A stretch of DNA of 58,874 nucleotides from Abditibacteriota bacterium (GTDB taxonomy: Bacteria; Armatimonadota; UBA5829). Location of the stretch: NCBI GenBank assembly GCA_017552965.1, contig JAFZNQ010000074.1, positions 1-58,874 on the forward strand, read 5' to 3'. Position numbers and translations under genes: made by a program. The notes under the pieces were generated by a model. That model was given only the letters and a program-made list of their open reading frames with translations. It did no database searches and was not told the origin of the DNA. Numbering within the stretch: the stretch's first letter is position 1; every line of letters starts with the position of its first letter. Shown piece by piece: positions 1-58,874 of the stretch.

Positions 1-20
1 GCCTGCCGAGGGCGTAAGCC

Positions 21-989
21 TTACGGCCGGATGGCTTTGATGGCGCGGGTCATGGCCTCGATGTTCCCGAGGGGGGCGCTGCCGGGGATGTCGTGGCTGG
101 AGAAGATGAGCCCGGTGGGGGCAAAGGCCTCATACACCCTGCGGACGTGCTCTTCTATCTCCGCCGGGGTGCCCATGGGCAGTATGCGGGTGTTGTCCAT
201 GCCGCCGTAGAGCATGAGCCTGCCCTCCGAGGCCTGCAAAAATTCCTCCGGCGGGTTGTAGCGGGGTTCCAGGGGATTGAGTCCGTCGGCTCCCAGCTCC
301 AGGATGAGGGGCAGGGCCTCGATGACTCTGCCGTCCGTGTGGTAAAAGACCTTTTTCCCGGCCCGGTGGGCTATGTCCACGGCCTCTGTCAGGTAGTCAA
401 AGTGAAAGCGCCTGACCATCCGGGGCGAATACATCATGCCCGTATTCATGCAAAAGTCCTCTGCCAGATACAGGACGTCTATGTCCATGGCGCACACCCG
501 CCGGATGATCTCCCGCATCACGGGCCAGGCCCGGGCGAGAAACCGGTCTATCACGCCGCCGGAGAGGGCCATGGCCTCCATGAGGTCCTGCGGGAGCAGC
601 AGGGAGTTCAGCAGTCCCAGGGGCACAGTCACCAGGGTAAAGATGGCCTTGTCCGGATATTTCCGCCGCTTGGCCTCTATGTCCGCGTAGATGGCGGGGT
701 CGGCGGGGTCGCACAGCTCCAGGTCCCGGGTCTCTTCGATGGAGTCTATCCTGCCCCGGGTCATCCAGGCTGTCTTGCCGTCAAACACGTATTCCGCCCT
801 GCGGCCGGGGCACAGGTCCGCCGTACCAAAGGCTTCGATCACGTCGGCGCCGAAATAAGAGATGCGAAAGTCCTCTCCCAGCTCCCGGTCCAGCCGGGCC
901 ATGGCGTCCCGGTCCATCCAAAAATTGAAGGGCGGCCTGTCCGGCTTTTTGCCTTCCAGGACCGCCCGCACTCTATCTCTCGAGGTCAT
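21..989 (-). CDS. Uroporphyrinogen decarboxylase (URO-D) superfamily protein
   Basis: This 322-residue protein has the URO-D/methyltransferase TIM-barrel pattern. The N-terminus (TSRDRVRAVLEGKKPDRPPF) is typical, the middle carries FYHTDGRV and GADGLNPLEP, and near the end comes LMLYGGMDN followed by a long helix and SSHDIPGSAP. Family members decarboxylate uroporphyrinogen or move methyl groups between corrinoid proteins and thiols. There are no haem genes nearby, so a methyltransferase-like or other catabolic role is as likely as haem synthesis. Its start overlaps the end of the upstream zinc-ribbon gene by 17 nt, which indicates translational coupling. The family call is good; the substrate is unknown. 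Confidence 0.8.
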   Translation of the reverse strand: MTSRDRVRAVLEGKKPDRPPFNFWMDRDAMARLDRELGEDFRISYFGADVIEAFGTADLCPGRRAEYVFDGKTAWMTRGRIDSIEETRDLELCDPADPAIYADIEAKRRKYPDKAIFTLVTVPLGLLNSLLLPQDLMEAMALSGGVIDRFLARAWPVMREIIRRVCAMDIDVLYLAEDFCMNTGMMYSPRMVRRFHFDYLTEAVDIAHRAGKKVFYHTDGRVIEALPLILELGADGLNPLEPRYNPPEEFLQASEGRLMLYGGMDNTRILPMGTPAEIEEHVRRVYEAFAPTGLIFSSHDIPGSAPLGNIEAMTRAIKAIRP

Positions 990-1398
990 CGGAGTCCTCT
1001 TTTTTGGTGAGAAAGGCCACCAGCCTCTCCCGCCTCATCAGCTCCAGGGTGCCTGCCAGCCTCTCCCCCAGAGAGTAGCAGTACCAGAAGAGCAGTCCGC
1101 CGGCGCACACCGCCAGCTTCACTCCAAAGCCGCCCTTCAGGGAGGGCATGATCCCGCAGACGCCTATGACTATGAGTATGAGCACCATCACCTCCCGCCG
1201 CCGGGTCATGGCGACGGCCGCGTTTTTCGCCCGGGCAAAAAAGCCCGCCATGATCAGGGCAAATTCGGCCCTTCTCTGCTCCTCGGTCACCGGCTCCGCC
1301 GGGGCGGATATCTCTACTCCCGCCAGGTCGGTCCTGCACTTGAAGCAGCGCTTGGCATTGTCGGGGTTGGGGGCTGCGCACTGGGGGCATCTTTTCAT
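973..1398 (-). CDS. Zinc-ribbon membrane protein, hypothetical
   Basis: This is a 141-residue protein if it starts at the ATG at 1398, which gives an N-terminus of MKRCPQCAAPNPDNAKRC. A GGGAGGA motif lies about 12 nt upstream of that ATG. An upstream ATG at 1446 would overlap the reverse promoter and is rejected. The N-terminus has two CxxC pairs (CPQC and CFKC), a zinc-ribbon signature. The middle contains two adjacent hydrophobic segments (VLILIVIGVCGIM and LAVCAGGLLFWYCYSL) that look like a membrane hairpin, and the C-terminus is charged and cytosolic. No function is recognised. It is co-transcribed with the URO-D-like gene. Confidence 0.65.
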   Translation of the reverse strand: MKRCPQCAAPNPDNAKRCFKCRTDLAGVEISAPAEPVTEEQRRAEFALIMAGFFARAKNAAVAMTRRREVMVLILIVIGVCGIMPSLKGGFGVKLAVCAGGLLFWYCYSLGERLAGTLELMRRERLVAFLTKKEDSDDLER

Positions 1399-1434
1399 AG
1401 GGACTGTGTTCCTCCCGCTGGTTTTCTGATTATT

Positions 1435-1463
1435 ATTATAACACAATCGGAACTCTCAGGCAA
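1435..1463 (-). promoter_or_regulatory. Promoter for the zinc-ribbon/URO-D operon
   Basis: Read on the minus strand, TTGCCT (1463-1458) and TATAAT (1440-1435) are separated by 17 bp, and a TGT precedes the -10 (extended -10). It lies back to back with the lepB promoter. Confidence 0.6.
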
Positions 1464-1470
1464 CAAACCG

Positions 1471-1479
1471 TGGTATAAT
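1471..1479 (+). promoter_or_regulatory. Extended -10 promoter of lepB
   Basis: TGGTATAAT is an extended -10 about 34 nt upstream of the lepB ATG. No good -35 is visible, which fits an extended -10 promoter. Confidence 0.55.
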
Positions 1480-1512
1480 GAATAAAGAACGATTTCAAGG
1501 AGGCTGCGAGTC

Positions 1513-2454
1513 ATGGACGTGTTATCACAGAGCTTCGGGCGTCTGGCTCCCGTAGCTGTATTTGTATATTCGGTGGCGCTGCTGGCAGCGGGCATACTGG
1601 CCCGCAAAAAGAGCCGGTTCGTCAGCGCCGCCTGCTGCATAGTGAGCGTGATACTCATCCTGTCCTTTGGCATAGTGAGGCCCTTTTTGGTGGAGAGCTA
1701 CTACATCAACACCGCTTCCATGGCCCCGGGCGTCCGGCCCGGCACGGTGGTGTTTTGCGACAAGCTCTACTACCGCTTTGCCCCCATCAAACGGCAGCAG
1801 ACCGTGATGGTCAAGGTGCCGCGTTACGGCGAGCCCTACTTTGAGCCCGTCACCCTGAAGGGAAAGCTCAGGGAGTTTTTCCTGGGACTGGACACCAGAG
1901 ACGTGTTTTTGAAAAGGGTCATTGCCCTTCCCGGCGAACAGCTGCAGATCCTGGGGCCCACCCTCTTTGTGGACGGCAAAAAGGCCGATCCCGACCGGGT
2001 GATGACCGGGCTGGGCTACCCTCAGCTTGTCCGCTACCGGGTGTCCGAAAATGGCATCTTCACAGACCCCGGCGCTTTCGTCATCTCCGCCGAGGGGCTC
2101 TCCTCGCTGCTGGGAAAAAAGGCTGAGATACGCCAGGGGATATACGTGGACGGCGCGCTGCTGTCCGAGCCCTACGCCCGGCTGGCCGGCGCCTACACCG
2201 ACTATCCCGACACCCGGGTCGCCTGGTGGCGCATGATGCTCCCCCGGGATATTGCCGCCGCCGTCACCGAGACCGACGTGGGCACCGTCATCAACGTGCC
2301 CCCCGGCTATCTCTTTGTCCTGGGGGACAACCGGCAAAACTCCGAGGACTCCAGAGACTTTGGCTTTATCCGCCTGGAGGACGTGGTGGGCAGGCAGAAG
2401 GGCGGCGTGTTCCTGGGCACCGCCTTTGACAAAGGAGCAGAAACCGAGTGGTAG
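1513..2454 (+). CDS. lepB: Signal peptidase I
   Basis: This is a 313-residue membrane serine protease that removes Sec signal peptides. Two N-terminal transmembrane segments (residues about 10-30 and 36-58) precede the catalytic motif NTASMAPGV with nucleophile Ser69. The general base is Lys134 in FLKRVIALPGE, and the C-terminal box GDNRQNSEDSRDFG is present. The protein is longer than minimal Gram-positive enzymes because of insertions between the Lys box and the C-terminal box. An AAGGAGG sequence sits upstream of the ATG. It is monocistronic, divergent from the URO-D operon, and fits a genome that exports many proteins. Confidence 0.95.
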   Translation: MDVLSQSFGRLAPVAVFVYSVALLAAGILARKKSRFVSAACCIVSVILILSFGIVRPFLVESYYINTASMAPGVRPGTVVFCDKLYYRFAPIKRQQTVMVKVPRYGEPYFEPVTLKGKLREFFLGLDTRDVFLKRVIALPGEQLQILGPTLFVDGKKADPDRVMTGLGYPQLVRYRVSENGIFTDPGAFVISAEGLSSLLGKKAEIRQGIYVDGALLSEPYARLAGAYTDYPDTRVAWWRMMLPRDIAAAVTETDVGTVINVPPGYLFVLGDNRQNSEDSRDFGFIRLEDVVGRQKGGVFLGTAFDKGAETEW

Positions 2455-2509
2455 GATAGAGGTCTTGCGGCGGCGCGGGAGCGCCGCCGCAAGGCCCGTT
2501 ATTGCAAAA

Positions 2510-2550
2510 GCCCCGGCAGACGCAGCGCGCCTGCCGGGGCTTCTCTTTCC
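2510..2550. terminator. Terminator between lepB and the converging exported-protein gene
   Basis: A 10-bp GC stem (GCCCCGGCAG at 2510-2519 with CTGCCGGGGC at 2531-2540) is followed by a pyrimidine-rich tail. A second perfect hairpin (10-bp stem, GGGA loop) lies just upstream at 2467-2490. The pair sits between convergent genes. Confidence 0.65.
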
Positions 2551-2990
2551 TATTTCTTATAGTGTCTGGTGGGCTTTTTGGTCTTCAGTGAGGGGCTGGG
2601 CTTCGCGTCCGCGGGCTTGCCCCGGGGGGCGGCGGCCAGAGCGTAGGCCGAGTTGATGCCCTGGGCCCAGTTCTGGGCTATCTGCATGCAGGTGCCCGGG
2701 CCCGCGTCGGCGTCTCTCTTGCCCACGGTGGCTATGAAAATATTGCCGGCCCACAGCATCACCGAGCCGTCCTTTTGCTTTTGCAGGCGCATCATGGGGG
2801 CCTGCTCCAGGCTCATGACGTCGTTCATCCTTTCCTGTATGACCCGGGCTCTCTGTTCCCGGCTCAGGGTGGCGGAGCCGGCCTTCACCAAAAAGGCCTC
2901 GTAGCCGCCGCCCATGATGCGGCAGTCCGCGCTCCAGGCGCAGACGCACAGGCTGCACAGGAGCAGCAGCGCGAATATTTGCTTCATCAT
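2550..2990 (-). CDS. Exported protein resembling the N-terminal domain of some MscS-type proteins
   Basis: This 146-residue protein starts at the double ATG at 2990/2987, directly behind AGGGAGGAAA. The longer in-frame extension up to 3128 runs into the upstream hydrolase gene and is rejected. A signal peptide (MKQIFALLLLCSLCVCAWSA) is followed by a domain with the pattern SREQRARVIQERM ... MLWAGNIFIATVGKRDADAG. This resembles the soluble extracytoplasmic domain found ahead of MscS channels in some bacteria, but here there is no channel domain. The tail is basic (KTKKPTRHYKK). It is the last gene of a three-gene operon, 10 nt after the preceding stop. The domain assignment is by pattern memory only. 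Confidence 0.6.
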   Translation of the reverse strand: MMKQIFALLLLCSLCVCAWSADCRIMGGGYEAFLVKAGSATLSREQRARVIQERMNDVMSLEQAPMMRLQKQKDGSVMLWAGNIFIATVGKRDADAGPGTCMQIAQNWAQGINSAYALAAAPRGKPADAKPSPSLKTKKPTRHYKK

Positions 2991-3000
2991 TTTCCTCCCT

Positions 3001-3726
3001 CTACGCAAAAAACGACAGTATAAAGTCGTTGTATTTCTTCGCCGTTTCTTCGGGCATGTTGCAGTGGCCCATGCCCTCCACGGGTATATAAACGGCCCTG
3101 CCGCCTCTTTCGTTGACCCGTCGGGCAAAGGTCTCCGAGTTGGGCCCGGCGGCTATCATGGGGTCTGCCAGGCCGTGGACCAGCAGTATGGGTATGTCCG
3201 GCAGCTCCTCCAGCCGGTGCATGGGCGAGTGGGCCTTCATGACCGCCTCCACGTCGGTCTCCTCCCCGCCGCCGTAGGCGCACACGAAGTAGCGGGGCAG
3301 GTCCGGCCGCGCGGAGTAGTGATACACCAGGTCGCAGGCGGGGCAATTGGCCGCGGCCGCCGCCGGCTTGTAGCGTCCCACAATGGGGTAGAGCAGGGCC
3401 GACAGGCCCCCCATGCTGCCGCCCTCGCACACCAGCAGGGGCTCCTCTCCCAGCCCAAAGCGGCTGCATATCACGCCTATGAGGGCGTCGCACAGGTTGA
3501 CGGCGCTCCTGTTCAGCCAGGCCCAGGGGTCGTAGTAGGGGAATATCTGCACTATCCCCTTTTCGGCCAGCAGCTCCGCCCAGGGAGAGTCCGACAGGGT
3601 GCCGGGGTCCCCTCTGCCGTGGAGGGTGAGCAGGATGCCCCGGGCCCGGGTCACCAGATGGGCGTTGGTGTAGCAAAAACTTCTCATATTGTCGGCGCAG
3701 ATGATCTGCTCGGGTATGGTCTTCAT
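3001..3726 (-). CDS. Cytosolic alpha/beta hydrolase (dienelactone hydrolase/prolyl oligopeptidase type)
   Basis: This is a 241-residue alpha/beta hydrolase without a signal peptide. The oxyanion region is LTLHGRGDPG (about 34-42). The nucleophile elbow EGGSMGG has Ser104, the acid is Asp188 in VHGLADP, and the base is His221 in EGMGHC, so the triad is complete. It probably cleaves an ester or small acyl group from an imported sugar or peptide. It shares the NMRSFCYTNAH and NCP segments with the secreted neighbour (261 residues, 12 nt upstream), so the two arose by duplication and now act in different compartments. The substrate is unknown. Confidence 0.8.
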   Translation of the reverse strand: MKTIPEQIICADNMRSFCYTNAHLVTRARGILLTLHGRGDPGTLSDSPWAELLAEKGIVQIFPYYDPWAWLNRSAVNLCDALIGVICSRFGLGEEPLLVCEGGSMGGLSALLYPIVGRYKPAAAAANCPACDLVYHYSARPDLPRYFVCAYGGGEETDVEAVMKAHSPMHRLEELPDIPILLVHGLADPMIAAGPNSETFARRVNERGGRAVYIPVEGMGHCNMPEETAKKYNDFILSFFA

Positions 3727-3738
3727 GCTCGTCTCCTT

Positions 3739-4524
3739 TCAGTACCAGCAGCCGTAGGGGTTGCCCGGGGTGTCCAGGCCGAAATGCTCGAATATAAAGC
3801 GGGTGTAGGCCACGGTCATCTCCTCCGTGGCGCCGCAGTGGCCTATGGGGCCCTCATACAGCTCCGCCCTCAGGCCCCTCTGCCTCAGGCCCTCCGCCAG
3901 CCGGGCCGTGTTGTCCGCCAGTCCCGGTATGGGGTCGTTGACCCCGGACAGGAAGAGATAGTCCGTCTTGGGGAGCCGCTTCAATACGGACAGGGGCAGC
4001 AATATGCCCTCCAGGGCCCCGGGCTCCAGCCCCGGATGCTGAAAGTCCACCCAGTCCATGGGCGCTGTGACCGGGCAGTTGGCCGCTATGCACACGGGCC
4101 TGATGCCCGAAAATATCCCAAAGGTCAGGGCGGCAAAGCCTCCCATGGAGCAGCCTCCGAAGGCCATGGGCACCGTGTCCGGGATATGGTGCTCCCGGCG
4201 TATCACGTCTATGCAGCGCCTCACCTGTCTGGCGACAGAGGCCTTCATCCAGCTGTTCTGGGTGCCGTAGGGGAATATCTCTACCACCCCCGCCTCGGCA
4301 AAGGCCCGGGCGGAGGGGGAGTCCTCGTCTCTGGTGCCCTCATAGCCCGCCCCGTGAAAATTCACGTAGATGCCCCGCACGGGCCGGCGGACTATATGGG
4401 CGTTGGTATATACGTAGTCCCTGATGTTGGCGTAGGTGACGCTGTCCGGGTCAAAGGGCTTCCTGTCACACCAGGCCCCGGCGGCGGGCAGCAGCAAAAG
4501 CAGCAGCAAGCACAGTCTGATCAC
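3739..4524 (-). CDS. Secreted alpha/beta hydrolase, paralogue of the next gene
   Basis: This 261-residue protein begins with a signal peptide (IRLCLLLLLLLPAAGAWC), then FHGAGYEGTRDEDSP. Its nucleophile elbow GGCSMGG has Ser125, with Asp196 in SGVNDP and His228 in PIGHCG. It resembles poly(3-hydroxybutyrate) depolymerase or acetylxylan-esterase-like hydrolases in layout. It is the first gene of a three-gene operon preceded by a -10 at 4555-4550. The Cys next to the catalytic Ser and the Cys-containing tail (YGCWY) could form disulfides outside the cell. The substrate is not predictable from sequence alone. Confidence 0.8.
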   Translation of the reverse strand: MIRLCLLLLLLLPAAGAWCDRKPFDPDSVTYANIRDYVYTNAHIVRRPVRGIYVNFHGAGYEGTRDEDSPSARAFAEAGVVEIFPYGTQNSWMKASVARQVRRCIDVIRREHHIPDTVPMAFGGCSMGGFAALTFGIFSGIRPVCIAANCPVTAPMDWVDFQHPGLEPGALEGILLPLSVLKRLPKTDYLFLSGVNDPIPGLADNTARLAEGLRQRGLRAELYEGPIGHCGATEEMTVAYTRFIFEHFGLDTPGNPYGCWY

Positions 4525-4549
4525 TATAGTTTCTCCTTTTTCCGCCTCT

Positions 4550-4555
4550 ATTATA
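4550..4555 (-). promoter_or_regulatory. Extended -10 of the hydrolase operon
   Basis: On the minus strand TGCTATAAT precedes the hydrolase ATG by about 25 nt. No convincing -35 is visible. Confidence 0.5.
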
Positions 4556-4611
4556 GCACATCGGCCGGGATATTTGCGGATTTTGCCGGCCCTTTTGGAA
4601 GGCCTTTCCGT

Positions 4612-4641
4612 TTGTATATTTTCCCCTTTATCTGTTATAAT
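4612..4641 (+). promoter_or_regulatory. Promoter of the gatCAB operon
   Basis: TTGTAT (4612-4617) and TATAAT (4636-4641) are spaced by 18 bp, about 57 nt before the gatC GTG start. Confidence 0.5.
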
Positions 4642-4698
4642 AAATTATGTGTGACCAAGTTGCATAATAAGGCCTTTGGCCGTTTGTGAGGATATACA

Positions 4699-4986
4699 GT
4701 GCTTACCAAGGAAGATATAGCCGCCATAGCCCACCTTTCCAGGCTGGAAATGGGGGACGACGCGGAAAAGCTCACCGAGCAGATCAACAAGCTGCTGGAC
4801 AACTTTCAGAGCCTGCAGGCCCTGGACACCGACAGCGTGAAGCCCACCAGCCACGCCGTGCCCATGTACAACGTGTTCAGGGAGGACGAGGTCCGTCCCT
4901 CTCTCAGCCCCGAGGAAGTGGTGCAGAACGGCTCCGACACCCAGGACCTGTGCTTTGTGGTCCCCAGGATAGTTGACACGGATTAG
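4699..4986 (+). CDS. gatC: Asp-tRNA(Asn)/Glu-tRNA(Gln) amidotransferase subunit C
   Basis: This is a 95-residue GatC that starts with GTG behind a GAGG motif. It has the canonical opening LTKEDIAAIAHLSRLEM, a central helix (KLTEQINKLLDNFQSLQALD) and a C-terminal stretch ending FVVPRIV. GatC wraps around GatA and stabilises the GatCAB complex, which converts Glu-tRNA(Gln) to Gln-tRNA(Gln) and/or Asp-tRNA(Asn) to Asn-tRNA(Asn). It is the first gene of gatCAB, with gatA 8 nt downstream. Confidence 0.93.
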   Translation: MLTKEDIAAIAHLSRLEMGDDAEKLTEQINKLLDNFQSLQALDTDSVKPTSHAVPMYNVFREDEVRPSLSPEEVVQNGSDTQDLCFVVPRIVDTD

Positions 4987-4994
4987 AGGCGCAT

Positions 4995-6458
4995 ATGAAC
5001 AACGAATTCTATACTCTCACGGCTCACGAGATAGCCGGGTTCATCAGGTCGCGGCAGGCTTCCGCCGAGGAAATAGCGGAGAGCTTTGCCGGCCGCATCG
5101 CCGCCACAGAAGACAGGGTCAGGGCCTACATCTCCCTGACCTGCGACGCCATGCTGGAGCAGGCGAAGGCTGTGGACAGGGACCTGGCCGCGGGCAAAGA
5201 GCTGCCCCCCCTGGCCGGGGTGCCCTGCGCCGTCAAGGACAACATGTCCACCGCCGGCGTCCTCACCACCGCCGCCTCCAGGATACTGGCGGACTACGTG
5301 CCTGTGTACAACGCCACCGCCGTCCAAAAGCTCTTTGACGGCCGGGTGCTCATGACGGGCAAGGCCAATCTGGACGAGTTTGCCATGGGCTCCTCCTGTG
5401 AAAACAGCGCCTTTTTCCCCACCCGCAACCCCTGGGACCTGTCCCGGGTCCCCGGCGGCTCCAGCGGCGGCAGCGCCGCCGCCGTGGCGGCGGATGAGTG
5501 CGCCTTTGCCCTGGGCTCCGACACCGGCGGCTCCATACGCCAGCCCGCTTCCTTCTGCGGCATAGTGGGCCTGAAGCCCACCTACGGCAGAGTGTCCCGC
5601 TACGGCCTCCTGGCCTTTGCCTCTTCCCTGGACCAGATAGGCCCCATGACCAAGGACGTCACCGACGCTGCCCTGGTCCTCAACGCCATCTGCGGCCGGG
5701 ACGTGATGGACACCACCTCCCTGCCCGCCCCTGTGCCCGACTTCACCGCGGCCCTCACCGGAGACGTGCGGGGCATGAAGATAGCCGTGCCCGGGGAATT
5801 CATGGGCAAGGGCATAGCCGAAGAGACACGCCGGGCCGTCAGCGAAGCCATGGAACGCTTCCGGGCTCTGGGAGCCACCGTGGACATGGTGTCCATGCCC
5901 AACGTGGAATACGGCCTGCCCGTCTATTACATCATCGCTCCCGCCGAGTGTTCCTCCAACCTGGCCCGCTACGACGGAGTGAAATACGGGCACAGGTCCG
6001 ACAAGTCCGTGGACACCTTCAGCATGTACAAAAAATCCCGCACCGAGGGCTTCGGCCCCGAGGTGAAGCAGAGGATCATGATAGGCACCTACGCCCTGTC
6101 CGCAGGCTACTACGACGCCTACTATCTCAAGGCCCAGAAGGTGCGCACCCTGGTCAAGGAGGACTTTGACCGGGTCTTCGCCGATTATGACGTCATCATA
6201 TCGCCCACCTCTCCCGACACCGCCTTCGGCATAGGGGAGCAGACGGACGATCCCTACACCATGAAGCTGGCGGACATCTGCACCATCCCCGCCAACCTGG
6301 CGGGCATCCCCGCCATGAGCCTGCCCTGCGGCTTTGACAGCCGCCAGCTGCCCATAGGCCTGCAGATCATGGCTCCCGCTCTGGGAGAAGAGACCATGCT
6401 GAAGGCTGCCTACGCCTTCGAGCAGACCACGGATTTCCGGAAAAAGCCGGCGTTATAG
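4995..6458 (+). CDS. gatA: Asp-tRNA(Asn)/Glu-tRNA(Gln) amidotransferase subunit A
   Basis: This is a 487-residue amidase-signature enzyme that hydrolyses glutamine and passes ammonia to GatB. The Ser-cisSer-Lys triad is visible as Lys81 in PCAVKDNMS, Ser156 in GGSSGGS and Ser180 in SDTGGSIRQP. Length and motif order match the family. A GAGG sequence precedes the ATG, and the gene is tightly coupled to gatC and gatB. The tRNA-Gln gene of the window lies 10 kb downstream under its own promoter. Confidence 0.96.
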   Translation: MNNEFYTLTAHEIAGFIRSRQASAEEIAESFAGRIAATEDRVRAYISLTCDAMLEQAKAVDRDLAAGKELPPLAGVPCAVKDNMSTAGVLTTAASRILADYVPVYNATAVQKLFDGRVLMTGKANLDEFAMGSSCENSAFFPTRNPWDLSRVPGGSSGGSAAAVAADECAFALGSDTGGSIRQPASFCGIVGLKPTYGRVSRYGLLAFASSLDQIGPMTKDVTDAALVLNAICGRDVMDTTSLPAPVPDFTAALTGDVRGMKIAVPGEFMGKGIAEETRRAVSEAMERFRALGATVDMVSMPNVEYGLPVYYIIAPAECSSNLARYDGVKYGHRSDKSVDTFSMYKKSRTEGFGPEVKQRIMIGTYALSAGYYDAYYLKAQKVRTLVKEDFDRVFADYDVIISPTSPDTAFGIGEQTDDPYTMKLADICTIPANLAGIPAMSLPCGFDSRQLPIGLQIMAPALGEETMLKAAYAFEQTTDFRKKPAL

Positions 6459-6470
6459 GGGGGAACGAAT

Positions 6471-7916
6471 ATGAAATACAATGCTGTGATAGGAATGGAG
6501 GTCCACGTGGAGCTGGCCACCCGTTCCAAGATGTTCTGCGGCTGCAAGGTGGATTTCGGCGGAGAGCCCAACACCCGGTGCTGCCCCGTGTGCACGGGCA
6601 TGCCCGGCTCCCTGCCTTCCGTCAACAGGAGGGCCGTGGAGTTCATGCTGAAGGCCGCCCTGGCCCTGAACTGCAAGATCAACTACGAGAATTATTTTCA
6701 CCGGAAAAATTATTACTATCCCGACCTGCCCAAGAACTTCCAGACCACCCAGTATGACAGCCCCATAGGCTACAACGGGTATCTGGAGATCAATTCCGGC
6801 GGCCGCATCAAGAAGATAGCCATTCTCAGGGTGCACATGGAGGAGGACACGGGCAAGCTGCTCCACATAGAGGGCGGCAAGTCCCTGGTGGACTACAACC
6901 GCTCCGGCACTCCCCTTATGGAGATAGTCACCCAGGTCCCGGCCCCCGAGGGCTATGACATCATCGAAAACGCCGAGGAAGCCCGGGAATACGTGCAGAG
7001 GCTCCGGCAGCTGCTGGTCTATCTGAAGATCTCCGACTGCCGCATGGAGGAGGGCTCCATGCGCTGCGAGCCCAATATATCCGTGAGGCCCGAGGGCTCC
7101 GACAAGCTGGGCACCAAGACAGAGCTGAAGAACCTCAATTCCTTCCGGGTGGTGCATCTGGCCACCGACTACGAGATCAAGCGCCAGATAGCCTGTCTGG
7201 AGGAAGGGGAAAAGATAGTGCAGGAGACCCGCCGCTGGGACGACGCCCGGGACGAGACCACCATCATGCGCACCAAGGAATCCGCCCAGGAATACCGCTA
7301 TTTCCCCGAGCCGGATCTGGTGCCCATCAGGCTTTCACACGAATACGTGGAGGAGGTCCGGGCTCAGATACCCGAGCTGCCCATCCCCAAGCGGGACCGC
7401 TTCGTGAAGGACTACTCCCTGCCCCTCACCGACGCCGAGGTGCTGGTGGACGACCCGGACCTGGCGGACTTCTTTGACCGCACGGCCCGTCTGGCCGCCA
7501 ACCCCAAGGCTGCCGCCAACTGGATCCTGACCGAGCTGCTGAAGCTGGTGAACGAGTCCGGCAGGCCTCTGGCGGAATGCGGCATCCGGCCCGAGGACGT
7601 GAACAAGGTGCTGGAGCTCATGGACTCCGGCAAGATCAACCGCAACGCCGCCAAGCAGGTCTTCGGCGAGATGTTCGCCACCGGCAAGGCTGCCGAGGCC
7701 ATCATCAAAGAGAAGGGCCTGGAGCAGGTGTCCGACACCTCCAGCATAGAGGAATGCGTGGACAGGATACTGGCCGCCAACCCTAAGGAGGTGGACCGGT
7801 TCAGAGCCGGCGAGACCAAGCTCATGGGCTTCTTCACCGGCCAGGTCATGAGAGAGATGAAGGGCAAGGCCAACCCCGCCGTGGTGGGGAAGATACTGAA
7901 GGAAAAGCTGGGCTGA
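6471..7916 (+). CDS. gatB: Asp-tRNA(Asn)/Glu-tRNA(Gln) amidotransferase subunit B
   Basis: This 481-residue subunit binds the misacylated tRNA and activates its side-chain carboxyl with ATP before amidation. It opens with YNAVIGMEVHVELATRSKMF, has the Zn-site-like segment CCPVCTGMPGSLP, then VHMEEDTGKL and DYNRSGTPLMEIVT. The C-terminal YqeY-like helical tail ends with MREMKGKANPAVVGKILKEKL. The gene is complete, with a strong GGGGGGA ribosome site 12 nt after gatA. Confidence 0.96.
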   Translation: MKYNAVIGMEVHVELATRSKMFCGCKVDFGGEPNTRCCPVCTGMPGSLPSVNRRAVEFMLKAALALNCKINYENYFHRKNYYYPDLPKNFQTTQYDSPIGYNGYLEINSGGRIKKIAILRVHMEEDTGKLLHIEGGKSLVDYNRSGTPLMEIVTQVPAPEGYDIIENAEEAREYVQRLRQLLVYLKISDCRMEEGSMRCEPNISVRPEGSDKLGTKTELKNLNSFRVVHLATDYEIKRQIACLEEGEKIVQETRRWDDARDETTIMRTKESAQEYRYFPEPDLVPIRLSHEYVEEVRAQIPELPIPKRDRFVKDYSLPLTDAEVLVDDPDLADFFDRTARLAANPKAAANWILTELLKLVNESGRPLAECGIRPEDVNKVLELMDSGKINRNAAKQVFGEMFATGKAAEAIIKEKGLEQVSDTSSIEECVDRILAANPKEVDRFRAGETKLMGFFTGQVMREMKGKANPAVVGKILKEKLG

Positions 7917-7977
7917 CACGGGCGGCCTCAGGGAAGCTGATGACAGGCGCTCACCCGGCGCCTTTGAGAGGATAACA

Positions 7978-9393
7978 ATGATCATTGCCATAGGTTTGTT
8001 TCTGCTTTGCGCCGCCGGCGCCGCTTTTGCCGGCAGCTGCGTCACCCCCAACGACCCGGAGATCAAGGCCTCCTCGGACAGCGCGGCCATACAGGCCGCG
8101 GTGGACCTGGCGGCGGAAAAGGGCCTGGGACAGGTGGTGGTGCCCCGGACCAACGCCCGCACCGGCAAGAATGTCTGGGACATCGAAAAATGCATACTGC
8201 TCCCGTCGGACATGACGGTCATACTGGACGGCTGCCGGCTGCGGATGGCCGACGGGGTCTTTGACAACATGTTCCGCAACAGCCTGACCTACACCCCCGA
8301 GGGCAACACCCCGGAGGGGACCCAGAGGAACATACGCCTCATCGGAAAAAACGGAGCCGTGCTGGACGGAGGGCTGCCCAACGGCCTCAACGAGTTTACC
8401 AGCGAGAAAAACGGCCTGCCCAGCAAATTTGCCAATCTGCTGATATTTCTCCACAACGTGGAGGACTTTGAGGTGTCCGGCCTGGAGTGCCGGGACCAGC
8501 GCTGGTACGTGTTCCTCGCCTTTTTCTGCCGCAACGGAGTCATCCGGGATATGCATCTCAGGCTCACCCGCCACGCCCTGGACACTCACGAGACCTGGCG
8601 CAACCAGGACGGCATAGACATCAGCATGGGCTGCAGCAACATACTCATACAGAACATAGAAGGGGAGACCGGCGACGACTTCATAGCCATCTGCTCCATG
8701 TCCACCCGCGAGGAGGCGAAGCAGTGGTACGTGGAGGGCAGCGAGCTGGACGTCCACGACATCACCGTCAGGGACATACGGGGCATCACCAGCATGTGCG
8801 CCCTGATCCGCCTGCTGTGCCACAAGGGCTGCAAGGTGTACAACATCAGCATGAGCAACATCTTCGAGATCAGCCGCCCCGGCAAGGAGGCCCAGTCCCA
8901 GATGTGCTTCAGGATAGGCGACGACCTGCCCGACTATTTCCGCTTCAGTCCGGAAATGAGATGCAAGCCCGGTGACATGCATGACATCTCCATAGACAAC
9001 GTGTTCACCCGGGCCCGCACCGCCATCAATCTGTGCGGCTGCGTGAAGAACCTCCATGCCCGGGGCATACACGTGCACAGCGACGGCGGCCCCGCCCTGT
9101 GGTGCGGCTTCAACGCCGTCAGCGACGTCTTTATCTACCACCCCTCCAGACAGGCGGAATACGACGCCATACGGGGGCCCTATCCCGTGCCCGATTCTCC
9201 CAGAGCCACTCTGGAAAACATACGGGTGGAGGACGTGTATTACACTGCCGACGGCAAGCACGCCCCGGCGGTCCTCTGCATGTCGGACTCGGATATGAAG
9301 AACGTCATCGTGGAAAACGTGAACTGCGATGCGGATATACCCCTCGCATGGTATAAGGACGGCGAAAAGGACCGCTTTGAGATCAAACGATAA
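7978..9393 (+). CDS. Secreted right-handed beta-helix protein, GH28/pectate-lyase-like
   Basis: This 471-residue exported protein has a signal peptide (IIAIGLFLLCAAGAAFA). It follows the polygalacturonase-type plan: an N-terminal NDPEIKASSDSAAIQAAVD coil, then a series of parallel-helix rungs. NQDGIDISMG and GDDFIAICS correspond to the catalytic loop region of GH28 (paired Asp residues). Many rungs contain the asparagine-ladder style NI..N pattern. The likely role is cleavage of a uronic-acid or rhamnogalacturonan-type glycan outside the cell. It lies 61 nt after gatB and 15 nt before the ATPase gene, so it may be read through from the gat operon. The exact family is uncertain. Confidence 0.75.
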   Translation: MIIAIGLFLLCAAGAAFAGSCVTPNDPEIKASSDSAAIQAAVDLAAEKGLGQVVVPRTNARTGKNVWDIEKCILLPSDMTVILDGCRLRMADGVFDNMFRNSLTYTPEGNTPEGTQRNIRLIGKNGAVLDGGLPNGLNEFTSEKNGLPSKFANLLIFLHNVEDFEVSGLECRDQRWYVFLAFFCRNGVIRDMHLRLTRHALDTHETWRNQDGIDISMGCSNILIQNIEGETGDDFIAICSMSTREEAKQWYVEGSELDVHDITVRDIRGITSMCALIRLLCHKGCKVYNISMSNIFEISRPGKEAQSQMCFRIGDDLPDYFRFSPEMRCKPGDMHDISIDNVFTRARTAINLCGCVKNLHARGIHVHSDGGPALWCGFNAVSDVFIYHPSRQAEYDAIRGPYPVPDSPRATLENIRVEDVYYTADGKHAPAVLCMSDSDMKNVIVENVNCDADIPLAWYKDGEKDRFEIKR

Positions 9394-9408
9394 CAGGACC
9401 CGGAAGAT

Positions 9409-12150
9409 ATGAACGAAGAGCTGAAGGGCCTCTCACCCGAAGAAGTAGAGGCTTCCCGCCAAAAATACGGCACCAACAGGATAGAGACCGCTCCCTCCAA
9501 GACCTTTTTGCAGGCAGTGTGGGAGACCATCAAGGGCGACGCCATGATAGACATACTGCTGGTGGCGTTCATACTGGAGACGGTGTTTGCCTTCCTCAGG
9601 CTGGTGGAATTCTACGAGCCCATAGGCATTTTTGTGGCCGTGGTGTTGGCGGTGCTGCTGGGCACCCTGTCCGAATACAGCGCCGAAAACCAGTTCCGCC
9701 GGCTCCAGAACCGGGCCTCCAAGATAGAAGTCAAGGTGCTCCGGGGCGGCGAGCTGCAGGAGATATCCGTGGACGACATAGTCCGGGGGGATATGGTGGT
9801 GCTGCAGTCCGGAGACAAGGTGCCCGCCGACGGCTATCTGGCCGACGGCTGCCTCTCCGCGGACCTGGCGGCCCTGAACGGGGAAAACGAGCCCTGCGAA
9901 AAGAGGACCTTTGAGGGCAGCATCAACTGGGAGCGCAGCTGGGACAGCAACGAATACGACGTGGAGGGCAGCGTGCTCCTGAACCCCTACAAGCTGCACC
10001 GGGGCTCGGTGGTGTGCGACGGCGCCGGGGTCATGGTGGTCCACAGGATCGCCCGGGAGACCCTGATGGGCTCCACCGCGGACGCCCTGGCGGGAGAGGA
10101 AAAGAGCCCTCTCAACGTAAAGCTGGAAAAGCTGGCCGGCTTCATAGCCAAATACGGCTACGTGCTGGCCATAGCCATAGCCCTCATATACATGGCGGCC
10201 ACCATATTTGATTTTTGTCAGGACACGGAGCTGCCCGTGTCCTCCTACTTCTCCGCGGTGAACGGCGGCCACGTGGTGGCGGACCTGGTCAAGGCCTGCA
10301 TCCTGGCCGTGACCATAGTGGTGGTGGCCGTGCCCGAGGGACTGCCTCTCATGACCATGCTGGTCCTGTCCCTCAACATGAAAAAGCTCCTCTCCTCCAA
10401 CGTGCTGGTGCGGAAGCTGGCCGGCATCGAGACCGCCGGCTCCCTGAACGTGCTCTACTCCGACAAGACGGGCACCATCACCAGAGGGCGGCTGGAGGTC
10501 ATCAGCTTCTTCGACGGGCAGGGCAGGGACTACATGCTGTTTGAGGACATACCCCACAGCCTGCGGGACCTGCTGACCCTCAGCATCAACTCCAACACCT
10601 CCTCCCAGGTCTCCGAGGACGGAGAGGGAGAGGTGAAGGTCATAGGCGGCAATCTCACCGAGAAGGCCCTGGCCCTGTGGGCCTGGCGGCAAAAGGTGGA
10701 TTTTCCCGTGGAAAAGAAGGCCGCCATCCTCTTCAACTCCTCCTACAAGTTTTCGGCCCAGGAGGTCACCATAGCCGACGGCAGGGACCTGGTGCTCCTG
10801 AAGGGGGCCCCCGAGGTGCTGTCCTCCTGCCCCTGGTATTTTGACGGAGACGCCAACCGGCAGCCCCTCACACAGGAGATGCAGCGGGAGCTGAAGAGAA
10901 AGATAGACAATCTGGCCTCCCGCCAGGTGCGGGTCATCGCCGTGGCCATCTGCCCCGACAAGCCCGCCGCCCTGACCTGCGAGGACATTCTCCGGGAGGA
11001 TCTGGCGCTGCTGGGCTACGTGGCCATCAGAGACGAGATCCGTCCCGCCGCCATCACCGCCGTGAAGGAGCTCACCGACGCGGGGGTGCAGGTGGTCATG
11101 ATCACCGGCGACCGCCGGGAGACCGCCCAGGCCATAGCCTCCGAATGCGGCATACTCACCGGCGGCGAGGACGTGGTGCTGACCTCCAACGAGCTGAACG
11201 CCATGTCCGACGACGAGGTGAAGGCAGTCATACCCCGCCTGCGGGTGGTGGCCCGGGCCCTGCCTCAGGACAAATACAGGCTCATGGTCCTCACCCAGCA
11301 GCTGGGGCTGGTGGCCGCCATGACCGGCGACGGAGTCAACGACGCCCCGGCCCTCACCAGAGCCGACGTGGGCTTTGGCGTGGGCAGCGGCACGGAGACG
11401 GCCAAGGAGGCCTCGGATATAGTCATCCTGGATGACAACATCCTCTCCATAGCCAAGGCCGTGCTGTACGGCAGGACCATATTCAACTCCATCAGGCGCT
11501 TTATAGTGTTTCAGCTGACGGTAAACGTGTCCGCGGTGCTCATCAATCTCATCTGTCCCATCCTGACGCCCTTTGTCAGCGAGAGCATGGAAAAGATCAT
11601 TTCCTCGCCTCTCACCGTGACCCAGATGCTGTGGGTGAACCTGGTCATGGACACCCTGGCCGCCATAGCCTTTGGCACCGAGCCGGCTCTCCGGCGCTAC
11701 ATGAAGCGCAAGCCCGTGCCCCGCAACGAGAACATCATCACCCGGAAGATGGGCGCCTCCATCCTGTTCGGAGGCCTCTATCTCACCCTGGTCAGCATGG
11801 TGTTTCTGGGGACCGGCTTTGCCCGGAGGCTCATCTTCGGCTCCGCCGGAGCCACCGGCGACCAGCTGCTCACGGCCTACTTTACCTTTTATATCTTTAC
11901 CATACTGTTCAACATGTTCAACGCCAGGACCGAAGGCATGAAGATATTCAGCCATATAGGCGAAAACGTCAGCTTTATCTGCGTGTTCCTGGGCATATGC
12001 GTCATACAGCTGTGTATGACCTATTGGGGCGGACACATATTCCGCTGCTTCGGCCTCAGCTTTTCCCAGCTGGCCGTGACCCTTTGCCTCTCGGCCCTCA
12101 TCATCCCGGCTGACCTGCTGCGGAAGTGGCTGACGGGCAACAGAGACTGA
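9409..12150 (+). CDS. PMCA-type P-type ATPase (probable Ca2+ exporter)
   Basis: This 913-residue P-type IIB-like ATPase has the cation N-terminal motif LSPEEVEASRQKYGTN, followed by an actuator domain. The transmembrane-4 motif PEGLP is at 309-313. The phosphorylated Asp is Asp352 in SDKTGTIT, which has Ile where Leu is usual. The hinge is TGDGVNDAP at 639-647, and the transmembrane-6 metal site is NLVMDTLAA with Asn744 and Asp748. These residues indicate one-Ca2+ PMCA-type transport out of the cytosol. All catalytic residues are present. It sits between two secreted-protein genes, so its position gives no clue to its regulation. Confidence 0.88.
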   Translation: MNEELKGLSPEEVEASRQKYGTNRIETAPSKTFLQAVWETIKGDAMIDILLVAFILETVFAFLRLVEFYEPIGIFVAVVLAVLLGTLSEYSAENQFRRLQNRASKIEVKVLRGGELQEISVDDIVRGDMVVLQSGDKVPADGYLADGCLSADLAALNGENEPCEKRTFEGSINWERSWDSNEYDVEGSVLLNPYKLHRGSVVCDGAGVMVVHRIARETLMGSTADALAGEEKSPLNVKLEKLAGFIAKYGYVLAIAIALIYMAATIFDFCQDTELPVSSYFSAVNGGHVVADLVKACILAVTIVVVAVPEGLPLMTMLVLSLNMKKLLSSNVLVRKLAGIETAGSLNVLYSDKTGTITRGRLEVISFFDGQGRDYMLFEDIPHSLRDLLTLSINSNTSSQVSEDGEGEVKVIGGNLTEKALALWAWRQKVDFPVEKKAAILFNSSYKFSAQEVTIADGRDLVLLKGAPEVLSSCPWYFDGDANRQPLTQEMQRELKRKIDNLASRQVRVIAVAICPDKPAALTCEDILREDLALLGYVAIRDEIRPAAITAVKELTDAGVQVVMITGDRRETAQAIASECGILTGGEDVVLTSNELNAMSDDEVKAVIPRLRVVARALPQDKYRLMVLTQQLGLVAAMTGDGVNDAPALTRADVGFGVGSGTETAKEASDIVILDDNILSIAKAVLYGRTIFNSIRRFIVFQLTVNVSAVLINLICPILTPFVSESMEKIISSPLTVTQMLWVNLVMDTLAAIAFGTEPALRRYMKRKPVPRNENIITRKMGASILFGGLYLTLVSMVFLGTGFARRLIFGSAGATGDQLLTAYFTFYIFTILFNMFNARTEGMKIFSHIGENVSFICVFLGICVIQLCMTYWGGHIFRCFGLSFSQLAVTLCLSALIIPADLLRKWLTGNRD

Positions 12151-12167
12151 CACCAAGGAGATACATC

Positions 12168-13685
12168 ATGAAAAAACTTGCTGCGGCGGTCTGCCTGCTG
12201 ATACTGGCGGCGGCTGCCTGGGGACAGGCCTCCGGCCGCGCGGCCCTGGGCTACGTGTACAGCATAGGAGTCACCCGCACCACTCTGTCCAACGGCGTGG
12301 TGGTGGGAGGGGGCGAATACGTGATCTGCCCCACCATCGCGGTGTATGAGAATTATGACGCGGACCACGGCTGCGTCAACGACAGGCCCGTGTTTTTGTC
12401 CGCGTTCACAGGCAAGGCCTACGAATGCAAGACCGTGTTTGCCGACAAGGAGACCATGCTGGCCCTGCTGAAGCTGCCCGAAAAGCTGCCCTGCAATATG
12501 CAGATAGGCAGCAGCAAGGACATAGGCCGCATAGGCATAGCCACCGTGGGCGAAATGTACCACATGAGGACCCTCAGGAGCCGCTATTCCGCCACGGTCA
12601 CCGGCATCGACCGGGTCAAAAAGGGCGACGAATTCTTCCCCGAATTCGTCAGCTTCAAGACCTCCTACGGCTCGCTGGTGGAGGTGGGCAGCGTGAAGAG
12701 CATATTCCTGACCAACCTGTCCCGCAGCGACAACGCCCCTCTGGGCAGCATGGTCACCTCCGGCAAGGCTTTGGTGGGCGTCTTCAACAGCATCTACGCC
12801 ATCTCCGACCTCTACAAGGAGATGAACCACGGCCGGGTCATACTCAGCATGTACGCCCTCAAGGAGACGGAGGCGAGAGGCATGGACTTTGACAACGCCG
12901 CCACCGCCGGAGACGACGAGCAGACCAGGCTGGAGGAATTTGAGCTCTTTGACATAGTGTTCAACATGCTGGAGACCGGCTCCTACGGCAGCGCCCTGGA
13001 GATACTGGATATCATCACCAAAAAGGCGCCCGACAGCTATATGGCCTGGCAACTGAAGGGCAGATGCCTCTACGAGACCGGCAGCGACGCCGACGCCAAG
13101 GCCGCCTTTGAAAAGGCGGTGGAGCTGCAGCCCGACGACGTGCTGAGCCGCATCAGGCTGGCCCAGCTGCTCACAGACGAAAAAGAAAGGACCTCCGCCC
13201 TGGAGGCCCTGGCCCGCAAATACAGCGACGACGTGCGCTGCTGGAACGCCCTCTTTGACGAATACTACTTCGCCGGCGACGAAAAAAAGGCCGCCGAAGC
13301 CGCCCGCAACGCCTTCAAGCTGTCCTCGGACAACCCGGTGGTGCTCCTCAACAGCCTCAAGTCGGTGGCCCTCTCCGGCCGCAAAAAGGAAGCGGCCGCC
13401 GTGGGAGAAGCCCTGCTGCAGTATATGCCCGATATGGTCCCCCTGCTGGACGCCATGTCCAACATATATCTGGACCTGGGAGAGTATGACAAGGCCATCG
13501 ACGCAGTCAGCAGGATGCTGGACATGGACCCCGACAACTATCTCATCTATTCCTACTACGGCGAGATACTCCTGGCCAAGGGAGAAAAGGAAGACGCCCG
13601 GGCCTACTTTACCACTGCCAAAGAAAAGCTGCCCAAGGGCGTGGACGGAGCCTTTCTCGACCGCTGGCTGGAGCAGTGCCAATAG
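12168..13685 (+). CDS. Exported TPR protein with a degenerate trypsin-like N-terminal domain
   Basis: This is a 505-residue protein starting at the ATG behind AAGGAG (12155-12160). A signal peptide (KKLAAAVCLLILAAAAWG) is followed by a domain of about 200 residues with the outline of an S1-type protease beta-barrel. SNGVVVGGGEYVICPTIAV stands where GSGVII...TNxHVV would be, and APLGSMVTSGKALVGVF where the catalytic-Ser strand would be. The His and Ser positions appear substituted, so this looks like a pseudo-protease. From about residue 255 on there are five or more tetratricopeptide repeats (for example SYMAWQLKGRCLYETGSDAD). The protein is probably a scaffold in the extracytoplasmic space. 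The protease-fold reading is inference. Confidence 0.7.
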   Translation: MKKLAAAVCLLILAAAAWGQASGRAALGYVYSIGVTRTTLSNGVVVGGGEYVICPTIAVYENYDADHGCVNDRPVFLSAFTGKAYECKTVFADKETMLALLKLPEKLPCNMQIGSSKDIGRIGIATVGEMYHMRTLRSRYSATVTGIDRVKKGDEFFPEFVSFKTSYGSLVEVGSVKSIFLTNLSRSDNAPLGSMVTSGKALVGVFNSIYAISDLYKEMNHGRVILSMYALKETEARGMDFDNAATAGDDEQTRLEEFELFDIVFNMLETGSYGSALEILDIITKKAPDSYMAWQLKGRCLYETGSDADAKAAFEKAVELQPDDVLSRIRLAQLLTDEKERTSALEALARKYSDDVRCWNALFDEYYFAGDEKKAAEAARNAFKLSSDNPVVLLNSLKSVALSGRKKEAAAVGEALLQYMPDMVPLLDAMSNIYLDLGEYDKAIDAVSRMLDMDPDNYLIYSYYGEILLAKGEKEDARAYFTTAKEKLPKGVDGAFLDRWLEQCQ

Positions 13686-13813
13686 GCCCGGCCGGCCCCC
13701 CGCCGATGGCTTATTTTCAGAGTGACGCAGTTTTCCCCCTGCGAGGTCTATGGCCCCGCAGGGGGAAAACCTTGTCATCCCGGCGGAACCGGTGCCCGGC
13801 GGTCAAGTCAGAA

Positions 13814-13857
13814 CGTCATCTCGGCGGTTTTCCCGTCGGGAAAACCGGTAAGAGATC
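13814..13857 (+). repeat. CGTCATCTC hairpin element, copy 1 (short form)
   Basis: The conserved ends CGTCATCTCGGC and CGGTAAGAGATC enclose a perfect hairpin, CGGTTTTCCC-gtc-GGGAAAACCG. The ends themselves pair as ATCTC with GAGAT. Confidence 0.85.
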
Positions 13858-14043
13858 CCCTTCAGACTGTCGGAAAGGCCCCGGCACGGCATCATATTCA
13901 CCGCCGGAGAGGGCATTGGAAGGGGCCGTATCGCGGGGCAGGGAGGACCCGGTCCTCGGGTACCGACAAGAGGCGCATGAGAGGGCGTTTCTCTGTCCCG
14001 TCGGGCTTGGTCCGTGATCGTGGCTCGCGGTTCCATTACAGGG

Positions 14044-14091
14044 GACTTCTTACCGGTGAGGGCTCGATGAGCCCTCACCGCCGAAGTGACG
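14044..14091 (-). repeat. CGTCATCTC hairpin element, copy 2 (short form, inverted)
   Basis: This copy is in inverted orientation and has an 11-bp stem GGTGAGGGCTC with a 3-nt loop. Its closing helix reads ACTTC:GAAGT instead of ATCTC:GAGAT, a compensatory change. It forms the right end of composite unit 13814-14091. Confidence 0.85.
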
Positions 14092-14165
14092 TCTGTTGTT
14101 GAACGGGACAATAGCGTTTCCGCCGCCCCGGCCGGTCCGCGGCCCTGGCTCGCGCTACACCCCCG

Positions 14166-14230
14166 CGTCATCCCGGCGGAAATGGCCACATGACAAGCGC
14201 TTTAGCGCTCGGCCATTTCCGGGAAGGGAT
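14166..14230 (+). repeat. CGTCATCTC hairpin element, copy 3 (long form)
   Basis: The ends read ATCCC:GGGAT, another compensatory version of the closing helix. The outer stem CGGAAATGGCC pairs with GGCCATTTCCG. A 5' bulge ACATGAC and an inner stem AGCGC/GCGCT follow. Confidence 0.85.
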
Positions 14231-14390
14231 CTCGGGAGGGACCCGTTTGCCCGTTCCCTGCTCTGTCGCAGACAGAGAGGGCAAATGGGGAGGACCCGGT
14301 CCTCGGGTACTGACGAGAGGCGCATGAGAGCGTTTTTTTCTGTCCCGTTGGGCTTGGTCCGTGATCGTGGCTCGCGGTTCTTTCCAGGGG

Positions 14391-14434
14391 GATCTCTTAC
14401 CGCCCTTCACTTCGTTCAGGGCGCCGAGATGACG
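14391..14434 (-). repeat. CGTCATCTC hairpin element, copy 4 (short form, inverted)
   Basis: Inverted copy with ends GATCTCTTACC and GAGATGACG around a weaker CGCCCT/AGGGCG stem. It forms the right end of composite unit 14166-14434. Confidence 0.75.
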
Positions 14435-14510
14435 TTATTACTGAACGGGACAATAGCGTTTCCGCATCCCCGGCCGGCCCGGGCTCGCCGTCCGCCCGAT
14501 GAAAACGCTT

Positions 14511-14541
14511 GCAGCGGCAGGCGCGATGCGCCTGCCGCTGC
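14511..14541. repeat. Perfect 14-bp GC hairpin near the end of the LRR gene
   Basis: GCAGCGGCAGGCGC-gat-GCGCCTGCCGCTGC. Nearly the same arms recur at 38754-38784. It could act as the terminator of the reverse-strand leucine-rich-repeat gene, but it lacks a clear U-tract. Confidence 0.6.
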
Positions 14542-14559
14542 CTGCAAGGAGGAAAGTGG

Positions 14560-16653
14560 TCACTGTTTTTTCCGCAGTTTCTGCAGCCCGAGGCTGACTC
14601 TCAGCCGGGAAAAGTCCGCCATTACCCTGATCTTCAGCCTGCTCTTCCGGGACAGGGAGGGGCAGCAGTTGAAGGCCATGGGGTTCAGCACGGGCGCTCC
14701 CCTGAAGCTCACGTCCCTGAGCAGGCGGCAGCCTGCGAAGGCGTCGGGCATGATGACGCAGTTGCCGGGCAGGGACACCTTTTCCACGGCGCATTCGGTA
14801 AAGGCTCCCGCGTCGATGAACACCACGCTGTCCGGCACCCTCAGCTCCCTGATGCGGGTCCGGGCAAAGGAGCCGGCGGCCAGCACTGTGCCGTCCTCCA
14901 GCCCGGGGGCGTCCTCGGCCAGGCCTGCCGGCAGGCCGAGTATGACCTTTTGCCCGTGGCCTCCCAGGGCGCTCAGGATGTGGTTGTCGGTGCTGTAATA
15001 GGTGTTGTCTATGTGTATGGCCTTCAGCTGCTCGCCGGCGGCGAAGGCGGACTTGCCTATGTCTATGACCGACGGGGGCAAAAACACCTCCTCGACGCGC
15101 ATGCTGTTTATCATGGCCAGATGCCCGATGCGGGTGACGGTGCCGGGGATGCGCAGCACCCTGCGGTCCAGGCCGGGAGGGCAGGCTATCAGCAGGGTCA
15201 CGTCCTTGTCGTACAGGCAGCCGTCCACCTCTGTGTAATAGGGGTTCCGGGGGCTCACCCGTATCTCCTTCAGCTCCGTGCACCCTTCAAAGGGATTGAC
15301 GCCTACGTTGCTCACCGAGGCCGGTATCCACGCCTCCTTCAGATTGGGGCAGTGGGCAAAGGCCCGGGCGCCTATGGTCCTGACGCCCTCCGGTATCACC
15401 GCCTTTTCCAGGGTAAAGCACCCGGCGAAGGCCTCCGGGGCGATCTCCTTCACCGAGCCGGGAAGGCCGGTGAGGTCCAGCAGGTTGCCCTTGCCGCCCG
15501 TCACGGTCTCCTCCCGTATCCTGAACCGGTACTGCAGCTCCGACTTGTCCGCATATTCCTTGTAGTGCTCTTCCGCCAGCTGCTTCACCTCCGGTATAGA
15601 GGACACCAGCCGGACCTCCGTGTCCAGCAGGGCCGTCTCGTCCATCTCCGGCAGGGACTGCAGCACCAGCTCCTCCTGCCTGCAGGCCGGCGCGTGAAAA
15701 TTGACGAAGAGGTTGCGGCCCATGCGCTTCAGGCTGGGAGGCAGGGTGATCCTGGCGTAATCGCCGGCCACAAAGGCGTGGTCCGCTATCTCCTCCGCGC
15801 CCTCCGCCACCTTCACGTCGCAGCCGTACACTCCCAGCTGCAGATACAGGGTCTTGCCGTCCCGGGAATACACGCCTCCCTCCCGCAGCGCGTAGGGGGC
15901 GTCCTCCGGGATGCAGAGCTCCCGCAGGGCGGGGGTGTATATATTGGGCAGGTATTTGGCGGGAAAGCCCCCGGGCACGTGCACGGTCCTCAGTCTGTAG
16001 CAGCTGACGAAGGGAAAGCCCCGCACCTCCCGCAGGCTCTCGGGCAGATATACCTCCGTCAGGGGCCGGACCTCGCTGTCCAGCACCTCTCCGTCTATGA
16101 CCTGCAGCCCCTCCGGCCGGAACACCGATACGCCGGGCCGGGCCAGGCGCAGGTCCCCCTCCGGGGAATACAGGCCGTCGGCCCTCTCCGTGAAGAAGGG
16201 GTTGCCCTCCTTCACCCTCACCCGGCAGCGGGTGTGGTGAAAGGCCCGGGGCTCTATAGCGCGTACGGCCTTCCCCAGGATCACTTCCTTCAGGGCCCGG
16301 GCTCCGCAGAAGGCCTTTTTGCCTATGGTCTCGGTCCGGGGGTCCGCCTCGTAGCGGCCGGCTTTGCGGGCAGGGGGGTATTTTACCAGCCGGGTGAAGT
16401 CCCGATTGTACAGGACTCCCCCGGACGATGAAAAATAGGGGTTGTCTTTGTGGACGGAGATGCTCTCCAGAGCGGGCAGGCGGGATATGATCTCGCAGGT
16501 GACCAGGCTCTTAGGCAGGATCAGCTTCCGCACCGTGGCGTCCGGCGCCAGGTCGTCAAAGGTGATGAATTCCTGCCCCTCGGGGATGCGCACGGTCCGC
16601 ATGCGCCCGGGCTGCTCCGGGGACAGCCGGAAGCTGCTGGTGTATAACGTCAT
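14560..16653 (-). CDS. BspA-type leucine-rich repeat protein (LRR_5)
   Basis: This 697-residue protein is built of about 20 repeats of the BspA/LRR_5 type. Examples are IGKKAFCGARALKEVILGKA, IAPEAFAGCFTLEKAVIPEG and IGARAFAHCPNLKEAWIPAS. Interspersed NPYF/NPYYTEVDG segments match the 'VLY..D...L..YP' decorations of this family. No signal peptide or membrane segment is visible at either end. An AAGGAGG sequence lies 7 nt before the ATG, so the start is well supported and the protein is probably cytosolic or exported by a non-Sec route. BspA-like proteins usually mediate binding to host or other cells. The gene is monocistronic and runs opposite to both flanking regions. Confidence 0.85.
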   Translation of the reverse strand: MTLYTSSFRLSPEQPGRMRTVRIPEGQEFITFDDLAPDATVRKLILPKSLVTCEIISRLPALESISVHKDNPYFSSSGGVLYNRDFTRLVKYPPARKAGRYEADPRTETIGKKAFCGARALKEVILGKAVRAIEPRAFHHTRCRVRVKEGNPFFTERADGLYSPEGDLRLARPGVSVFRPEGLQVIDGEVLDSEVRPLTEVYLPESLREVRGFPFVSCYRLRTVHVPGGFPAKYLPNIYTPALRELCIPEDAPYALREGGVYSRDGKTLYLQLGVYGCDVKVAEGAEEIADHAFVAGDYARITLPPSLKRMGRNLFVNFHAPACRQEELVLQSLPEMDETALLDTEVRLVSSIPEVKQLAEEHYKEYADKSELQYRFRIREETVTGGKGNLLDLTGLPGSVKEIAPEAFAGCFTLEKAVIPEGVRTIGARAFAHCPNLKEAWIPASVSNVGVNPFEGCTELKEIRVSPRNPYYTEVDGCLYDKDVTLLIACPPGLDRRVLRIPGTVTRIGHLAMINSMRVEEVFLPPSVIDIGKSAFAAGEQLKAIHIDNTYYSTDNHILSALGGHGQKVILGLPAGLAEDAPGLEDGTVLAAGSFARTRIRELRVPDSVVFIDAGAFTECAVEKVSLPGNCVIMPDAFAGCRLLRDVSFRGAPVLNPMAFNCCPSLSRKSRLKIRVMADFSRLRVSLGLQKLRKKQ

Positions 16654-16679
16654 AAAAAAACCTCCTTGAGAATTAGTGC

Positions 16680-16685
16680 ATTATA
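16680..16685 (-). promoter_or_regulatory. -10 of the leucine-rich-repeat gene
   Basis: TATAAT on the minus strand lies 26 nt upstream of the ATG. No clear -35 is visible. Confidence 0.4.
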
Positions 16686-16755
16686 TAATACGAAGCCCGG
16701 GGCCGGATTGTTTCCTGCGGGGGCTAAAATAAGTGTTTTTCGCCGCCGTTAAATA

Positions 16756-16784
16756 TTGACTATGCCCGCGAAAAGGAGTATAAT
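16756..16784 (+). promoter_or_regulatory. Promoter of tRNA-Gln
   Basis: TTGACT and TATAAT are separated by exactly 17 bp, and the -10 ends 10 nt before the tRNA 5' end. This is a strong sigma-70-type promoter. Confidence 0.85.
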
Positions 16785-16794
16785 AGAGGTGTAT

Positions 16795-16868
16795 TCCGGG
16801 ATCGTCTAATGGCAGGACAACTGGTTCTGGCCCAGTCAATTGGGGTTCGAATCCCTGTCCCGGATCCA
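16795..16868 (+). tRNA. tRNA-Gln (anticodon CTG)
   Basis: The cloverleaf folds with acceptor arms TCCGGGA/TCCCGGA and anticodon stem ACTGG/CCAGT around the loop TTCTGGC, giving anticodon CTG. The T-arm contains TTCGAAT and the 3' CCA is encoded. It reads CAG codons. The presence of GatCAB suggests that this tRNA may be charged via Glu-tRNA(Gln) amidation. Confidence 0.95.
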
Positions 16869-16890
16869 ATTTTGTTTGTTCTTGTCTATG

Positions 16891-16919
16891 GCATTCTCTT
16901 CCGGGAGTGCTTTTTTTTT
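16891..16919 (+). terminator. Rho-independent terminator of tRNA-Gln
   Basis: An 8-bp stem (GCATTCTC with GGGAGTGC, including G-T pairs) is followed by nine T residues. Confidence 0.85.
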
Positions 16920-16941
16920 GGACTTCCGGCAGGGGGAGATA

Positions 16942-16970
16942 TTGACTAATATTATAAGAAGTGCTATTAT
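16942..16970 (+). promoter_or_regulatory. Promoter of the atp operon
   Basis: TTGACT (16942-16947) and TATTAT (16965-16970) have a 17-bp spacer, just upstream of the first atp gene. Confidence 0.75.
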
Positions 16971-16992
16971 ATTTTAAGGGATATTTGGACAT

Positions 16993-17217
16993 ATGGAAGA
17001 CCAGGATCAGCCTCTGTCTCCCAGGGACACGGAGCTGTTTATCGCAGGCATCCAGATAGCCGTGTGCTTCCTGCTGTGCGCGGGAGCCGGCTACTGGCTG
17101 GATATGAAGTGCCACACCGGCAGCAGATACACCTGCTGGGGCGTGGCCCTGGGGCTGGTGTCCGGCCTGGGCAACTTTGTCCGGGCTCTCATAGGAGCGC
17201 TGCGTGATAAAAGGTGA
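16993..17217 (+). CDS. AtpZ/AtpI-like F0F1-ATPase assembly membrane protein
   Basis: This 74-residue protein has two transmembrane helices (about 17-35 and 49-68). It matches the small 'ATP synthase gene 1' family: the first helix contains GAGYWLD and the second GVALGLVSGLGNFVRAL. In other bacteria such proteins, together with AtpI, help c-ring assembly or divalent-cation supply. It is the first gene of the atp operon, and its end overlaps the next gene by 14 nt. Confidence 0.8.
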   Translation: MEDQDQPLSPRDTELFIAGIQIAVCFLLCAGAGYWLDMKCHTGSRYTCWGVALGLVSGLGNFVRALIGALRDKR

Positions 17218-17587
17218 CCTCCTGGCCTCGGTCAGGGATCTTCTGAGGATCTGTCTGGGGCTCATCATCATCGGGGCCGTCCTGTTTGCCCTGATCTTTT
17301 CGCTCCTGTTTGCCGCCGGCTTTGCCATAGGCTGCGGCCTGTGCGTGCTGGACCTGTGGATGCTGGCATACATGGTGTCCCGGCTCACGGCGGAGGACGG
17401 CATCGGAGCCAGATACGTCCTGCTGTTTTCGGGCAAGACCTTTGTCCTGCTGGGAGTATTGGCGGCGTGCGTCTTTCTCCTGTCCCGGCTGAGCATGCCC
17501 ATGTTCTGGGGCTTCATCTGCGGCCTGTTTCTGATCCCCGTCAGCAGCGCGCTGCTGGCGATCGTCAATCTGATAAGGAAAAAGTGA
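17204..17587 (+). CDS. atpI: ATP synthase subunit I (AtpI-like)
   Basis: This 127-residue protein starts with GTG behind AGGAG and has four predicted transmembrane helices, the topology of AtpI/UncI. It lies immediately before atpB and overlaps the AtpZ-like gene. AtpI acts as a chaperone for c-ring assembly in Na+- and H+-type F-ATPases. Sequence conservation in this family is low, so the call rests mainly on topology and position. Confidence 0.7.
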   Translation: MIKGDLLASVRDLLRICLGLIIIGAVLFALIFSLLFAAGFAIGCGLCVLDLWMLAYMVSRLTAEDGIGARYVLLFSGKTFVLLGVLAACVFLLSRLSMPMFWGFICGLFLIPVSSALLAIVNLIRKK

Positions 17588-17597
17588 GGGTGACTCT

Positions 17598-18317
17598 ATG
17601 ATAGAATACGGTTCCTGGTTATCCTTTTTATACAAGCTGGGGGTGCCCGGGTGGATACCCGACTCCCTGCTCATATCCTTTTTCATCATGCTGTGCCTGT
17701 GCATAGCAGCCTTTTGCCTGACCAGAAACCTCAGGCCCCGCAATCCCGGCAAGCCTCAGATAGCTCTCGAGTATATCATGAAGGCTCTCATGGGCTTTGT
17801 GGACAATCTGTGCCCCTCCGAGAAAAAGATCCTGAGGCCCGTCCTGGGGACCACCTTTCTCCTGATACTCTTTTCCAATTACATCGGCATAGTGCCCGGC
17901 TTCATCAGCCCCTCCTCCAAGGTGCTCTTCCCCGTGACCATGGCCCTCATGGCCTTTGTGTTCATCCAGGTCATGGGCTTCATGCGCAAGGGCTTCGGCT
18001 ACCTGAAGCATTTTGTGGGCGAGCCCGTCTGGCTGGCGCCCCTCAATATACCCATCCACGTCATAGGCGAGATCGCCAGGCCCATCTCCCTCTCCTGCCG
18101 TCTCTACGGCAACATCTACGGGGAAGAGATGGTGATCTGCGTGCTCATGTATATCACCCTGTACGTGATGGGCGCCAACATCGTCCCCCTGAGGATCATC
18201 CCCCTGCAGCTGCCCATGATGCTGTTCGGGCTGTTCTCGGGCTTTATACAGGCTTTTATCTTCACACTGTTGGTCGGCCAGTACATCAGTATGGCCGTAT
18301 CCCACGAAGAAGAATAG
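17598..18317 (+). CDS. atpB: ATP synthase F0 subunit a
   Basis: This 239-residue membrane subunit forms the ion half-channels. The diagnostic helix reads [17 protein letters not shown] and contains the essential Arg that faces the c-ring carboxylate. Upstream motifs [10 protein letters not shown] and [14 protein letters not shown] match the family. It is shorter than the E. coli protein but typical of Gram-positive lengths. It is followed 25 nt later by atpE. Confidence 0.95.
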
Positions 18318-18342
18318 AAAATATATCACTAAGGAGTTTGAT

Positions 18343-18603
18343 ATGAATATGGTGATCTATTATGCGGCAATGGCTTTGGCCATCGGTTTCGGTCTGCCCA
18401 TCGCAGCTATGGGCTGCGGCATAGGACAGGGTCTGGCTATCAAGGGAGCCATGGAAGGCATGGCCCGTCAGCCCGAGGCCAGCGGCAAGATACAGACCGC
18501 TATGCTGATCGGTCTGGCCCTCATCGAGTCCCTGACCATCTACGCCTTCGTTGTCGCCCTTATCATGCTGTTCATGGGTATCCCTTCGCTGAAGATCAAG
18601 TAA
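18343..18603 (+). CDS. atpE: ATP synthase F0 subunit c, with Na+-binding signature
   Basis: This 86-residue hairpin subunit forms the rotor ring. The loop RQPEASG is canonical. The ion-binding residues of the Na+-translocating Ilyobacter c subunit (Gln32, Glu65, Ser66, Tyr70) are all matched here as Gln29 in GIGQG and Glu62, Ser63 and Tyr67 in IESLTIY. A Na+-coupled ring is therefore likely. The AAGGAG ribosome site is strong, as expected for the most abundant subunit. Confidence 0.96.
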
Positions 18604-18618
18604 TCAAAGGCCCCGAGC

Positions 18619-19191
18619 ATGAAAAGAGTACTGTTTACGGCTCTGGCGCTGACCCTGACTCTGGGGTGCTGCGCCTTCGCGGCGGAGGAAGAAGCCGAGC
18701 CTATCTGGCAGCAGGGAGCGGTATTTCTGCTCCAGGCGGTAGGCTTTGTCATCACCGTCCTCCTGCTGAAAAAGTGGCTGTTCGTGCCTGTCTCCAACCT
18801 GTTTGCCCAGAGAGAGGCCGAGATAGAGGACAACTATCTGAAGAGCGAAGCCGCCAGAGACGCCGCCATGAGCGAAAAAGAGAAGTATGAGGCCCGGATG
18901 GCCCAGTGCGACGAAGAGATCTACAACAAGACCGCCGCTGCGGCCCGGGAGGCCCAGAAGCAGGCGGACAACACGGTCGCCAAGGCCAGAGAAGAGGCCG
19001 ACAGAAGGCTGAGGCTGGCCCAGGACGAGATAGCCATGGAAAAGGAAAAGGCTATGAAAGAGGTCCGCCGGGTGGCTGTCAATATGGGCATGCAGGTGGC
19101 CGAAAAGGTGCTGCGGGACAAGGTGACCCCGGAGGACAACAGCCGTCTCGTGGACGACTTTATCGACAGACTGGACGGGGAAGCCAAATGA
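18619..19191 (+). CDS. atpF: ATP synthase F0 subunit b with N-terminal signal-like segment
   Basis: This is a 190-residue stator subunit. The transmembrane helix (about 32-52, AVFLLQAVGFVITVLLL) and the long charged coiled coil are typical. The protein begins with an additional hydrophobic segment that looks like a cleavable signal peptide (KRVLFTALALTLTLGCCAFA) followed by acidic residues. Most bacterial b subunits lack this. The stop overlaps the atpH start (ATGA), so delta is translationally coupled. Confidence 0.93.
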   Translation: MKRVLFTALALTLTLGCCAFAAEEEAEPIWQQGAVFLLQAVGFVITVLLLKKWLFVPVSNLFAQREAEIEDNYLKSEAARDAAMSEKEKYEARMAQCDEEIYNKTAAAAREAQKQADNTVAKAREEADRRLRLAQDEIAMEKEKAMKEVRRVAVNMGMQVAEKVLRDKVTPEDNSRLVDDFIDRLDGEAK

Positions 19192-19733
19192 AAGAGCGCA
19201 CCCTTGTCCGGCGCTACACCCAGAGCCTTTTTGCCGTAGGCGAAAAGCAGGGCCTGACTGACCGTCTCCGGGAGGACCTGGACCGTATAGCCGGCGCCTG
19301 GGACAACGAGGACCTGCGAAGGGTCCTGGCGGCTCCCTCCATACTGATCTCGGACCGGGAGAAAAAAGAGGTCCTGGGGGCCCTTTTTTCCTCTCACGTC
19401 TCGCAGATCGCCATGAACTTTCTCTCGCTGCTGGTGGACAGGAACCGCACGGACATCCTCGGGGCGTGCCGGGAGGACTTTGAGGCTCTGGTGTATGAGA
19501 GCCGCAACATAGACGTGGCCCGGGTGGAAAGCGCCTTTCCCCTGACCGACGGCCAGCGCCAAAGGCTCACCGAGGCCCTGGAAAAGCATCTGGGCAAAAA
19601 GCTGATCGTGGGCAGCGTCACCGTAAACCCCGAGCTCATAGGAGGCCTGAGAGTCACCGTGTCCGACGACGTGCTGGACTTCTCACTGGCCGCTGCCATG
19701 ACCGATTTAAAGCGCTCTCTCTTGAGCCTTTAG
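19188..19733 (+). CDS. atpH: ATP synthase F1 subunit delta
   Basis: This 181-residue OSCP/delta subunit starts at the ATG that overlaps the atpF stop. It begins KERTLVRRYTQSLFAVGEKQG. The C-terminal signature VNPELIGGLRVTVSDDVLD is the classic delta motif. It links the peripheral b stalk to the alpha3beta3 head. A longer reading frame extending upstream into atpF is not the real start. Confidence 0.93.
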   Translation: MKERTLVRRYTQSLFAVGEKQGLTDRLREDLDRIAGAWDNEDLRRVLAAPSILISDREKKEVLGALFSSHVSQIAMNFLSLLVDRNRTDILGACREDFEALVYESRNIDVARVESAFPLTDGQRQRLTEALEKHLGKKLIVGSVTVNPELIGGLRVTVSDDVLDFSLAAAMTDLKRSLLSL

Positions 19734-19746
19734 GAGATGATAAAAT

Positions 19747-21261
19747 ATGGCTGTTAGTATCAGACCTGACGAGATCGCAGGCATTCTGCAGACTCACATA
19801 GAAGCCTACGGCGAAAAAATATACGAGACCAACATAGGCACCGTGCTGGAGGTTTCAGACGGCATCGCCAGAGTGTACGGCCTGTCCGACGCTATGATGA
19901 GCGAGCTGATAGAGTTTCCCAACGGTGTCATGGGAATGGTGATGAACCTGGAGGAGGACAACGTAGGCTGCATCCTTCTGGGCTCCGAGGAGGGCATCGG
20001 CGAAGGCGACCGGGTCAAAAGGACCGGCCGCGTCATCGACGTGCCCGTAGGCGAAGGCCTGCTGGGCCGGGTGGTGGACGCTCTGGGCAACCCTCTGGAC
20101 GGCAAGGGAGCCGTGGTGGCCCATGAGAGGCGCAACGTGGAGACCAAGGCGCCGGGCATCATAGCCCGCCAGCCCGTGAAGGAATCCCTGGCCACGGGCC
20201 TCAAGGCCATCGACTCCATGATACCCATCGGCAGAGGCCAGAGAGAGCTCATTATCGGCGACCGCCAGACAGGCAAGACCGCCATCGCGGTGGATACTAT
20301 CATCAATCAGAAGCATTCGGACGTGGTGTGCATCTACGTGGCCATAGGACAGAAGCTGTCCACCGTGGCCTCCGTGGTGAGCACTCTGGAAAAGCACGGC
20401 GCCATGGAATACACCACCGTGGTGTCCGCCTCCGCTTCCGACGCCGCCGCCCTGCAATACATAGCGCCCTACAGCGGCTGCGCCATGGGCGAGTATTTCA
20501 GAGACAACAAGAAGCACGCCCTCATCATCTACGACGACCTGTCCAAGCACGCCGTGGCCTACCGCGAGGTATCCCTGCTGCTGAAGCGTCCCCCCGGACG
20601 CGAGGCCTATCCCGGCGATATATTCTATCTCCACGCCAGACTGCTGGAGAGAGCCGCCAAGCTGTCCAACGAGCTGGGCGGGGGCTCTCTGACCGCTCTG
20701 CCCATAGTGGAGACCCAGGCGGGCGATATCTCCGCCTATATCCCCACCAATATCATATCCATCACAGACGGACAGATATTCCTGATCAGCGACCTCTTCT
20801 ACTCCGGCGTCCGCCCCGCCATCGACGTGGGCCAGTCGGTGTCCAGAGTAGGCTCTTCGGCTCAGACCAAGGCCATGAAAAAGGTGACCGGCAGCCTGAA
20901 GATAGACCTGGCCCGCTATTGGGACGTGGTGGAATTCGCGAAGTTTTCCTCCGATCTGGACAAGGCCACTATGGACCAGCTGACCAGAGGCAAGAGGATC
21001 GTGGAGATCCTGAAGCAGCCCCAGTACGAGCCTTTGGAGCTGACGGACGAATGCTTTATCATCTACGCCGCCTCCAACGGTATGCTGGACGACGTGGAGC
21101 CCGAGGACTGCGCCGCCTTTGAAAAGGGTCTCAGAGAGTATATGAACGAAAAGCACCCCCAGATCGCCCAGAGGATAGGGGAGACCGGGGTCATCGACGA
21201 CAGCTCCATGGAAGCCCTCAAAAAGGCCGTCCTGGAATACAAGGACACTCTGAAGCACTGA
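19747..21261 (+). CDS. atpA: ATP synthase F1 subunit alpha
   Basis: This is a 504-residue non-catalytic nucleotide-binding subunit. It shows the Walker [10 protein letters not shown], the Walker B region [20 protein letters not shown] with the arginine finger region ...[11 protein letters not shown], and PSIR-type opening VSIRPDEI. The length is standard. AGGAG precedes the ATG. Confidence 0.97.
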
Positions 21262-21262
21262 A

Positions 21263-22126
21263 ATGGCTAACACCAAAGATATCAAAAAGAGGATCAAGTC
21301 CACCAGATCCATCGAAAAGATCACCGCGGCTATGAAGGTGACCAGCACCACCAAGCTGAAGCGTTACCAGCTGGCCGCCGAGCAGGCCCGGCCCTACGCC
21401 GACGCCATCATGGATATGGTGCGGACCCTGTCCGCAGGGGCTTCCCAGATCAACAGCCCCCTCTTTGAAGTGAGGGAAAAGGCCCGGGTGCTCATCATAG
21501 TCCTGGGCGCCGACGGCGGTCTGTGCGGCTCCTACGGCGCCAACGTGCTGAAAAAGGCGGAGGAAGCCATCAGCCACAACAGCCGCTCGGAGATACACGT
21601 GCTGCCCTGCGGCAAGAAGTGCGTGGCCTGGTTTGCCAAGAAGCCCTACGCCTGCGAAAAGCAGGCGGAGGACCTGGGCCGCCTCACCTACGCCCAGGTG
21701 AAGGAGATCACCGGCTACGCCATAGATTCCTTCAGGAGCGGCCTCATAGACGCCGTGTATCTGGTGTATTCCCGTTTTGTGTCCGCCATGTCGCAGAAGC
21801 CCACGGTAAAAAAGCTGCTGCCCATGACGCCTATGCACGAGGGCATCATAGATTCGTCCAGGCTGACCATGGACATGATCTTTGAGCCTGCCATGGACGA
21901 GATCCTGGGGGATCTGCTGCCCAAGTATCTGAATACGGTGGTCTATCAGGCCGTGAACGAGGCTATAGCCAGCGAGCACGGCGCCCGCATGACCGCCATG
22001 ACAAGCGCCAACACCAACGCTCAGGACCTGCTGCAGGAGCTGAGCCTGCAATACAACAAGGCCCGCCAGGCTATCATCACCAACGAGCTGATAGACATAG
22101 TCAACGGTGTCAGCGGTATAAAATAA
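21263..22126 (+). CDS. atpG: ATP synthase F1 subunit gamma
   Basis: This 287-residue central-stalk subunit begins ANTKDIKKRIKSTRSIEKIT and ends with the helix YNKARQAIITNELIDIVNG, both hallmarks of gamma. It begins one base after the atpA stop. The middle domain contains a Cys-rich patch (LPCGKKCVAW ... YACEK), which is unusual. Confidence 0.95.
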   Translation: MANTKDIKKRIKSTRSIEKITAAMKVTSTTKLKRYQLAAEQARPYADAIMDMVRTLSAGASQINSPLFEVREKARVLIIVLGADGGLCGSYGANVLKKAEEAISHNSRSEIHVLPCGKKCVAWFAKKPYACEKQAEDLGRLTYAQVKEITGYAIDSFRSGLIDAVYLVYSRFVSAMSQKPTVKKLLPMTPMHEGIIDSSRLTMDMIFEPAMDEILGDLLPKYLNTVVYQAVNEAIASEHGARMTAMTSANTNAQDLLQELSLQYNKARQAIITNELIDIVNGVSGIK

Positions 22127-22142
22127 GTTTTTGGAGGAGTAA

Positions 22143-23546
<1,404 letters not shown>

Positions 23547-23548
23547 CC

Positions 23549-23818
23549 ATGAGCACTCTGAACGTAGAGATAGTGTCGCCTCAAAAGGTCCTGCTTTCCA
23601 GCAAGGAGGTCACGGGGGTGGTGCTTCCCGGCAAGAAGGGCAGCATGGGCATATTGCCCCACCACGCCCCCCTCATCACCTCTCTGGGAGCGGGGACCAT
23701 CGAATATACCATAGGCAATGAAAGAGGTTCTCTGGACATAGAGAGCGGCTTTGCGGAGATAGTGGACAACAAGCTCATCATCCTCGTCAGCCTGCCAGCC
23801 GATCCACGGGACCGATGA
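23549..23818 (+). CDS. atpC: ATP synthase F1 subunit epsilon, short form lacking the C-terminal helical domain
   Basis: This 89-residue protein covers only the N-terminal beta-sandwich of epsilon ([47 protein letters not shown]). Usual length is 130-140 residues with two C-terminal helices that inhibit ATP hydrolysis. Here translation stops right after the sandwich, and a strong terminator follows, so the truncation is genuine in this sequence. Auto-inhibition by epsilon should be absent or different. Confidence 0.93.
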
Positions 23819-23822
23819 ACCG

Positions 23823-23845
23823 AGCCGTCTTGCGACGGCTTTTTT
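23823..23845 (+). terminator. Terminator of the atp operon
   Basis: AGCCGTC-ttgc-GACGGCT is followed by a run of T residues, 5 nt after the atpC stop. Confidence 0.9.
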
Positions 23846-23867
23846 ATCACAACAGAAGGAGATAATC

Positions 23868-24971
23868 ATGTGCGCGAAAAAAGCCAAGCAAAACGAGCCG
23901 GCCATGCCGGTCTCGCAGGAAGAAAAGCAGCAGGCTCTGGATACTGCCCTGGCGCAGATCGAAAAGGACCTGGGCAAGGGCAGGGTGTTCCGGCTGGGTG
24001 AAAAGCCCAGGCAGAACGTGGACGTCATACCCACGGGCTCTCTCGCTCTGGACTTTGCCCTGGGCGTGGGCGGCCTGCCCCGGGGGAGGATCATCGAGAT
24101 ATTCGGCGGCGAGTCCTCCGGCAAGACCACCCTGGCCTATCACTGCATAGCCGAGTGCCAGAAGGCCGGCGGCATAGCCGCCTTTGTGGACGCGGAGCAG
24201 TCGGTGGATCCCATGTACGCCGAGACTCTCGGTGTGGATATAGACAACCTGTTCGTCTCCCAGCCCGAGTCGGCAGAGGAGGCCCTGGAGATCATGGAAG
24301 CCCTGGTGCGGTCCAACGCCGTGGATATGGTGGTCCTGGATTCCGTGGCGGCCCTGGTGCCCAAGCAGGAGATCGAGGGCGACATGGGAGCCTCCCACGT
24401 GGGCCTGCAGGCCAGGCTCATGAGCCAGGCCCTGAGAAAGCTGGGTCCCCTCCTGGCAAAGAGCAACTGCGTGGCCATATTCATCAACCAGCTCCGGGAA
24501 AAGGTGGGGGTCACCTACGGCAATCCCGAGATCACTCCCGGCGGCAGGGCCCTGAAGTATTGGGCTTCGGTCCGCATCGAGATGCGGGGCGGAGACAAGA
24601 TCAAGGCCGGCGGCGAGACCCTGGGCTACATAGCCAAGATGAAGGTGGCCAAGAACAAGGTGGCGCCTCCCTTCAAGACCGCCAACGTGGAGATAGTCTT
24701 CGGCAAGGGCATCTCCAAAATGGGCGAGCTGATAGACATCGCGGTGGAAGCCGACATCATACGCAAGACCGGCGCCTGGTACAACTATGGAGACAGAAGG
24801 CTGGGCCAGGGCCGGGACAAGGCCAAGGAGACCCTGGACGCCGAGCCGGAGACCAGAGCGGAGATAGAGGCCAGAGTCAAGGAATATCTGGGTTCGCAGA
24901 TGCAGCAGGAGACCACAGGCGAAGCAAAGCTGGTCAGCGAGGAAGAGGAATACGCCGAAGGCGGCGAATAG
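23868..24971 (+). CDS. recA: Recombinase RecA
   Basis: This 367-residue strand-exchange protein has Walker [10 protein letters not shown] (Lys86), the catalytic Glu110 in VDAEQS, and Walker [15 protein letters not shown]. The L2-region signature is [30 protein letters not shown]. The usual DAEHALD motif reads DAEQSVD here. The acidic C-terminal tail ([11 protein letters not shown]) is retained. It is followed by recX after 3 nt. No SOS-box-like palindrome is evident in the 22 nt between the atp terminator and the start. Confidence 0.97.
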
Positions 24972-24974
24972 TAT

Positions 24975-25601
24975 ATGAAGATCACCGCCATCAAGCCCCA
25001 GCAGAACAACCCGGAGCGGGTGAACATATACATCGACGGGGAGTTCTTTTGCGGGCTGGACGCCTTTCACCTCTACGGCCTGTCTCTCAAAAAGGGGGCA
25101 GAGCTCACGGAGGAGCAGCTCCGGACCCTGGCCGGCATCAGGGACCAGGAGGCCTGCACCCGCAAGGCCATGAATCTGCTGGCCTACCGGGACAGGTCCG
25201 GCTTTGAGCTGAAAAAGAGGCTGAGGGCCGAAGGCTACGGGGAGGCAAATATAGAGGAGACCCTGAAGCTCCTGCGGGGCATGGGGCTCCTCAACGACGC
25301 GGAGTTCGTGCGGAATTACGCCGCCTCCGCCAACGGCCGGCTCCCCCGGGGCAGGGTGCTGTCAAAGCTGGCGGAGCTGGGAGTGCCCTTTTCCTTCGCG
25401 GAGCCTATCGTGGAGGAGGTCATGGACCCCGGCTGCGAGCTGGCGGCAGCCACGGAGCTGGCCGCCAAAAAGCTGAGGCTCCTCCGGGGCGGGACCGGCT
25501 ATGAGAGGAGAGACAGGCTCTACAGATATCTGCGGGGCAGGGGATTTGACGGCGATACCATATCAAAGGCCCTTTCGGAGATCCCGGAAGAGTTGCAATA
25601 A
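24975..25601 (+). CDS. recX: Regulatory protein RecX
   Basis: This 208-residue protein carries three-helix RecX repeats: MNLLAYRDRSGFELKKRLRAEGY, then LLNDAEFVRNYAAS, then LYRYLRGRGFDGDTISKAL. RecX modulates RecA filaments. Its position 3 nt after recA is the usual arrangement. The N-terminal extension (residues 1-45, a beta-rich NIYIDGEFFCGLD segment) is typical of longer RecX proteins. Confidence 0.92.
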   Translation: MKITAIKPQQNNPERVNIYIDGEFFCGLDAFHLYGLSLKKGAELTEEQLRTLAGIRDQEACTRKAMNLLAYRDRSGFELKKRLRAEGYGEANIEETLKLLRGMGLLNDAEFVRNYAASANGRLPRGRVLSKLAELGVPFSFAEPIVEEVMDPGCELAAATELAAKKLRLLRGGTGYERRDRLYRYLRGRGFDGDTISKALSEIPEELQ

Positions 25602-25622
25602 TCCCCTAAAAAGTATTATAAT
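25593..25622 (+). promoter_or_regulatory. Promoter of rny
   Basis: TTGCAA (25593-25598, inside the end of recX) and TATAAT (25617-25622) are separated by 18 bp. Confidence 0.55.
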
Positions 25623-25693
25623 ATATAGTGTGATTGTAAAAAAGGATCGATTCGGGTAGCTTATGAACTGCTTCATCTTCATGGAGGTGAAGC

Positions 25694-27253
25694 ATGGATA
25701 ATTCACAGTTAAGCAATCTAGTAGTATGTATATTCGCCGGCATGGCTTTATGTGCCGTTATTATATTAATTGCTTACTTAACGTTTTTCAAAAAGCAGAG
25801 CGAACAAGTCAAGAAGGATAGAGACGATCTTACCCATCGCGAAGAAAAGCTGAAGATAGATACCGAGAACGCCAAAAAGGAAGCGGTGCTGGCTGCCCGC
25901 GAGGAAGCCATCAGCCTGCGGGCGGAGATCGACAAAGAGCAGAAAGAAAAGAAAGCAGAGATTCAGAGGCAGGAAAGAAAGCTCACCCAAAAAGAAGAAT
26001 CCTTGGATAAGAGAGTGGAGAACCTGGACCGCAAGGAAAAGGCCCTCCAGGAATCCGAAAAGCAGATCAAGGAAAAACGCGCCAAAGCAGAAGAGCTGGT
26101 CCGGCAAAAGGAGCAGGAGCTGCAAAAGGTGGCGGGCCTTTCGGCGGAGGAGGCCAGAAACATGGTCATCGCCAAGGCCGAAAAGGATATGGAGCGCCAC
26201 GTGGCCCGCATCATCAGGAACGCCGAAGAGCAGGCCAACGAGGAGGCTGAAAAGACAGCCAAGAACATTATCGTGTCCGCCATACAGCGGTGCGCCGTGG
26301 AACAGGCTGCCGAGTCCACCGTGTCGGTGGTGCCCCTTCCCAGTGAAGAGATGAAGGGCCGCATCATAGGCAGAGAAGGCCGCAACATACGCACCTTCGA
26401 GACCCTGACGGGAGTCGATCTCATAGTGGACGACACCCCCGAAGCGGTGGTCATCTCCGGCTATGACGCCGTGAGAAGAGAGATAGCCGGCATAGCCCTC
26501 AAAAGCCTCATAGTGGACGGGCGCATACACCCGGGCCGCATAGAGGAGACGGTGGAAAAGGCCACCAGGGAAGTCAACCAGAAGATGAAGGAGGCCGCCG
26601 ACAAGGCCATCTTTGAGACCGGCGTCACAGGTCTGGACAGCGAGCTGGTAAAGCTCCTGGGCAGGCTCCGGTTCAGGACCAGCTACGGGCAGAACATGCT
26701 GCAGCATTCCGTAGAGGTGAGCCATCTGGCCGGCTCCATAGCCGCCGAGCTGGGGGTCAACGTGTCCCTGGCCCGCAGAGCGGGCCTGCTCCACGACCTG
26801 GGCAAGGCTCTGGACTCTGAGATAGAGAAGCCCCACGCCATCATTTCCATGGAGGTGCTGCTCAAATACAGAGAGTCCAGGGACGTGGCCGAGGCCGCCG
26901 GCGCCCACCACTATGACATAGAGCCCAAGACGGCAGAGGCTGTGATAGTGCAGGCTGCCGACGCCATATCCGCTTCGCGCCCCGGCGCCAGAAGAGAGAC
27001 TCTGGAGACCTACGTGAAGAGGCTGCAGAAGCTGGAGACCATAGCCGACTCCTATCCCGGCGTTGACAAGACCTACGCGGTCCAGGCCGGCAGGGAGATC
27101 CGGGTCATGGTAAAGCCCACCGAGGTGGACGACGAAAAGGCTGTGAAGCTGGCCTACGATACGGCCCGGAGGATCGAGTCCGAGATGGAATATCCCGGCC
27201 AGATCAAGGTGACCGTCATCAGAGAGGTCCGCAGCACGGACTATGCCAAATAA
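25694..27253 (+). CDS. rny: Ribonuclease Y
   Basis: This is a 519-residue membrane-anchored endoribonuclease. It has an N-terminal transmembrane helix (about 8-32), then a long coiled coil of about 170 residues. The KH domain includes KGRIIGREGRNIRTFE. The metal-dependent HD domain carries His367-Asp368 (LLHDLGKAL) and AAGAHHYD. The gene is complete and follows recX with its own promoter and a GGAGGTGA ribosome site. RNase Y initiates mRNA turnover in bacteria that lack RNase E. Confidence 0.96.
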   Translation: MDNSQLSNLVVCIFAGMALCAVIILIAYLTFFKKQSEQVKKDRDDLTHREEKLKIDTENAKKEAVLAAREEAISLRAEIDKEQKEKKAEIQRQERKLTQKEESLDKRVENLDRKEKALQESEKQIKEKRAKAEELVRQKEQELQKVAGLSAEEARNMVIAKAEKDMERHVARIIRNAEEQANEEAEKTAKNIIVSAIQRCAVEQAAESTVSVVPLPSEEMKGRIIGREGRNIRTFETLTGVDLIVDDTPEAVVISGYDAVRREIAGIALKSLIVDGRIHPGRIEETVEKATREVNQKMKEAADKAIFETGVTGLDSELVKLLGRLRFRTSYGQNMLQHSVEVSHLAGSIAAELGVNVSLARRAGLLHDLGKALDSEIEKPHAIISMEVLLKYRESRDVAEAAGAHHYDIEPKTAEAVIVQAADAISASRPGARRETLETYVKRLQKLETIADSYPGVDKTYAVQAGREIRVMVKPTEVDDEKAVKLAYDTARRIESEMEYPGQIKVTVIREVRSTDYAK

Positions 27254-27261
27254 CAGACTGC

Positions 27262-27297
27262 AAGGAGCGGAACGCGCAGGCGTTCCGCTCCTTTTTG
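27262..27297 (+). terminator. Terminator of rny
   Basis: A perfect 14-bp stem (AAGGAGCGGAACGC with GCGTTCCGCTCCTT) and a 4-nt loop are followed by T residues. Confidence 0.9.
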
Positions 27298-27307
27298 CGT
27301 CAGGGGT

Positions 27308-27336
27308 TTGACAAAGCGGCTCAGTTGGTCTATAAT
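27308..27336 (+). promoter_or_regulatory. Consensus promoter for the secreted-enzyme pair
   Basis: TTGACA and TATAAT are separated by 17 bp. The promoter lies inside a possible N-terminal extension of the downstream reading frame and so rules that extension out. Confidence 0.85.
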
Positions 27337-27366
27337 GAAAAAGATACCGGAGAGAGGCTGCGAACA

Positions 27367-28755
27367 GTGAATAACCTGATATTGATCGTATTTATGCTCC
27401 TGCTCTGCCCCCTGTGTCTGAGGGCGGACATATTTGACTTTGACAAGGGCAGGATGGGCAAGGAGACCCTGAGGGCCTACGCAGGCAGGGCCGTGAGCTG
27501 TCTGCCTCTGCTGCAGACGGAGGACGAAGTCTTTCGGGAAGACCTGCGGATGCTCACCAATATAGGGGCCAAGTATATAGGCCGGGCCGCCACCTATTCC
27601 TGGAGCGGCAATATGTCCCTGGCCGCCATAGAGGCCCACTACAAGCAGGTGGCGGAAAGGGCGAAGATATGCCATGAGGCAGACCCCCAGATGCTGCTGC
27701 AGGCGGGAGTATTCGAGATCATCTACAGAGACACGGCCAACAACACCCCCATACCCGCCTACGTGTTCGAGGCCTTCGGCAAAAAGCCCGAGGACCGGCA
27801 TTTTGATTATGACAGCATGATCAAGACCTACGGGCCCGACGCCGCGGACCGGCGCCCCTGGGGCAACGACGCTTCGGCGGTGCCCGACATCAGAAAGACC
27901 GAGACCCAGATGTATTTTTACTGGCAGATCACCCGGTATATAGACGCCGGCATAGAGGCCTTTCATCTGGGGCAGGCGGAAAAGATGGCGGGCTACGACT
28001 CCCGGAACTACAAATACTGGGACAAGGTCACCGCTCTGGCCCGCAAATACGCCAAACAGCATGCCCGCCGGGGCCTGGCCCTCTTTGACTGCCACACGGC
28101 CATCACCTCCGGGGGCATGAAGATAGGGGACAGGCATATATGCGACCTCATAGGCGCGGGCATAGTGCCCGACGAAACAGAATATAAGGACGGGGCCTAC
28201 ATGTGCCGCATCTGCGACTACAGGGACTGCTGGCTCCAGTGGATAGGCCGTTCCGACGGAGGCCTGCACCCCCTGGGCTTCCGGGTGGAGGACAACTTCA
28301 CCATACTGGAGTTCGACAACTACGGCGGCAATGGCAAGCCCTTCGCGCCCACCTTCCAGGCCTTTTACAACTGGGGCTTTGACGACATCACCTGGTTCGC
28401 CCTGCAGCCCTCCTGGTACAGGGACCAGTTCCTCATGGAATGCGATATATATCTCAAGAACCACAACCTGGACAGCGAGGGCAGGCAGCAGTATTTCCTC
28501 CAGGCCCCCTGCCGCAGGCTGGTGACGGAAAAGACCACCCTGACCTACACTGTCAAAGACCCGGCCCGCAAGGCGGAGGTCACCCGGCTGGCGGAGCTGG
28601 AAAGGGCTTCCTGCCGGTGGGAGGGGGACACGGTCACTATCACCGGCTCCCACGACTACCGCTGCAACACCCCCTCGGACCGGTGCCCCAACGGTTTTGG
28701 TCAGGAGGAAGTGATCAAGAGGATCTTTGCCGGAGAAAACAACAGGAGGCCCTGA
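27367..28755 (+). CDS. Secreted protein of unknown family, possible TIM-barrel glycosidase
   Basis: This is a 462-residue protein with a GTG start at 27367, placed downstream of the promoter and behind GGAGAGAGG. A signal peptide (NNLILIVFMLLLCPLCLRA) is followed by a chain rich in aromatic and acidic residues. Patterns such as IGAKYIGRAATYSW, FYWQITRYIDAGIEAFHLGQAE, GLALFDCHTAI, LEFDNYGG and WGFDDITWFALQP suggest beta-strand ends of a (beta/alpha)8 barrel with acidic residues. I do not recognise the family. It is 4 nt upstream of the phosphodiesterase-like gene and belongs to a run of exported glycan-active genes. Confidence 0.7.
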   Translation: MNNLILIVFMLLLCPLCLRADIFDFDKGRMGKETLRAYAGRAVSCLPLLQTEDEVFREDLRMLTNIGAKYIGRAATYSWSGNMSLAAIEAHYKQVAERAKICHEADPQMLLQAGVFEIIYRDTANNTPIPAYVFEAFGKKPEDRHFDYDSMIKTYGPDAADRRPWGNDASAVPDIRKTETQMYFYWQITRYIDAGIEAFHLGQAEKMAGYDSRNYKYWDKVTALARKYAKQHARRGLALFDCHTAITSGGMKIGDRHICDLIGAGIVPDETEYKDGAYMCRICDYRDCWLQWIGRSDGGLHPLGFRVEDNFTILEFDNYGGNGKPFAPTFQAFYNWGFDDITWFALQPSWYRDQFLMECDIYLKNHNLDSEGRQQYFLQAPCRRLVTEKTTLTYTVKDPARKAEVTRLAELERASCRWEGDTVTITGSHDYRCNTPSDRCPNGFGQEEVIKRIFAGENNRRP

Positions 28756-28759
28756 TAAT

Positions 28760-29557
28760 ATGAACGACTACACGCCCCGGGCGGGCCTGGACACCGTGTG
28801 CGCCGCCCTGGCCGGGATATGCGGAGTATCCGCGCCGGCGCAGGCCGCCCCGGCCAACGAAGCCCTGCTGGGCTATGCTGCCGGCAGGCGGGCCGACCGG
28901 CTGTTTATGTATGACCCGGACGCCGTGGCCCAATGGATATGGGACCGGTATCCCTCTCTGTTCGGAGAGGTCCGCAGGCTCCCCCTGCAGCTGCCCCTGA
29001 CCTCCGTCATGCCCTCGGTGACCCCCGTGTGCTTTGCCACCCTGTACACAGGCGCCCTGCCCCGGGTCCACGGCATCACCAAATATGAAAAACCCGTAGT
29101 GCAGACCCCTTCTCTCTTTGACGCCTTCATAGCCGCGGGCAAACGCTGCGCCATAGTGGCGGATACGGACTCGTCCATGAGCAGGCTGTGGCTGGAGAAG
29201 GACATGGACTACTATGTCTATGACACTCTGAGCGAGGTGAACGCCCGGGCCATGGAGCTCATATGCCGGGACGAACACGACTTCATAGCCGTGTACAACG
29301 GCAACTATGACGCCCTTATGCACAAGACCGGCCCGGAGAGCCTTGAAGCCCTGGCGGAGGCCCGGGCCAACAGCGCCGTGTTCGGAGAGTTCGTCTCCCT
29401 CATCAGGTCCCGGTGGCAGGGCCACGACACCCTGGCGGGCTTTGCCATGGACCACGGCTGCCACCTGATAGACGCCGGCTGCGGCTCCCACGGCCTGGAT
29501 ATGCCCGAGGACATGGATATAGTCCACAGCTATGAATTCATAGAGCGAAAACTATGA
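28760..29557 (+). CDS. Alkaline-phosphatase/phosphodiesterase superfamily protein, reduced metal site
   Basis: This is a 265-residue protein starting at the ATG behind AGGAGG (28744-28749). The segment LPLTSVMPSVTPVCFATLYTG with GALPRVHGI is characteristic of type I phosphodiesterase/nucleotide pyrophosphatases, with the nucleophile in SVTP. The distal motif is AMDHGCHLIDAGCGSHGLD. The usual N-terminal metal-binding strand (a D-G motif) is not apparent and the protein is much shorter than the typical 400 residues or more. It may be a minimal or inactive member. There is no signal peptide, so it is probably cytosolic, unlike its neighbours. Confidence 0.7.
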   Translation: MNDYTPRAGLDTVCAALAGICGVSAPAQAAPANEALLGYAAGRRADRLFMYDPDAVAQWIWDRYPSLFGEVRRLPLQLPLTSVMPSVTPVCFATLYTGALPRVHGITKYEKPVVQTPSLFDAFIAAGKRCAIVADTDSSMSRLWLEKDMDYYVYDTLSEVNARAMELICRDEHDFIAVYNGNYDALMHKTGPESLEALAEARANSAVFGEFVSLIRSRWQGHDTLAGFAMDHGCHLIDAGCGSHGLDMPEDMDIVHSYEFIERKL

Positions 29558-29575
29558 GCCGGCCCCTGCCGGATA

Positions 29576-29584
29576 TGCTATAAT
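29576..29584 (+). promoter_or_regulatory. Extended -10 promoter of the alpha-galactosidase gene
   Basis: TGCTATAAT overlaps an in-frame upstream ATG at 29583, which favours translation from the ATG at 29610 instead. Confidence 0.6.
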
Positions 29585-29609
29585 GAAAAAGGAAATAAAA
29601 GAGGAGTAT

Positions 29610-32123
29610 ATGAAGAAAAAGGTGATGACACTATTCTTTGCTTTAGCTGTATTGTGCTTTGCCCTGCCCTGCCTGGCTGTGACGGTGGATAAAGCGGAAA
29701 TGAAGACTGCCTCCGCCTGGAGCAAAAAGGCCTTTGTCAGGGCCCCCCAGTGCGATCCGGCCACTCTGGAAAAGAAGACCGACGAGGACGACCGCAAGGT
29801 GGGCCTGCTGGTCCACGCCAACAACGACCCCGTGCTGCTCAATCAGAGAGACGGCAAGCCCCTGAAGATCAAGGACAAGGAATACAAGACCGGCATCTAC
29901 GCCCACGCCGTTTCCGACGTGGAGGTGTTCCTGCCCGATAACACGGTCCGCCTCACCGCCGAGGTGGGCCTGGACGCCCATTCCGGCGGCGGCAGCGTGG
30001 AGTTTGTGGTGGAGGACGACAAGGGCTCCGAGCTCTTCAGGACCCCCGTCTTCACCCAGGGCATGGACCCCATCCCTCTGGATATAGCCCTGGCGTCTCC
30101 CAAGTCCATCCATCTCAAGGTCACGGACGGCGGCGACGGCATCCCCTGCGACCAGTCCGACTGGGGGGATATCACCATATACACCTCTGACGGCGCCCAA
30201 AAGGAGCTGGGCAGCTTTGAGTTTCTGAAGCCTCAGATCGTCATGGCCGAAAGAGCCCAGTCTCCCGTGCCTTTCTGCTTCACCTATGGCGGCGTGTCCT
30301 CGGACCTGCTGCTCCCCTACTGGGATTTCAGCGAAGAAAAGACCGCTTTGGACAAGGACCGCGCTCAGACCGTCCAGATTTACGCCGACCCCGCCACGGG
30401 TCTGGAAGTGAGGTGCGTCCGGGTGGACTACAAGGACTTCCCCATCAGCGAGTGGACCCTGTGGTTCAGGAACACCGGAGCCGCCAACACTCCCGGTATC
30501 AGTGACGTGCGCTCGCTGGATATCAGGGTCGCCAACAAGGGCGGAGAGCCCTTCCTGCTGCACCACGCCGACGGCGCTCCCGCCACCAATCACGACTACA
30601 GGCCCCGGCTGACGGAGCTCACCGACGGGGAGATACTGCACATCTATCCCGAGAGCGGCCGCTCGACCGGCAGCGACTGGCCCTACTTCAATCTGGAGAC
30701 CGGCGGCAAGGGCGGCGTCATAGCCGTGGTGGGCTGGCCCGGACAGTGGAGCTGCGACTTCGCCTCCGACGGGGACGAGGCCCGGATATCCGGCGGCTAC
30801 GAAAAGGCCGACTTCGTATTGTATCCCGGCGAGGAGGTGCGCTCGCCCCTCAGCGTGGTCATGCACTACAGCGGCGACTGGGAGAGAGCCCAGAATATCT
30901 GGCGCCAATTCATGTGGGCCCACAACGTGCCCAAGTCCGCGGAGCCCATGCAGGTGGCCTGCTCCTCCCACTGGTTTGCGGAGATGACCCATGCGGACAC
31001 GGCCAGCCAGCTCTACTTTATAGACCGCTACAGAGAAGAGGGCTTCCACCTGAAATACTGGTGGATGGACGCCGGCTGGTATCCCTGCGGCGGCCATTGG
31101 CCCGACACCTTCGGAGAGTGGCCCCGCACCGGCACCTGGGAGGTGGACACGGAACGGTATCCCGGAGGCTTCAAGGAGATCAGCGACTACGCCCACAAGC
31201 AGGACACGGGCATATTGGTCTGGTTTGAGCCCGAGAGAGTGGGCGACCCCAAGTCCTGGCTGGCCACGGAGCATCCCGAATGGCTGCTGGGCGGCACCCT
31301 GCTGAATCTGGGCATTCCCGAGTGCCGGGAGTGGCTCACCAAGCACGTGGGCGACCTGATCGAGAGAGAGGGCATCGACCTGTACAGACAGGACTACAAC
31401 ATAGCCCCGGCCTCCTTCTGGCGGGCCGCGGACACCCCCGGCAGAGTGGGCATGACCGAGATCAAATACGTCATGGGCTATCTGGCCTATTGGGACGCTC
31501 TGCTGGAACGGTTCCCCGGCATGCTTATAGACTCCTGCGCCTCCGGCGGACACCGCAACGACCTGGAGACCATGCGCCGTTCGGTGCCTCTCCTGCGCAG
31601 CGACTATCTCCACGAGCCCGTGGGACAGCAAAACCACACCTACGGCATCAACTACTGGCTGCCCTACTACGGCAGCGGCGGCAGCGTGTATGACACCTAC
31701 GCTCTGCGCAGCCTGCTGGTGCCCAGCTTCAATTCCTGCTGGGATATGCGCCGGAAGGACCTGGATTACGACGAGCTCCGCAAGTTCGTCCACGACCTGC
31801 AGCAGGTGGTGGCCCCCAACTTTTACGGAGATTATTATCCCCTGACCCCCTACAGCCTGGGCAACGACATCTGGACCGTGTTCCAGTTCCACAGGCCCGG
31901 GGAAGGGAAGGGCGTCCTGGTGGCCTACCGCCGGGAGGACTGCCAGCAGAACGTGGTCACCGTCTCCCTGAGAGACCTGAAAAAGGACAAGACCTACCTG
32001 CTGACGGATATAGACACCGGAGAGACCTGGTCTATGTCCGGCAAAAAGCTCATGAAGGGCTTCAAGATAAAGAGAGACAAGAAGAGAGATTCGGCCATCA
32101 TCACCTTTGAGGTCAAAGAATAG
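29610..32123 (+). CDS. Secreted alpha-galactosidase, GH36-like with N-terminal NPCBM domain
   Basis: This is an 837-residue protein starting at the ATG behind GAGGAG. A signal peptide (VMTLFFALAVLCFALPCLA) precedes an NPCBM-type carbohydrate-binding domain (about 60-200; YKTGIYAHAVSDVEVFLP). After that come a beta-sandwich and a (beta/alpha)8 barrel. The barrel shows KYWWMDAGWYP, VWFEPERVG, the nucleophile Asp595 in YRQDYN and the acid/base Asp665 in LRSDY, with DSCASGGHRNDLE between them. These match GH36 (clan D). It should release terminal alpha-galactose or related sugars outside the cell. It is the first gene of a run with the clan-A glycosidase and the phosphatase. Confidence 0.88.
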   Translation: MKKKVMTLFFALAVLCFALPCLAVTVDKAEMKTASAWSKKAFVRAPQCDPATLEKKTDEDDRKVGLLVHANNDPVLLNQRDGKPLKIKDKEYKTGIYAHAVSDVEVFLPDNTVRLTAEVGLDAHSGGGSVEFVVEDDKGSELFRTPVFTQGMDPIPLDIALASPKSIHLKVTDGGDGIPCDQSDWGDITIYTSDGAQKELGSFEFLKPQIVMAERAQSPVPFCFTYGGVSSDLLLPYWDFSEEKTALDKDRAQTVQIYADPATGLEVRCVRVDYKDFPISEWTLWFRNTGAANTPGISDVRSLDIRVANKGGEPFLLHHADGAPATNHDYRPRLTELTDGEILHIYPESGRSTGSDWPYFNLETGGKGGVIAVVGWPGQWSCDFASDGDEARISGGYEKADFVLYPGEEVRSPLSVVMHYSGDWERAQNIWRQFMWAHNVPKSAEPMQVACSSHWFAEMTHADTASQLYFIDRYREEGFHLKYWWMDAGWYPCGGHWPDTFGEWPRTGTWEVDTERYPGGFKEISDYAHKQDTGILVWFEPERVGDPKSWLATEHPEWLLGGTLLNLGIPECREWLTKHVGDLIEREGIDLYRQDYNIAPASFWRAADTPGRVGMTEIKYVMGYLAYWDALLERFPGMLIDSCASGGHRNDLETMRRSVPLLRSDYLHEPVGQQNHTYGINYWLPYYGSGGSVYDTYALRSLLVPSFNSCWDMRRKDLDYDELRKFVHDLQQVVAPNFYGDYYPLTPYSLGNDIWTVFQFHRPGEGKGVLVAYRREDCQQNVVTVSLRDLKKDKTYLLTDIDTGETWSMSGKKLMKGFKIKRDKKRDSAIITFEVKE

Positions 32124-32181
32124 GCCGACGGATATCTGTGCCGGGAGTTTGCTCCCGGCGCTGCTGTTTAAGGAAGTCATT

Positions 32182-35100
32182 ATGAGAATATGCTGTGTGT
32201 TGCTATTGCTCCTTGTTGCCGCGCCCCTGTGGTGCAGGACCGTAGCGGTCCTGCAAAGAGGGGCTTCCGAAGAGCTGCTGTCCCGGCTGAAGACGGATGA
32301 GGTCATAGAGGAGGCCGCTCTTGCCGGAGTGATGAAGTCCGGAGGGCAGGGCCTGACCATAGTGCTGCCCTGCGCCGACAGGATCCCCCGGGACGCGGCG
32401 GCGGAGCTGAAGGGCTACACAGACAGGGGCGGCAGCCTGCTGTGCGTGTCAGGGCCCTGTTTCCAAAAGATAGAGTATCCCTTCGGGGGCGCCTTCCTGA
32501 CCAGGGAGGAGGCCCGGCAGAAGGCGGAATATGACCGGACCCCGGCCCTGGCCTTTGCCGACCTGGCCGATGAATACACCCTGGTCAGGAACAACCCGGA
32601 GGACGATATTTCCTACAGGACCGAGGGCGGCAGCCTGGTGCTGGATATCCGGGAGGAGGAGAGCTGGTTTTCCCTGGATGCGAAGGTGGCTCCCGGGACC
32701 CTGGGGGGCGATGCCCTGGCGGTGGAAGCCGGCGTAAAGGGCGAGGGCTCCCTGTGGCTCCGCCTCCGGGCCGGGGACGACGCCTGGATGGCGGAGATGC
32801 TCCTGACGGAGGAGCAGGCGACAGTGATCCTGACTCCCGACATGTTTGAGCAGACCGAGGGCGGCGGCAGCCTGGACTTTGGCCGGGTGGACCGGATAAA
32901 CCTGACCCGCCACGCCATGCCCATGAAGGATACGGTGTTCACCCTGGGCAGGCTCTACAGCTGCTCCTTCCGGGACAAGGCCATCTCGGCAATACTCGAT
33001 GACGATTTTGCCATCCCCGAGATAGAGGGCCTGTTCCCCGCCTGCAAATACTACAAGACCTACTGCTCCGACATAGTGTACAAGGACAGAAAATATACCG
33101 GCGGCTTTTTGTTCCCCGCCCAGTTCCGCCCCGGAGCCGTGGGGGCCGGACAGATAAACCCCTGGAGATACATACCCGTGGCAGAGGGCTGCAACCAGGA
33201 CCATTTCTGCGGCTGGCCTGCCAGCATCTTTCTCACCAAGGACAGCCGCCGCTGGTCCGCCTTCGGCTATATAGGCTTCCCCGCCGACCTGGTCAAGGCT
33301 CAGCCCGCCCTGACGGCGGAGCTGGCCTCGGACATGCTCCGGAGGATAGAGACGGGAGTCTTTTTGGCCAACGGCGGCACGGAGCTCTTTTCCTATGACG
33401 AAGACACGCCCGTCCGGCTGGGAGCCTACGTGCTGAGCCGGGAGGACGCCTTTGAGGGCAGCGTAAGGTTTGAGGTGTCACGGGAGGGCCGGAGCCTCTA
33501 TTCCCATACGGCCCCGGTGAAGGAGCTCCACGCGGGAGCCCTGTTTGCCGGAGGACGGCAGGGACAGTACCGGGTCTCCGTGTCCCTTCTGGACAAGGGC
33601 GGCGCGGTCATAGACTCGGTGGACCACAGCTTCAACGTCCTCCCCGGGACCAAGGCCTCCACGGATAACTACGTGAAGACCAGGGACGGAGGCTTCCTTC
33701 TCAAGGGCAAGCCCTTCTACCCCGTGGGGATCAACTTCTATCCCTCCCATTCCCCCTCCTGGCGGGCAATAGAGTTTTTCCACTACTGCTGGCTGGACCC
33801 CCGGTTTTACGATCCGGACTGGACGGAAAAGGATCTGCGGCGGGTGAAGGAGCTGGGCTTCAATACCATCAGCATCTCCTACGGAAGGCCCGACAACGCT
33901 GCGCCTCTGAGGGACTTTCTGGCCCGCTGCCGCCGGTACGGCATATACGTGCATCTCTTCGTGGCCGACTTCGACCCCCTTCCCAAGAGGGGAGACGTAT
34001 TCGTTCCGGATATGTGGGAGACTGTGGGGGAGCCCAAGCTCAGGGCCCTGCGCCCCTATGAATTTGACAACATCTTCGCCTACGACCTGGCCTGGGAGGT
34101 GTGCGTGGGCGAATACAAGTACCGCAAGGCCTACAACTTCATGTGGGACAAGTGGGTCCGGGACAACTACGGCTCTGTGGAAAACGCCGAAAAGGTGTGG
34201 GGCTTTGCGCCCAAACGGGACGACAAGGGCTTCCTGGACTGCCCCGACGACGAGCAGGTGCGCCGCGGCGCCGATTCCCTGATGTACGTCACCGCCTACA
34301 GGCATTTCCTGGACGAGGCCATCAGCCTGGGCTATATGCATATGAAGAACAACATCCACAGCATAGACCCGGGCCGGCTCATCAGCGCCAGAAGCGGCTG
34401 CGGGGGCACCGGCAATGACTTCATCACCCACTGGATGCCCTACGACCTGCTGTCCGGAGCCAAGCACCTGGACTTCACCAGCCCCGAGGCCTACAACCTG
34501 AGGAACTACGACATGATCAAGGGCGGCTTCAACAACGCCTACGGCAGATTCGTGTCCGGGGGCAAGCCCGTGTTCTGGCCGGAATTCGGGACCAGCAATA
34601 TAGTGGACCGGCTGACCAAAGACAGTGACTTCGTGCCCGGCGTCACACATCTGGACACCTCCGTCCAGGGCGAGTATTTCCGCCTCTTTTACGAGATGCT
34701 CACCGAGACCGGCGCCGACGGCGCCGCGGGCTGGTGGTGGCCCGGAGGCATGAGGCTCATAGAGCTCTCCGACCACGGCCTGCTGTCCGAGGACTTTTAT
34801 CCCCGGCCCTCTGCCCTGACCACCGGCGATTACGCCCGGAACTTTGCCGCCAGGGTGAAGAAGAGACAGGGAGACTATCCCATCGGTATAGACAGAGACC
34901 TCTACGCCTCCGGCTACGCGGGAGTGTTTGCCAAGGGCGCCGAGGAATATATGAAGGCCTTCGGGGAAGGCAAGGTCCCCTATATAGTCACCGACGCCAC
35001 GGGCGCCGATTCCCGCACCATGCCCATGCTGGCAGTGGGGAACATACCTCTTGCCGAGGGGCTGCCGCCCAAGTATATCAAGGGCGAGTTTTCCTCCGTC

Positions 35101-35418
35101 AACGGGAAGGACCGGGGCCCCTGGGAGGTAAAGCGGGGCAAGGGCTATATAGTCATTGACGCGGTCCTGGGCAACACCGGCGAGGTAAAGTGGCTCAAAG
35201 GAGCCGACGAGCCCGAAGAGGGCTGCGTGTATCTCAAGGCGGAGTCCGGCGGCAGGACCCGGTATTTCCCCATAGACAGGGATACGGAGTTCCTGTCAGA
35301 AGCCCGGGTCCGGGCGCGGATACCCGCCGGGGAGGCCGGCAGCCTCGTGACCCTGAGGCTGTGCGTTTACGGCGTGGCGGAATTCGGTCAGAAGGCCGAG
35401 ATCACTATTAGCGACTGA
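32182..35418 (+). CDS. Large secreted clan-A glycoside hydrolase (beta-galactosidase-like)
   Basis: This is a 1078-residue protein starting at the ATG after AAGGAAG. A signal peptide (RICCVLLLLLVAAPLWC) is followed by a glutamine-amidotransferase-like strand pattern (about 60-95, TDRGGSLLCVSGPC), beta-rich modules and a TIM barrel. The barrel opens FLLKGKPFYPVGINFYP and contains the acid/base Glu639 in AYDLAWEV and the nucleophile Glu801 in PVFWPEFGTS, the GH5/GH42 clan-A layout. A beta-domain closes the protein. A hairpin (CCGGGAG/CTCCCGG, 32140-32159) without a T-tract separates it from the alpha-galactosidase gene and may allow partial read-through. The exact GH family is uncertain. Confidence 0.8.
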   Translation: MRICCVLLLLLVAAPLWCRTVAVLQRGASEELLSRLKTDEVIEEAALAGVMKSGGQGLTIVLPCADRIPRDAAAELKGYTDRGGSLLCVSGPCFQKIEYPFGGAFLTREEARQKAEYDRTPALAFADLADEYTLVRNNPEDDISYRTEGGSLVLDIREEESWFSLDAKVAPGTLGGDALAVEAGVKGEGSLWLRLRAGDDAWMAEMLLTEEQATVILTPDMFEQTEGGGSLDFGRVDRINLTRHAMPMKDTVFTLGRLYSCSFRDKAISAILDDDFAIPEIEGLFPACKYYKTYCSDIVYKDRKYTGGFLFPAQFRPGAVGAGQINPWRYIPVAEGCNQDHFCGWPASIFLTKDSRRWSAFGYIGFPADLVKAQPALTAELASDMLRRIETGVFLANGGTELFSYDEDTPVRLGAYVLSREDAFEGSVRFEVSREGRSLYSHTAPVKELHAGALFAGGRQGQYRVSVSLLDKGGAVIDSVDHSFNVLPGTKASTDNYVKTRDGGFLLKGKPFYPVGINFYPSHSPSWRAIEFFHYCWLDPRFYDPDWTEKDLRRVKELGFNTISISYGRPDNAAPLRDFLARCRRYGIYVHLFVADFDPLPKRGDVFVPDMWETVGEPKLRALRPYEFDNIFAYDLAWEVCVGEYKYRKAYNFMWDKWVRDNYGSVENAEKVWGFAPKRDDKGFLDCPDDEQVRRGADSLMYVTAYRHFLDEAISLGYMHMKNNIHSIDPGRLISARSGCGGTGNDFITHWMPYDLLSGAKHLDFTSPEAYNLRNYDMIKGGFNNAYGRFVSGGKPVFWPEFGTSNIVDRLTKDSDFVPGVTHLDTSVQGEYFRLFYEMLTETGADGAAGWWWPGGMRLIELSDHGLLSEDFYPRPSALTTGDYARNFAARVKKRQGDYPIGIDRDLYASGYAGVFAKGAEEYMKAFGEGKVPYIVTDATGADSRTMPMLAVGNIPLAEGLPPKYIKGEFSSVNGKDRGPWEVKRGKGYIVIDAVLGNTGEVKWLKGADEPEEGCVYLKAESGGRTRYFPIDRDTEFLSEARVRARIPAGEAGSLVTLRLCVYGVAEFGQKAEITISD

Positions 35419-35428
35419 GGATGACGTT

Positions 35429-36835
35429 ATGAAAAAGCTTTTGATGACCCTTGCGCTGCTGGCTGTGTGCGCGGCGATGTTTGCCGGGCCTCTGACCTAT
35501 AAGCCCGGGGCCTTGAAGACCAATCTGGAAAAAGGGGAAAAGGTGTCTCTGGAGACCATCGCGGACGAGAGATACAAATACGCCGTGGCGCCCTGCAAGC
35601 CCGGGGACTGGTTCACCATAGACGCCAACGGCGGCTCCCAGTATCTGGCCTGGGCCTTTACGGACTCGGAATACAGGCTGCTGGACAAGGGCGGCGTGCA
35701 GCAGCGGGTGCAGGCGCAGATCAAGGCTCCCGCCAAGGCCGCCTGGATGATCACCTGCGACAAGGGAGGCTACCTGTCCTATAAGGGGAAGCTCACCGTA
35801 AAGGATACGGGGATCACGGCCTTTTGTCTGGAAAACCCGGCCATAGCCGGCTTTTTGGCCAACACCCAGTACAACACCAACGACTACAGCTACAGCCTGG
35901 CGGCCAACTATCAGGTGTCCGACGGGGAGCGGCTGGACCAGCCTCTGGGAGCCGCTGTGGACATACCCCGCGTCAGCGGGAGCCGGGGCTACCTGCTCAC
36001 CTACGCCGACAACCCGGCCTACGCGGACAAGCGGGTAGTGGAGCTGGACAAAAAGGCCCGGACCCACACCATCTACAACCTGATACCCGGCCGGTATTAC
36101 TGGTACAAGGTCTCCTCCGTGCAGAAGGACGGAGAGCTGCCCCTCAGCAAGGGCATCATCAGGACCACCGGCGCGCTGCGCATGATCAAGGCGGACAGCA
36201 TACACAACGTGCGGGATATAGGCGGCTGGAAGACCTGCGACGGCAGGACCATACGCTACGGCCTCATATTCAGAGGGGGACAGATGGACCGGGGCACCGA
36301 CGTCAGCCCCGAGGACGCCAAAGAGCTGACGGAGAACGTGGGCATCAGGGCCGATATAGACTTCAGAGGCGCCCCAGAGCTGCAGACGGATGACGAGGAC
36401 CCCTCCAACGATCTGGATCACGCCAAGCTCCCCGGAGACGTGCTCTATACCAATATCCCCATAGGCGGCATAGACCGGTACGGCGGCGGCAGAGAGCTGT
36501 ATATACAGGTGTTCCGGCAGCTGCTCTCCAATCTGAAGGAGGGGAGGCCCACCTATCTCCACTGCGCCGGCGGAGCCGACAGGACAGGCTGCTTCTTCAT
36601 GTTCCTGGAAGGGCTGCTGGGCGTCAAGGAAAACGACCTCCTGAAGGACGTGGAGCTCACCACCTTCAGCCTGTACGGCGGCAGGCAGAGGACACAGGAC
36701 CACTACAAGCTGGCCCTGGAGGCCGCCAGGGAGACCCCGGGAGACACCTTCCGGGACAAGTGGATCAACTACGCCATGGCCGGAGGCCTCACCCGGGAGG
36801 AGATAGACGAATTCACAGCCATAGTGCTGGATTAG
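35429..36835 (+). CDS. Secreted tyrosine-phosphatase-like protein, paralogue 1
   Basis: This is a 468-residue protein with a signal peptide (KKLLMTLALLAVCAAMFA). The first half is beta-rich (SQYLAWAFTDSEYRLLDKGG, then a fibronectin-like IPGRYYWYKVSS). The second half is a protein-tyrosine-phosphatase domain of the bacterial Y_phosphatase3/SidD-like type: NVRDIGGWKTCDGRTIRYG, ADIDFRG, and the P-loop HCAGGADRTG with Cys379 and Arg385. The active site is intact. It follows the clan-A glycosidase after 10 nt and so is in its operon. The substrate is unknown and could be phosphoinositides, phosphosugars or phosphoproteins outside the cell. Confidence 0.85.
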   Translation: MKKLLMTLALLAVCAAMFAGPLTYKPGALKTNLEKGEKVSLETIADERYKYAVAPCKPGDWFTIDANGGSQYLAWAFTDSEYRLLDKGGVQQRVQAQIKAPAKAAWMITCDKGGYLSYKGKLTVKDTGITAFCLENPAIAGFLANTQYNTNDYSYSLAANYQVSDGERLDQPLGAAVDIPRVSGSRGYLLTYADNPAYADKRVVELDKKARTHTIYNLIPGRYYWYKVSSVQKDGELPLSKGIIRTTGALRMIKADSIHNVRDIGGWKTCDGRTIRYGLIFRGGQMDRGTDVSPEDAKELTENVGIRADIDFRGAPELQTDDEDPSNDLDHAKLPGDVLYTNIPIGGIDRYGGGRELYIQVFRQLLSNLKEGRPTYLHCAGGADRTGCFFMFLEGLLGVKENDLLKDVELTTFSLYGGRQRTQDHYKLALEAARETPGDTFRDKWINYAMAGGLTREEIDEFTAIVLD

Positions 36836-36911
36836 AAGGGCCGGCCGGCCGGTCCGCGGCCCGGGCTCGCGCCATAACCCCGCGTCGTCTCGGCGGCAGC
36901 GCCAAACCCCG

Positions 36912-36959
36912 CGTCATCTCGGCGGTGAGGGCTACTCATGCCCTCACCGGTAAGAGATC
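36912..36959 (+). repeat. CGTCATCTC hairpin element, copy 5 (short form)
   Basis: CGTCATCTCGGC, then stem GGTGAGGGC-tactcat-GCCCTCACC, then GGTAAGAGATC. The closing pair is ATCTC:GAGAT. Confidence 0.85.
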
Positions 36960-37020
36960 TACGGGGGGACCGATGCCGCAGGCATTGGGGGGGCCGTATC
37001 GCGGGGCAGGAAAACCTTCT

Positions 37021-37086
37021 TGTCATCCCGGCCAAAACGGCATATGTCAAACGCCATCGGCGTTTGGCCGTTTTGGGGAAGGGACC
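37021..37086 (+). repeat. CGTCATCTC hairpin element, copy 6 (long form)
   Basis: Outer stem CCAAAACGGC/GCCGTTTTGG, 5' bulge ATATGTC, inner stem AAACGCC/GGCGTTT. The closing helix ATCCC:GGGAC has one mismatch. Confidence 0.85.
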
Positions 37087-37290
37087 TCGGGAGGGACCCG
37101 TTTGCCCGTTCCCTGCTCTGTCGCAGACAGAGAGGGCAAATGGGGAGGACCCGGTCCTCGGGTACCGACAAGAGGCGCATGAGAGCGCGTTTCTCTGTCC
37201 CACCCCGGCTTGGTCCGCGGCCCGGGCTCGCCCAAGGGCCCCCGGGCAACAGACAACAGAAAATACCGCCATCACACCATGGAGGACTAT

Positions 37291-38700
37291 GTGAAAAGAA
37301 TAACGTGCATGCTGCTCCTGCTGCTGCTGGCCTGCCCCTTGCTTGCCGGGGAGCTGGCCTACAGGCCGGGGGCCCTGAAGACCCATCTGGAAAAAGGGGA
37401 CAAGGTGTCTCTCGTCACCATTGACGACGGCCGCTACAAATACGCCGTGGTGCCCTGCAGGCCCGGGGACCTGTTCACCATAGACGCAGTAGGCGGCTCC
37501 ATATACCTGGCCTGGGCCTTTACGGACTCGGAATACAGGCTGCTGGACAAGGGCGGCGCGCAGACCCGGGTGCAGGCGGAGATCAGAGCCCCCGCCGGGG
37601 CCGCCTATCTCATCACCAACGACAAGGGAGGCCGCCTGTCCTATACGGGCAGGTCCCTGCTGAAGGACAACGGGCTGACGGAGGTGTGCCTCCTGAAGCC
37701 TCAGGTGGCGGGCTATTGGGCCAACACCCAGTACAACACCAACGACTACTCCTATTCCCGGTCCGCCTATTACCGGGTGTCCGACGGGGAGAGGCTGGAC
37801 CAGCCCGAGGGCGTGACCCTGGAGCTCCCCCGCAAGAGCGGCTCCCTGGGATACGTCATAGAATACGCCGACAACCCGGCCTACGCGGACAAGCGGGTCA
37901 TTGAGACGGACAAAAAGGTCCGGACCCACACCGTCTACAATCTGATACCCGGCCGGTACTACTGGTACACCATATCCTCCCGCCAAAAGCAGGGGCTCCT
38001 GGGGCTCCGGAAGGGAATAATAAAGACCACCGGCGCCCGCAGGTTCATCAAGGCCGACAGCGCAGACAACATCAGGGATATGGGCGGTCTGGAGACCTGC
38101 GACGGCAGGACCGTGCGCTACGGGCTGGTGTACCGGGGCGGCGAGATGAACCTGTCCCGTTCCCTCACAGAGGAGGACGCCAGAGAGCTGACGGAGAACG
38201 TGGGCATCAGGGCTGAGATCGACTTCCGCAGCCCTTACACGGAGCTGAAGCTGAAGGACGACGACCCCACCAACGACATAACTACCACGCCTTTGGGAGA
38301 AGGGGTGCTCTACACCAACAAGCCCATACTGGGCATAGAGCCCGACGGCACGGGCAGAGACCTCCACGTGGAGGCCTTCCGGCAGCTGCTCTCCAACCTG
38401 AAGAACGGACTGCCCACCTATCTCCACTGCGTGGCGGGGGCCGACAGGACCGGCTGCTTTTTCATGCTCATAGAGGGCATACTGGGGGTGGGGGAAAACG
38501 ACCTGATGAAGGACGTGGAGCTCACCACCTTCAGCGCCTGGGGCGGCCGGTACAGGACTGGAGGGCACTTTATAAAGGCCCTGCAGTGCGCCAAGGAGTC
38601 TCCCGGAGCCACCCTGAAGGACAAGTGGATCAACTATGCCAAAGCCGGCGGCATCACCGATGAGGAGATAGACGAGTTCACCGCCATCATGCTGGATTAA
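37291..38700 (+). CDS. Secreted tyrosine-phosphatase-like protein, paralogue 2
   Basis: This is a 469-residue protein. GTG at 37291 is chosen as start because GGAGG lies 5 nt upstream, and it gives the same length and signal-peptide position as paralogue 1; the ATG at 37279 overlaps this ribosome site. The signal peptide (KRITCMLLLLLLACPLLA) is followed by the same two-domain architecture. The phosphatase P-loop is HCVAGADRTG with Cys380 and Arg386. Similarity to paralogue 1 runs over the full length, so the pair is a tandem duplication now separated by hairpin repeats. No promoter is obvious within the repeats. Confidence 0.85.
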   Translation: MKRITCMLLLLLLACPLLAGELAYRPGALKTHLEKGDKVSLVTIDDGRYKYAVVPCRPGDLFTIDAVGGSIYLAWAFTDSEYRLLDKGGAQTRVQAEIRAPAGAAYLITNDKGGRLSYTGRSLLKDNGLTEVCLLKPQVAGYWANTQYNTNDYSYSRSAYYRVSDGERLDQPEGVTLELPRKSGSLGYVIEYADNPAYADKRVIETDKKVRTHTVYNLIPGRYYWYTISSRQKQGLLGLRKGIIKTTGARRFIKADSADNIRDMGGLETCDGRTVRYGLVYRGGEMNLSRSLTEEDARELTENVGIRAEIDFRSPYTELKLKDDDPTNDITTTPLGEGVLYTNKPILGIEPDGTGRDLHVEAFRQLLSNLKNGLPTYLHCVAGADRTGCFFMLIEGILGVGENDLMKDVELTTFSAWGGRYRTGGHFIKALQCAKESPGATLKDKWINYAKAGGITDEEIDEFTAIMLD

Positions 38701-38706
38701 GCGAGC

Positions 38707-38739
38707 GCCTTTTGCGGGCGCTCTGCGCCCGCAAAAGGC
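38707..38739. terminator. Perfect 15-bp hairpin after phosphatase paralogue 2
   Basis: GCCTTTTGCGGGCGC-tct-GCGCCCGCAAAAGGC. There is no T-tract on the plus strand, so termination would need the hairpin alone or the terminator at 38843. Confidence 0.5.
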
Positions 38740-38753
38740 AAACTAAAATAAGT

Positions 38754-38784
38754 GCGGCGGCAGGCGCAGAGCGCCTGCCGCCGC
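38754..38784. repeat. Perfect 14-bp GC hairpin, second copy
   Basis: GCGGCGGCAGGCGC-aga-GCGCCTGCCGCCGC. The arms share GCGGCAGGCGC with the hairpin at 14511-14541, so this is a small repeat family of its own. Confidence 0.6.
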
Positions 38785-38842
38785 GTTCGTTACGTACAGA
38801 GTGGCGCGCTCCGGGACAGAACGGGCCGCCGCAACAAAAAAA

Positions 38843-38870
38843 CCGCCGGAATGTCCGGCGGCATTTTTTT
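38843..38870 (+). terminator. Rho-independent terminator
   Basis: CCGCCGGA-atg-TCCGGCGG followed by CA and seven T residues, with an A-run on the other side, so it may act in both directions. An almost identical stem serves at 42641-42661. Confidence 0.85.
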
Positions 38871-38930
38871 CGGAACGGGAAGCGGGGGCCCCCGGAGGCG
38901 AAAAAAAGTTTGATTTTTCCCAATAAAAAA

Positions 38931-38959
38931 TTGACTGTGATCGGTTTTTCTGCTATAAT
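38931..38959 (+). promoter_or_regulatory. Promoter of the methyl-branch operon
   Basis: TTGACT and TATAAT with a 17-bp spacer, and a TGC extension before the -10. Confidence 0.85.
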
Positions 38960-38960
38960 A

Positions 38961-39082
38961 AACCTATCGGCATACTATGCAGATAGGCTGGAGCCTGCCG
39001 TAAAAGCAGGCGCCGGACAGATACGGGCAAAGCGCCGGACGCCGTGTCCGGCGAAGACTGATCATTACAGGCAGGTCATACT
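38961..39082 (+). ncRNA. Structured 5' leader of the methylene-THF reductase operon, possible riboswitch
   Basis: The leader of about 120 nt can form three helices: CCTATC/GATAGG (38963-38968 with 38982-38987), GCCTGC/GCAGGC (38993-38998 with 39006-39011) and CGCCGGAC/GTCCGGCG (39033-39040 with 39046-39053). Two alternatives exist. CGCCGGAC also occurs at 39011-39018 and could replace the third helix. CCTGCC (38994-38999) can pair with GGCAGG (39070-39075), which overlaps the ribosome-binding region. Mutually exclusive pairings of this kind are a hallmark of regulatory leaders. I could not match it to a known riboswitch class. Confidence 0.45.
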
Positions 39083-39895
39083 ATGGAGACAAACAATACA
39101 CTACGGGGGACCTCGGCTTTTCACGTTGAGATCATCCCCCCAAAGCAGGACTCTGTGAAGCTGGAGGATGATCTCCGGCTGTTCGCCGCGAAGTTTGAGA
39201 GGGTCATGGCCAGCGGGTTTACCGCTTCCATCACCGACAACGCCATGGGGCTCCTGGCTTTTCAGGGGCATGAAACTATCGAGGAGTTAGGGCTGGAACC
39301 GCGCCCCGGCCAGGTGCTCATACATCTGAACACGTTTCACACAAAAGAAACGCTGGACGAAATACTGGAAACCTGCCTGCGGCTGGGTATTGGTTCTGTT
39401 CTTGCCATCAGCGGCGACGGCTCCCCCAGGCTTCCGAAGCTGAAGCCGGAGGACGTGGAAGCCCGGGGGACGGAAGCCGTCACCTCAGTGGAACTGATAC
39501 GGTATATCCGCAGGCATTACCCTTCGTTTACGGTGGGAGCGGCCTTCAATCCCTACGAGCCGGAGGAGCACGAGTTTGACAAGCTGGACCGCAAGCTGGA
39601 GGCTGGCGCCTCCTTCGTCATCACCCAGCCCATCATCGGGAAAAACGCCGTGGTGGACAGAGTATTGGCCAATTATCCGGAACTGCCGGTGACCGTGGAA
39701 GCCTGGATGTCCAAAAAGCTGTATCTGCTGTCGGACGTGGTGGGCTATCCCATCCCCGAGGACGCGGTGTTCGATCCCATCGATACTCTGAGACAGCTGA
39801 GGGAGATATACCCGTCCTGCGGGTCTTATCTGTCTCTTTTGGGCTTCAAGACCCAGTACGATACAATTGAGCAAATGGCCGGGAGGGAGGAATGA
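39083..39895 (+). CDS. Methylenetetrahydrofolate reductase family protein
   Basis: This 270-residue flavoprotein-type TIM barrel matches MetF: FHVEIIPPKQD at the start, ASITDNAMG, VLIHLNTFHTKETL, SVLAISGDGSPRLP and VGAAFNPYEPE, then FVITQPIIG. It reduces methylene-THF to methyl-THF. There is no separate MetV-type partner in the window. The next genes encode an electron-transfer flavoprotein pair, so electrons may arrive by EtfBA rather than NADH. Its stop overlaps the etfB start (ATGA). Confidence 0.85.
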   Translation: METNNTLRGTSAFHVEIIPPKQDSVKLEDDLRLFAAKFERVMASGFTASITDNAMGLLAFQGHETIEELGLEPRPGQVLIHLNTFHTKETLDEILETCLRLGIGSVLAISGDGSPRLPKLKPEDVEARGTEAVTSVELIRYIRRHYPSFTVGAAFNPYEPEEHEFDKLDRKLEAGASFVITQPIIGKNAVVDRVLANYPELPVTVEAWMSKKLYLLSDVVGYPIPEDAVFDPIDTLRQLREIYPSCGSYLSLLGFKTQYDTIEQMAGREE

Positions 39896-40683
39896 TGAAA
39901 ATAGTCGTATGTGTCAAGCAGGTCCCCGCGACCACGGACGCAAAGATAGATCCGGAGACCAAGAGAATAGTCCGCGAAGGGACCAAGGCCGTCCTGAACC
40001 CCTTTGACCTTTACGCCGTGGAGGAAGCCATCCGTATCCGCGAACGGGCGGGAGGAGAGGTCATCGCTCTTTCCATGGGGCCGGAAAACGCAAAGAATTC
40101 GCTCACAGAGGCCTTGTCCATGGGGGCCGACAGGGCTGTCCTCTTGTGCGACAGGCAGTTCGGCGGCTCCGATACCTGGGCCACCGGCTACGCCCTTTCC
40201 CGGGCCATAGAGACCATAGGGGGAGTCGGGCTGGTGATCTGCGGCAAACAGGCGGTGGACGGCGATACCGCCCAGGTGGGTCCCGGCATCGCAGCAAGGC
40301 TGGATATTATGCAGGCGGCCTGCGTGTCCGCTGTGGAAGAGCTCGGATCCGATCATATCACGGTCTCAAGAATGAACGAAAACGGGTACGACCGGCTCCG
40401 GCTCCGGCTCCCGGCTCTCATTACGTTGGTCAAGGATATAAACATGCCCCGGATCCCCACTCTGAAGAATGCGCTCAAGGCGAGACAGGCGGAGATCACG
40501 GTCTGGACTCCCGGCGACATAGGCGCCGAGCCCGGCCTGATAGGCCTGAACGCTTCGCCTACCCGGGTGGTGAAAACAGAGCCCCCCGCCGTGAGGAACT
40601 CCGTAACGATGAACATAGGGGGAGAGCCTGCCGAGGCGGCCAAAGCTCTTGCAGATGAGCTGTTGGGCCGCGGGCTGCTGTAA
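39892..40683 (+). CDS. etfB: Electron transfer flavoprotein, beta subunit
   Basis: This 263-residue EtfB opens with KIVVCVKQVPATTDAKIDPE and has NPFDLYAVEEAIRIRE, then CGKQAVDGDTAQVGPGIA, the nucleotide-binding signature. The DGDTAQVGP form is usual in catabolic, bifurcation-capable Etf groups. A double ATG (39892 and 39895) follows GGGAGGGAGG; either may be used. It pairs with the downstream EtfA and sits between methylene-THF reductase and methyl-THF methyltransferase. Confidence 0.92.
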   Translation: MMKIVVCVKQVPATTDAKIDPETKRIVREGTKAVLNPFDLYAVEEAIRIRERAGGEVIALSMGPENAKNSLTEALSMGADRAVLLCDRQFGGSDTWATGYALSRAIETIGGVGLVICGKQAVDGDTAQVGPGIAARLDIMQAACVSAVEELGSDHITVSRMNENGYDRLRLRLPALITLVKDINMPRIPTLKNALKARQAEITVWTPGDIGAEPGLIGLNASPTRVVKTEPPAVRNSVTMNIGGEPAEAAKALADELLGRGLL

Positions 40684-40696
40684 GGAGAAAATCGCT

Positions 40697-41734
40697 ATGA
40701 AAATGCAAAACGAGCAGGACAAACGCTCCTGGAAAAACGTATGGACCGTTGCCGAGACCGCAGACGGCGCCATCCACCCGGTCTCATATGAGCTCCTGGG
40801 GGCGGCCCGGAGGCTGGCGGATGCCCGGGGCGGCGAAGTCTGGACCGTGGCTCTCGGCAGCGGCCACGAAGGCGAAGCCGGTTCCCTGTTCGCCTATGGC
40901 GCGGACAAGGTCATACTCATAGACGACAGCCGTCTGGGAGCTTTTAACGACGAGCTGGAATGCAATATCCTCGAGCGTATGGTAAGGAAATATATGCCGG
41001 AGACAGTGCTGTGCGCCGCCACCTCCCGGGGGCGGGCGCTGATGCCCAGGCTGGCCGGCAAGCTCCACGCAGGGCTTACCGCCGACTGTACGGGGCTGGC
41101 TATCGATCCCGACAACGGAGATCTGCTGCAGACCCGGCCCGCCTTCGGGGGCAACATCATGGCCACCATCAGAAGCAGCGAATACCGCCCGCAGATGGCC
41201 ACGGTCCGCCCCAGAGTCATGGCCGCCCCCGAGCCGCAACAGGGCAGGACCGGCAAGATCATAAGGGAGACCGTTCTTCCGGGAGATACTCTCAACGTCA
41301 AGGAGATCCTGCAGAGCGTCCGTCGGCAGGAGGCTGCCGCGAGCCTGGGGGACGCCCGCATCATTGTGTCCGGGGGACGCGCCATGAAGGGGCCGGAGGG
41401 CTTCAGGCTGCTGGAGCGCTTTGCCTCGCTTATAGGAGGCGCCGTGGGGGCCAGCCGGGCTGCGGTGGACAACGGCTGGATAGCCTATCCGCATCAGGTG
41501 GGGCAGACCGGCGCCACGGTGCAGACGGACGTCTATATCGCCTGCGGTATCTCCGGACAGATACAGCACCTCATAGGGATGCAGTCCTGCAAGACCATTA
41601 TCGCCATAGATATTGACGATACCACCCCCATGATGAAGTTAGCGGATATTGCGGTGAAGGGCGATCTGTTTGAGATAATACCCGCAGTCATGAAGGAGCT
41701 TGAGGCCCGGAAAAACCAAGAGACAAACCGCTGA
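40697..41734 (+). CDS. etfA: Electron transfer flavoprotein, alpha subunit
   Basis: This 345-residue EtfA starts at the ATG behind AAGGAG. The N-terminal domain contains WTVALGSGHEGEAGSLFAYG. The C-terminal FAD domain has GGRAMKGPEGFRLLE, GASRAAVDNGWI, QVGQTGATVQTDVYIACGIS and GQIQHLIGM. No N-terminal ferredoxin domain is present. It forms a heterodimer with EtfB. Confidence 0.92.
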   Translation: MKMQNEQDKRSWKNVWTVAETADGAIHPVSYELLGAARRLADARGGEVWTVALGSGHEGEAGSLFAYGADKVILIDDSRLGAFNDELECNILERMVRKYMPETVLCAATSRGRALMPRLAGKLHAGLTADCTGLAIDPDNGDLLQTRPAFGGNIMATIRSSEYRPQMATVRPRVMAAPEPQQGRTGKIIRETVLPGDTLNVKEILQSVRRQEAAASLGDARIIVSGGRAMKGPEGFRLLERFASLIGGAVGASRAAVDNGWIAYPHQVGQTGATVQTDVYIACGISGQIQHLIGMQSCKTIIAIDIDDTTPMMKLADIAVKGDLFEIIPAVMKELEARKNQETNR

Positions 41735-41769
41735 CTTTGGTCGGATAAAAGAAAAAAGGAGAAACTATT

Positions 41770-42576
41770 ATGCTTATTATAGGAGAAAAACTGAACGGAG
41801 CCATCAAGTCGGTGGCGGAGGCTATCAAAAACAGAGACGGAGAGTTCGTCAGGGACCTGGCTTCCCGGCAGCTGGCCTGCAGGGCCGACTATCTGGATAT
41901 TTGCTCCGGGGTGCCGGATGAAGACGCAGAAGTGCTGAAATGGATGATCGGGCTCATACAGGAGGAGCATCCGGAGGCGCGCTTCAGCCTGGACAGCCCC
42001 TCGCCGGACACCATCCTGGAGTGTATCCCACTGTGCAAAAATCCCGGGATGATCAACTCGGTGTCCCTGGAGGGAGACAAGCTGGACAGGATCTTTTCGG
42101 CAGTCAGGGACATGAAGGAATGGAAGATCGTGGCCCTGCTTCTGGACGAGACGGGAATGCCCGAGTCGGTGGAAAAAAGGGTGGACAGCTTTCACAGGAT
42201 CATGGACAAGGTGAAGGAGTTCGGCATAGACCCGGACAGGATCTGGTTCGATCCCCTGGTGTTCACCGTGGGTACCTCTCCCGACAGCTTTCTGAACTTT
42301 GTAGGCGCGGCGGACAGGATACTTGAGGAATACCCGGACGCCCACATAGTCAGCGGCCTGTCCAATATCTCCTACGGCCTGCCCTACAGAAAAGCCGTGA
42401 ACCACGCTTTTCTGATCGGAGCCATGATGCACGGTATGGACGGCGCTATCATGGACCCTCTTAACAGAGATATGCTGGGAGGCTTGTTCGCCGCCGAGGC
42501 TCTGCTGGGCAGGGACGAATACTGCATCGAATACCTGACCGCCTACAGAGAGGACCTGTTCGGAGTGAAGAAATAG
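41770..42576 (+). CDS. Methyltetrahydrofolate:corrinoid methyltransferase-like (AcsE/MeTr family)
   Basis: This is a 268-residue pterin-binding TIM barrel. It begins LIIGEKLNGAIKSVAEAI, contains DYLDICSGVP and ARFSLDSPSP, and near the end has VSGLSNISYGLPYRKAVNHA and GMDGAIMDP. This matches the methyl-THF methyltransferase domain of AcsE and cobalamin-dependent methionine synthase. It would pass the methyl group from methyl-THF to a corrinoid protein, which is not encoded in the window. It is the last gene of a four-gene methyl-branch operon and ends before a bidirectional terminator. Confidence 0.88.
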   Translation: MLIIGEKLNGAIKSVAEAIKNRDGEFVRDLASRQLACRADYLDICSGVPDEDAEVLKWMIGLIQEEHPEARFSLDSPSPDTILECIPLCKNPGMINSVSLEGDKLDRIFSAVRDMKEWKIVALLLDETGMPESVEKRVDSFHRIMDKVKEFGIDPDRIWFDPLVFTVGTSPDSFLNFVGAADRILEEYPDAHIVSGLSNISYGLPYRKAVNHAFLIGAMMHGMDGAIMDPLNRDMLGGLFAAEALLGRDEYCIEYLTAYREDLFGVKK

Positions 42577-42635
42577 ACGGCCGCCCTGCGGAACAAGAAG
42601 AGCGGCGCATACGCTGCGCCGCTGCCTGCCGCAAT

Positions 42636-42665
42636 AAAAAACCGCCGGATATTCCGGCGGTTTTT
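42636..42665. terminator. Bidirectional terminator between the methyltransferase and antiporter genes
   Basis: ACCGCCGGA-tat-TCCGGCGGT flanked by A-run and T-run. A second hairpin (GCGGCGC/GCGCCGC, 42602-42622) lies just upstream. It sits between convergent genes. Confidence 0.9.
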
Positions 42666-42670
42666 GGCTT

Positions 42671-44206
42671 TTATACGTTCTCCGGGTGAGGCGTCTTGCC
42701 GCCCACTCTCTTGCGCATGATGCCCAGGAACAGCCAGACCAGTATGATGCCGGCCGCCAGGCCGATGGCCCAGTTCTTCACAAAGCCCGCTATCACAAAG
42801 GATACAAAGCTGACGGCCGCTACGGACAGGGCGTAGGGGAACTGGGTGGTCACGTGGTCGATGTGTTTGATCTGGGCTCCTGCGGAGGACATGACCGTGG
42901 TATCGGATATGGGTGAGCAGTGGTCGCCGCACACGGCGCCTGCCAGACAGGCGGAGATGCCGATGATGAGCAGCGGGTCGCCCACCTTAAAGGCTGCCAT
43001 GACTACGGGGATCATCAGGCCGAAGGTGCCCCAGGAGGTGCCTGTGGCAAAGGCCAGCGCCACCGATACTACGAATATGACTGCGGGCAGCATGTTAAAG
43101 AGGCCGGTGGAGGCGCCCATCATCAGGTGCTGGACGAAATCCGCGGCGCCCAGCGAGCCGGTGATGTTCTTCAGACCGGTGGCCAGGGTGAGGATCATAA
43201 TGGAGGGTACCATGGCGGCAAAGCCCTTGGGTATGCAGTCCATTATTTCCCGGAAGGGGATGGTCCTGCGGATCAGGAAATATATCATGGAAAGGATAAA
43301 GGCTGCAAGGCTGCCCATAGGGAGCGCTATGAAAGCGTCGGTGTTGCCGAAGGCGGCGATGATGCTGCCCATATTTTCAGTGCCCGTCCAGGGGGTCTTG
43401 CCGTAATAGCCGCCGCAGTAGAGCATGGCCACGAAGCAGATTATTATCAATACTATGACGGGCAGTATCAGGTCGATGACCTTGCCCTTGGTATCGGTCA
43501 CTTCGGTCTCGGGGGCGTCTTCGCCTCCCAGATCGCCGGCGAGAGCCTTTTCCTGGGCTTCCTTCATCTTGCCGTAGTCAAAGTCCATGGTGGTGATGAT
43601 CAGGATGAAGACCAGGGTCAGCAGCGAATAAAAGTTGTAGGGTATGGCCTGGATAAACAGCTGGATGCCGGATATGCCGCTGCCCATATCGTCAGCCACG
43701 CCGGAAACGGCGGCGGCCCAGGAGGATATGGGCGCTATCATACATATGGGCGCCGCGGTGGCGTCTATGAGGTAGGACAGCTTTGCCCGGGATATCCTGT
43801 AGCGGTCCGTGACGGAGCGCATGACGGATCCCACGGTGAGACAGTTGAAATAGTCGTCTATGAATATCAGCACGCCCAGAGCAAAGGTGGACAGCCCCGC
43901 CCCTATCCTGGACTTGATCTTTTTCTTTACCGACACGCCGAAGGCCTGGCTGCCGCCGGACTTGTTGAGCATCATCACCATGCTTCCCAGGATCACCAGG
44001 AAGATGGAGATGCCCGCCAGATCGGCCACGGGCTCGGACAAGCCCTTTATCGCTATGGTGTTAAAAGATTCTACGGGGTTGAAGCCGTTTGCCAGAAGGG
44101 CGCCTACTACTATGCCGCAGAAGAGGGAGGAATACACCTCTTTGGTCAGCAGGGCCAGAAAAATTGCTATCAGGGCAGGCAATATCGCCCAGAAAGTTCC
44201 ATCCAT
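42671..44206 (-). CDS. NhaC-family Na+/H+ antiporter
   Basis: This is a 511-residue integral membrane protein with about 11-12 helices. Family motifs are FALGVLIFIDDYFNCLTVG, LSYLIDATAAPICMIAPISSW, ALAFATGTSWGTFGLMIP and LAGAVCGDHCSPISDTT. These are characteristic of the NhaC group, which exchanges Na+ for H+ or amino-acid/organic-acid pairs. The cytosolic loop between helices (about 210-240) is acidic. It is monocistronic and divergent from the sugar-isomerase operon. The Na+-type ATP synthase elsewhere in the window makes a role in maintaining the sodium gradient plausible. Confidence 0.88.
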   Translation of the reverse strand: MDGTFWAILPALIAIFLALLTKEVYSSLFCGIVVGALLANGFNPVESFNTIAIKGLSEPVADLAGISIFLVILGSMVMMLNKSGGSQAFGVSVKKKIKSRIGAGLSTFALGVLIFIDDYFNCLTVGSVMRSVTDRYRISRAKLSYLIDATAAPICMIAPISSWAAAVSGVADDMGSGISGIQLFIQAIPYNFYSLLTLVFILIITTMDFDYGKMKEAQEKALAGDLGGEDAPETEVTDTKGKVIDLILPVIVLIIICFVAMLYCGGYYGKTPWTGTENMGSIIAAFGNTDAFIALPMGSLAAFILSMIYFLIRRTIPFREIMDCIPKGFAAMVPSIMILTLATGLKNITGSLGAADFVQHLMMGASTGLFNMLPAVIFVVSVALAFATGTSWGTFGLMIPVVMAAFKVGDPLLIIGISACLAGAVCGDHCSPISDTTVMSSAGAQIKHIDHVTTQFPYALSVAAVSFVSFVIAGFVKNWAIGLAAGIILVWLFLGIMRKRVGGKTPHPENV

Positions 44207-44286
44207 TTAATCAGTCTCCTTTGAACGGATTTATAGCGGCCCGGGTAATGGAAACGCCCGGACAGATCGCATTAACAATCAATTCT

Positions 44287-44318
44287 ATTATAGCAGTTTT
44301 CGGCCGTTTTGCAAAACC
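44287..44318 (-). promoter_or_regulatory. Promoter of the NhaC-family gene
   Basis: On the minus strand a TTGCAA-like -35 and TGCTATAAT are spaced by about 16 bp. Coordinates are approximate. Confidence 0.5.
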
Positions 44319-44375
44319 CGTATACGTATTTATGCGCCGAAAAAATTTTTGCCTTGGGTGTATAAACGGGTTGTA

Positions 44376-44384
44376 TGCTATAAT
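44376..44384 (+). promoter_or_regulatory. Extended -10 promoter of the sugar-isomerase operon
   Basis: TGCTATAAT lies 28 nt upstream of the ATG at 44413. The nearest -35-like hexamer (TTGGGT, 44354) is 19 bp away. Confidence 0.55.
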
Positions 44385-44412
44385 ATAAATAGTATTGATA
44401 CGGAGTTGAATT

Positions 44413-45258
44413 ATGATAGACGGATTGAAAACAGGCTTGCTGATCAACGGCTCCTATGCCGGCATGGAGCTCAGCGGCATCTGCAGCGATATGAAAGAGA
44501 CCGGCTACGACGCCGTAGAGCTTCTGTGGTCCCCGGGCAACGTGGCCTCCATGAAGGCCGTGGCCGAAAAGGCGGGGCTGGAGGTCTCGGAGATAGTCCT
44601 GCAGCAGGACTACATCACCCGGGATCCCGCCGACGCCGCGCGGAACCTGAGCATTTCCCTGGACTGCATCGCGGAATGCGCCGACGCCGGCGTGGACACA
44701 GTCAACGTCTTTTCCGGTCCCGCCCCCTGGATCCCCGACCCGGTCATAGTGGGAAAGGACATCTCCCAGGGCGAAGCCTGGAGACGGCTGTTTGCGGCCT
44801 TTGACGAGCTGGTCCCCTGCGCCGAGGAGAACGGGGTGTATCTGGCTCTGGAGGGGGTGTGGTGCCATCTGTGCCACGACTTCTTTACCTCCAAATATCT
44901 GGTGGACCGGTACCGGAGCGAATACCTGGGCGTGAACTTTGACCCCTCCCACGACATAGTCAGCAACAATACGGACGTGGACTTTCTCATAAAGGGCTGG
45001 GGAAAGGCCATAAAGCACATACACCTGAAGGACGCCGCGGGCATGATGGAGCCGGGCAGATTCGTATTTCCTCTGCTGGGCGAGGGCTTTGTGGACTGGA
45101 AGGCCTTCCGCAGGGCCCTGGACGATATATGCTATGCCGGCGTGTGCTCCGTGGAGTTTGAATCCGCGGGCTATCTGGTCAATTATTGCGGCGGCGATCT
45201 GAGGCAGGCGGCCCGTCTGTCCTTTGACATATTGAAAAAACTCCTAAGGAAGGAATAG
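44413..45258 (+). CDS. Sugar phosphate isomerase/epimerase family protein (xylose-isomerase-like TIM barrel)
   Basis: This 281-residue TIM-barrel protein has the AP-endonuclease-2/xylose-isomerase-like pattern. DMKETGYDAVELLW is the first strand-helix unit, and GVNFDPSHDIV and IKHIHLKDA carry metal ligands. A Glu is present in YLALEGVW and another in VEFESAGYLV. Such proteins isomerise or epimerise keto/aldo sugars or inositol derivatives. It is 2 nt upstream of a Gfo/Idh/MocA oxidoreductase, the usual partner in sugar or inositol catabolism. Confidence 0.82.
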   Translation: MIDGLKTGLLINGSYAGMELSGICSDMKETGYDAVELLWSPGNVASMKAVAEKAGLEVSEIVLQQDYITRDPADAARNLSISLDCIAECADAGVDTVNVFSGPAPWIPDPVIVGKDISQGEAWRRLFAAFDELVPCAEENGVYLALEGVWCHLCHDFFTSKYLVDRYRSEYLGVNFDPSHDIVSNNTDVDFLIKGWGKAIKHIHLKDAAGMMEPGRFVFPLLGEGFVDWKAFRRALDDICYAGVCSVEFESAGYLVNYCGGDLRQAARLSFDILKKLLRKE

Positions 45259-45260
45259 CC

Positions 45261-46277
45261 ATGGAAAAAGATCTCAAGGTATTGATGGTAGGCTGCGGCG
45301 CCATATCCTTTGTATGGTTTGAAGCCTTTGTCAAGCGCACCGACTGCCATATAGCAGGCGTGGTGGACATCAACAAACAGATGGCGCAGGAAAGAGCCGC
45401 CCAATACGGCCTCACCTGTCCCGTGTTCGACGATTTTGACACGGCCTTTGCGGCGGTGAAGCCGGACATAGTGGTGGACCTGACCTTTCCCTTCTGTCAT
45501 CACGACATCACGGTCAAGAGCCTCCGGGGCGGCGCCCACGTCTTCGGCGAAAAGCCCATGTGTCTGGACAGAGACGAGGCTCAGGACATGGTGCGGACAG
45601 CCGAGGAGACCGGCATGGTGTACAACGTGCACCAGAACCGCCGCAGCATGAAGGGCACCCGGGCCCTGAGAAAGGCCATCTCCGAGGGCCGGCTGGGCAA
45701 GATATGGATGACCTGCTGCGAGATATACGTGAACAGCGACCTCTCCAGCATCCGCAACACTCTGCCCTATCCCATGCTCCAGGACCAGGCCGTCCACAGC
45801 TTTGACAGCTGCCGGTTCATTCTGGGGGCGGACGCCGAGGCGGTCTATTGCCACAGCTACAATCCTCCCGGCTCCAAATACAACGGCGACGGCTCCGGCT
45901 GCTGCATCTTTGACATGTCCGACGGCTCCACCCTGGTGTTCAACGCCGTCATGGACACGGACTACATGAATACTCCCTGGCACTCCCAGTTCAGAGTCAT
46001 AGGCGAGATGGGGACCGCGGTCTGGGACGGCAGGGAGGACACTCTCCCTCAGGCCGAGCTGCGGCAGCCCGACGGCAGCATCCTGAAGACGGAGCTGGAG
46101 CCCGGCGACGACTGGAACGGCCTCATGTTCCATGAGTGCGGCGTGGAGGAAATGATGACCGCCCTCAAGGAGGGCAAGACCTACCACGGCTGCGGCAAGG
46201 ACAACTACAAGAGCATCGCCATGACCTTTTCGTCCATAGACAGCATCAAGGCCGGCGGCAAGGTGAAGGTGTGGTAA
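45261..46277 (+). CDS. Gfo/Idh/MocA family oxidoreductase
   Basis: This is a 338-residue NAD(P)-dependent dehydrogenase. The Rossmann start is KVLMVGCGAISFVWFEAF (GxGxxS/A type). The catalytic EKP motif appears as FGEKPMCLDRDEA, followed by YNVHQNRR. The C-terminal beta-sheet domain spans about 125-338, with DQAVHSFDSC containing the conserved His. It probably oxidises a sugar or cyclitol. It is tightly coupled to the isomerase gene and to the serine hydrolase gene that begins 1 nt after its stop. Confidence 0.88.
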   Translation: MEKDLKVLMVGCGAISFVWFEAFVKRTDCHIAGVVDINKQMAQERAAQYGLTCPVFDDFDTAFAAVKPDIVVDLTFPFCHHDITVKSLRGGAHVFGEKPMCLDRDEAQDMVRTAEETGMVYNVHQNRRSMKGTRALRKAISEGRLGKIWMTCCEIYVNSDLSSIRNTLPYPMLQDQAVHSFDSCRFILGADAEAVYCHSYNPPGSKYNGDGSGCCIFDMSDGSTLVFNAVMDTDYMNTPWHSQFRVIGEMGTAVWDGREDTLPQAELRQPDGSILKTELEPGDDWNGLMFHECGVEEMMTALKEGKTYHGCGKDNYKSIAMTFSSIDSIKAGGKVKVW

Positions 46278-46278
46278 T

Positions 46279-48051
46279 ATGACAATAGTGAAAAGATTTT
46301 GTCTGGCTGCGGCGCTGCTGCTCTGCTGCGCCGCCCTCTTTGCCCAGGAGCAGTCCATCCCCAACCTGCAAAGCGGAGACGTCAGGAACCTCCAGAGGCT
46401 CACAGCTGTCACCGACTGGCTCTACGGGATACCCGGCGGCGATTTTGAAAAGGCGGTGTTCCCCGACGTGTATTGGGGCAGCGCGGCCACGAGAGTGTCC
46501 GTGATCCCCTTTTACAACAGGGAGCACCTGTTCCGGACCTTTCCCTTTGACGAAGACCTGCCCCTGAAGGTGTGGGGCTCCATGAAGGTGGACAACGTCC
46601 GCTGGTTTGACAAGGACCAGAAGGAAGTGACCAAGCCCAATGGCTACGGCCGCTACACCGCTTACGTGGAGGCGGACATACCTGGCCTCGGCGCGGCCAA
46701 ACGGCTGTTTTTGCCCATATTCGTATATGACAACGCCGACAGGAACTGGTGGGAAAAGCTGAACGTGCCCTGGAGAAACGGCTATTTCGATCCCTCCTAT
46801 CCCAACTTTGCCGAGATAGACCCCAAGGTGTGGCATGACGGCGCCCCGGAGATACGGGACGCCTACGCCGAAGGCATCTGGAACTGGTTCTATTCGCCCC
46901 GGGGCGCGGAGCTCCTGGGGACCCTGGCAGAGGGTTACAAGGCTGACCCCAAGCAGCCCGGGCAGCTCAACAGCATAGCCTGCAGGAACGCCGAATACTA
47001 CCTGAAGCTGAAGCTCAAGGTGCTGCGGCTGACCCCCAAGGGCCTCAGAGAGCCTCAGTATCTGGAGAAAAAGGCTCCCGTCCTCCACAAGGGCTCCCTG
47101 AAGGACGCCGGCGTGACCCAGAAGGACCTGAAAAAGCTGAAGGAGTCCCTGACCGTGTGGCAAAAGGCCGTGGAATACGGCTTTCAGGTGGTCATGGCCC
47201 GCCACGGAGTGGTGGTGCTGGACGAGGTGTATCCCGGCAAGCGTGACAAGGAGCTGCTGGGCTTCAGGGTGGCAAAGGACAGCAAGCTGGAGATAGCCTC
47301 CCTGACCAAGCTGCACTCCGGGCTGCTGCTGGCCCAGTTCCTGGACCAGGGGCTCATAGGCCTGGACGACAAGGCCTCCACGTATCTGCCCGATTTTCCC
47401 ATCAGCGACAAGGTGATCACCATCCGCATGCTGAACAACCATACCACCGGCCTCTCCGGCCACGGCAATTTTGACGGTCTGGCCAATCCCTTCCTGGAGA
47501 CGGACGAGATGATAGGCAAGCAGTTCCTGAAGCCGGGCCTGGTGTCCAACTACAACGGCATGGGCTTTGACCTGTCCGGCAAGATCATGGAGGCTGTCAG
47601 CGGCAAGAGCATATACAGGCTGTTCCAGGAAAACTTTTTCCTGCCTCTGGGCAACAAGGACACCTACATCACCGACATGGGCTACGGTCTCCACTGCACC
47701 GCCATGGATATGGCCCGGATAGGCCAGCTGATGCTGAACAAGGGCTCCTACGGCGACAGGCGCTTTTTCTCCCCGGAGACCTTTGACAAGCTGACCCCCA
47801 TCCCCATCAACACCTTTGAGCCCGACGTGCAGAAGGGCGCCGACAACATGTGGGAGTACGGAGTAGGCATGATGGTGGGCGACTACGGTCTGGGCCCCGT
47901 GCTCACTCACGGCTCCGCCACCGGCTCCATCCTGCTGGTGGACCCCGGGAGAGACATGGTGTTTGCCATGGCCCGCTACGACTCCGCAGGCTATGAGAAC
48001 TGCGCCGGCGTATATAAGGCTCTGGCAGACATGATGAGGGATGCAAAATAG
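46279..48051 (+). CDS. Exported beta-lactamase-like serine hydrolase with an unusual N-terminal domain
   Basis: This 590-residue protein has a signal peptide (VKRFCLAAALLLCCAALFA). Residues about 30-270 form a domain I do not recognise, rich in Trp and Tyr (VYWGSAATRVSVIPFYN, WWEKLNVPWRNGYFDPSYP). The C-terminal half is a class C beta-lactamase/PBP-like domain: Ser341-x-x-Lys344 in SLTK, Tyr425-Asn426 in SNYNG, and His544-Gly-Ser in THGSATGS. All three motifs are present, so it is likely an active esterase, peptidase or transpeptidase-like hydrolase outside the cytoplasm. It shares an operon with the isomerase and oxidoreductase. Confidence 0.8.
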   Translation: MTIVKRFCLAAALLLCCAALFAQEQSIPNLQSGDVRNLQRLTAVTDWLYGIPGGDFEKAVFPDVYWGSAATRVSVIPFYNREHLFRTFPFDEDLPLKVWGSMKVDNVRWFDKDQKEVTKPNGYGRYTAYVEADIPGLGAAKRLFLPIFVYDNADRNWWEKLNVPWRNGYFDPSYPNFAEIDPKVWHDGAPEIRDAYAEGIWNWFYSPRGAELLGTLAEGYKADPKQPGQLNSIACRNAEYYLKLKLKVLRLTPKGLREPQYLEKKAPVLHKGSLKDAGVTQKDLKKLKESLTVWQKAVEYGFQVVMARHGVVVLDEVYPGKRDKELLGFRVAKDSKLEIASLTKLHSGLLLAQFLDQGLIGLDDKASTYLPDFPISDKVITIRMLNNHTTGLSGHGNFDGLANPFLETDEMIGKQFLKPGLVSNYNGMGFDLSGKIMEAVSGKSIYRLFQENFFLPLGNKDTYITDMGYGLHCTAMDMARIGQLMLNKGSYGDRRFFSPETFDKLTPIPINTFEPDVQKGADNMWEYGVGMMVGDYGLGPVLTHGSATGSILLVDPGRDMVFAMARYDSAGYENCAGVYKALADMMRDAK

Positions 48052-48068
48052 AAAATATCGCAGATAAT

Positions 48069-48096
48069 TTGTTTTTTCTGCCGAATGTGCTATAAT
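48069..48096 (+). promoter_or_regulatory. Promoter of the small-protein array
   Basis: TTGTTT and TATAAT with a 16-bp spacer and a TGC extension. It excludes translation from upstream in-frame starts. Confidence 0.6.
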
Positions 48097-48126
48097 ATAT
48101 ATGTATGTTTGGTTTTGGAGGACATC

Positions 48127-48360
48127 GTGAAAAAGCTGAACGAACCTAGGGTCTTTGTGCCCATTCTCATTTTGGCAGTGCTGGCTCTGCTGGTCAGCGC
48201 AGGTCGTTTCAAGAAGAGCAGCGCCGCCAGGGACAGCATCTATCTGGACGAAAAGGACCAAAAGGAGATGACAGAGGCCTTCAGGGACGGCTCGGCCTAT
48301 GAGGGCGGAGCCACCGTTCCGACTCCTCCTGCCGCTCCGGCCCCGCCTCCGGGGCAGTGA
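48127..48360 (+). CDS. Small membrane-anchored protein, array member 1
   Basis: This 77-residue protein has a GTG start behind GGAGG. Layout: a short basic N-terminus (KKLNEPR), one transmembrane helix (about 9-25), a basic linker, the motif SIYLDEKDQ..M..AF.DGSAY (37-58) and a Pro/Ala-rich tail (TPPAAPAPPPGQ). N-in topology is expected from the basic start, so motif and tail face outward. It is the first of four tandem paralogues. I recognise no known family. Confidence 0.8.
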   Translation: MKKLNEPRVFVPILILAVLALLVSAGRFKKSSAARDSIYLDEKDQKEMTEAFRDGSAYEGGATVPTPPAAPAPPPGQ

Positions 48361-48387
48361 CAGGCAGACGTATCGAGGGAGGTGTTT

Positions 48388-48627
48388 ATGCGAGGTCTCA
48401 ACAGCCCCAGGCTGGCCATCCTGCTGATGATGGTGGCCTGTGTGTGCATCCATTACAGCATAAGGATCACCGACAAGATCACCTTTAAGGAAGCCAAAAA
48501 AAGCATTGTTTTGACCAAGGAAGAGCAGGCGGGTATGGTCCGCGCCTTTGCGGACGGGTCGGCCTACACGTCGGGAGCCACTTCGCCTCCCAGACCCACG
48601 CCGCCCTCAGTCTCTCCTGCGCCCTGA
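48388..48627 (+). CDS. Small membrane-anchored protein, array member 2
   Basis: This 79-residue protein starts at the ATG at 48388 behind GGGAGG; the in-frame GTG at 48382 overlaps that site and is less likely. A transmembrane helix (about 8-24) contains two Cys residues. The motif reads SIVLTKEEQ..M..AF.DGSAY (39-60). The tail is Pro/Ser-rich (PPRPTPPSVSPAP). It is the most divergent member, with Val for Tyr in the motif. Confidence 0.8.
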   Translation: MRGLNSPRLAILLMMVACVCIHYSIRITDKITFKEAKKSIVLTKEEQAGMVRAFADGSAYTSGATSPPRPTPPSVSPAP

Positions 48628-48688
48628 CACAGGATCTTGGGCCGCAAGGCCTGATATACAAATCACTACAGAAGCATGAGGTTACAAA

Positions 48689-48928
48689 ATGCAAAAATTC
48701 AATGACCCTAAGATCGCGATCATCCTTGTCGTGGTAGCTGCGGCTCTCATCTTTGCCAGCGTCAAGTTTACCAAGAAGGTAAACCACTCCGATGCCAAGA
48801 GCAGCATCTATCTGGACGAAAAGGACCAGGAAGATATGATCAAGGCGTTCCAGGACGGCTCTGCATATTCCGTGCAGCCCGGCAATCCCAGCGCGGCTCA
48901 GCCTGCTGCTCCTGCGCCCGGTCAGTAG
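48689..48928 (+). CDS. Small membrane-anchored protein, array member 3
   Basis: This is a 79-residue protein with a transmembrane helix (8-25) and SVKFTKKVN linker. The motif SIYLDEKDQ..M..AF.DGSAY spans 39-60 and is followed by a Pro/Ala/Gln tail. A GAGG site precedes the ATG. It is nearly colinear with members 2 and 4: DGSAY falls at 56-60 in all three. Confidence 0.8.
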   Translation: MQKFNDPKIAIILVVVAAALIFASVKFTKKVNHSDAKSSIYLDEKDQEDMIKAFQDGSAYSVQPGNPSAAQPAAPAPGQ

Positions 48929-48937
48929 CTTTTTTCA

Positions 48938-48956
48938 GGGCGGGGATACCCCGCCC
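48938..48956. terminator. Perfect 8-bp GC hairpin after array member 3
   Basis: GGGCGGGG-ata-CCCCGCCC, 10 nt after the stop. The T-run lies on its 5' side, so it may instead attenuate or protect the transcript. Confidence 0.5.
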
Positions 48957-49007
48957 GTCCACATCATCAGAGAACATCCTGCCGGACTTCCGGACAGCAT
49001 AATAGCA

Positions 49008-49046
49008 GGTCGCTTTTGGGGACAGCGTGCCCTACAAAGAGCGACC
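49008..49046 (+). promoter_or_regulatory. Long hairpin in the leader of array member 4
   Basis: GGTCGCT ... TTTGGGG pairs with CCC ... CAAAG-AGCGACC, a near-continuous stem of about 13 bp ending 59 nt before the ATG at 49106. Role unknown; it may control member 4 and the GxGYxYP genes separately. Confidence 0.45.
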
Positions 49047-49105
49047 GGGTGTCTGTACTCTTTGCCGGCAGGCATGGATATCATCACGTAACACAGGAGC
49101 TTATT

Positions 49106-49351
49106 ATGAAAAAGCTGAACAAACCCTGGCTGGCCGCTGTGCTGCTCGTAGTGGCTGCCATTCTCATCTATGCCAGCGTCAAGTGGACCAACAAGGTCAC
49201 CTACAAGACCGGCAGAGACAGCATATATCTGAACAAAGAAGATCAGGAAGAGATGATCAAGGCGTTTCAGGACGGCTCGGCATATACCTCCGGCGCCGCC
49301 GGAAGCGGGCCCGCGCCCACCGCTCCTGCTCCGGAAACCAACGTGCCTTAG
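49106..49351 (+). CDS. Small membrane-anchored protein, array member 4
   Basis: This is an 81-residue protein with an ATG behind CAGGAG. The basic start KKLNKPW matches member 1, and the helix VLLVVAAILIYASVKWT matches member 3. The motif SIYLNKEDQ..M..AF.DGSAY is at 39-60. The tail is Gly/Pro/Ala-rich (AAGSGPAPTAPAP). It is separated from member 3 by 177 nt with two hairpins and followed by a terminator. Confidence 0.8.
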   Translation: MKKLNKPWLAAVLLVVAAILIYASVKWTNKVTYKTGRDSIYLNKEDQEEMIKAFQDGSAYTSGAAGSGPAPTAPAPETNVP

Positions 49352-49364
49352 CAGAGCTTTACAG

Positions 49365-49390
49365 GCCCCTCACGGGGCTTTTGTTTTTTT
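49365..49390 (+). terminator. Terminator of the small-protein array
   Basis: GCCCC-tcac-GGGGC, TTTTG, then seven or more T residues. The GxGYxYP gene starts 12 nt later, so it depends on read-through or on a promoter I cannot see. Confidence 0.75.
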
Positions 49391-49401
49391 GGAGTACATA
49401 T

Positions 49402-52305
49402 ATGAACAAGCTGATATACATCTTATTTGCGCTGCTGGTATCGGGGGCGTGCTTCGCCGACGTCATGGTCAAGGGCGCCGACCGGTTCGTCCTGTCCGGC
49501 GAGCCCTATGCCGTGTGGGAAGCGGAGAGCATGGGCAACTGGCGCACCGGCAAGACCGTGAAGGACCCGGACGCCTCCGGCGGCAAGGCCCGGTTTTGCG
49601 ACGAGAAAAACGCCGGCTCCGACCTTATGCTCTACGGCCAGTATCAGGACCTGCCCGCGGGCAAATACGTGGCAGTGTACCGCCTGAAGATCGGGAAGGA
49701 CGCCATGTTCCCCGACGATATAGCCGTCAGCCTGAACACCTCCGCCAATGCGGGAGGCGTGAACTACGGCGCCAGCCGCTTCAGAAAAAAGGACTTCAGC
49801 GCGGGCTACACCCTGTTTCCTCTGCCCTTTGAGGTGCTGGAGGGCCACAAGAGGATCGAAGCCCTGGTCCGCTGGAACCAGAACTGCGACATATGGGTGG
49901 ACAAGGTGGACATATACAAATGGGAAGGGGACCTGCCTGCCAGGCTGGACCACCAGAGCCCCATGCTGAGCGTGCTGGAGCCTCCCCTCTATCCCCGGGA
50001 CCTGGACTATGTGCCCCACGAGTTTCCCACCGAGGATATATTCCCTGTGTCCCAGTCTCCTGCCCGGCGCCTCTATGTGATAGACACCTCCAATAACCCG
50101 GTGGATATGAACCTGATGCTCACCAGTCTGCAGGGGCTGGTGAACAGAGAAAAGCCCAGGCTGTTTTTGTGCGGCGACGAGGTGGAGAAGGGCTGGCTGG
50201 ACTGGATGAAGCAGCGGGGGGACATAGACTCCTACAGCTACATCGGCGTCAGGGAGGCCCTGAAAAGATTTGCCTCCTGCTACAAGGGCGCGGTGGTCAC
50301 CGACCGCAGGATACCCGCCTCGGTGAACGCGGCCACCATGTATTCCTCTGTGTACGGGGGCCTGGTGTGCAGCGAGAGGATGCAGGAGACCTACGGTCTG
50401 CCGGTGCTCATGGATATGCGGGGCATGTTTGACAACAACGCCCAGCCCTACTACTGGGCCTGGGCCACTCTGTGGGACAAGCTGAATCACAGCGTGGCCT
50501 CCTGTCTGCACTGGGGCTGCGCCAATACCAGAGACTATCTGGTGCAGCACAAGCTCTTTGTGTTCTGGGTGCCCGGCAGGATAGACGCCGCCAGCTCCGT
50601 GTCCGACCCGGATGCCGAGATGGCCTTTGCCAACTATTTCCTCTCGCAGCTGCCCGCAAATACTCCCATTATGGGCTACCCCTGGGCCGGAGTGGACATA
50701 GGCCTGGGAGAGGGCGGAGGCGTGGGCCTCTTTGCCAAATACGGCCACTATCTGGTGGGCTCCACCAACGGCAACAATTATTCGGTCCATTCGGGCACGA
50801 AGCCCGCCGTGTTCCGGCAAAAAGAGCCCCGGAAACTGCCTCTGGAAAATGACAAGCGCTACGTGGCCTTTACCATGTCCGACGGAGACAATCTGCCGGT
50901 CATGAGCGCCGGCAACTGGCCTCAGATGTGGAAGACGGAGGACAGGGGCAAGACCCCCATCACCTGGACCATATCTCCCTCCTCCTGCGTGATGTTTCCG
51001 GACATCATGGAGTACTACTATACCACCGCCACGGATAACGACACCTTCGGAGCGGCGGTGTCCGGCGTGGGCTACACCTATCCCGCCCTGTACGGCGAGC
51101 GCTTCAAGGACAGAAAGCCCGTGTTCGAAGGCTTTTTGGCCCTCACCGACAAGTATATGAAGAAGATGGACCTGCGGGTGCTGTTCCCCATGAACGTCAC
51201 CGAAAAGGAGATAGGCATCATCGCCGAGGGAATACCCTGGCTCAAGGGGCAGTTCCCCGACTATTCCAGGAGCGTGTCCCGCTATGAGGACAGCGTCTTT
51301 CTGACCTCCGGCAATATGCCCGTCCTGCGTTCCGGGACCAGCTGGGATCCCGACAACACCGAGCCGGAATATATGGCTCAGCGTATGGCCAAGGAGCTTT
51401 TGGACTTCCCCAGCGTAAAGGAAGGGGAGCCGGCCTTTATCCACGCCTTTTTGTGGAACTGGGGCTACAAGCCCTCCATAGTGAACCGCATCACCGAGCT
51501 GGTGCCCGACAACTACGTGTTTGTCAGCGCCGAGGAGATAGCCGCTCTGGAAAAGGAATATCTGCAAAAGCAGCTCCTGACGGTGAACGTGGTGGACGAG
51601 ACCGCCTGCATAGAGGGCGCCGCCAGCGTCCTGAAGCTGAAGGTCCAGAACACCACGGACAAGCCCTTTGACGCCACCTTTGCCCTGAAGGGCGCGGACA
51701 AGGCAGAGCCTCTGACCATCACCGCAGAGCCCGGCAGGATCAGCGAATTGGAGCTCCCCTTCGTGGCGTCGGGCCCCCTGACCCTGGTGACCTCCTTTGA
51801 GGGACAGACCAGAGAGCGCAGCATCAGAGTCAACCTGTACGACAAGGCCTCCGTGCCTCAGAGCCTTGACCCGGACAAGCTGGAGCTGGTGGCCCATTAC
51901 AGCGCCGACCTGCTGAAGACCAACAACGCCGAGGTCTATACCTCGCCGGAGGGCATCAGATACAGAGCGGCCATCTGCGGCGAATCCGAAGACGGCGCCA
52001 TCATCTTCGGCCCCTACGCGCTCTTTGACCCGGGCCGCTACGTGGCTGTGTACAACCTGATGAGGCTGGACGAAAAGGGCGAGGCAGAGGGAGTCTGCGA
52101 GCTGGATATAGTTCCCGCCGCTTCCCGGGACAGAGTGTTTGACAAAAAGCTCTACCGCAAGGACCTGCCCGTGGGCAGGAAGGTCACGGTCTACGCTCCC
52201 ATCGAATGGAACAGCGACAAGGGGCTGGAGACCAGAGTCTTCTGGCAGGCGGACAAGGATTCCATGAGAGTGGACGGAGTGAGCATTTTCAGAATAAAGG
52301 ACTGA
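49402..52305 (+). CDS. Secreted GxGYxYP-family protein, paralogue 1
   Basis: This 967-residue protein starts at the ATG behind GGAG; a much longer in-frame upstream extension runs through the array gene and terminator and is rejected. A signal peptide (NKLIYILFALLVSGACFA) precedes a beta-sandwich resembling a carbohydrate-binding module (about 35-175). The GxGYxYP N-terminal domain follows (LMLTSLQGLVNREKPRLFL), then the GxGYxYP C-terminal domain with SDGDNLPV and the eponymous GVGYTYP at 555-561. The C-terminus repeats a sandwich similar to the first (PGRYVAVYNL versus AGKYVAVYRL). The family is a putative glycoside hydrolase of unproven activity, common in glycan-degrading gut bacteria. Confidence 0.87.
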   Translation: MNKLIYILFALLVSGACFADVMVKGADRFVLSGEPYAVWEAESMGNWRTGKTVKDPDASGGKARFCDEKNAGSDLMLYGQYQDLPAGKYVAVYRLKIGKDAMFPDDIAVSLNTSANAGGVNYGASRFRKKDFSAGYTLFPLPFEVLEGHKRIEALVRWNQNCDIWVDKVDIYKWEGDLPARLDHQSPMLSVLEPPLYPRDLDYVPHEFPTEDIFPVSQSPARRLYVIDTSNNPVDMNLMLTSLQGLVNREKPRLFLCGDEVEKGWLDWMKQRGDIDSYSYIGVREALKRFASCYKGAVVTDRRIPASVNAATMYSSVYGGLVCSERMQETYGLPVLMDMRGMFDNNAQPYYWAWATLWDKLNHSVASCLHWGCANTRDYLVQHKLFVFWVPGRIDAASSVSDPDAEMAFANYFLSQLPANTPIMGYPWAGVDIGLGEGGGVGLFAKYGHYLVGSTNGNNYSVHSGTKPAVFRQKEPRKLPLENDKRYVAFTMSDGDNLPVMSAGNWPQMWKTEDRGKTPITWTISPSSCVMFPDIMEYYYTTATDNDTFGAAVSGVGYTYPALYGERFKDRKPVFEGFLALTDKYMKKMDLRVLFPMNVTEKEIGIIAEGIPWLKGQFPDYSRSVSRYEDSVFLTSGNMPVLRSGTSWDPDNTEPEYMAQRMAKELLDFPSVKEGEPAFIHAFLWNWGYKPSIVNRITELVPDNYVFVSAEEIAALEKEYLQKQLLTVNVVDETACIEGAASVLKLKVQNTTDKPFDATFALKGADKAEPLTITAEPGRISELELPFVASGPLTLVTSFEGQTRERSIRVNLYDKASVPQSLDPDKLELVAHYSADLLKTNNAEVYTSPEGIRYRAAICGESEDGAIIFGPYALFDPGRYVAVYNLMRLDEKGEAEGVCELDIVPAASRDRVFDKKLYRKDLPVGRKVTVYAPIEWNSDKGLETRVFWQADKDSMRVDGVSIFRIKD

Positions 52306-52311
52306 TATAGC

Positions 52312-55209
52312 ATGAACAGGATCTGTATTTTGGTTCTGTGCCTTTTGTCCGCGCCTCTGCTGGCGGACGGATTTGTCAAAAGCGGCGAACCCTTGAAAGC
52401 GCAGCTTTCGGGTTCGCCCGTTGCCGTGTGGGAGGCCGAGGCTGCGGCAGCCCCGAAGGCGGGCAGGACAGTCCGGGACCCCGGGGCCTCCGGCGGCAAG
52501 GCGCGGTATTTCAGAGTGGAGGACGCCCCGAAGGGGCCCCTCTTTTGCGGACAGACGGGGGAGCTGCAGCCGGGTAAATATATAGCCGTATTCCGCATAA
52601 AGATAGACAGGGACTATTCCTATCCCGAGGACACTGCCGTCCGCGTGGGCGTGACCGCCAACAAGGGCAGCGTTGACCGGGGGGAAAGCCGGTATGTGTT
52701 CGGCGATTTCAGCGGCGGCTGGGACCTGGCGCCCTTCCCCTTCGAGGTGCGGGAAGGCGAGAGCAGCATAGAAGCCCTGGTGAAGGGCAGCCCCGCCTGC
52801 GACGTGTGGGTGGATAAGGCCGAGATATACCTCTGCGACGGGCCTCTCCCCGGGCGGCCGGCCCCCAAGTCCAAAAGGGCGGAATACGTGGAGCCCGGAG
52901 AATATCCCCGGGGGCTTGCCTACACTCCCGCTGCGCCGGGAGAGGGGGATATTTTCCCCGTGTCACAGCCCGTGTCACGGCAGCTCTATGCCATAGACTG
53001 CGAGGGCCGGGATTATGACCAGCTGATGCTGACCAGCCTGCAGGGGCTGGTGAACAGAGAAAAGCCCCGGCTCTTTCTGGCCGGCGGCAGGGAAAAGAAA
53101 TGGCTCGGCTGGCTCGTGGAGCGGGGCGACGTGGACAGGGTGACCTGGATCACTCCCCGTCAGGCCCTCCGGCGTTTTGCAAAGTATTACAGGGGCGCTG
53201 TGATCACAGACCGCAGGATACCCGCCACGGTGAACGCGGCCACCATGTATGCCGCCGTTTACGGCGGGCTGGTGTGCTCCGAGAGAACGGCGGCTGAATA
53301 CGGCCTGCCTGCGCTGATGGACTTGCGGGGCATGTTCCACAACGACGCCGAAGCCTACTACCGGGCCTGGGCAGACCTGTGGGACAAGCTGGATCACTCC
53401 GTGTCCTGCTGTCTCCACAGCAGCATCACCAGCCCCAGGGATTATATAGTGCAGCACAAGCTCTTTGTGTTCTGGGCGCCGGGGGTGCTGGACGGAGCCC
53501 TGACTCCCGCAGACCAGAAAAGAGACCTGGCTTTTGTGAACTTTTTGCTGTCCCGCCTGCCGGCAAATACCCCCATACTGGGCTATCCCTACGCCGGTGA
53601 AGGCATCGGTATAGGCGAAGGGGGCGGAGTGGGCCTCTTTGCCCGCTACGGACACTTTTTGGTGCCCTCCGACTTCAGCAACAATCTGTCGGTCCATTCC
53701 GGAGCCCGCAGAGCGGAGCTCAGGCAAAGGGAGCCCCGGCAGCTGACCCCGGAGCCCGGCAAGCGCTACGTGGCCTTTACCATGTCCGACGGCGACAACC
53801 TGCAGGTGCTGGCCAACGGCGGCTGGGCCTGGGATTCGGAGGACAGGGGCAAGGTGCCCATCACCTGGAACATATCCCCCTCGTCTTCCATGCTGATCCC
53901 GGATATAGCCGACTATTACTACTCCACCGCCACGGACAAGGACTCCTTCGGAGCGGCAGTGTCCGGAGTGGGCTACACCTATCCCGCCCTTTACGGCGAA
54001 AGGTTTGCGGAGGCGGGGCCCGTGTTTGACGGCTTTTTGGCCCTCACCGACAAATATATGCGGCGGATGGACCTGCGCGTGCTGGCTCCCATGGGAGTCA
54101 CGGAAAAGGAGATAGCCCTGATAGCCCAGGGGCTCCCCGGCATCAAAGGAATGGTGCCGGACTATGCCCGAAGCAGAGAGGTCACCCGCTACGAAGACAG
54201 CGTGTTTCTGACCTCCGGCAATATGCCTGTGATCAGGGCCGGCACGAGCATGGGGCCCGACAGCGGCGGCCCGGAGGAAAAGGCCCGCTTTACCGCCCGG
54301 GAGATCAGTGAGTTTCCCGACGTGCCGGAGGACGAGCCGGCCTTTGTCCACGCCTTTTTGTGCAACTGGGGCTACGGTCCCTCCATAGTGAAGCGTATAG
54401 CCGAGCTGCTGCCGGAGAACTGGGAGTGCGTGAGCGCCGAGGAGCTGGCCCTTTTGGAAAAGGCATATATGCGGGAGAAGATGCTGATGGTGAACGCGCC
54501 GTCGGAAGTCGCCTGCATAGAAGGGGTCCCCTGCGCCATGGAGCTGAAGCTGCAGAACACCTCCGACAGCCCCTTTGAAGCGATGATAGACCTGAAGGGC
54601 GTCACAGGCTTTGAGCCTGTGCGTATGACTCTGGAGCCCGGGAAGCGGGAGGTCCTGCCAGTGGAGCTGGCGCCCGCCGGCAGCCGCGTCACCCTGGAGG
54701 TGTCCTTTGAGGGCCGCGCGCTGACCCGGGAGATCATTGCCAATCTCTACGACCCCGCCTCCCTCCCGGCAGGGCTGGACCCCGCCCGGCTGGAGCTGGT
54801 GGCCCACTACAACGCCGCCGATATGCAGAGCATCAATGCGGAGGTCTATACCTCGGAGGAGGGGACCCGGTACAGGGCGGCCATCAACGGCGAGTCAAAG
54901 GACGGAGCCATCGTGTTCGGGCCCTACAAAGCCCTGGAGAAGGGCCGCTACGCGGCCGTCTATAACCTGGTGAGACTGGACGAAAAGGGCAAGAGCGACC
55001 GAGTGTGCACCCAGGATATAGCCGCCGAGGGAAGGACCCTGACCGAAAAGGAGCTCTTCCGCCGGGATCTGCCCCTGGGCAAACGGGTCACTCTCTACGC
55101 TCCCATCGACTGGGACAGCAAGAACGGTCTGGAGACCCGGATATTCTGGGACAAGGACAACGATTCGCTGAGAGTGGACGGAGTGAGCATCTTCCGCGTC
55201 GGGGATTGA
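52312..55209 (+). CDS. Secreted GxGYxYP-family protein, paralogue 2
   Basis: This 965-residue protein lies 6 nt downstream of paralogue 1 and matches it end to end. It has a signal peptide (NRICILVLCLLSAPLLA), an N-terminal sandwich, LMLTSLQGLVNREKPRLFL, MSDGDNLQV, GVGYTYP at 552-558 and a C-terminal sandwich with the same KGRYAAVYNLVRLDEKG element. The N-terminal sandwich is the most diverged part, so the two proteins may bind different glycans but share the catalytic plan. Co-translation is likely. Confidence 0.87.
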   Translation: MNRICILVLCLLSAPLLADGFVKSGEPLKAQLSGSPVAVWEAEAAAAPKAGRTVRDPGASGGKARYFRVEDAPKGPLFCGQTGELQPGKYIAVFRIKIDRDYSYPEDTAVRVGVTANKGSVDRGESRYVFGDFSGGWDLAPFPFEVREGESSIEALVKGSPACDVWVDKAEIYLCDGPLPGRPAPKSKRAEYVEPGEYPRGLAYTPAAPGEGDIFPVSQPVSRQLYAIDCEGRDYDQLMLTSLQGLVNREKPRLFLAGGREKKWLGWLVERGDVDRVTWITPRQALRRFAKYYRGAVITDRRIPATVNAATMYAAVYGGLVCSERTAAEYGLPALMDLRGMFHNDAEAYYRAWADLWDKLDHSVSCCLHSSITSPRDYIVQHKLFVFWAPGVLDGALTPADQKRDLAFVNFLLSRLPANTPILGYPYAGEGIGIGEGGGVGLFARYGHFLVPSDFSNNLSVHSGARRAELRQREPRQLTPEPGKRYVAFTMSDGDNLQVLANGGWAWDSEDRGKVPITWNISPSSSMLIPDIADYYYSTATDKDSFGAAVSGVGYTYPALYGERFAEAGPVFDGFLALTDKYMRRMDLRVLAPMGVTEKEIALIAQGLPGIKGMVPDYARSREVTRYEDSVFLTSGNMPVIRAGTSMGPDSGGPEEKARFTAREISEFPDVPEDEPAFVHAFLCNWGYGPSIVKRIAELLPENWECVSAEELALLEKAYMREKMLMVNAPSEVACIEGVPCAMELKLQNTSDSPFEAMIDLKGVTGFEPVRMTLEPGKREVLPVELAPAGSRVTLEVSFEGRALTREIIANLYDPASLPAGLDPARLELVAHYNAADMQSINAEVYTSEEGTRYRAAINGESKDGAIVFGPYKALEKGRYAAVYNLVRLDEKGKSDRVCTQDIAAEGRTLTEKELFRRDLPLGKRVTLYAPIDWDSKNGLETRIFWDKDNDSLRVDGVSIFRVGD

Positions 55210-55227
55210 GGCCGGCGAGGCATACGG

Positions 55228-55252
55228 CAGCCCCGAAAGGGGCTGTTTTTTT
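55228..55252 (+). terminator. Terminator after the GxGYxYP pair
   Basis: CAGCCCC-gaaa-GGGGCTG followed by seven T residues. Confidence 0.92.
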
Positions 55253-55300
55253 GCGCGGGCCGGCCCGGGGGCCCGCCGTCATCCCGGCGGTCAATAAAGA

Positions 55301-55345
55301 CGTCATCTCGGCGGTTTTGACGTCAGGCAAAACCGGTAAGAGATC
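55301..55345 (+). repeat. CGTCATCTC hairpin element, copy 7 (short form)
   Basis: CGTCATCTCGGC, stem GGTTTTG-acgtcagg-CAAAACC, GGTAAGAGATC, then CCCCTTCAGACTGTCG as after copy 1. Confidence 0.85.
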
Positions 55346-55460
55346 CCCTTCAGACTGTCGCCATTGCCCCGGCACGGCACCATACTCACCGCCGGGGGTA
55401 AGTATGTTTTGTCCCGTTGGGCCGGTCCGTGGCCTGGGCTCGCGGTTCGTCCACACCCCG

Positions 55461-55568
55461 CGTCATCTCGGCCCAAATTTCGGGGTCCCCGAAAAATCGC
55501 AGATTTTTTGGGGTGAAAATCGCAACATATGTAATGCGTTAGCATTACGCGATTTGGGGTAAGAGATC
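55461..55568 (+). repeat. CGTCATCTC hairpin element, copy 8 (long form with insert)
   Basis: Outer stem CCCAAAT/ATTTGGG, then an insert of about 37 nt beginning TTCGGGGTCCCCGAAAAATC. Then ATCGC, bulge AACATAT, inner stem GTAATGC/GCATTAC, and GCGATTTGGGG. It ends with GGTAAGAGATC. The insert is shared with copy 9. Confidence 0.85.
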
Positions 55569-55697
55569 TACGGTGGGGCCCGCCAGCCCATTCCTTACTC
55601 TGCCAACGGCAGAGAGGGCTGGTGGGAGGGGCCGTATCGCGGGGTTGCGGAGTTCTCGGGAGAGCGCTTTCCGTTTTTCCCGCTGCCCCGGCGGCGC

Positions 55698-55727
55698 AAA
55701 AAAAGGCGCCCTCGGGAGAGGGCGTCC
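55698..55727 (-). terminator. Terminator of the large surface-protein gene
   Basis: On the minus strand CGCCCTC-tccc-GAGGGCG is followed by CC and seven T residues, shortly after the stop. Confidence 0.85.
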
Positions 55728-55748
55728 TGTGAAATGTCAGAAGAGGTC

Positions 55749-58475
55749 TCAGGGCATGGTGGCGCTCTTTATGTCCGAATAGACTGTTTTGCGGTTGCCG
55801 CCGTCGTCGGTGTAGACGACGAAGGCTCTGCCGTACCAGGTGTCGCCGGACCGGACGTTTTTCTTGTTGATGATAAAGGTATTGGTCACTGCGGAGTAGC
55901 CCGAGGACCTGCCCACTATCACTCCGGGGGTGTCAAAGAGTATCTCATCCACCGACTCGTCGGACTCGAGGAGCAGCACGCCGTGCATGACCTCGCTCGC
56001 AAAATCAAGTCCGGTCAGGACCTGAGCGGTAAAGCCTATCTTGCCGCTTTCCACGTTGGGCGTCCACAGGTTCACCAGAGTGACGTCGTCAACGCCGCCG
56101 CCGTAAACTGCGGTAAAGCTCATGTTGGCATAGACCGATACGGACAGATTGAGGGAGTAGGACACTATCTCGCCGGTGTCGGTGTCGGTCCAGTAGGAGA
56201 AGTCGTCATCATTGTAGGTGTCGGGAGCGGTGACTCTGAACACCTGGGCAGCCTTCAGCAGCTTCACAGTCACATCATCGCCCGCAAAGGCCTGCACCGT
56301 GTAGCGGGTGTCGGCCTTCTCGAGAATGGCGGTAAAGGTCACGTCCTGGGTCACTTCTCCGCTGTCCGGCAGTTCGCCGCGGTAGTTGTTCGTCCATTCC
56401 CTGACCCTGTAGCCTGTCCGCAGTCCGGTGTCGCCGGCTTCCGCGGGATAGGAGACCTGGAAGAAATCGGTGACGGCGTCTCTCTTGTACACCTTGCCGT
56501 ACATGTCCTTGTAGATAAACATATAGGACTCCGCGGGAGCCGCAACGGCTTCCAGGGCGGTGGTGCGGCTTACGGTATATTCAAACTCCTCTGTATCGGA
56601 GATCACGTTGCCGGCTGAATCCTTCCAGCAGACGAACTTGTAGCCTCTGTGGGGGATGGCGTTCAGGCGCACGGTGTCTCCGCTGAAGGCCGTGAAGGAC
56701 TCCTCTGCAGAGTCGTTCACGTAGGTGAACGCGTTGTCACCGACGAGATCGACCGTGTAGGCAAAATGATCCAGCTCCACGTCTTCGATGGCTTCGGCCA
56801 GCTCCAGGGCCCGGGCGACGGTCATAGCCAGATAGCCGGTGCTGAGAGCATCCTCGGCTTCGTCCAGGGCCTCTTTGAGCAGGATAAGTGTGGCCGGGCT
56901 GTAGATGCCCATGCCTGCCTCATACAGTTCGTTGCCTTTGTCCACGCAGGGCTGCAGTATGTCCCGGCTGGCGCTGTTGTCCACCACGGCGGAGAAGCTG
57001 AGCCTTTCATAATCGCCGGCGGTGACGGGCTGGGTGAACCTCCTGCCGTTTACGGTGACGTAGTCTATCTCAAGAGGCAGGCCGTCCGCGCAGCTGAGAG
57101 TAAAATCTGCGGGGTCAAACTCAGTGTCGGCGCCTGTCAGGCCCAGAGCGGATACGTCCTTTCCGTTCCACAGGAGCCTGGCGCTCCGGAGAGAAACGTA
57201 TTCTTTGCCTCTGTGGACTCTGGAGAAGGATACGGGGATCCTGTCGTCAATGACGGGATAGTTGTCGGGGCCCGTGTTTTTCCAGGGGGACAGCAGATTG
57301 TCTTCAGCCCAGCCCTCGCCGGTCATGACTGCCTTCGATACTCCGTCGCAGATGTCAAAGGTTTCGGGATAATCGTATCCGTCGTTTATACCTGCCATGG
57401 GGGCGGAGCAGAAATCGGTGCAGTAGTAGCATCTCATGAACACGGTGCGGGAATCGGCCGCCTGGTAGCCGCCCACTATTCCGCCGGCATAGTCACCGTC
57501 TTCCCAGCTCATGCCCGCGGAGCAGTTGTCCGCATAGTAGTTGCTGCTCACCAAGGATGTGTACCCTTCGACGAGGTCAACGAGACCGCCGAGAATGCCG
57601 CCCAGATAACAGCTGTTCCCCTCGGAGTCCTCATGGCAAATGTCCACGTAGTTGACCCTGTTGCTTATCACGTCAACGTACCTGGCGTTGCCTACCAGTC
57701 CGCCCATGAATAAGCCTTTGCCGCTGATAGAGGTGGAGGTCACCGTGTTGAAATCCGTGTGGGCGGCGAAGGAGCTTTCAACGTTGCCTATGGACTGGCC
57801 GACGATGCCGCCTATTTTGGTGTCCACACTGCCGCCGATGAGCTTCATGGAATCGGCAAAGCAGCTGTCAATGTAGTAATGGTTGTTGCCTGCTATGCTG
57901 CCAATGCAGGCTCCGTTGGTGTCGGTCAGGGTGAGATCGCTCACCAGACAGCGAACGACATAGCCGACGTTGTGTCCGCAGATGCCGCCCAGATTTGCGT
58001 TGAACAGGGTGTTGGTCAATACCACCTCGCTGCCGTTGGGGTCGCCGCAGACGGTGCAGTCGGTGATGGTGGCCTGGTATTCGTTGACGGCCGCCACTAC
58101 GCCGTTATACCATGCTCTGCTGGAAGCGCTTGAGTTCAGGACGAACTTCAAGCCGGAGATGGTGCCCTTGTTTCCGCCAACAAAGCCGGTTTGGTCCAAA
58201 CCTCCCTCCCAATCTCCGGTGGCAGACATATCCATGCCGATAATAGTGGCGCCGTTGCCCTCTATGGTCACGCCCTCCGCTACCCTTTTAATGGGCGTCC
58301 AGTCCAGGCCGGTCAGGTCAAAGACGCCGCTGAGGGTGATGTCTTCATTAACGGTGGTGCCGCACAGCTCCAGAAGCCCCTCCACGGTGGTAATGGTCCT
58401 GGCTCCCGCCGCCGAAGAAAGCAGCAGAGCGAAGAGGACCGGCACAAGCCACATATGTCCGATACGTTTTTTCAT
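55749..58475 (-). CDS. Large secreted surface protein with GLUG-like beta-helix and InlB-type repeats
   Basis: This is a 908-residue protein with a signal peptide (HMWLVPVLFALLLSSAAGA). Residues about 30-390 form a repetitive beta-helix of GLUG-like units (GGICGHNVGYV, GGIVGQSIGNV, GGLVGNARYV, GGILGGLVDLV, GGIVGGYQAA). A FIVAR-like helical segment (about 505-555, LYEAGMGIYSPATLILLKEA) follows. Next come Listeria-Bacteroides/InlB-B-type beta-grasp repeats (GYKFVCWKDSAGNVIS, GYRVREWTNNY, DDFSYWTDTDTGEI). The C-terminus is a further beta domain. It is probably an adhesin or surface-layer component. No sortase or other anchor motif is visible. Lower GC content and less biased codons than the neighbours are noticeable by eye and may reflect transfer. 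Confidence 0.82.
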   Translation of the reverse strand: MKKRIGHMWLVPVLFALLLSSAAGARTITTVEGLLELCGTTVNEDITLSGVFDLTGLDWTPIKRVAEGVTIEGNGATIIGMDMSATGDWEGGLDQTGFVGGNKGTISGLKFVLNSSASSRAWYNGVVAAVNEYQATITDCTVCGDPNGSEVVLTNTLFNANLGGICGHNVGYVVRCLVSDLTLTDTNGACIGSIAGNNHYYIDSCFADSMKLIGGSVDTKIGGIVGQSIGNVESSFAAHTDFNTVTSTSISGKGLFMGGLVGNARYVDVISNRVNYVDICHEDSEGNSCYLGGILGGLVDLVEGYTSLVSSNYYADNCSAGMSWEDGDYAGGIVGGYQAADSRTVFMRCYYCTDFCSAPMAGINDGYDYPETFDICDGVSKAVMTGEGWAEDNLLSPWKNTGPDNYPVIDDRIPVSFSRVHRGKEYVSLRSARLLWNGKDVSALGLTGADTEFDPADFTLSCADGLPLEIDYVTVNGRRFTQPVTAGDYERLSFSAVVDNSASRDILQPCVDKGNELYEAGMGIYSPATLILLKEALDEAEDALSTGYLAMTVARALELAEAIEDVELDHFAYTVDLVGDNAFTYVNDSAEESFTAFSGDTVRLNAIPHRGYKFVCWKDSAGNVISDTEEFEYTVSRTTALEAVAAPAESYMFIYKDMYGKVYKRDAVTDFFQVSYPAEAGDTGLRTGYRVREWTNNYRGELPDSGEVTQDVTFTAILEKADTRYTVQAFAGDDVTVKLLKAAQVFRVTAPDTYNDDDFSYWTDTDTGEIVSYSLNLSVSVYANMSFTAVYGGGVDDVTLVNLWTPNVESGKIGFTAQVLTGLDFASEVMHGVLLLESDESVDEILFDTPGVIVGRSSGYSAVTNTFIINKKNVRSGDTWYGRAFVVYTDDGGNRKTVYSDIKSATMP

Positions 58476-58543
58476 GATAACTCCTTAATGTGAAGCGGGC
58501 CCTGCAGAGTGAAGAGCGCGCTGGCTGTATGGGTGCTAATTCT

Positions 58544-58552
58544 ATTATAGCA
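58544..58552 (-). promoter_or_regulatory. Extended -10 promoter of the surface-protein gene
   Basis: TGCTATAAT on the minus strand, about 68 nt upstream of the ATG. Confidence 0.55.
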
Positions 58553-58606
58553 GATTTGGGGGTTATTTGACGGGTCATTTGAGTTTTCCAGGGGAAAAAC
58601 TCTTTT

Positions 58607-58712
58607 GTCATCTCTGCGCAAACTTCGGGGTCCCCGAAAAATCGCAGATTTTTGGGGGTGAAAAACGGCACATGTCAAATGCTCTGCATTTGGCCGTTTG
58701 CGCTTTGAGATC
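58607..58712 (+). repeat. CGTCATCTC hairpin element, copy 9 (long form with insert)
   Basis: GTCATCTC ... GAGATC ends; outer stem GCGCAAAC/GTTTGCGC; the insert TTCGGGGTCCCCGAAAAATC shared with copy 8; then AACGG, bulge CACATGT, inner stem CAAATGC/GCATTTG. A hairpin GAGTTTT/AAAACTC lies just upstream (58581-58602). Confidence 0.85.
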
Positions 58713-58740
58713 AAGGCCGGGCCCGTTTGTCTTAGTGATT

Positions 58741-58874
58741 TGTCAAACTAAGTGCAACAGTTTTGGATTTCGAGGTCCCACAGAAACTGAGCAGAACGAA
58801 ATTTAAGAACCTTACGAGGCCTGGCGTTGATGAGCGCCAGGTTTCGTTGTAATGTAGCTGGTGCGACACGGGAA
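58741..58874 (-). mobile_element. End of an IS30-like insertion sequence, cut by the window edge
   Basis: A plausible terminal inverted-repeat segment (on the minus strand TGTTGCACTTAGTTTGACA) directly overlaps the stop of a transposase C-terminus. The overlap of stop codon and end repeat is typical of compact IS30-type elements. The rest of the element lies beyond the window, and the exact outer end is not determinable here. Confidence 0.6.
58748..58873 (-). CDS. IS30-family transposase, C-terminal 41 residues only (window edge)
   Basis: Reading from 58873 on the minus strand gives a frame with ALINARPRKVLKFRSAQFLW followed by a short tail ending in CCT and a TAG stop. The N-x-RPRK-x-L-x-F/Y pattern followed by a short aromatic helix is the hallmark of the IS30 transposase C-terminus (usually NxRPRKxLGxxTP). 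The remainder is outside the window, so completeness cannot be judged. Confidence 0.65.
   Translation of the reverse strand, partial: SRVAPATLQRNLALINARPRKVLKFRSAQFLWDLEIQNCCT

Follow-up and report, generated by a model that had tools for sequence, protein, structure and literature searches.

Four tandem genes for small bitopic membrane proteins of a genus-restricted family ahead of GxGYxYP genes in a rumen Abditibacteriota genome

One contig of the Abditibacteriota assembly GCA_017552965.1 (JAFZNQ010000074.1, here contig C74; genome size 2.78 Mb) carries four very small genes in a row, all predicted to encode membrane proteins with a common motif. Such an array raises the question of whether these are real genes under selection, how widely their family is distributed and what the proteins might do at the membrane. 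We analyzed the whole stretch of 58,874 nucleotides, hereafter called the window, starting from an earlier note that had described the array from the letters alone. The features of the locus are collected in Table 1.

A family of small membrane proteins confined to one genus

The array is built as the earlier note had described it: four consecutive genes of the lengths given in Table 1 lie between 48127 and 49351, and each is preceded by its own Shine-Dalgarno-like sequence (TTGGAGGACATCGTG, GGGAGGTGTTTATG, ATGAGGTTACAAAATG and CAGGAGCTTATTATG for genes 1 to 4, respectively). All four proteins present one transmembrane (TM) helix, a shared motif whose last residue is number 58 in gene 1 and 60 in genes 2-4, and a Pro/Ala-rich tail. 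Gene 1 could also be read from a further in-frame ATG at 48085, but the -10 box of the promoter falls within that extension, which makes the GTG at 48127 the likely start. When gene 4 was used as a query against its own genome, genes 1-3 were the only matches (E from 2.9e-13 to 1.8e-21); the likeness among the four proteins is far above chance.

Table 1. Features of the array and of the surrounding block in the window, with counterparts in the yak-rumen genome G002 (L014 coordinates)
Feature	Position	Strand	Remarks
Xylose-isomerase-like TIM barrel protein	44413-45258	+	First gene of the conserved block; extended -10 at 44376
Gfo/Idh/MocA oxidoreductase	45261-46277	+	Conserved block
Exported serine hydrolase, Beta-lactamase family PF00144	46279-48051	+	Upstream neighbor; G002 orthologue 86% identical
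Extended -10 promoter of the array, TGCTATAATA	48088-48097	+	Match to TGNTATAATA
Small membrane protein 1	48127-48360	+	77 aa, GTG start; orthologue L014 5212-5430
Small membrane protein 2	48388-48627	+	79 aa; orthologue third in the yak array, L014 5768/5834-6100
Small membrane protein 3	48689-48928	+	79 aa; orthologue second in the yak array, L014 5481-5711
GC-rich hairpin	48938-48957	+	In the gap behind gene 3; likeness at L014 ~5720-5741, behind the gene 3 orthologue
Small membrane protein 4	49106-49351	+	81 aa; orthologue L014 6116-6361
Intrinsic-terminator-like hairpin with T-run	49363-49390	+	Abuts the next ribosome site; probable attenuator; same layout at L014 6378-6414
Secreted GxGYxYP-family protein 1	49402-52305	+	967 aa; Pfam PF14323, PF16216, PF20957, PF20958
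Secreted GxGYxYP-family protein 2	52312-55209	+	965 aa; Pfam; begins 7 bases past the preceding gene

We searched for known families in Pfam-A, NCBIfam and PHROGs and for structures among PDB chains. The best E-values in the three libraries were 0.018, 0.0061 and 0.0086, respectively, short of the cut-offs where cut-offs were shown, and the profile search of PDB returned 0 matches up to an E-value of 10. The earlier note knew of no family with the SI(Y/V)L...DGSAY motif, and in these libraries indeed no family or characterized domain matched. When about 85,000 species genomes were scanned for the motif pattern, a single match came up outside the source, a yak-rumen Abditibacteriota MAG. The profile search, which covered 61 relatives and genomes of the class (28) and the phylum (291), added only G002, a genome of the same genus whose contig C17 has the same match positions as the yak-rumen MAG. 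A further genome of the genus, G001 (91% complete), has neither the array nor the serine hydrolase nor any GxGYxYP gene, and viral contigs, phages and plasmids contained no relatives of the array proteins. Two further matches were rejected as far weaker than the family: one in G013 (E 0.006, within a 597-residue open frame) and one in G014 (E 0.04), where the surrounding ORFs include no comparable small membrane gene. The four proteins thus belong to a family of small bitopic membrane proteins that is new and restricted to one genus.

Across the 291 genomes, the only further profile match at E < 0.005 was a protein of 66 residues in G002 (E 9.6e-5). This distant cousin is a single-copy protein of 65-66 residues in both genomes (L058 1334-1534, plus strand, in G002; L059 236-433, minus strand, in the window's genome) and is related to the family by profile-profile comparison (E 4e-7, probability 92.7), mainly through its TM helix. 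It shares with the family N-P-K before the TM helix, small residues at TM positions P+10 and P+17, a (S/T)PED sequence replacing the EDQ region and a Pro/Ala tail, here ending in PQ. In contrast to the array proteins, it has no SIxL/DGSAY motif, is present in single copy and follows a DUF1559/N_methyl pseudopilin-like gene, beginning about 14 bases past it in both genomes. Such a neighbor was found at 1 of the 16 DUF1559 genes of the window's genome; a general link between DUF1559 pseudopilins and small genes was therefore rejected as a rule, and the link of the cousin is specific. In L059, a strong terminator-like hairpin lies downstream of the cousin.

Orthology and purifying selection

In G002, the four genes occupy the same place within the same block and are one-to-one orthologues of the window's genes, in the order 1, 3, 2, 4. 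The tree pairs genes 1, 2 and 3 of the window with yak genes 1, 3 and 2 (support of 100/100, 99/99 and 89/86, respectively); gene 4 and yak gene 4 are unresolved in the tree and were paired by best identity (64%) and position. This one-to-one orthology indicates that the quadruplication is older than the split of the two species and that the two middle genes have swapped places. The gene 2 orthologue (L014 5768-6100) possibly has an N-terminal extension, 22 residues long, ahead of the conserved start.

The orthologues are 61-77% identical, depending on the alignment. Their mismatches at codon positions 1, 2 and 3 number 79, 51 and 156 over 306 codons (p ~3e-14), and this pattern demonstrates that the genes are coding. 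By NG86, dN is 0.21-0.33 and dS ranges from about 1 to saturation; the resulting dN/dS of about 0.07-0.25 is a rough value, dS being near or beyond saturation. The array genes are under purifying selection and decay is excluded. Decaying duplicates, the counter-reading that the earlier note had raised, and non-coding duplicates, for either of which only the small size of the genes could speak, are rejected: the codon-position pattern, the orthology and the selection make the chance of such a reading negligible.

The conserved block and its transcription

The whole block, from the TIM-barrel gene to the second GxGYxYP gene (44413 to 55209), is collinear in G002. Its flanks differ: on the left, a Na+/H+ antiporter in the window versus a glycosidase-like ORF in G002; on the right, G002 has a repeat protein that shows no relation to the right neighbor in the window. 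Elsewhere in the window (14560-16653, minus strand), a large repeat protein matches the repeat proteins at L082 12313-16808 (minus strand), whose LPEGVTEIGDGAFAGC-like units resemble, by eye, BspA-type leucine-rich repeat surface proteins. A search of Rfam over positions 44000-55600 gave no match.

GxGYxYP proteins are putative glycoside hydrolases of polysaccharide utilization loci (PMC4071793), and a term search of the text of that paper found no mention of small membrane partners. We counted 24 GxGYxYP match places in the window's genome, 16 in G002 and none in G001; this putative hydrolase family is strongly expanded. A third close homologue (G002:C284; 60% identity) lacks any small gene of this kind within 1.5 kb, which led us to reject a general link between GxGYxYP genes and small genes, and the other genomes of the taxonomic family that have GxGYxYP genes contain no member of the array family anywhere. 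These homologues without small neighbors indicate that GxGYxYP enzymes do not generally need the array; the linkage seen here rests on one comparison, between the two genomes with the array.

The promoter consensus TGNTATAATA has 8 matches in the window versus 0.09 expected (e.g., at 4549, 38951, 44286, 44376, 48088 and 58543), and this excess suggests that it is probably the dominant promoter type of the organism. The sites lie mostly just upstream of genes. The copy at 48088 stands immediately before gene 1, has a counterpart ahead of the orthologous array (L082 5175) and includes the sole exact plus-strand TATAAT from 44385 to the end of the window. At the other end of the array, the terminator-like hairpin recurs in G002 at the same place with a different loop; by the terminator scan alone, about as many such sites arise in shuffled sequences. 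Only about 11 bases separate this site from the ATG of the first GxGYxYP gene (49402). This leaves no room for a promoter between them, which makes read-through from the array promoter probable. The array is thus probably the leader of a GxGYxYP operon with attenuated read-through, a reading based on where the site lies and on its presence in both genomes. With the terminator-like site preceding the enzymes, their level would be lower than that of the small proteins. The GC-rich hairpin is found behind gene 3 and behind its orthologue despite the changed gene order, and could be an mRNA-stability element.

Protein layout and possible function

All four proteins share the same layout: a short polar N-terminus with N-x-P, a hydrophobic helix, a basic stretch, the motif segment SI(Y/V)L..(D/E)Q..M..AF.DGSAY and a tail in which Pro, Ala and Gly make up 52-74% of the residues. 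The residues invariant in all four are, in gene 1 numbering, M1, N5, P7, A17, S24, K30, S37, I38, L40, Q45, M48, A51, F52, D54-G55-S56-A57-Y58 and P75. Of the segments compared between orthologues, the motif is on the whole the best preserved (identity of 73-86%, versus 37-84% for the TM helix and 57-65% for the tail). AlphaFold models the TM helix at residues 7-40 and, after an interruption at SIYL, another helix at 44-56 that reaches DGSAY; the mean pLDDT is 62, which is low confidence.

The helix had been described as divergent between members. This holds, yet an N-x-P still precedes it and its interior keeps an A-x6-A-x6-S/C/T spacing, in which the first position is Phe in gene 1 and its orthologue. 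Comparing ten TM sequences (the eight members and the two distant cousins), we found a small residue in at least 8 of 10 sequences only at positions P+3, P+10 and P+17, seven residues apart. Three such positions in 17 columns would show this seven-spacing in about 0.4% of placements, the ten sequences being related and not independent. We read these small residues as a predicted helix-packing face; a single TM helix with a conserved small-residue face, as seen in the AlphaFold model and the alignment, fits the small bitopic oligomerizing kind. The motif helix is not clearly amphipathic: 9-55% of shuffled sequences equaled or exceeded its helical moment, which in most cases lay slightly above the mean of the shuffles but never to a significant extent. 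The earlier suggestion of a binding or oligomerization role therefore divides: oligomerization is plausible, since the small TM residues are kept across sequences, whereas the moments of the motif helix lend no support to binding.

The charges flanking the TM helix are nearly balanced, so that sidedness is not set by charge. The segment after the helix carries +2 to +3 in all eight proteins; it is more charged than the N-terminal side in four of them, and in the remaining four the two sides are equal or the difference points the other way. We slightly prefer an outside location of the C-terminus because the Pro/Ala tail is uncharged, such tails being more usual outside, and because the cousin adjoins a pseudopilin-like gene.

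The explanation that we tentatively favor is that the array encodes lineage-specific oligomerizing small bitopic subunits that would serve a secreted carbohydrate-enzyme locus. Each protein would insert by its single TM helix, with the A-x6-A-x6-S/C/T face packing against itself or a sister. The SIxL-helix-AFxDGSAY segment, just outside the membrane, might be the contact site for a common partner, and the uncharged Pro/Ala tail a flexible spacer. A single promoter would drive the array and, through the terminator, the two GxGYxYP enzymes, leaving the small proteins in excess. What speaks most strongly against this explanation is the close GxGYxYP paralogue in G002 with no small genes beside it. 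It is somewhat unlikely that the array instead acts independently in the envelope, for example as a membrane or surface-structure component, and was simply inherited beside carbohydrate genes. Its own promoter and terminator-like site would fit this, as would the cousin, which in both genomes sits 14 bases behind a DUF1559 gene and not near GxGYxYP, and the GxGYxYP paralogue without small neighbors; however, the block was kept while both its flanks changed, and no other promoter is visible for the GxGYxYP genes. More doubtful is the reverse orientation (N-out, C-in), with a cytoplasmic C-terminal part regulating a transporter, a signaling protein or another membrane protein. The positive segment behind the helix, above the N-terminal side in half of the proteins, agrees with it, and only about 7 N-terminal residues would have to be translocated. 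The charge difference that vanishes or reverses in the other half argues against it, as do the possible N-terminal extension of the third yak gene and the tail composition.

A more elaborate form of the favored explanation, a hetero-oligomeric membrane platform that would dock the GxGYxYP hydrolases and the serine hydrolase via DGSAY, with the terminator setting its excess, we consider improbable; if true, it would represent a new type of enzyme-anchoring device in rumen Abditibacteriota. The position of the cousin directly behind the N_methyl/DUF1559 gene in both genomes would also fit small membrane partners of DUF1559 proteins in a type II/IV pseudopilin-like system, but that neighborhood is the exception among DUF1559 genes, the window's contig has no DUF1559 match and the cousin resembles the family mainly in the TM helix, without DGSAY, and we regard this reading as quite improbable. 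Short hydrophobic toxins, holin-like or mobile-element proteins are very improbable: the size, the single TM helix and the order change in the array would suit them, but no PHROG family rose above noise, nothing matched in viruses, phages or plasmids, and the genes show stable one-to-one orthology in a metabolic block and a long soluble motif.

These results add a small-protein family that lies outside the libraries searched, is restricted to one uncultured rumen genus and is backed by orthologues and purifying selection, not by ORF prediction alone. The operon layout ties the array to putative glycoside hydrolases. Should its proteins anchor or organize these enzymes, they would indicate how a poorly known phylum keeps secreted polysaccharide enzymes at the envelope; if they do not, they offer a clean case of ancient, selected small membrane paralogues.

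Known systems that the array might resemble were compared feature by feature, and pilins, Tat subunits and holins were rejected on the features tested. The G-F-(S/T)-L-x-E cleavage motif of type IV pilins and pseudopilins is absent from all eight sequences, and Rz-like spanin and holin PHROGs appeared at E 0.12-0.14 only. TatA/TatE offer a works-like analogy, with a short N-terminus, a TM helix, a second helix and a flexible tail; in contrast, the second helix of the array proteins is not clearly amphipathic and no Tat model was among the Pfam and NCBIfam matches. CydX, KdpF and AcrZ are general examples of small accessory membrane subunits. The array proteins resemble such subunits in having fewer than 100 residues and one TM helix and in being encoded with larger proteins that they possibly serve. 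They differ in that no sequence relation was found and in that the array consists of four paralogues with a conserved 22-residue extramembrane motif.
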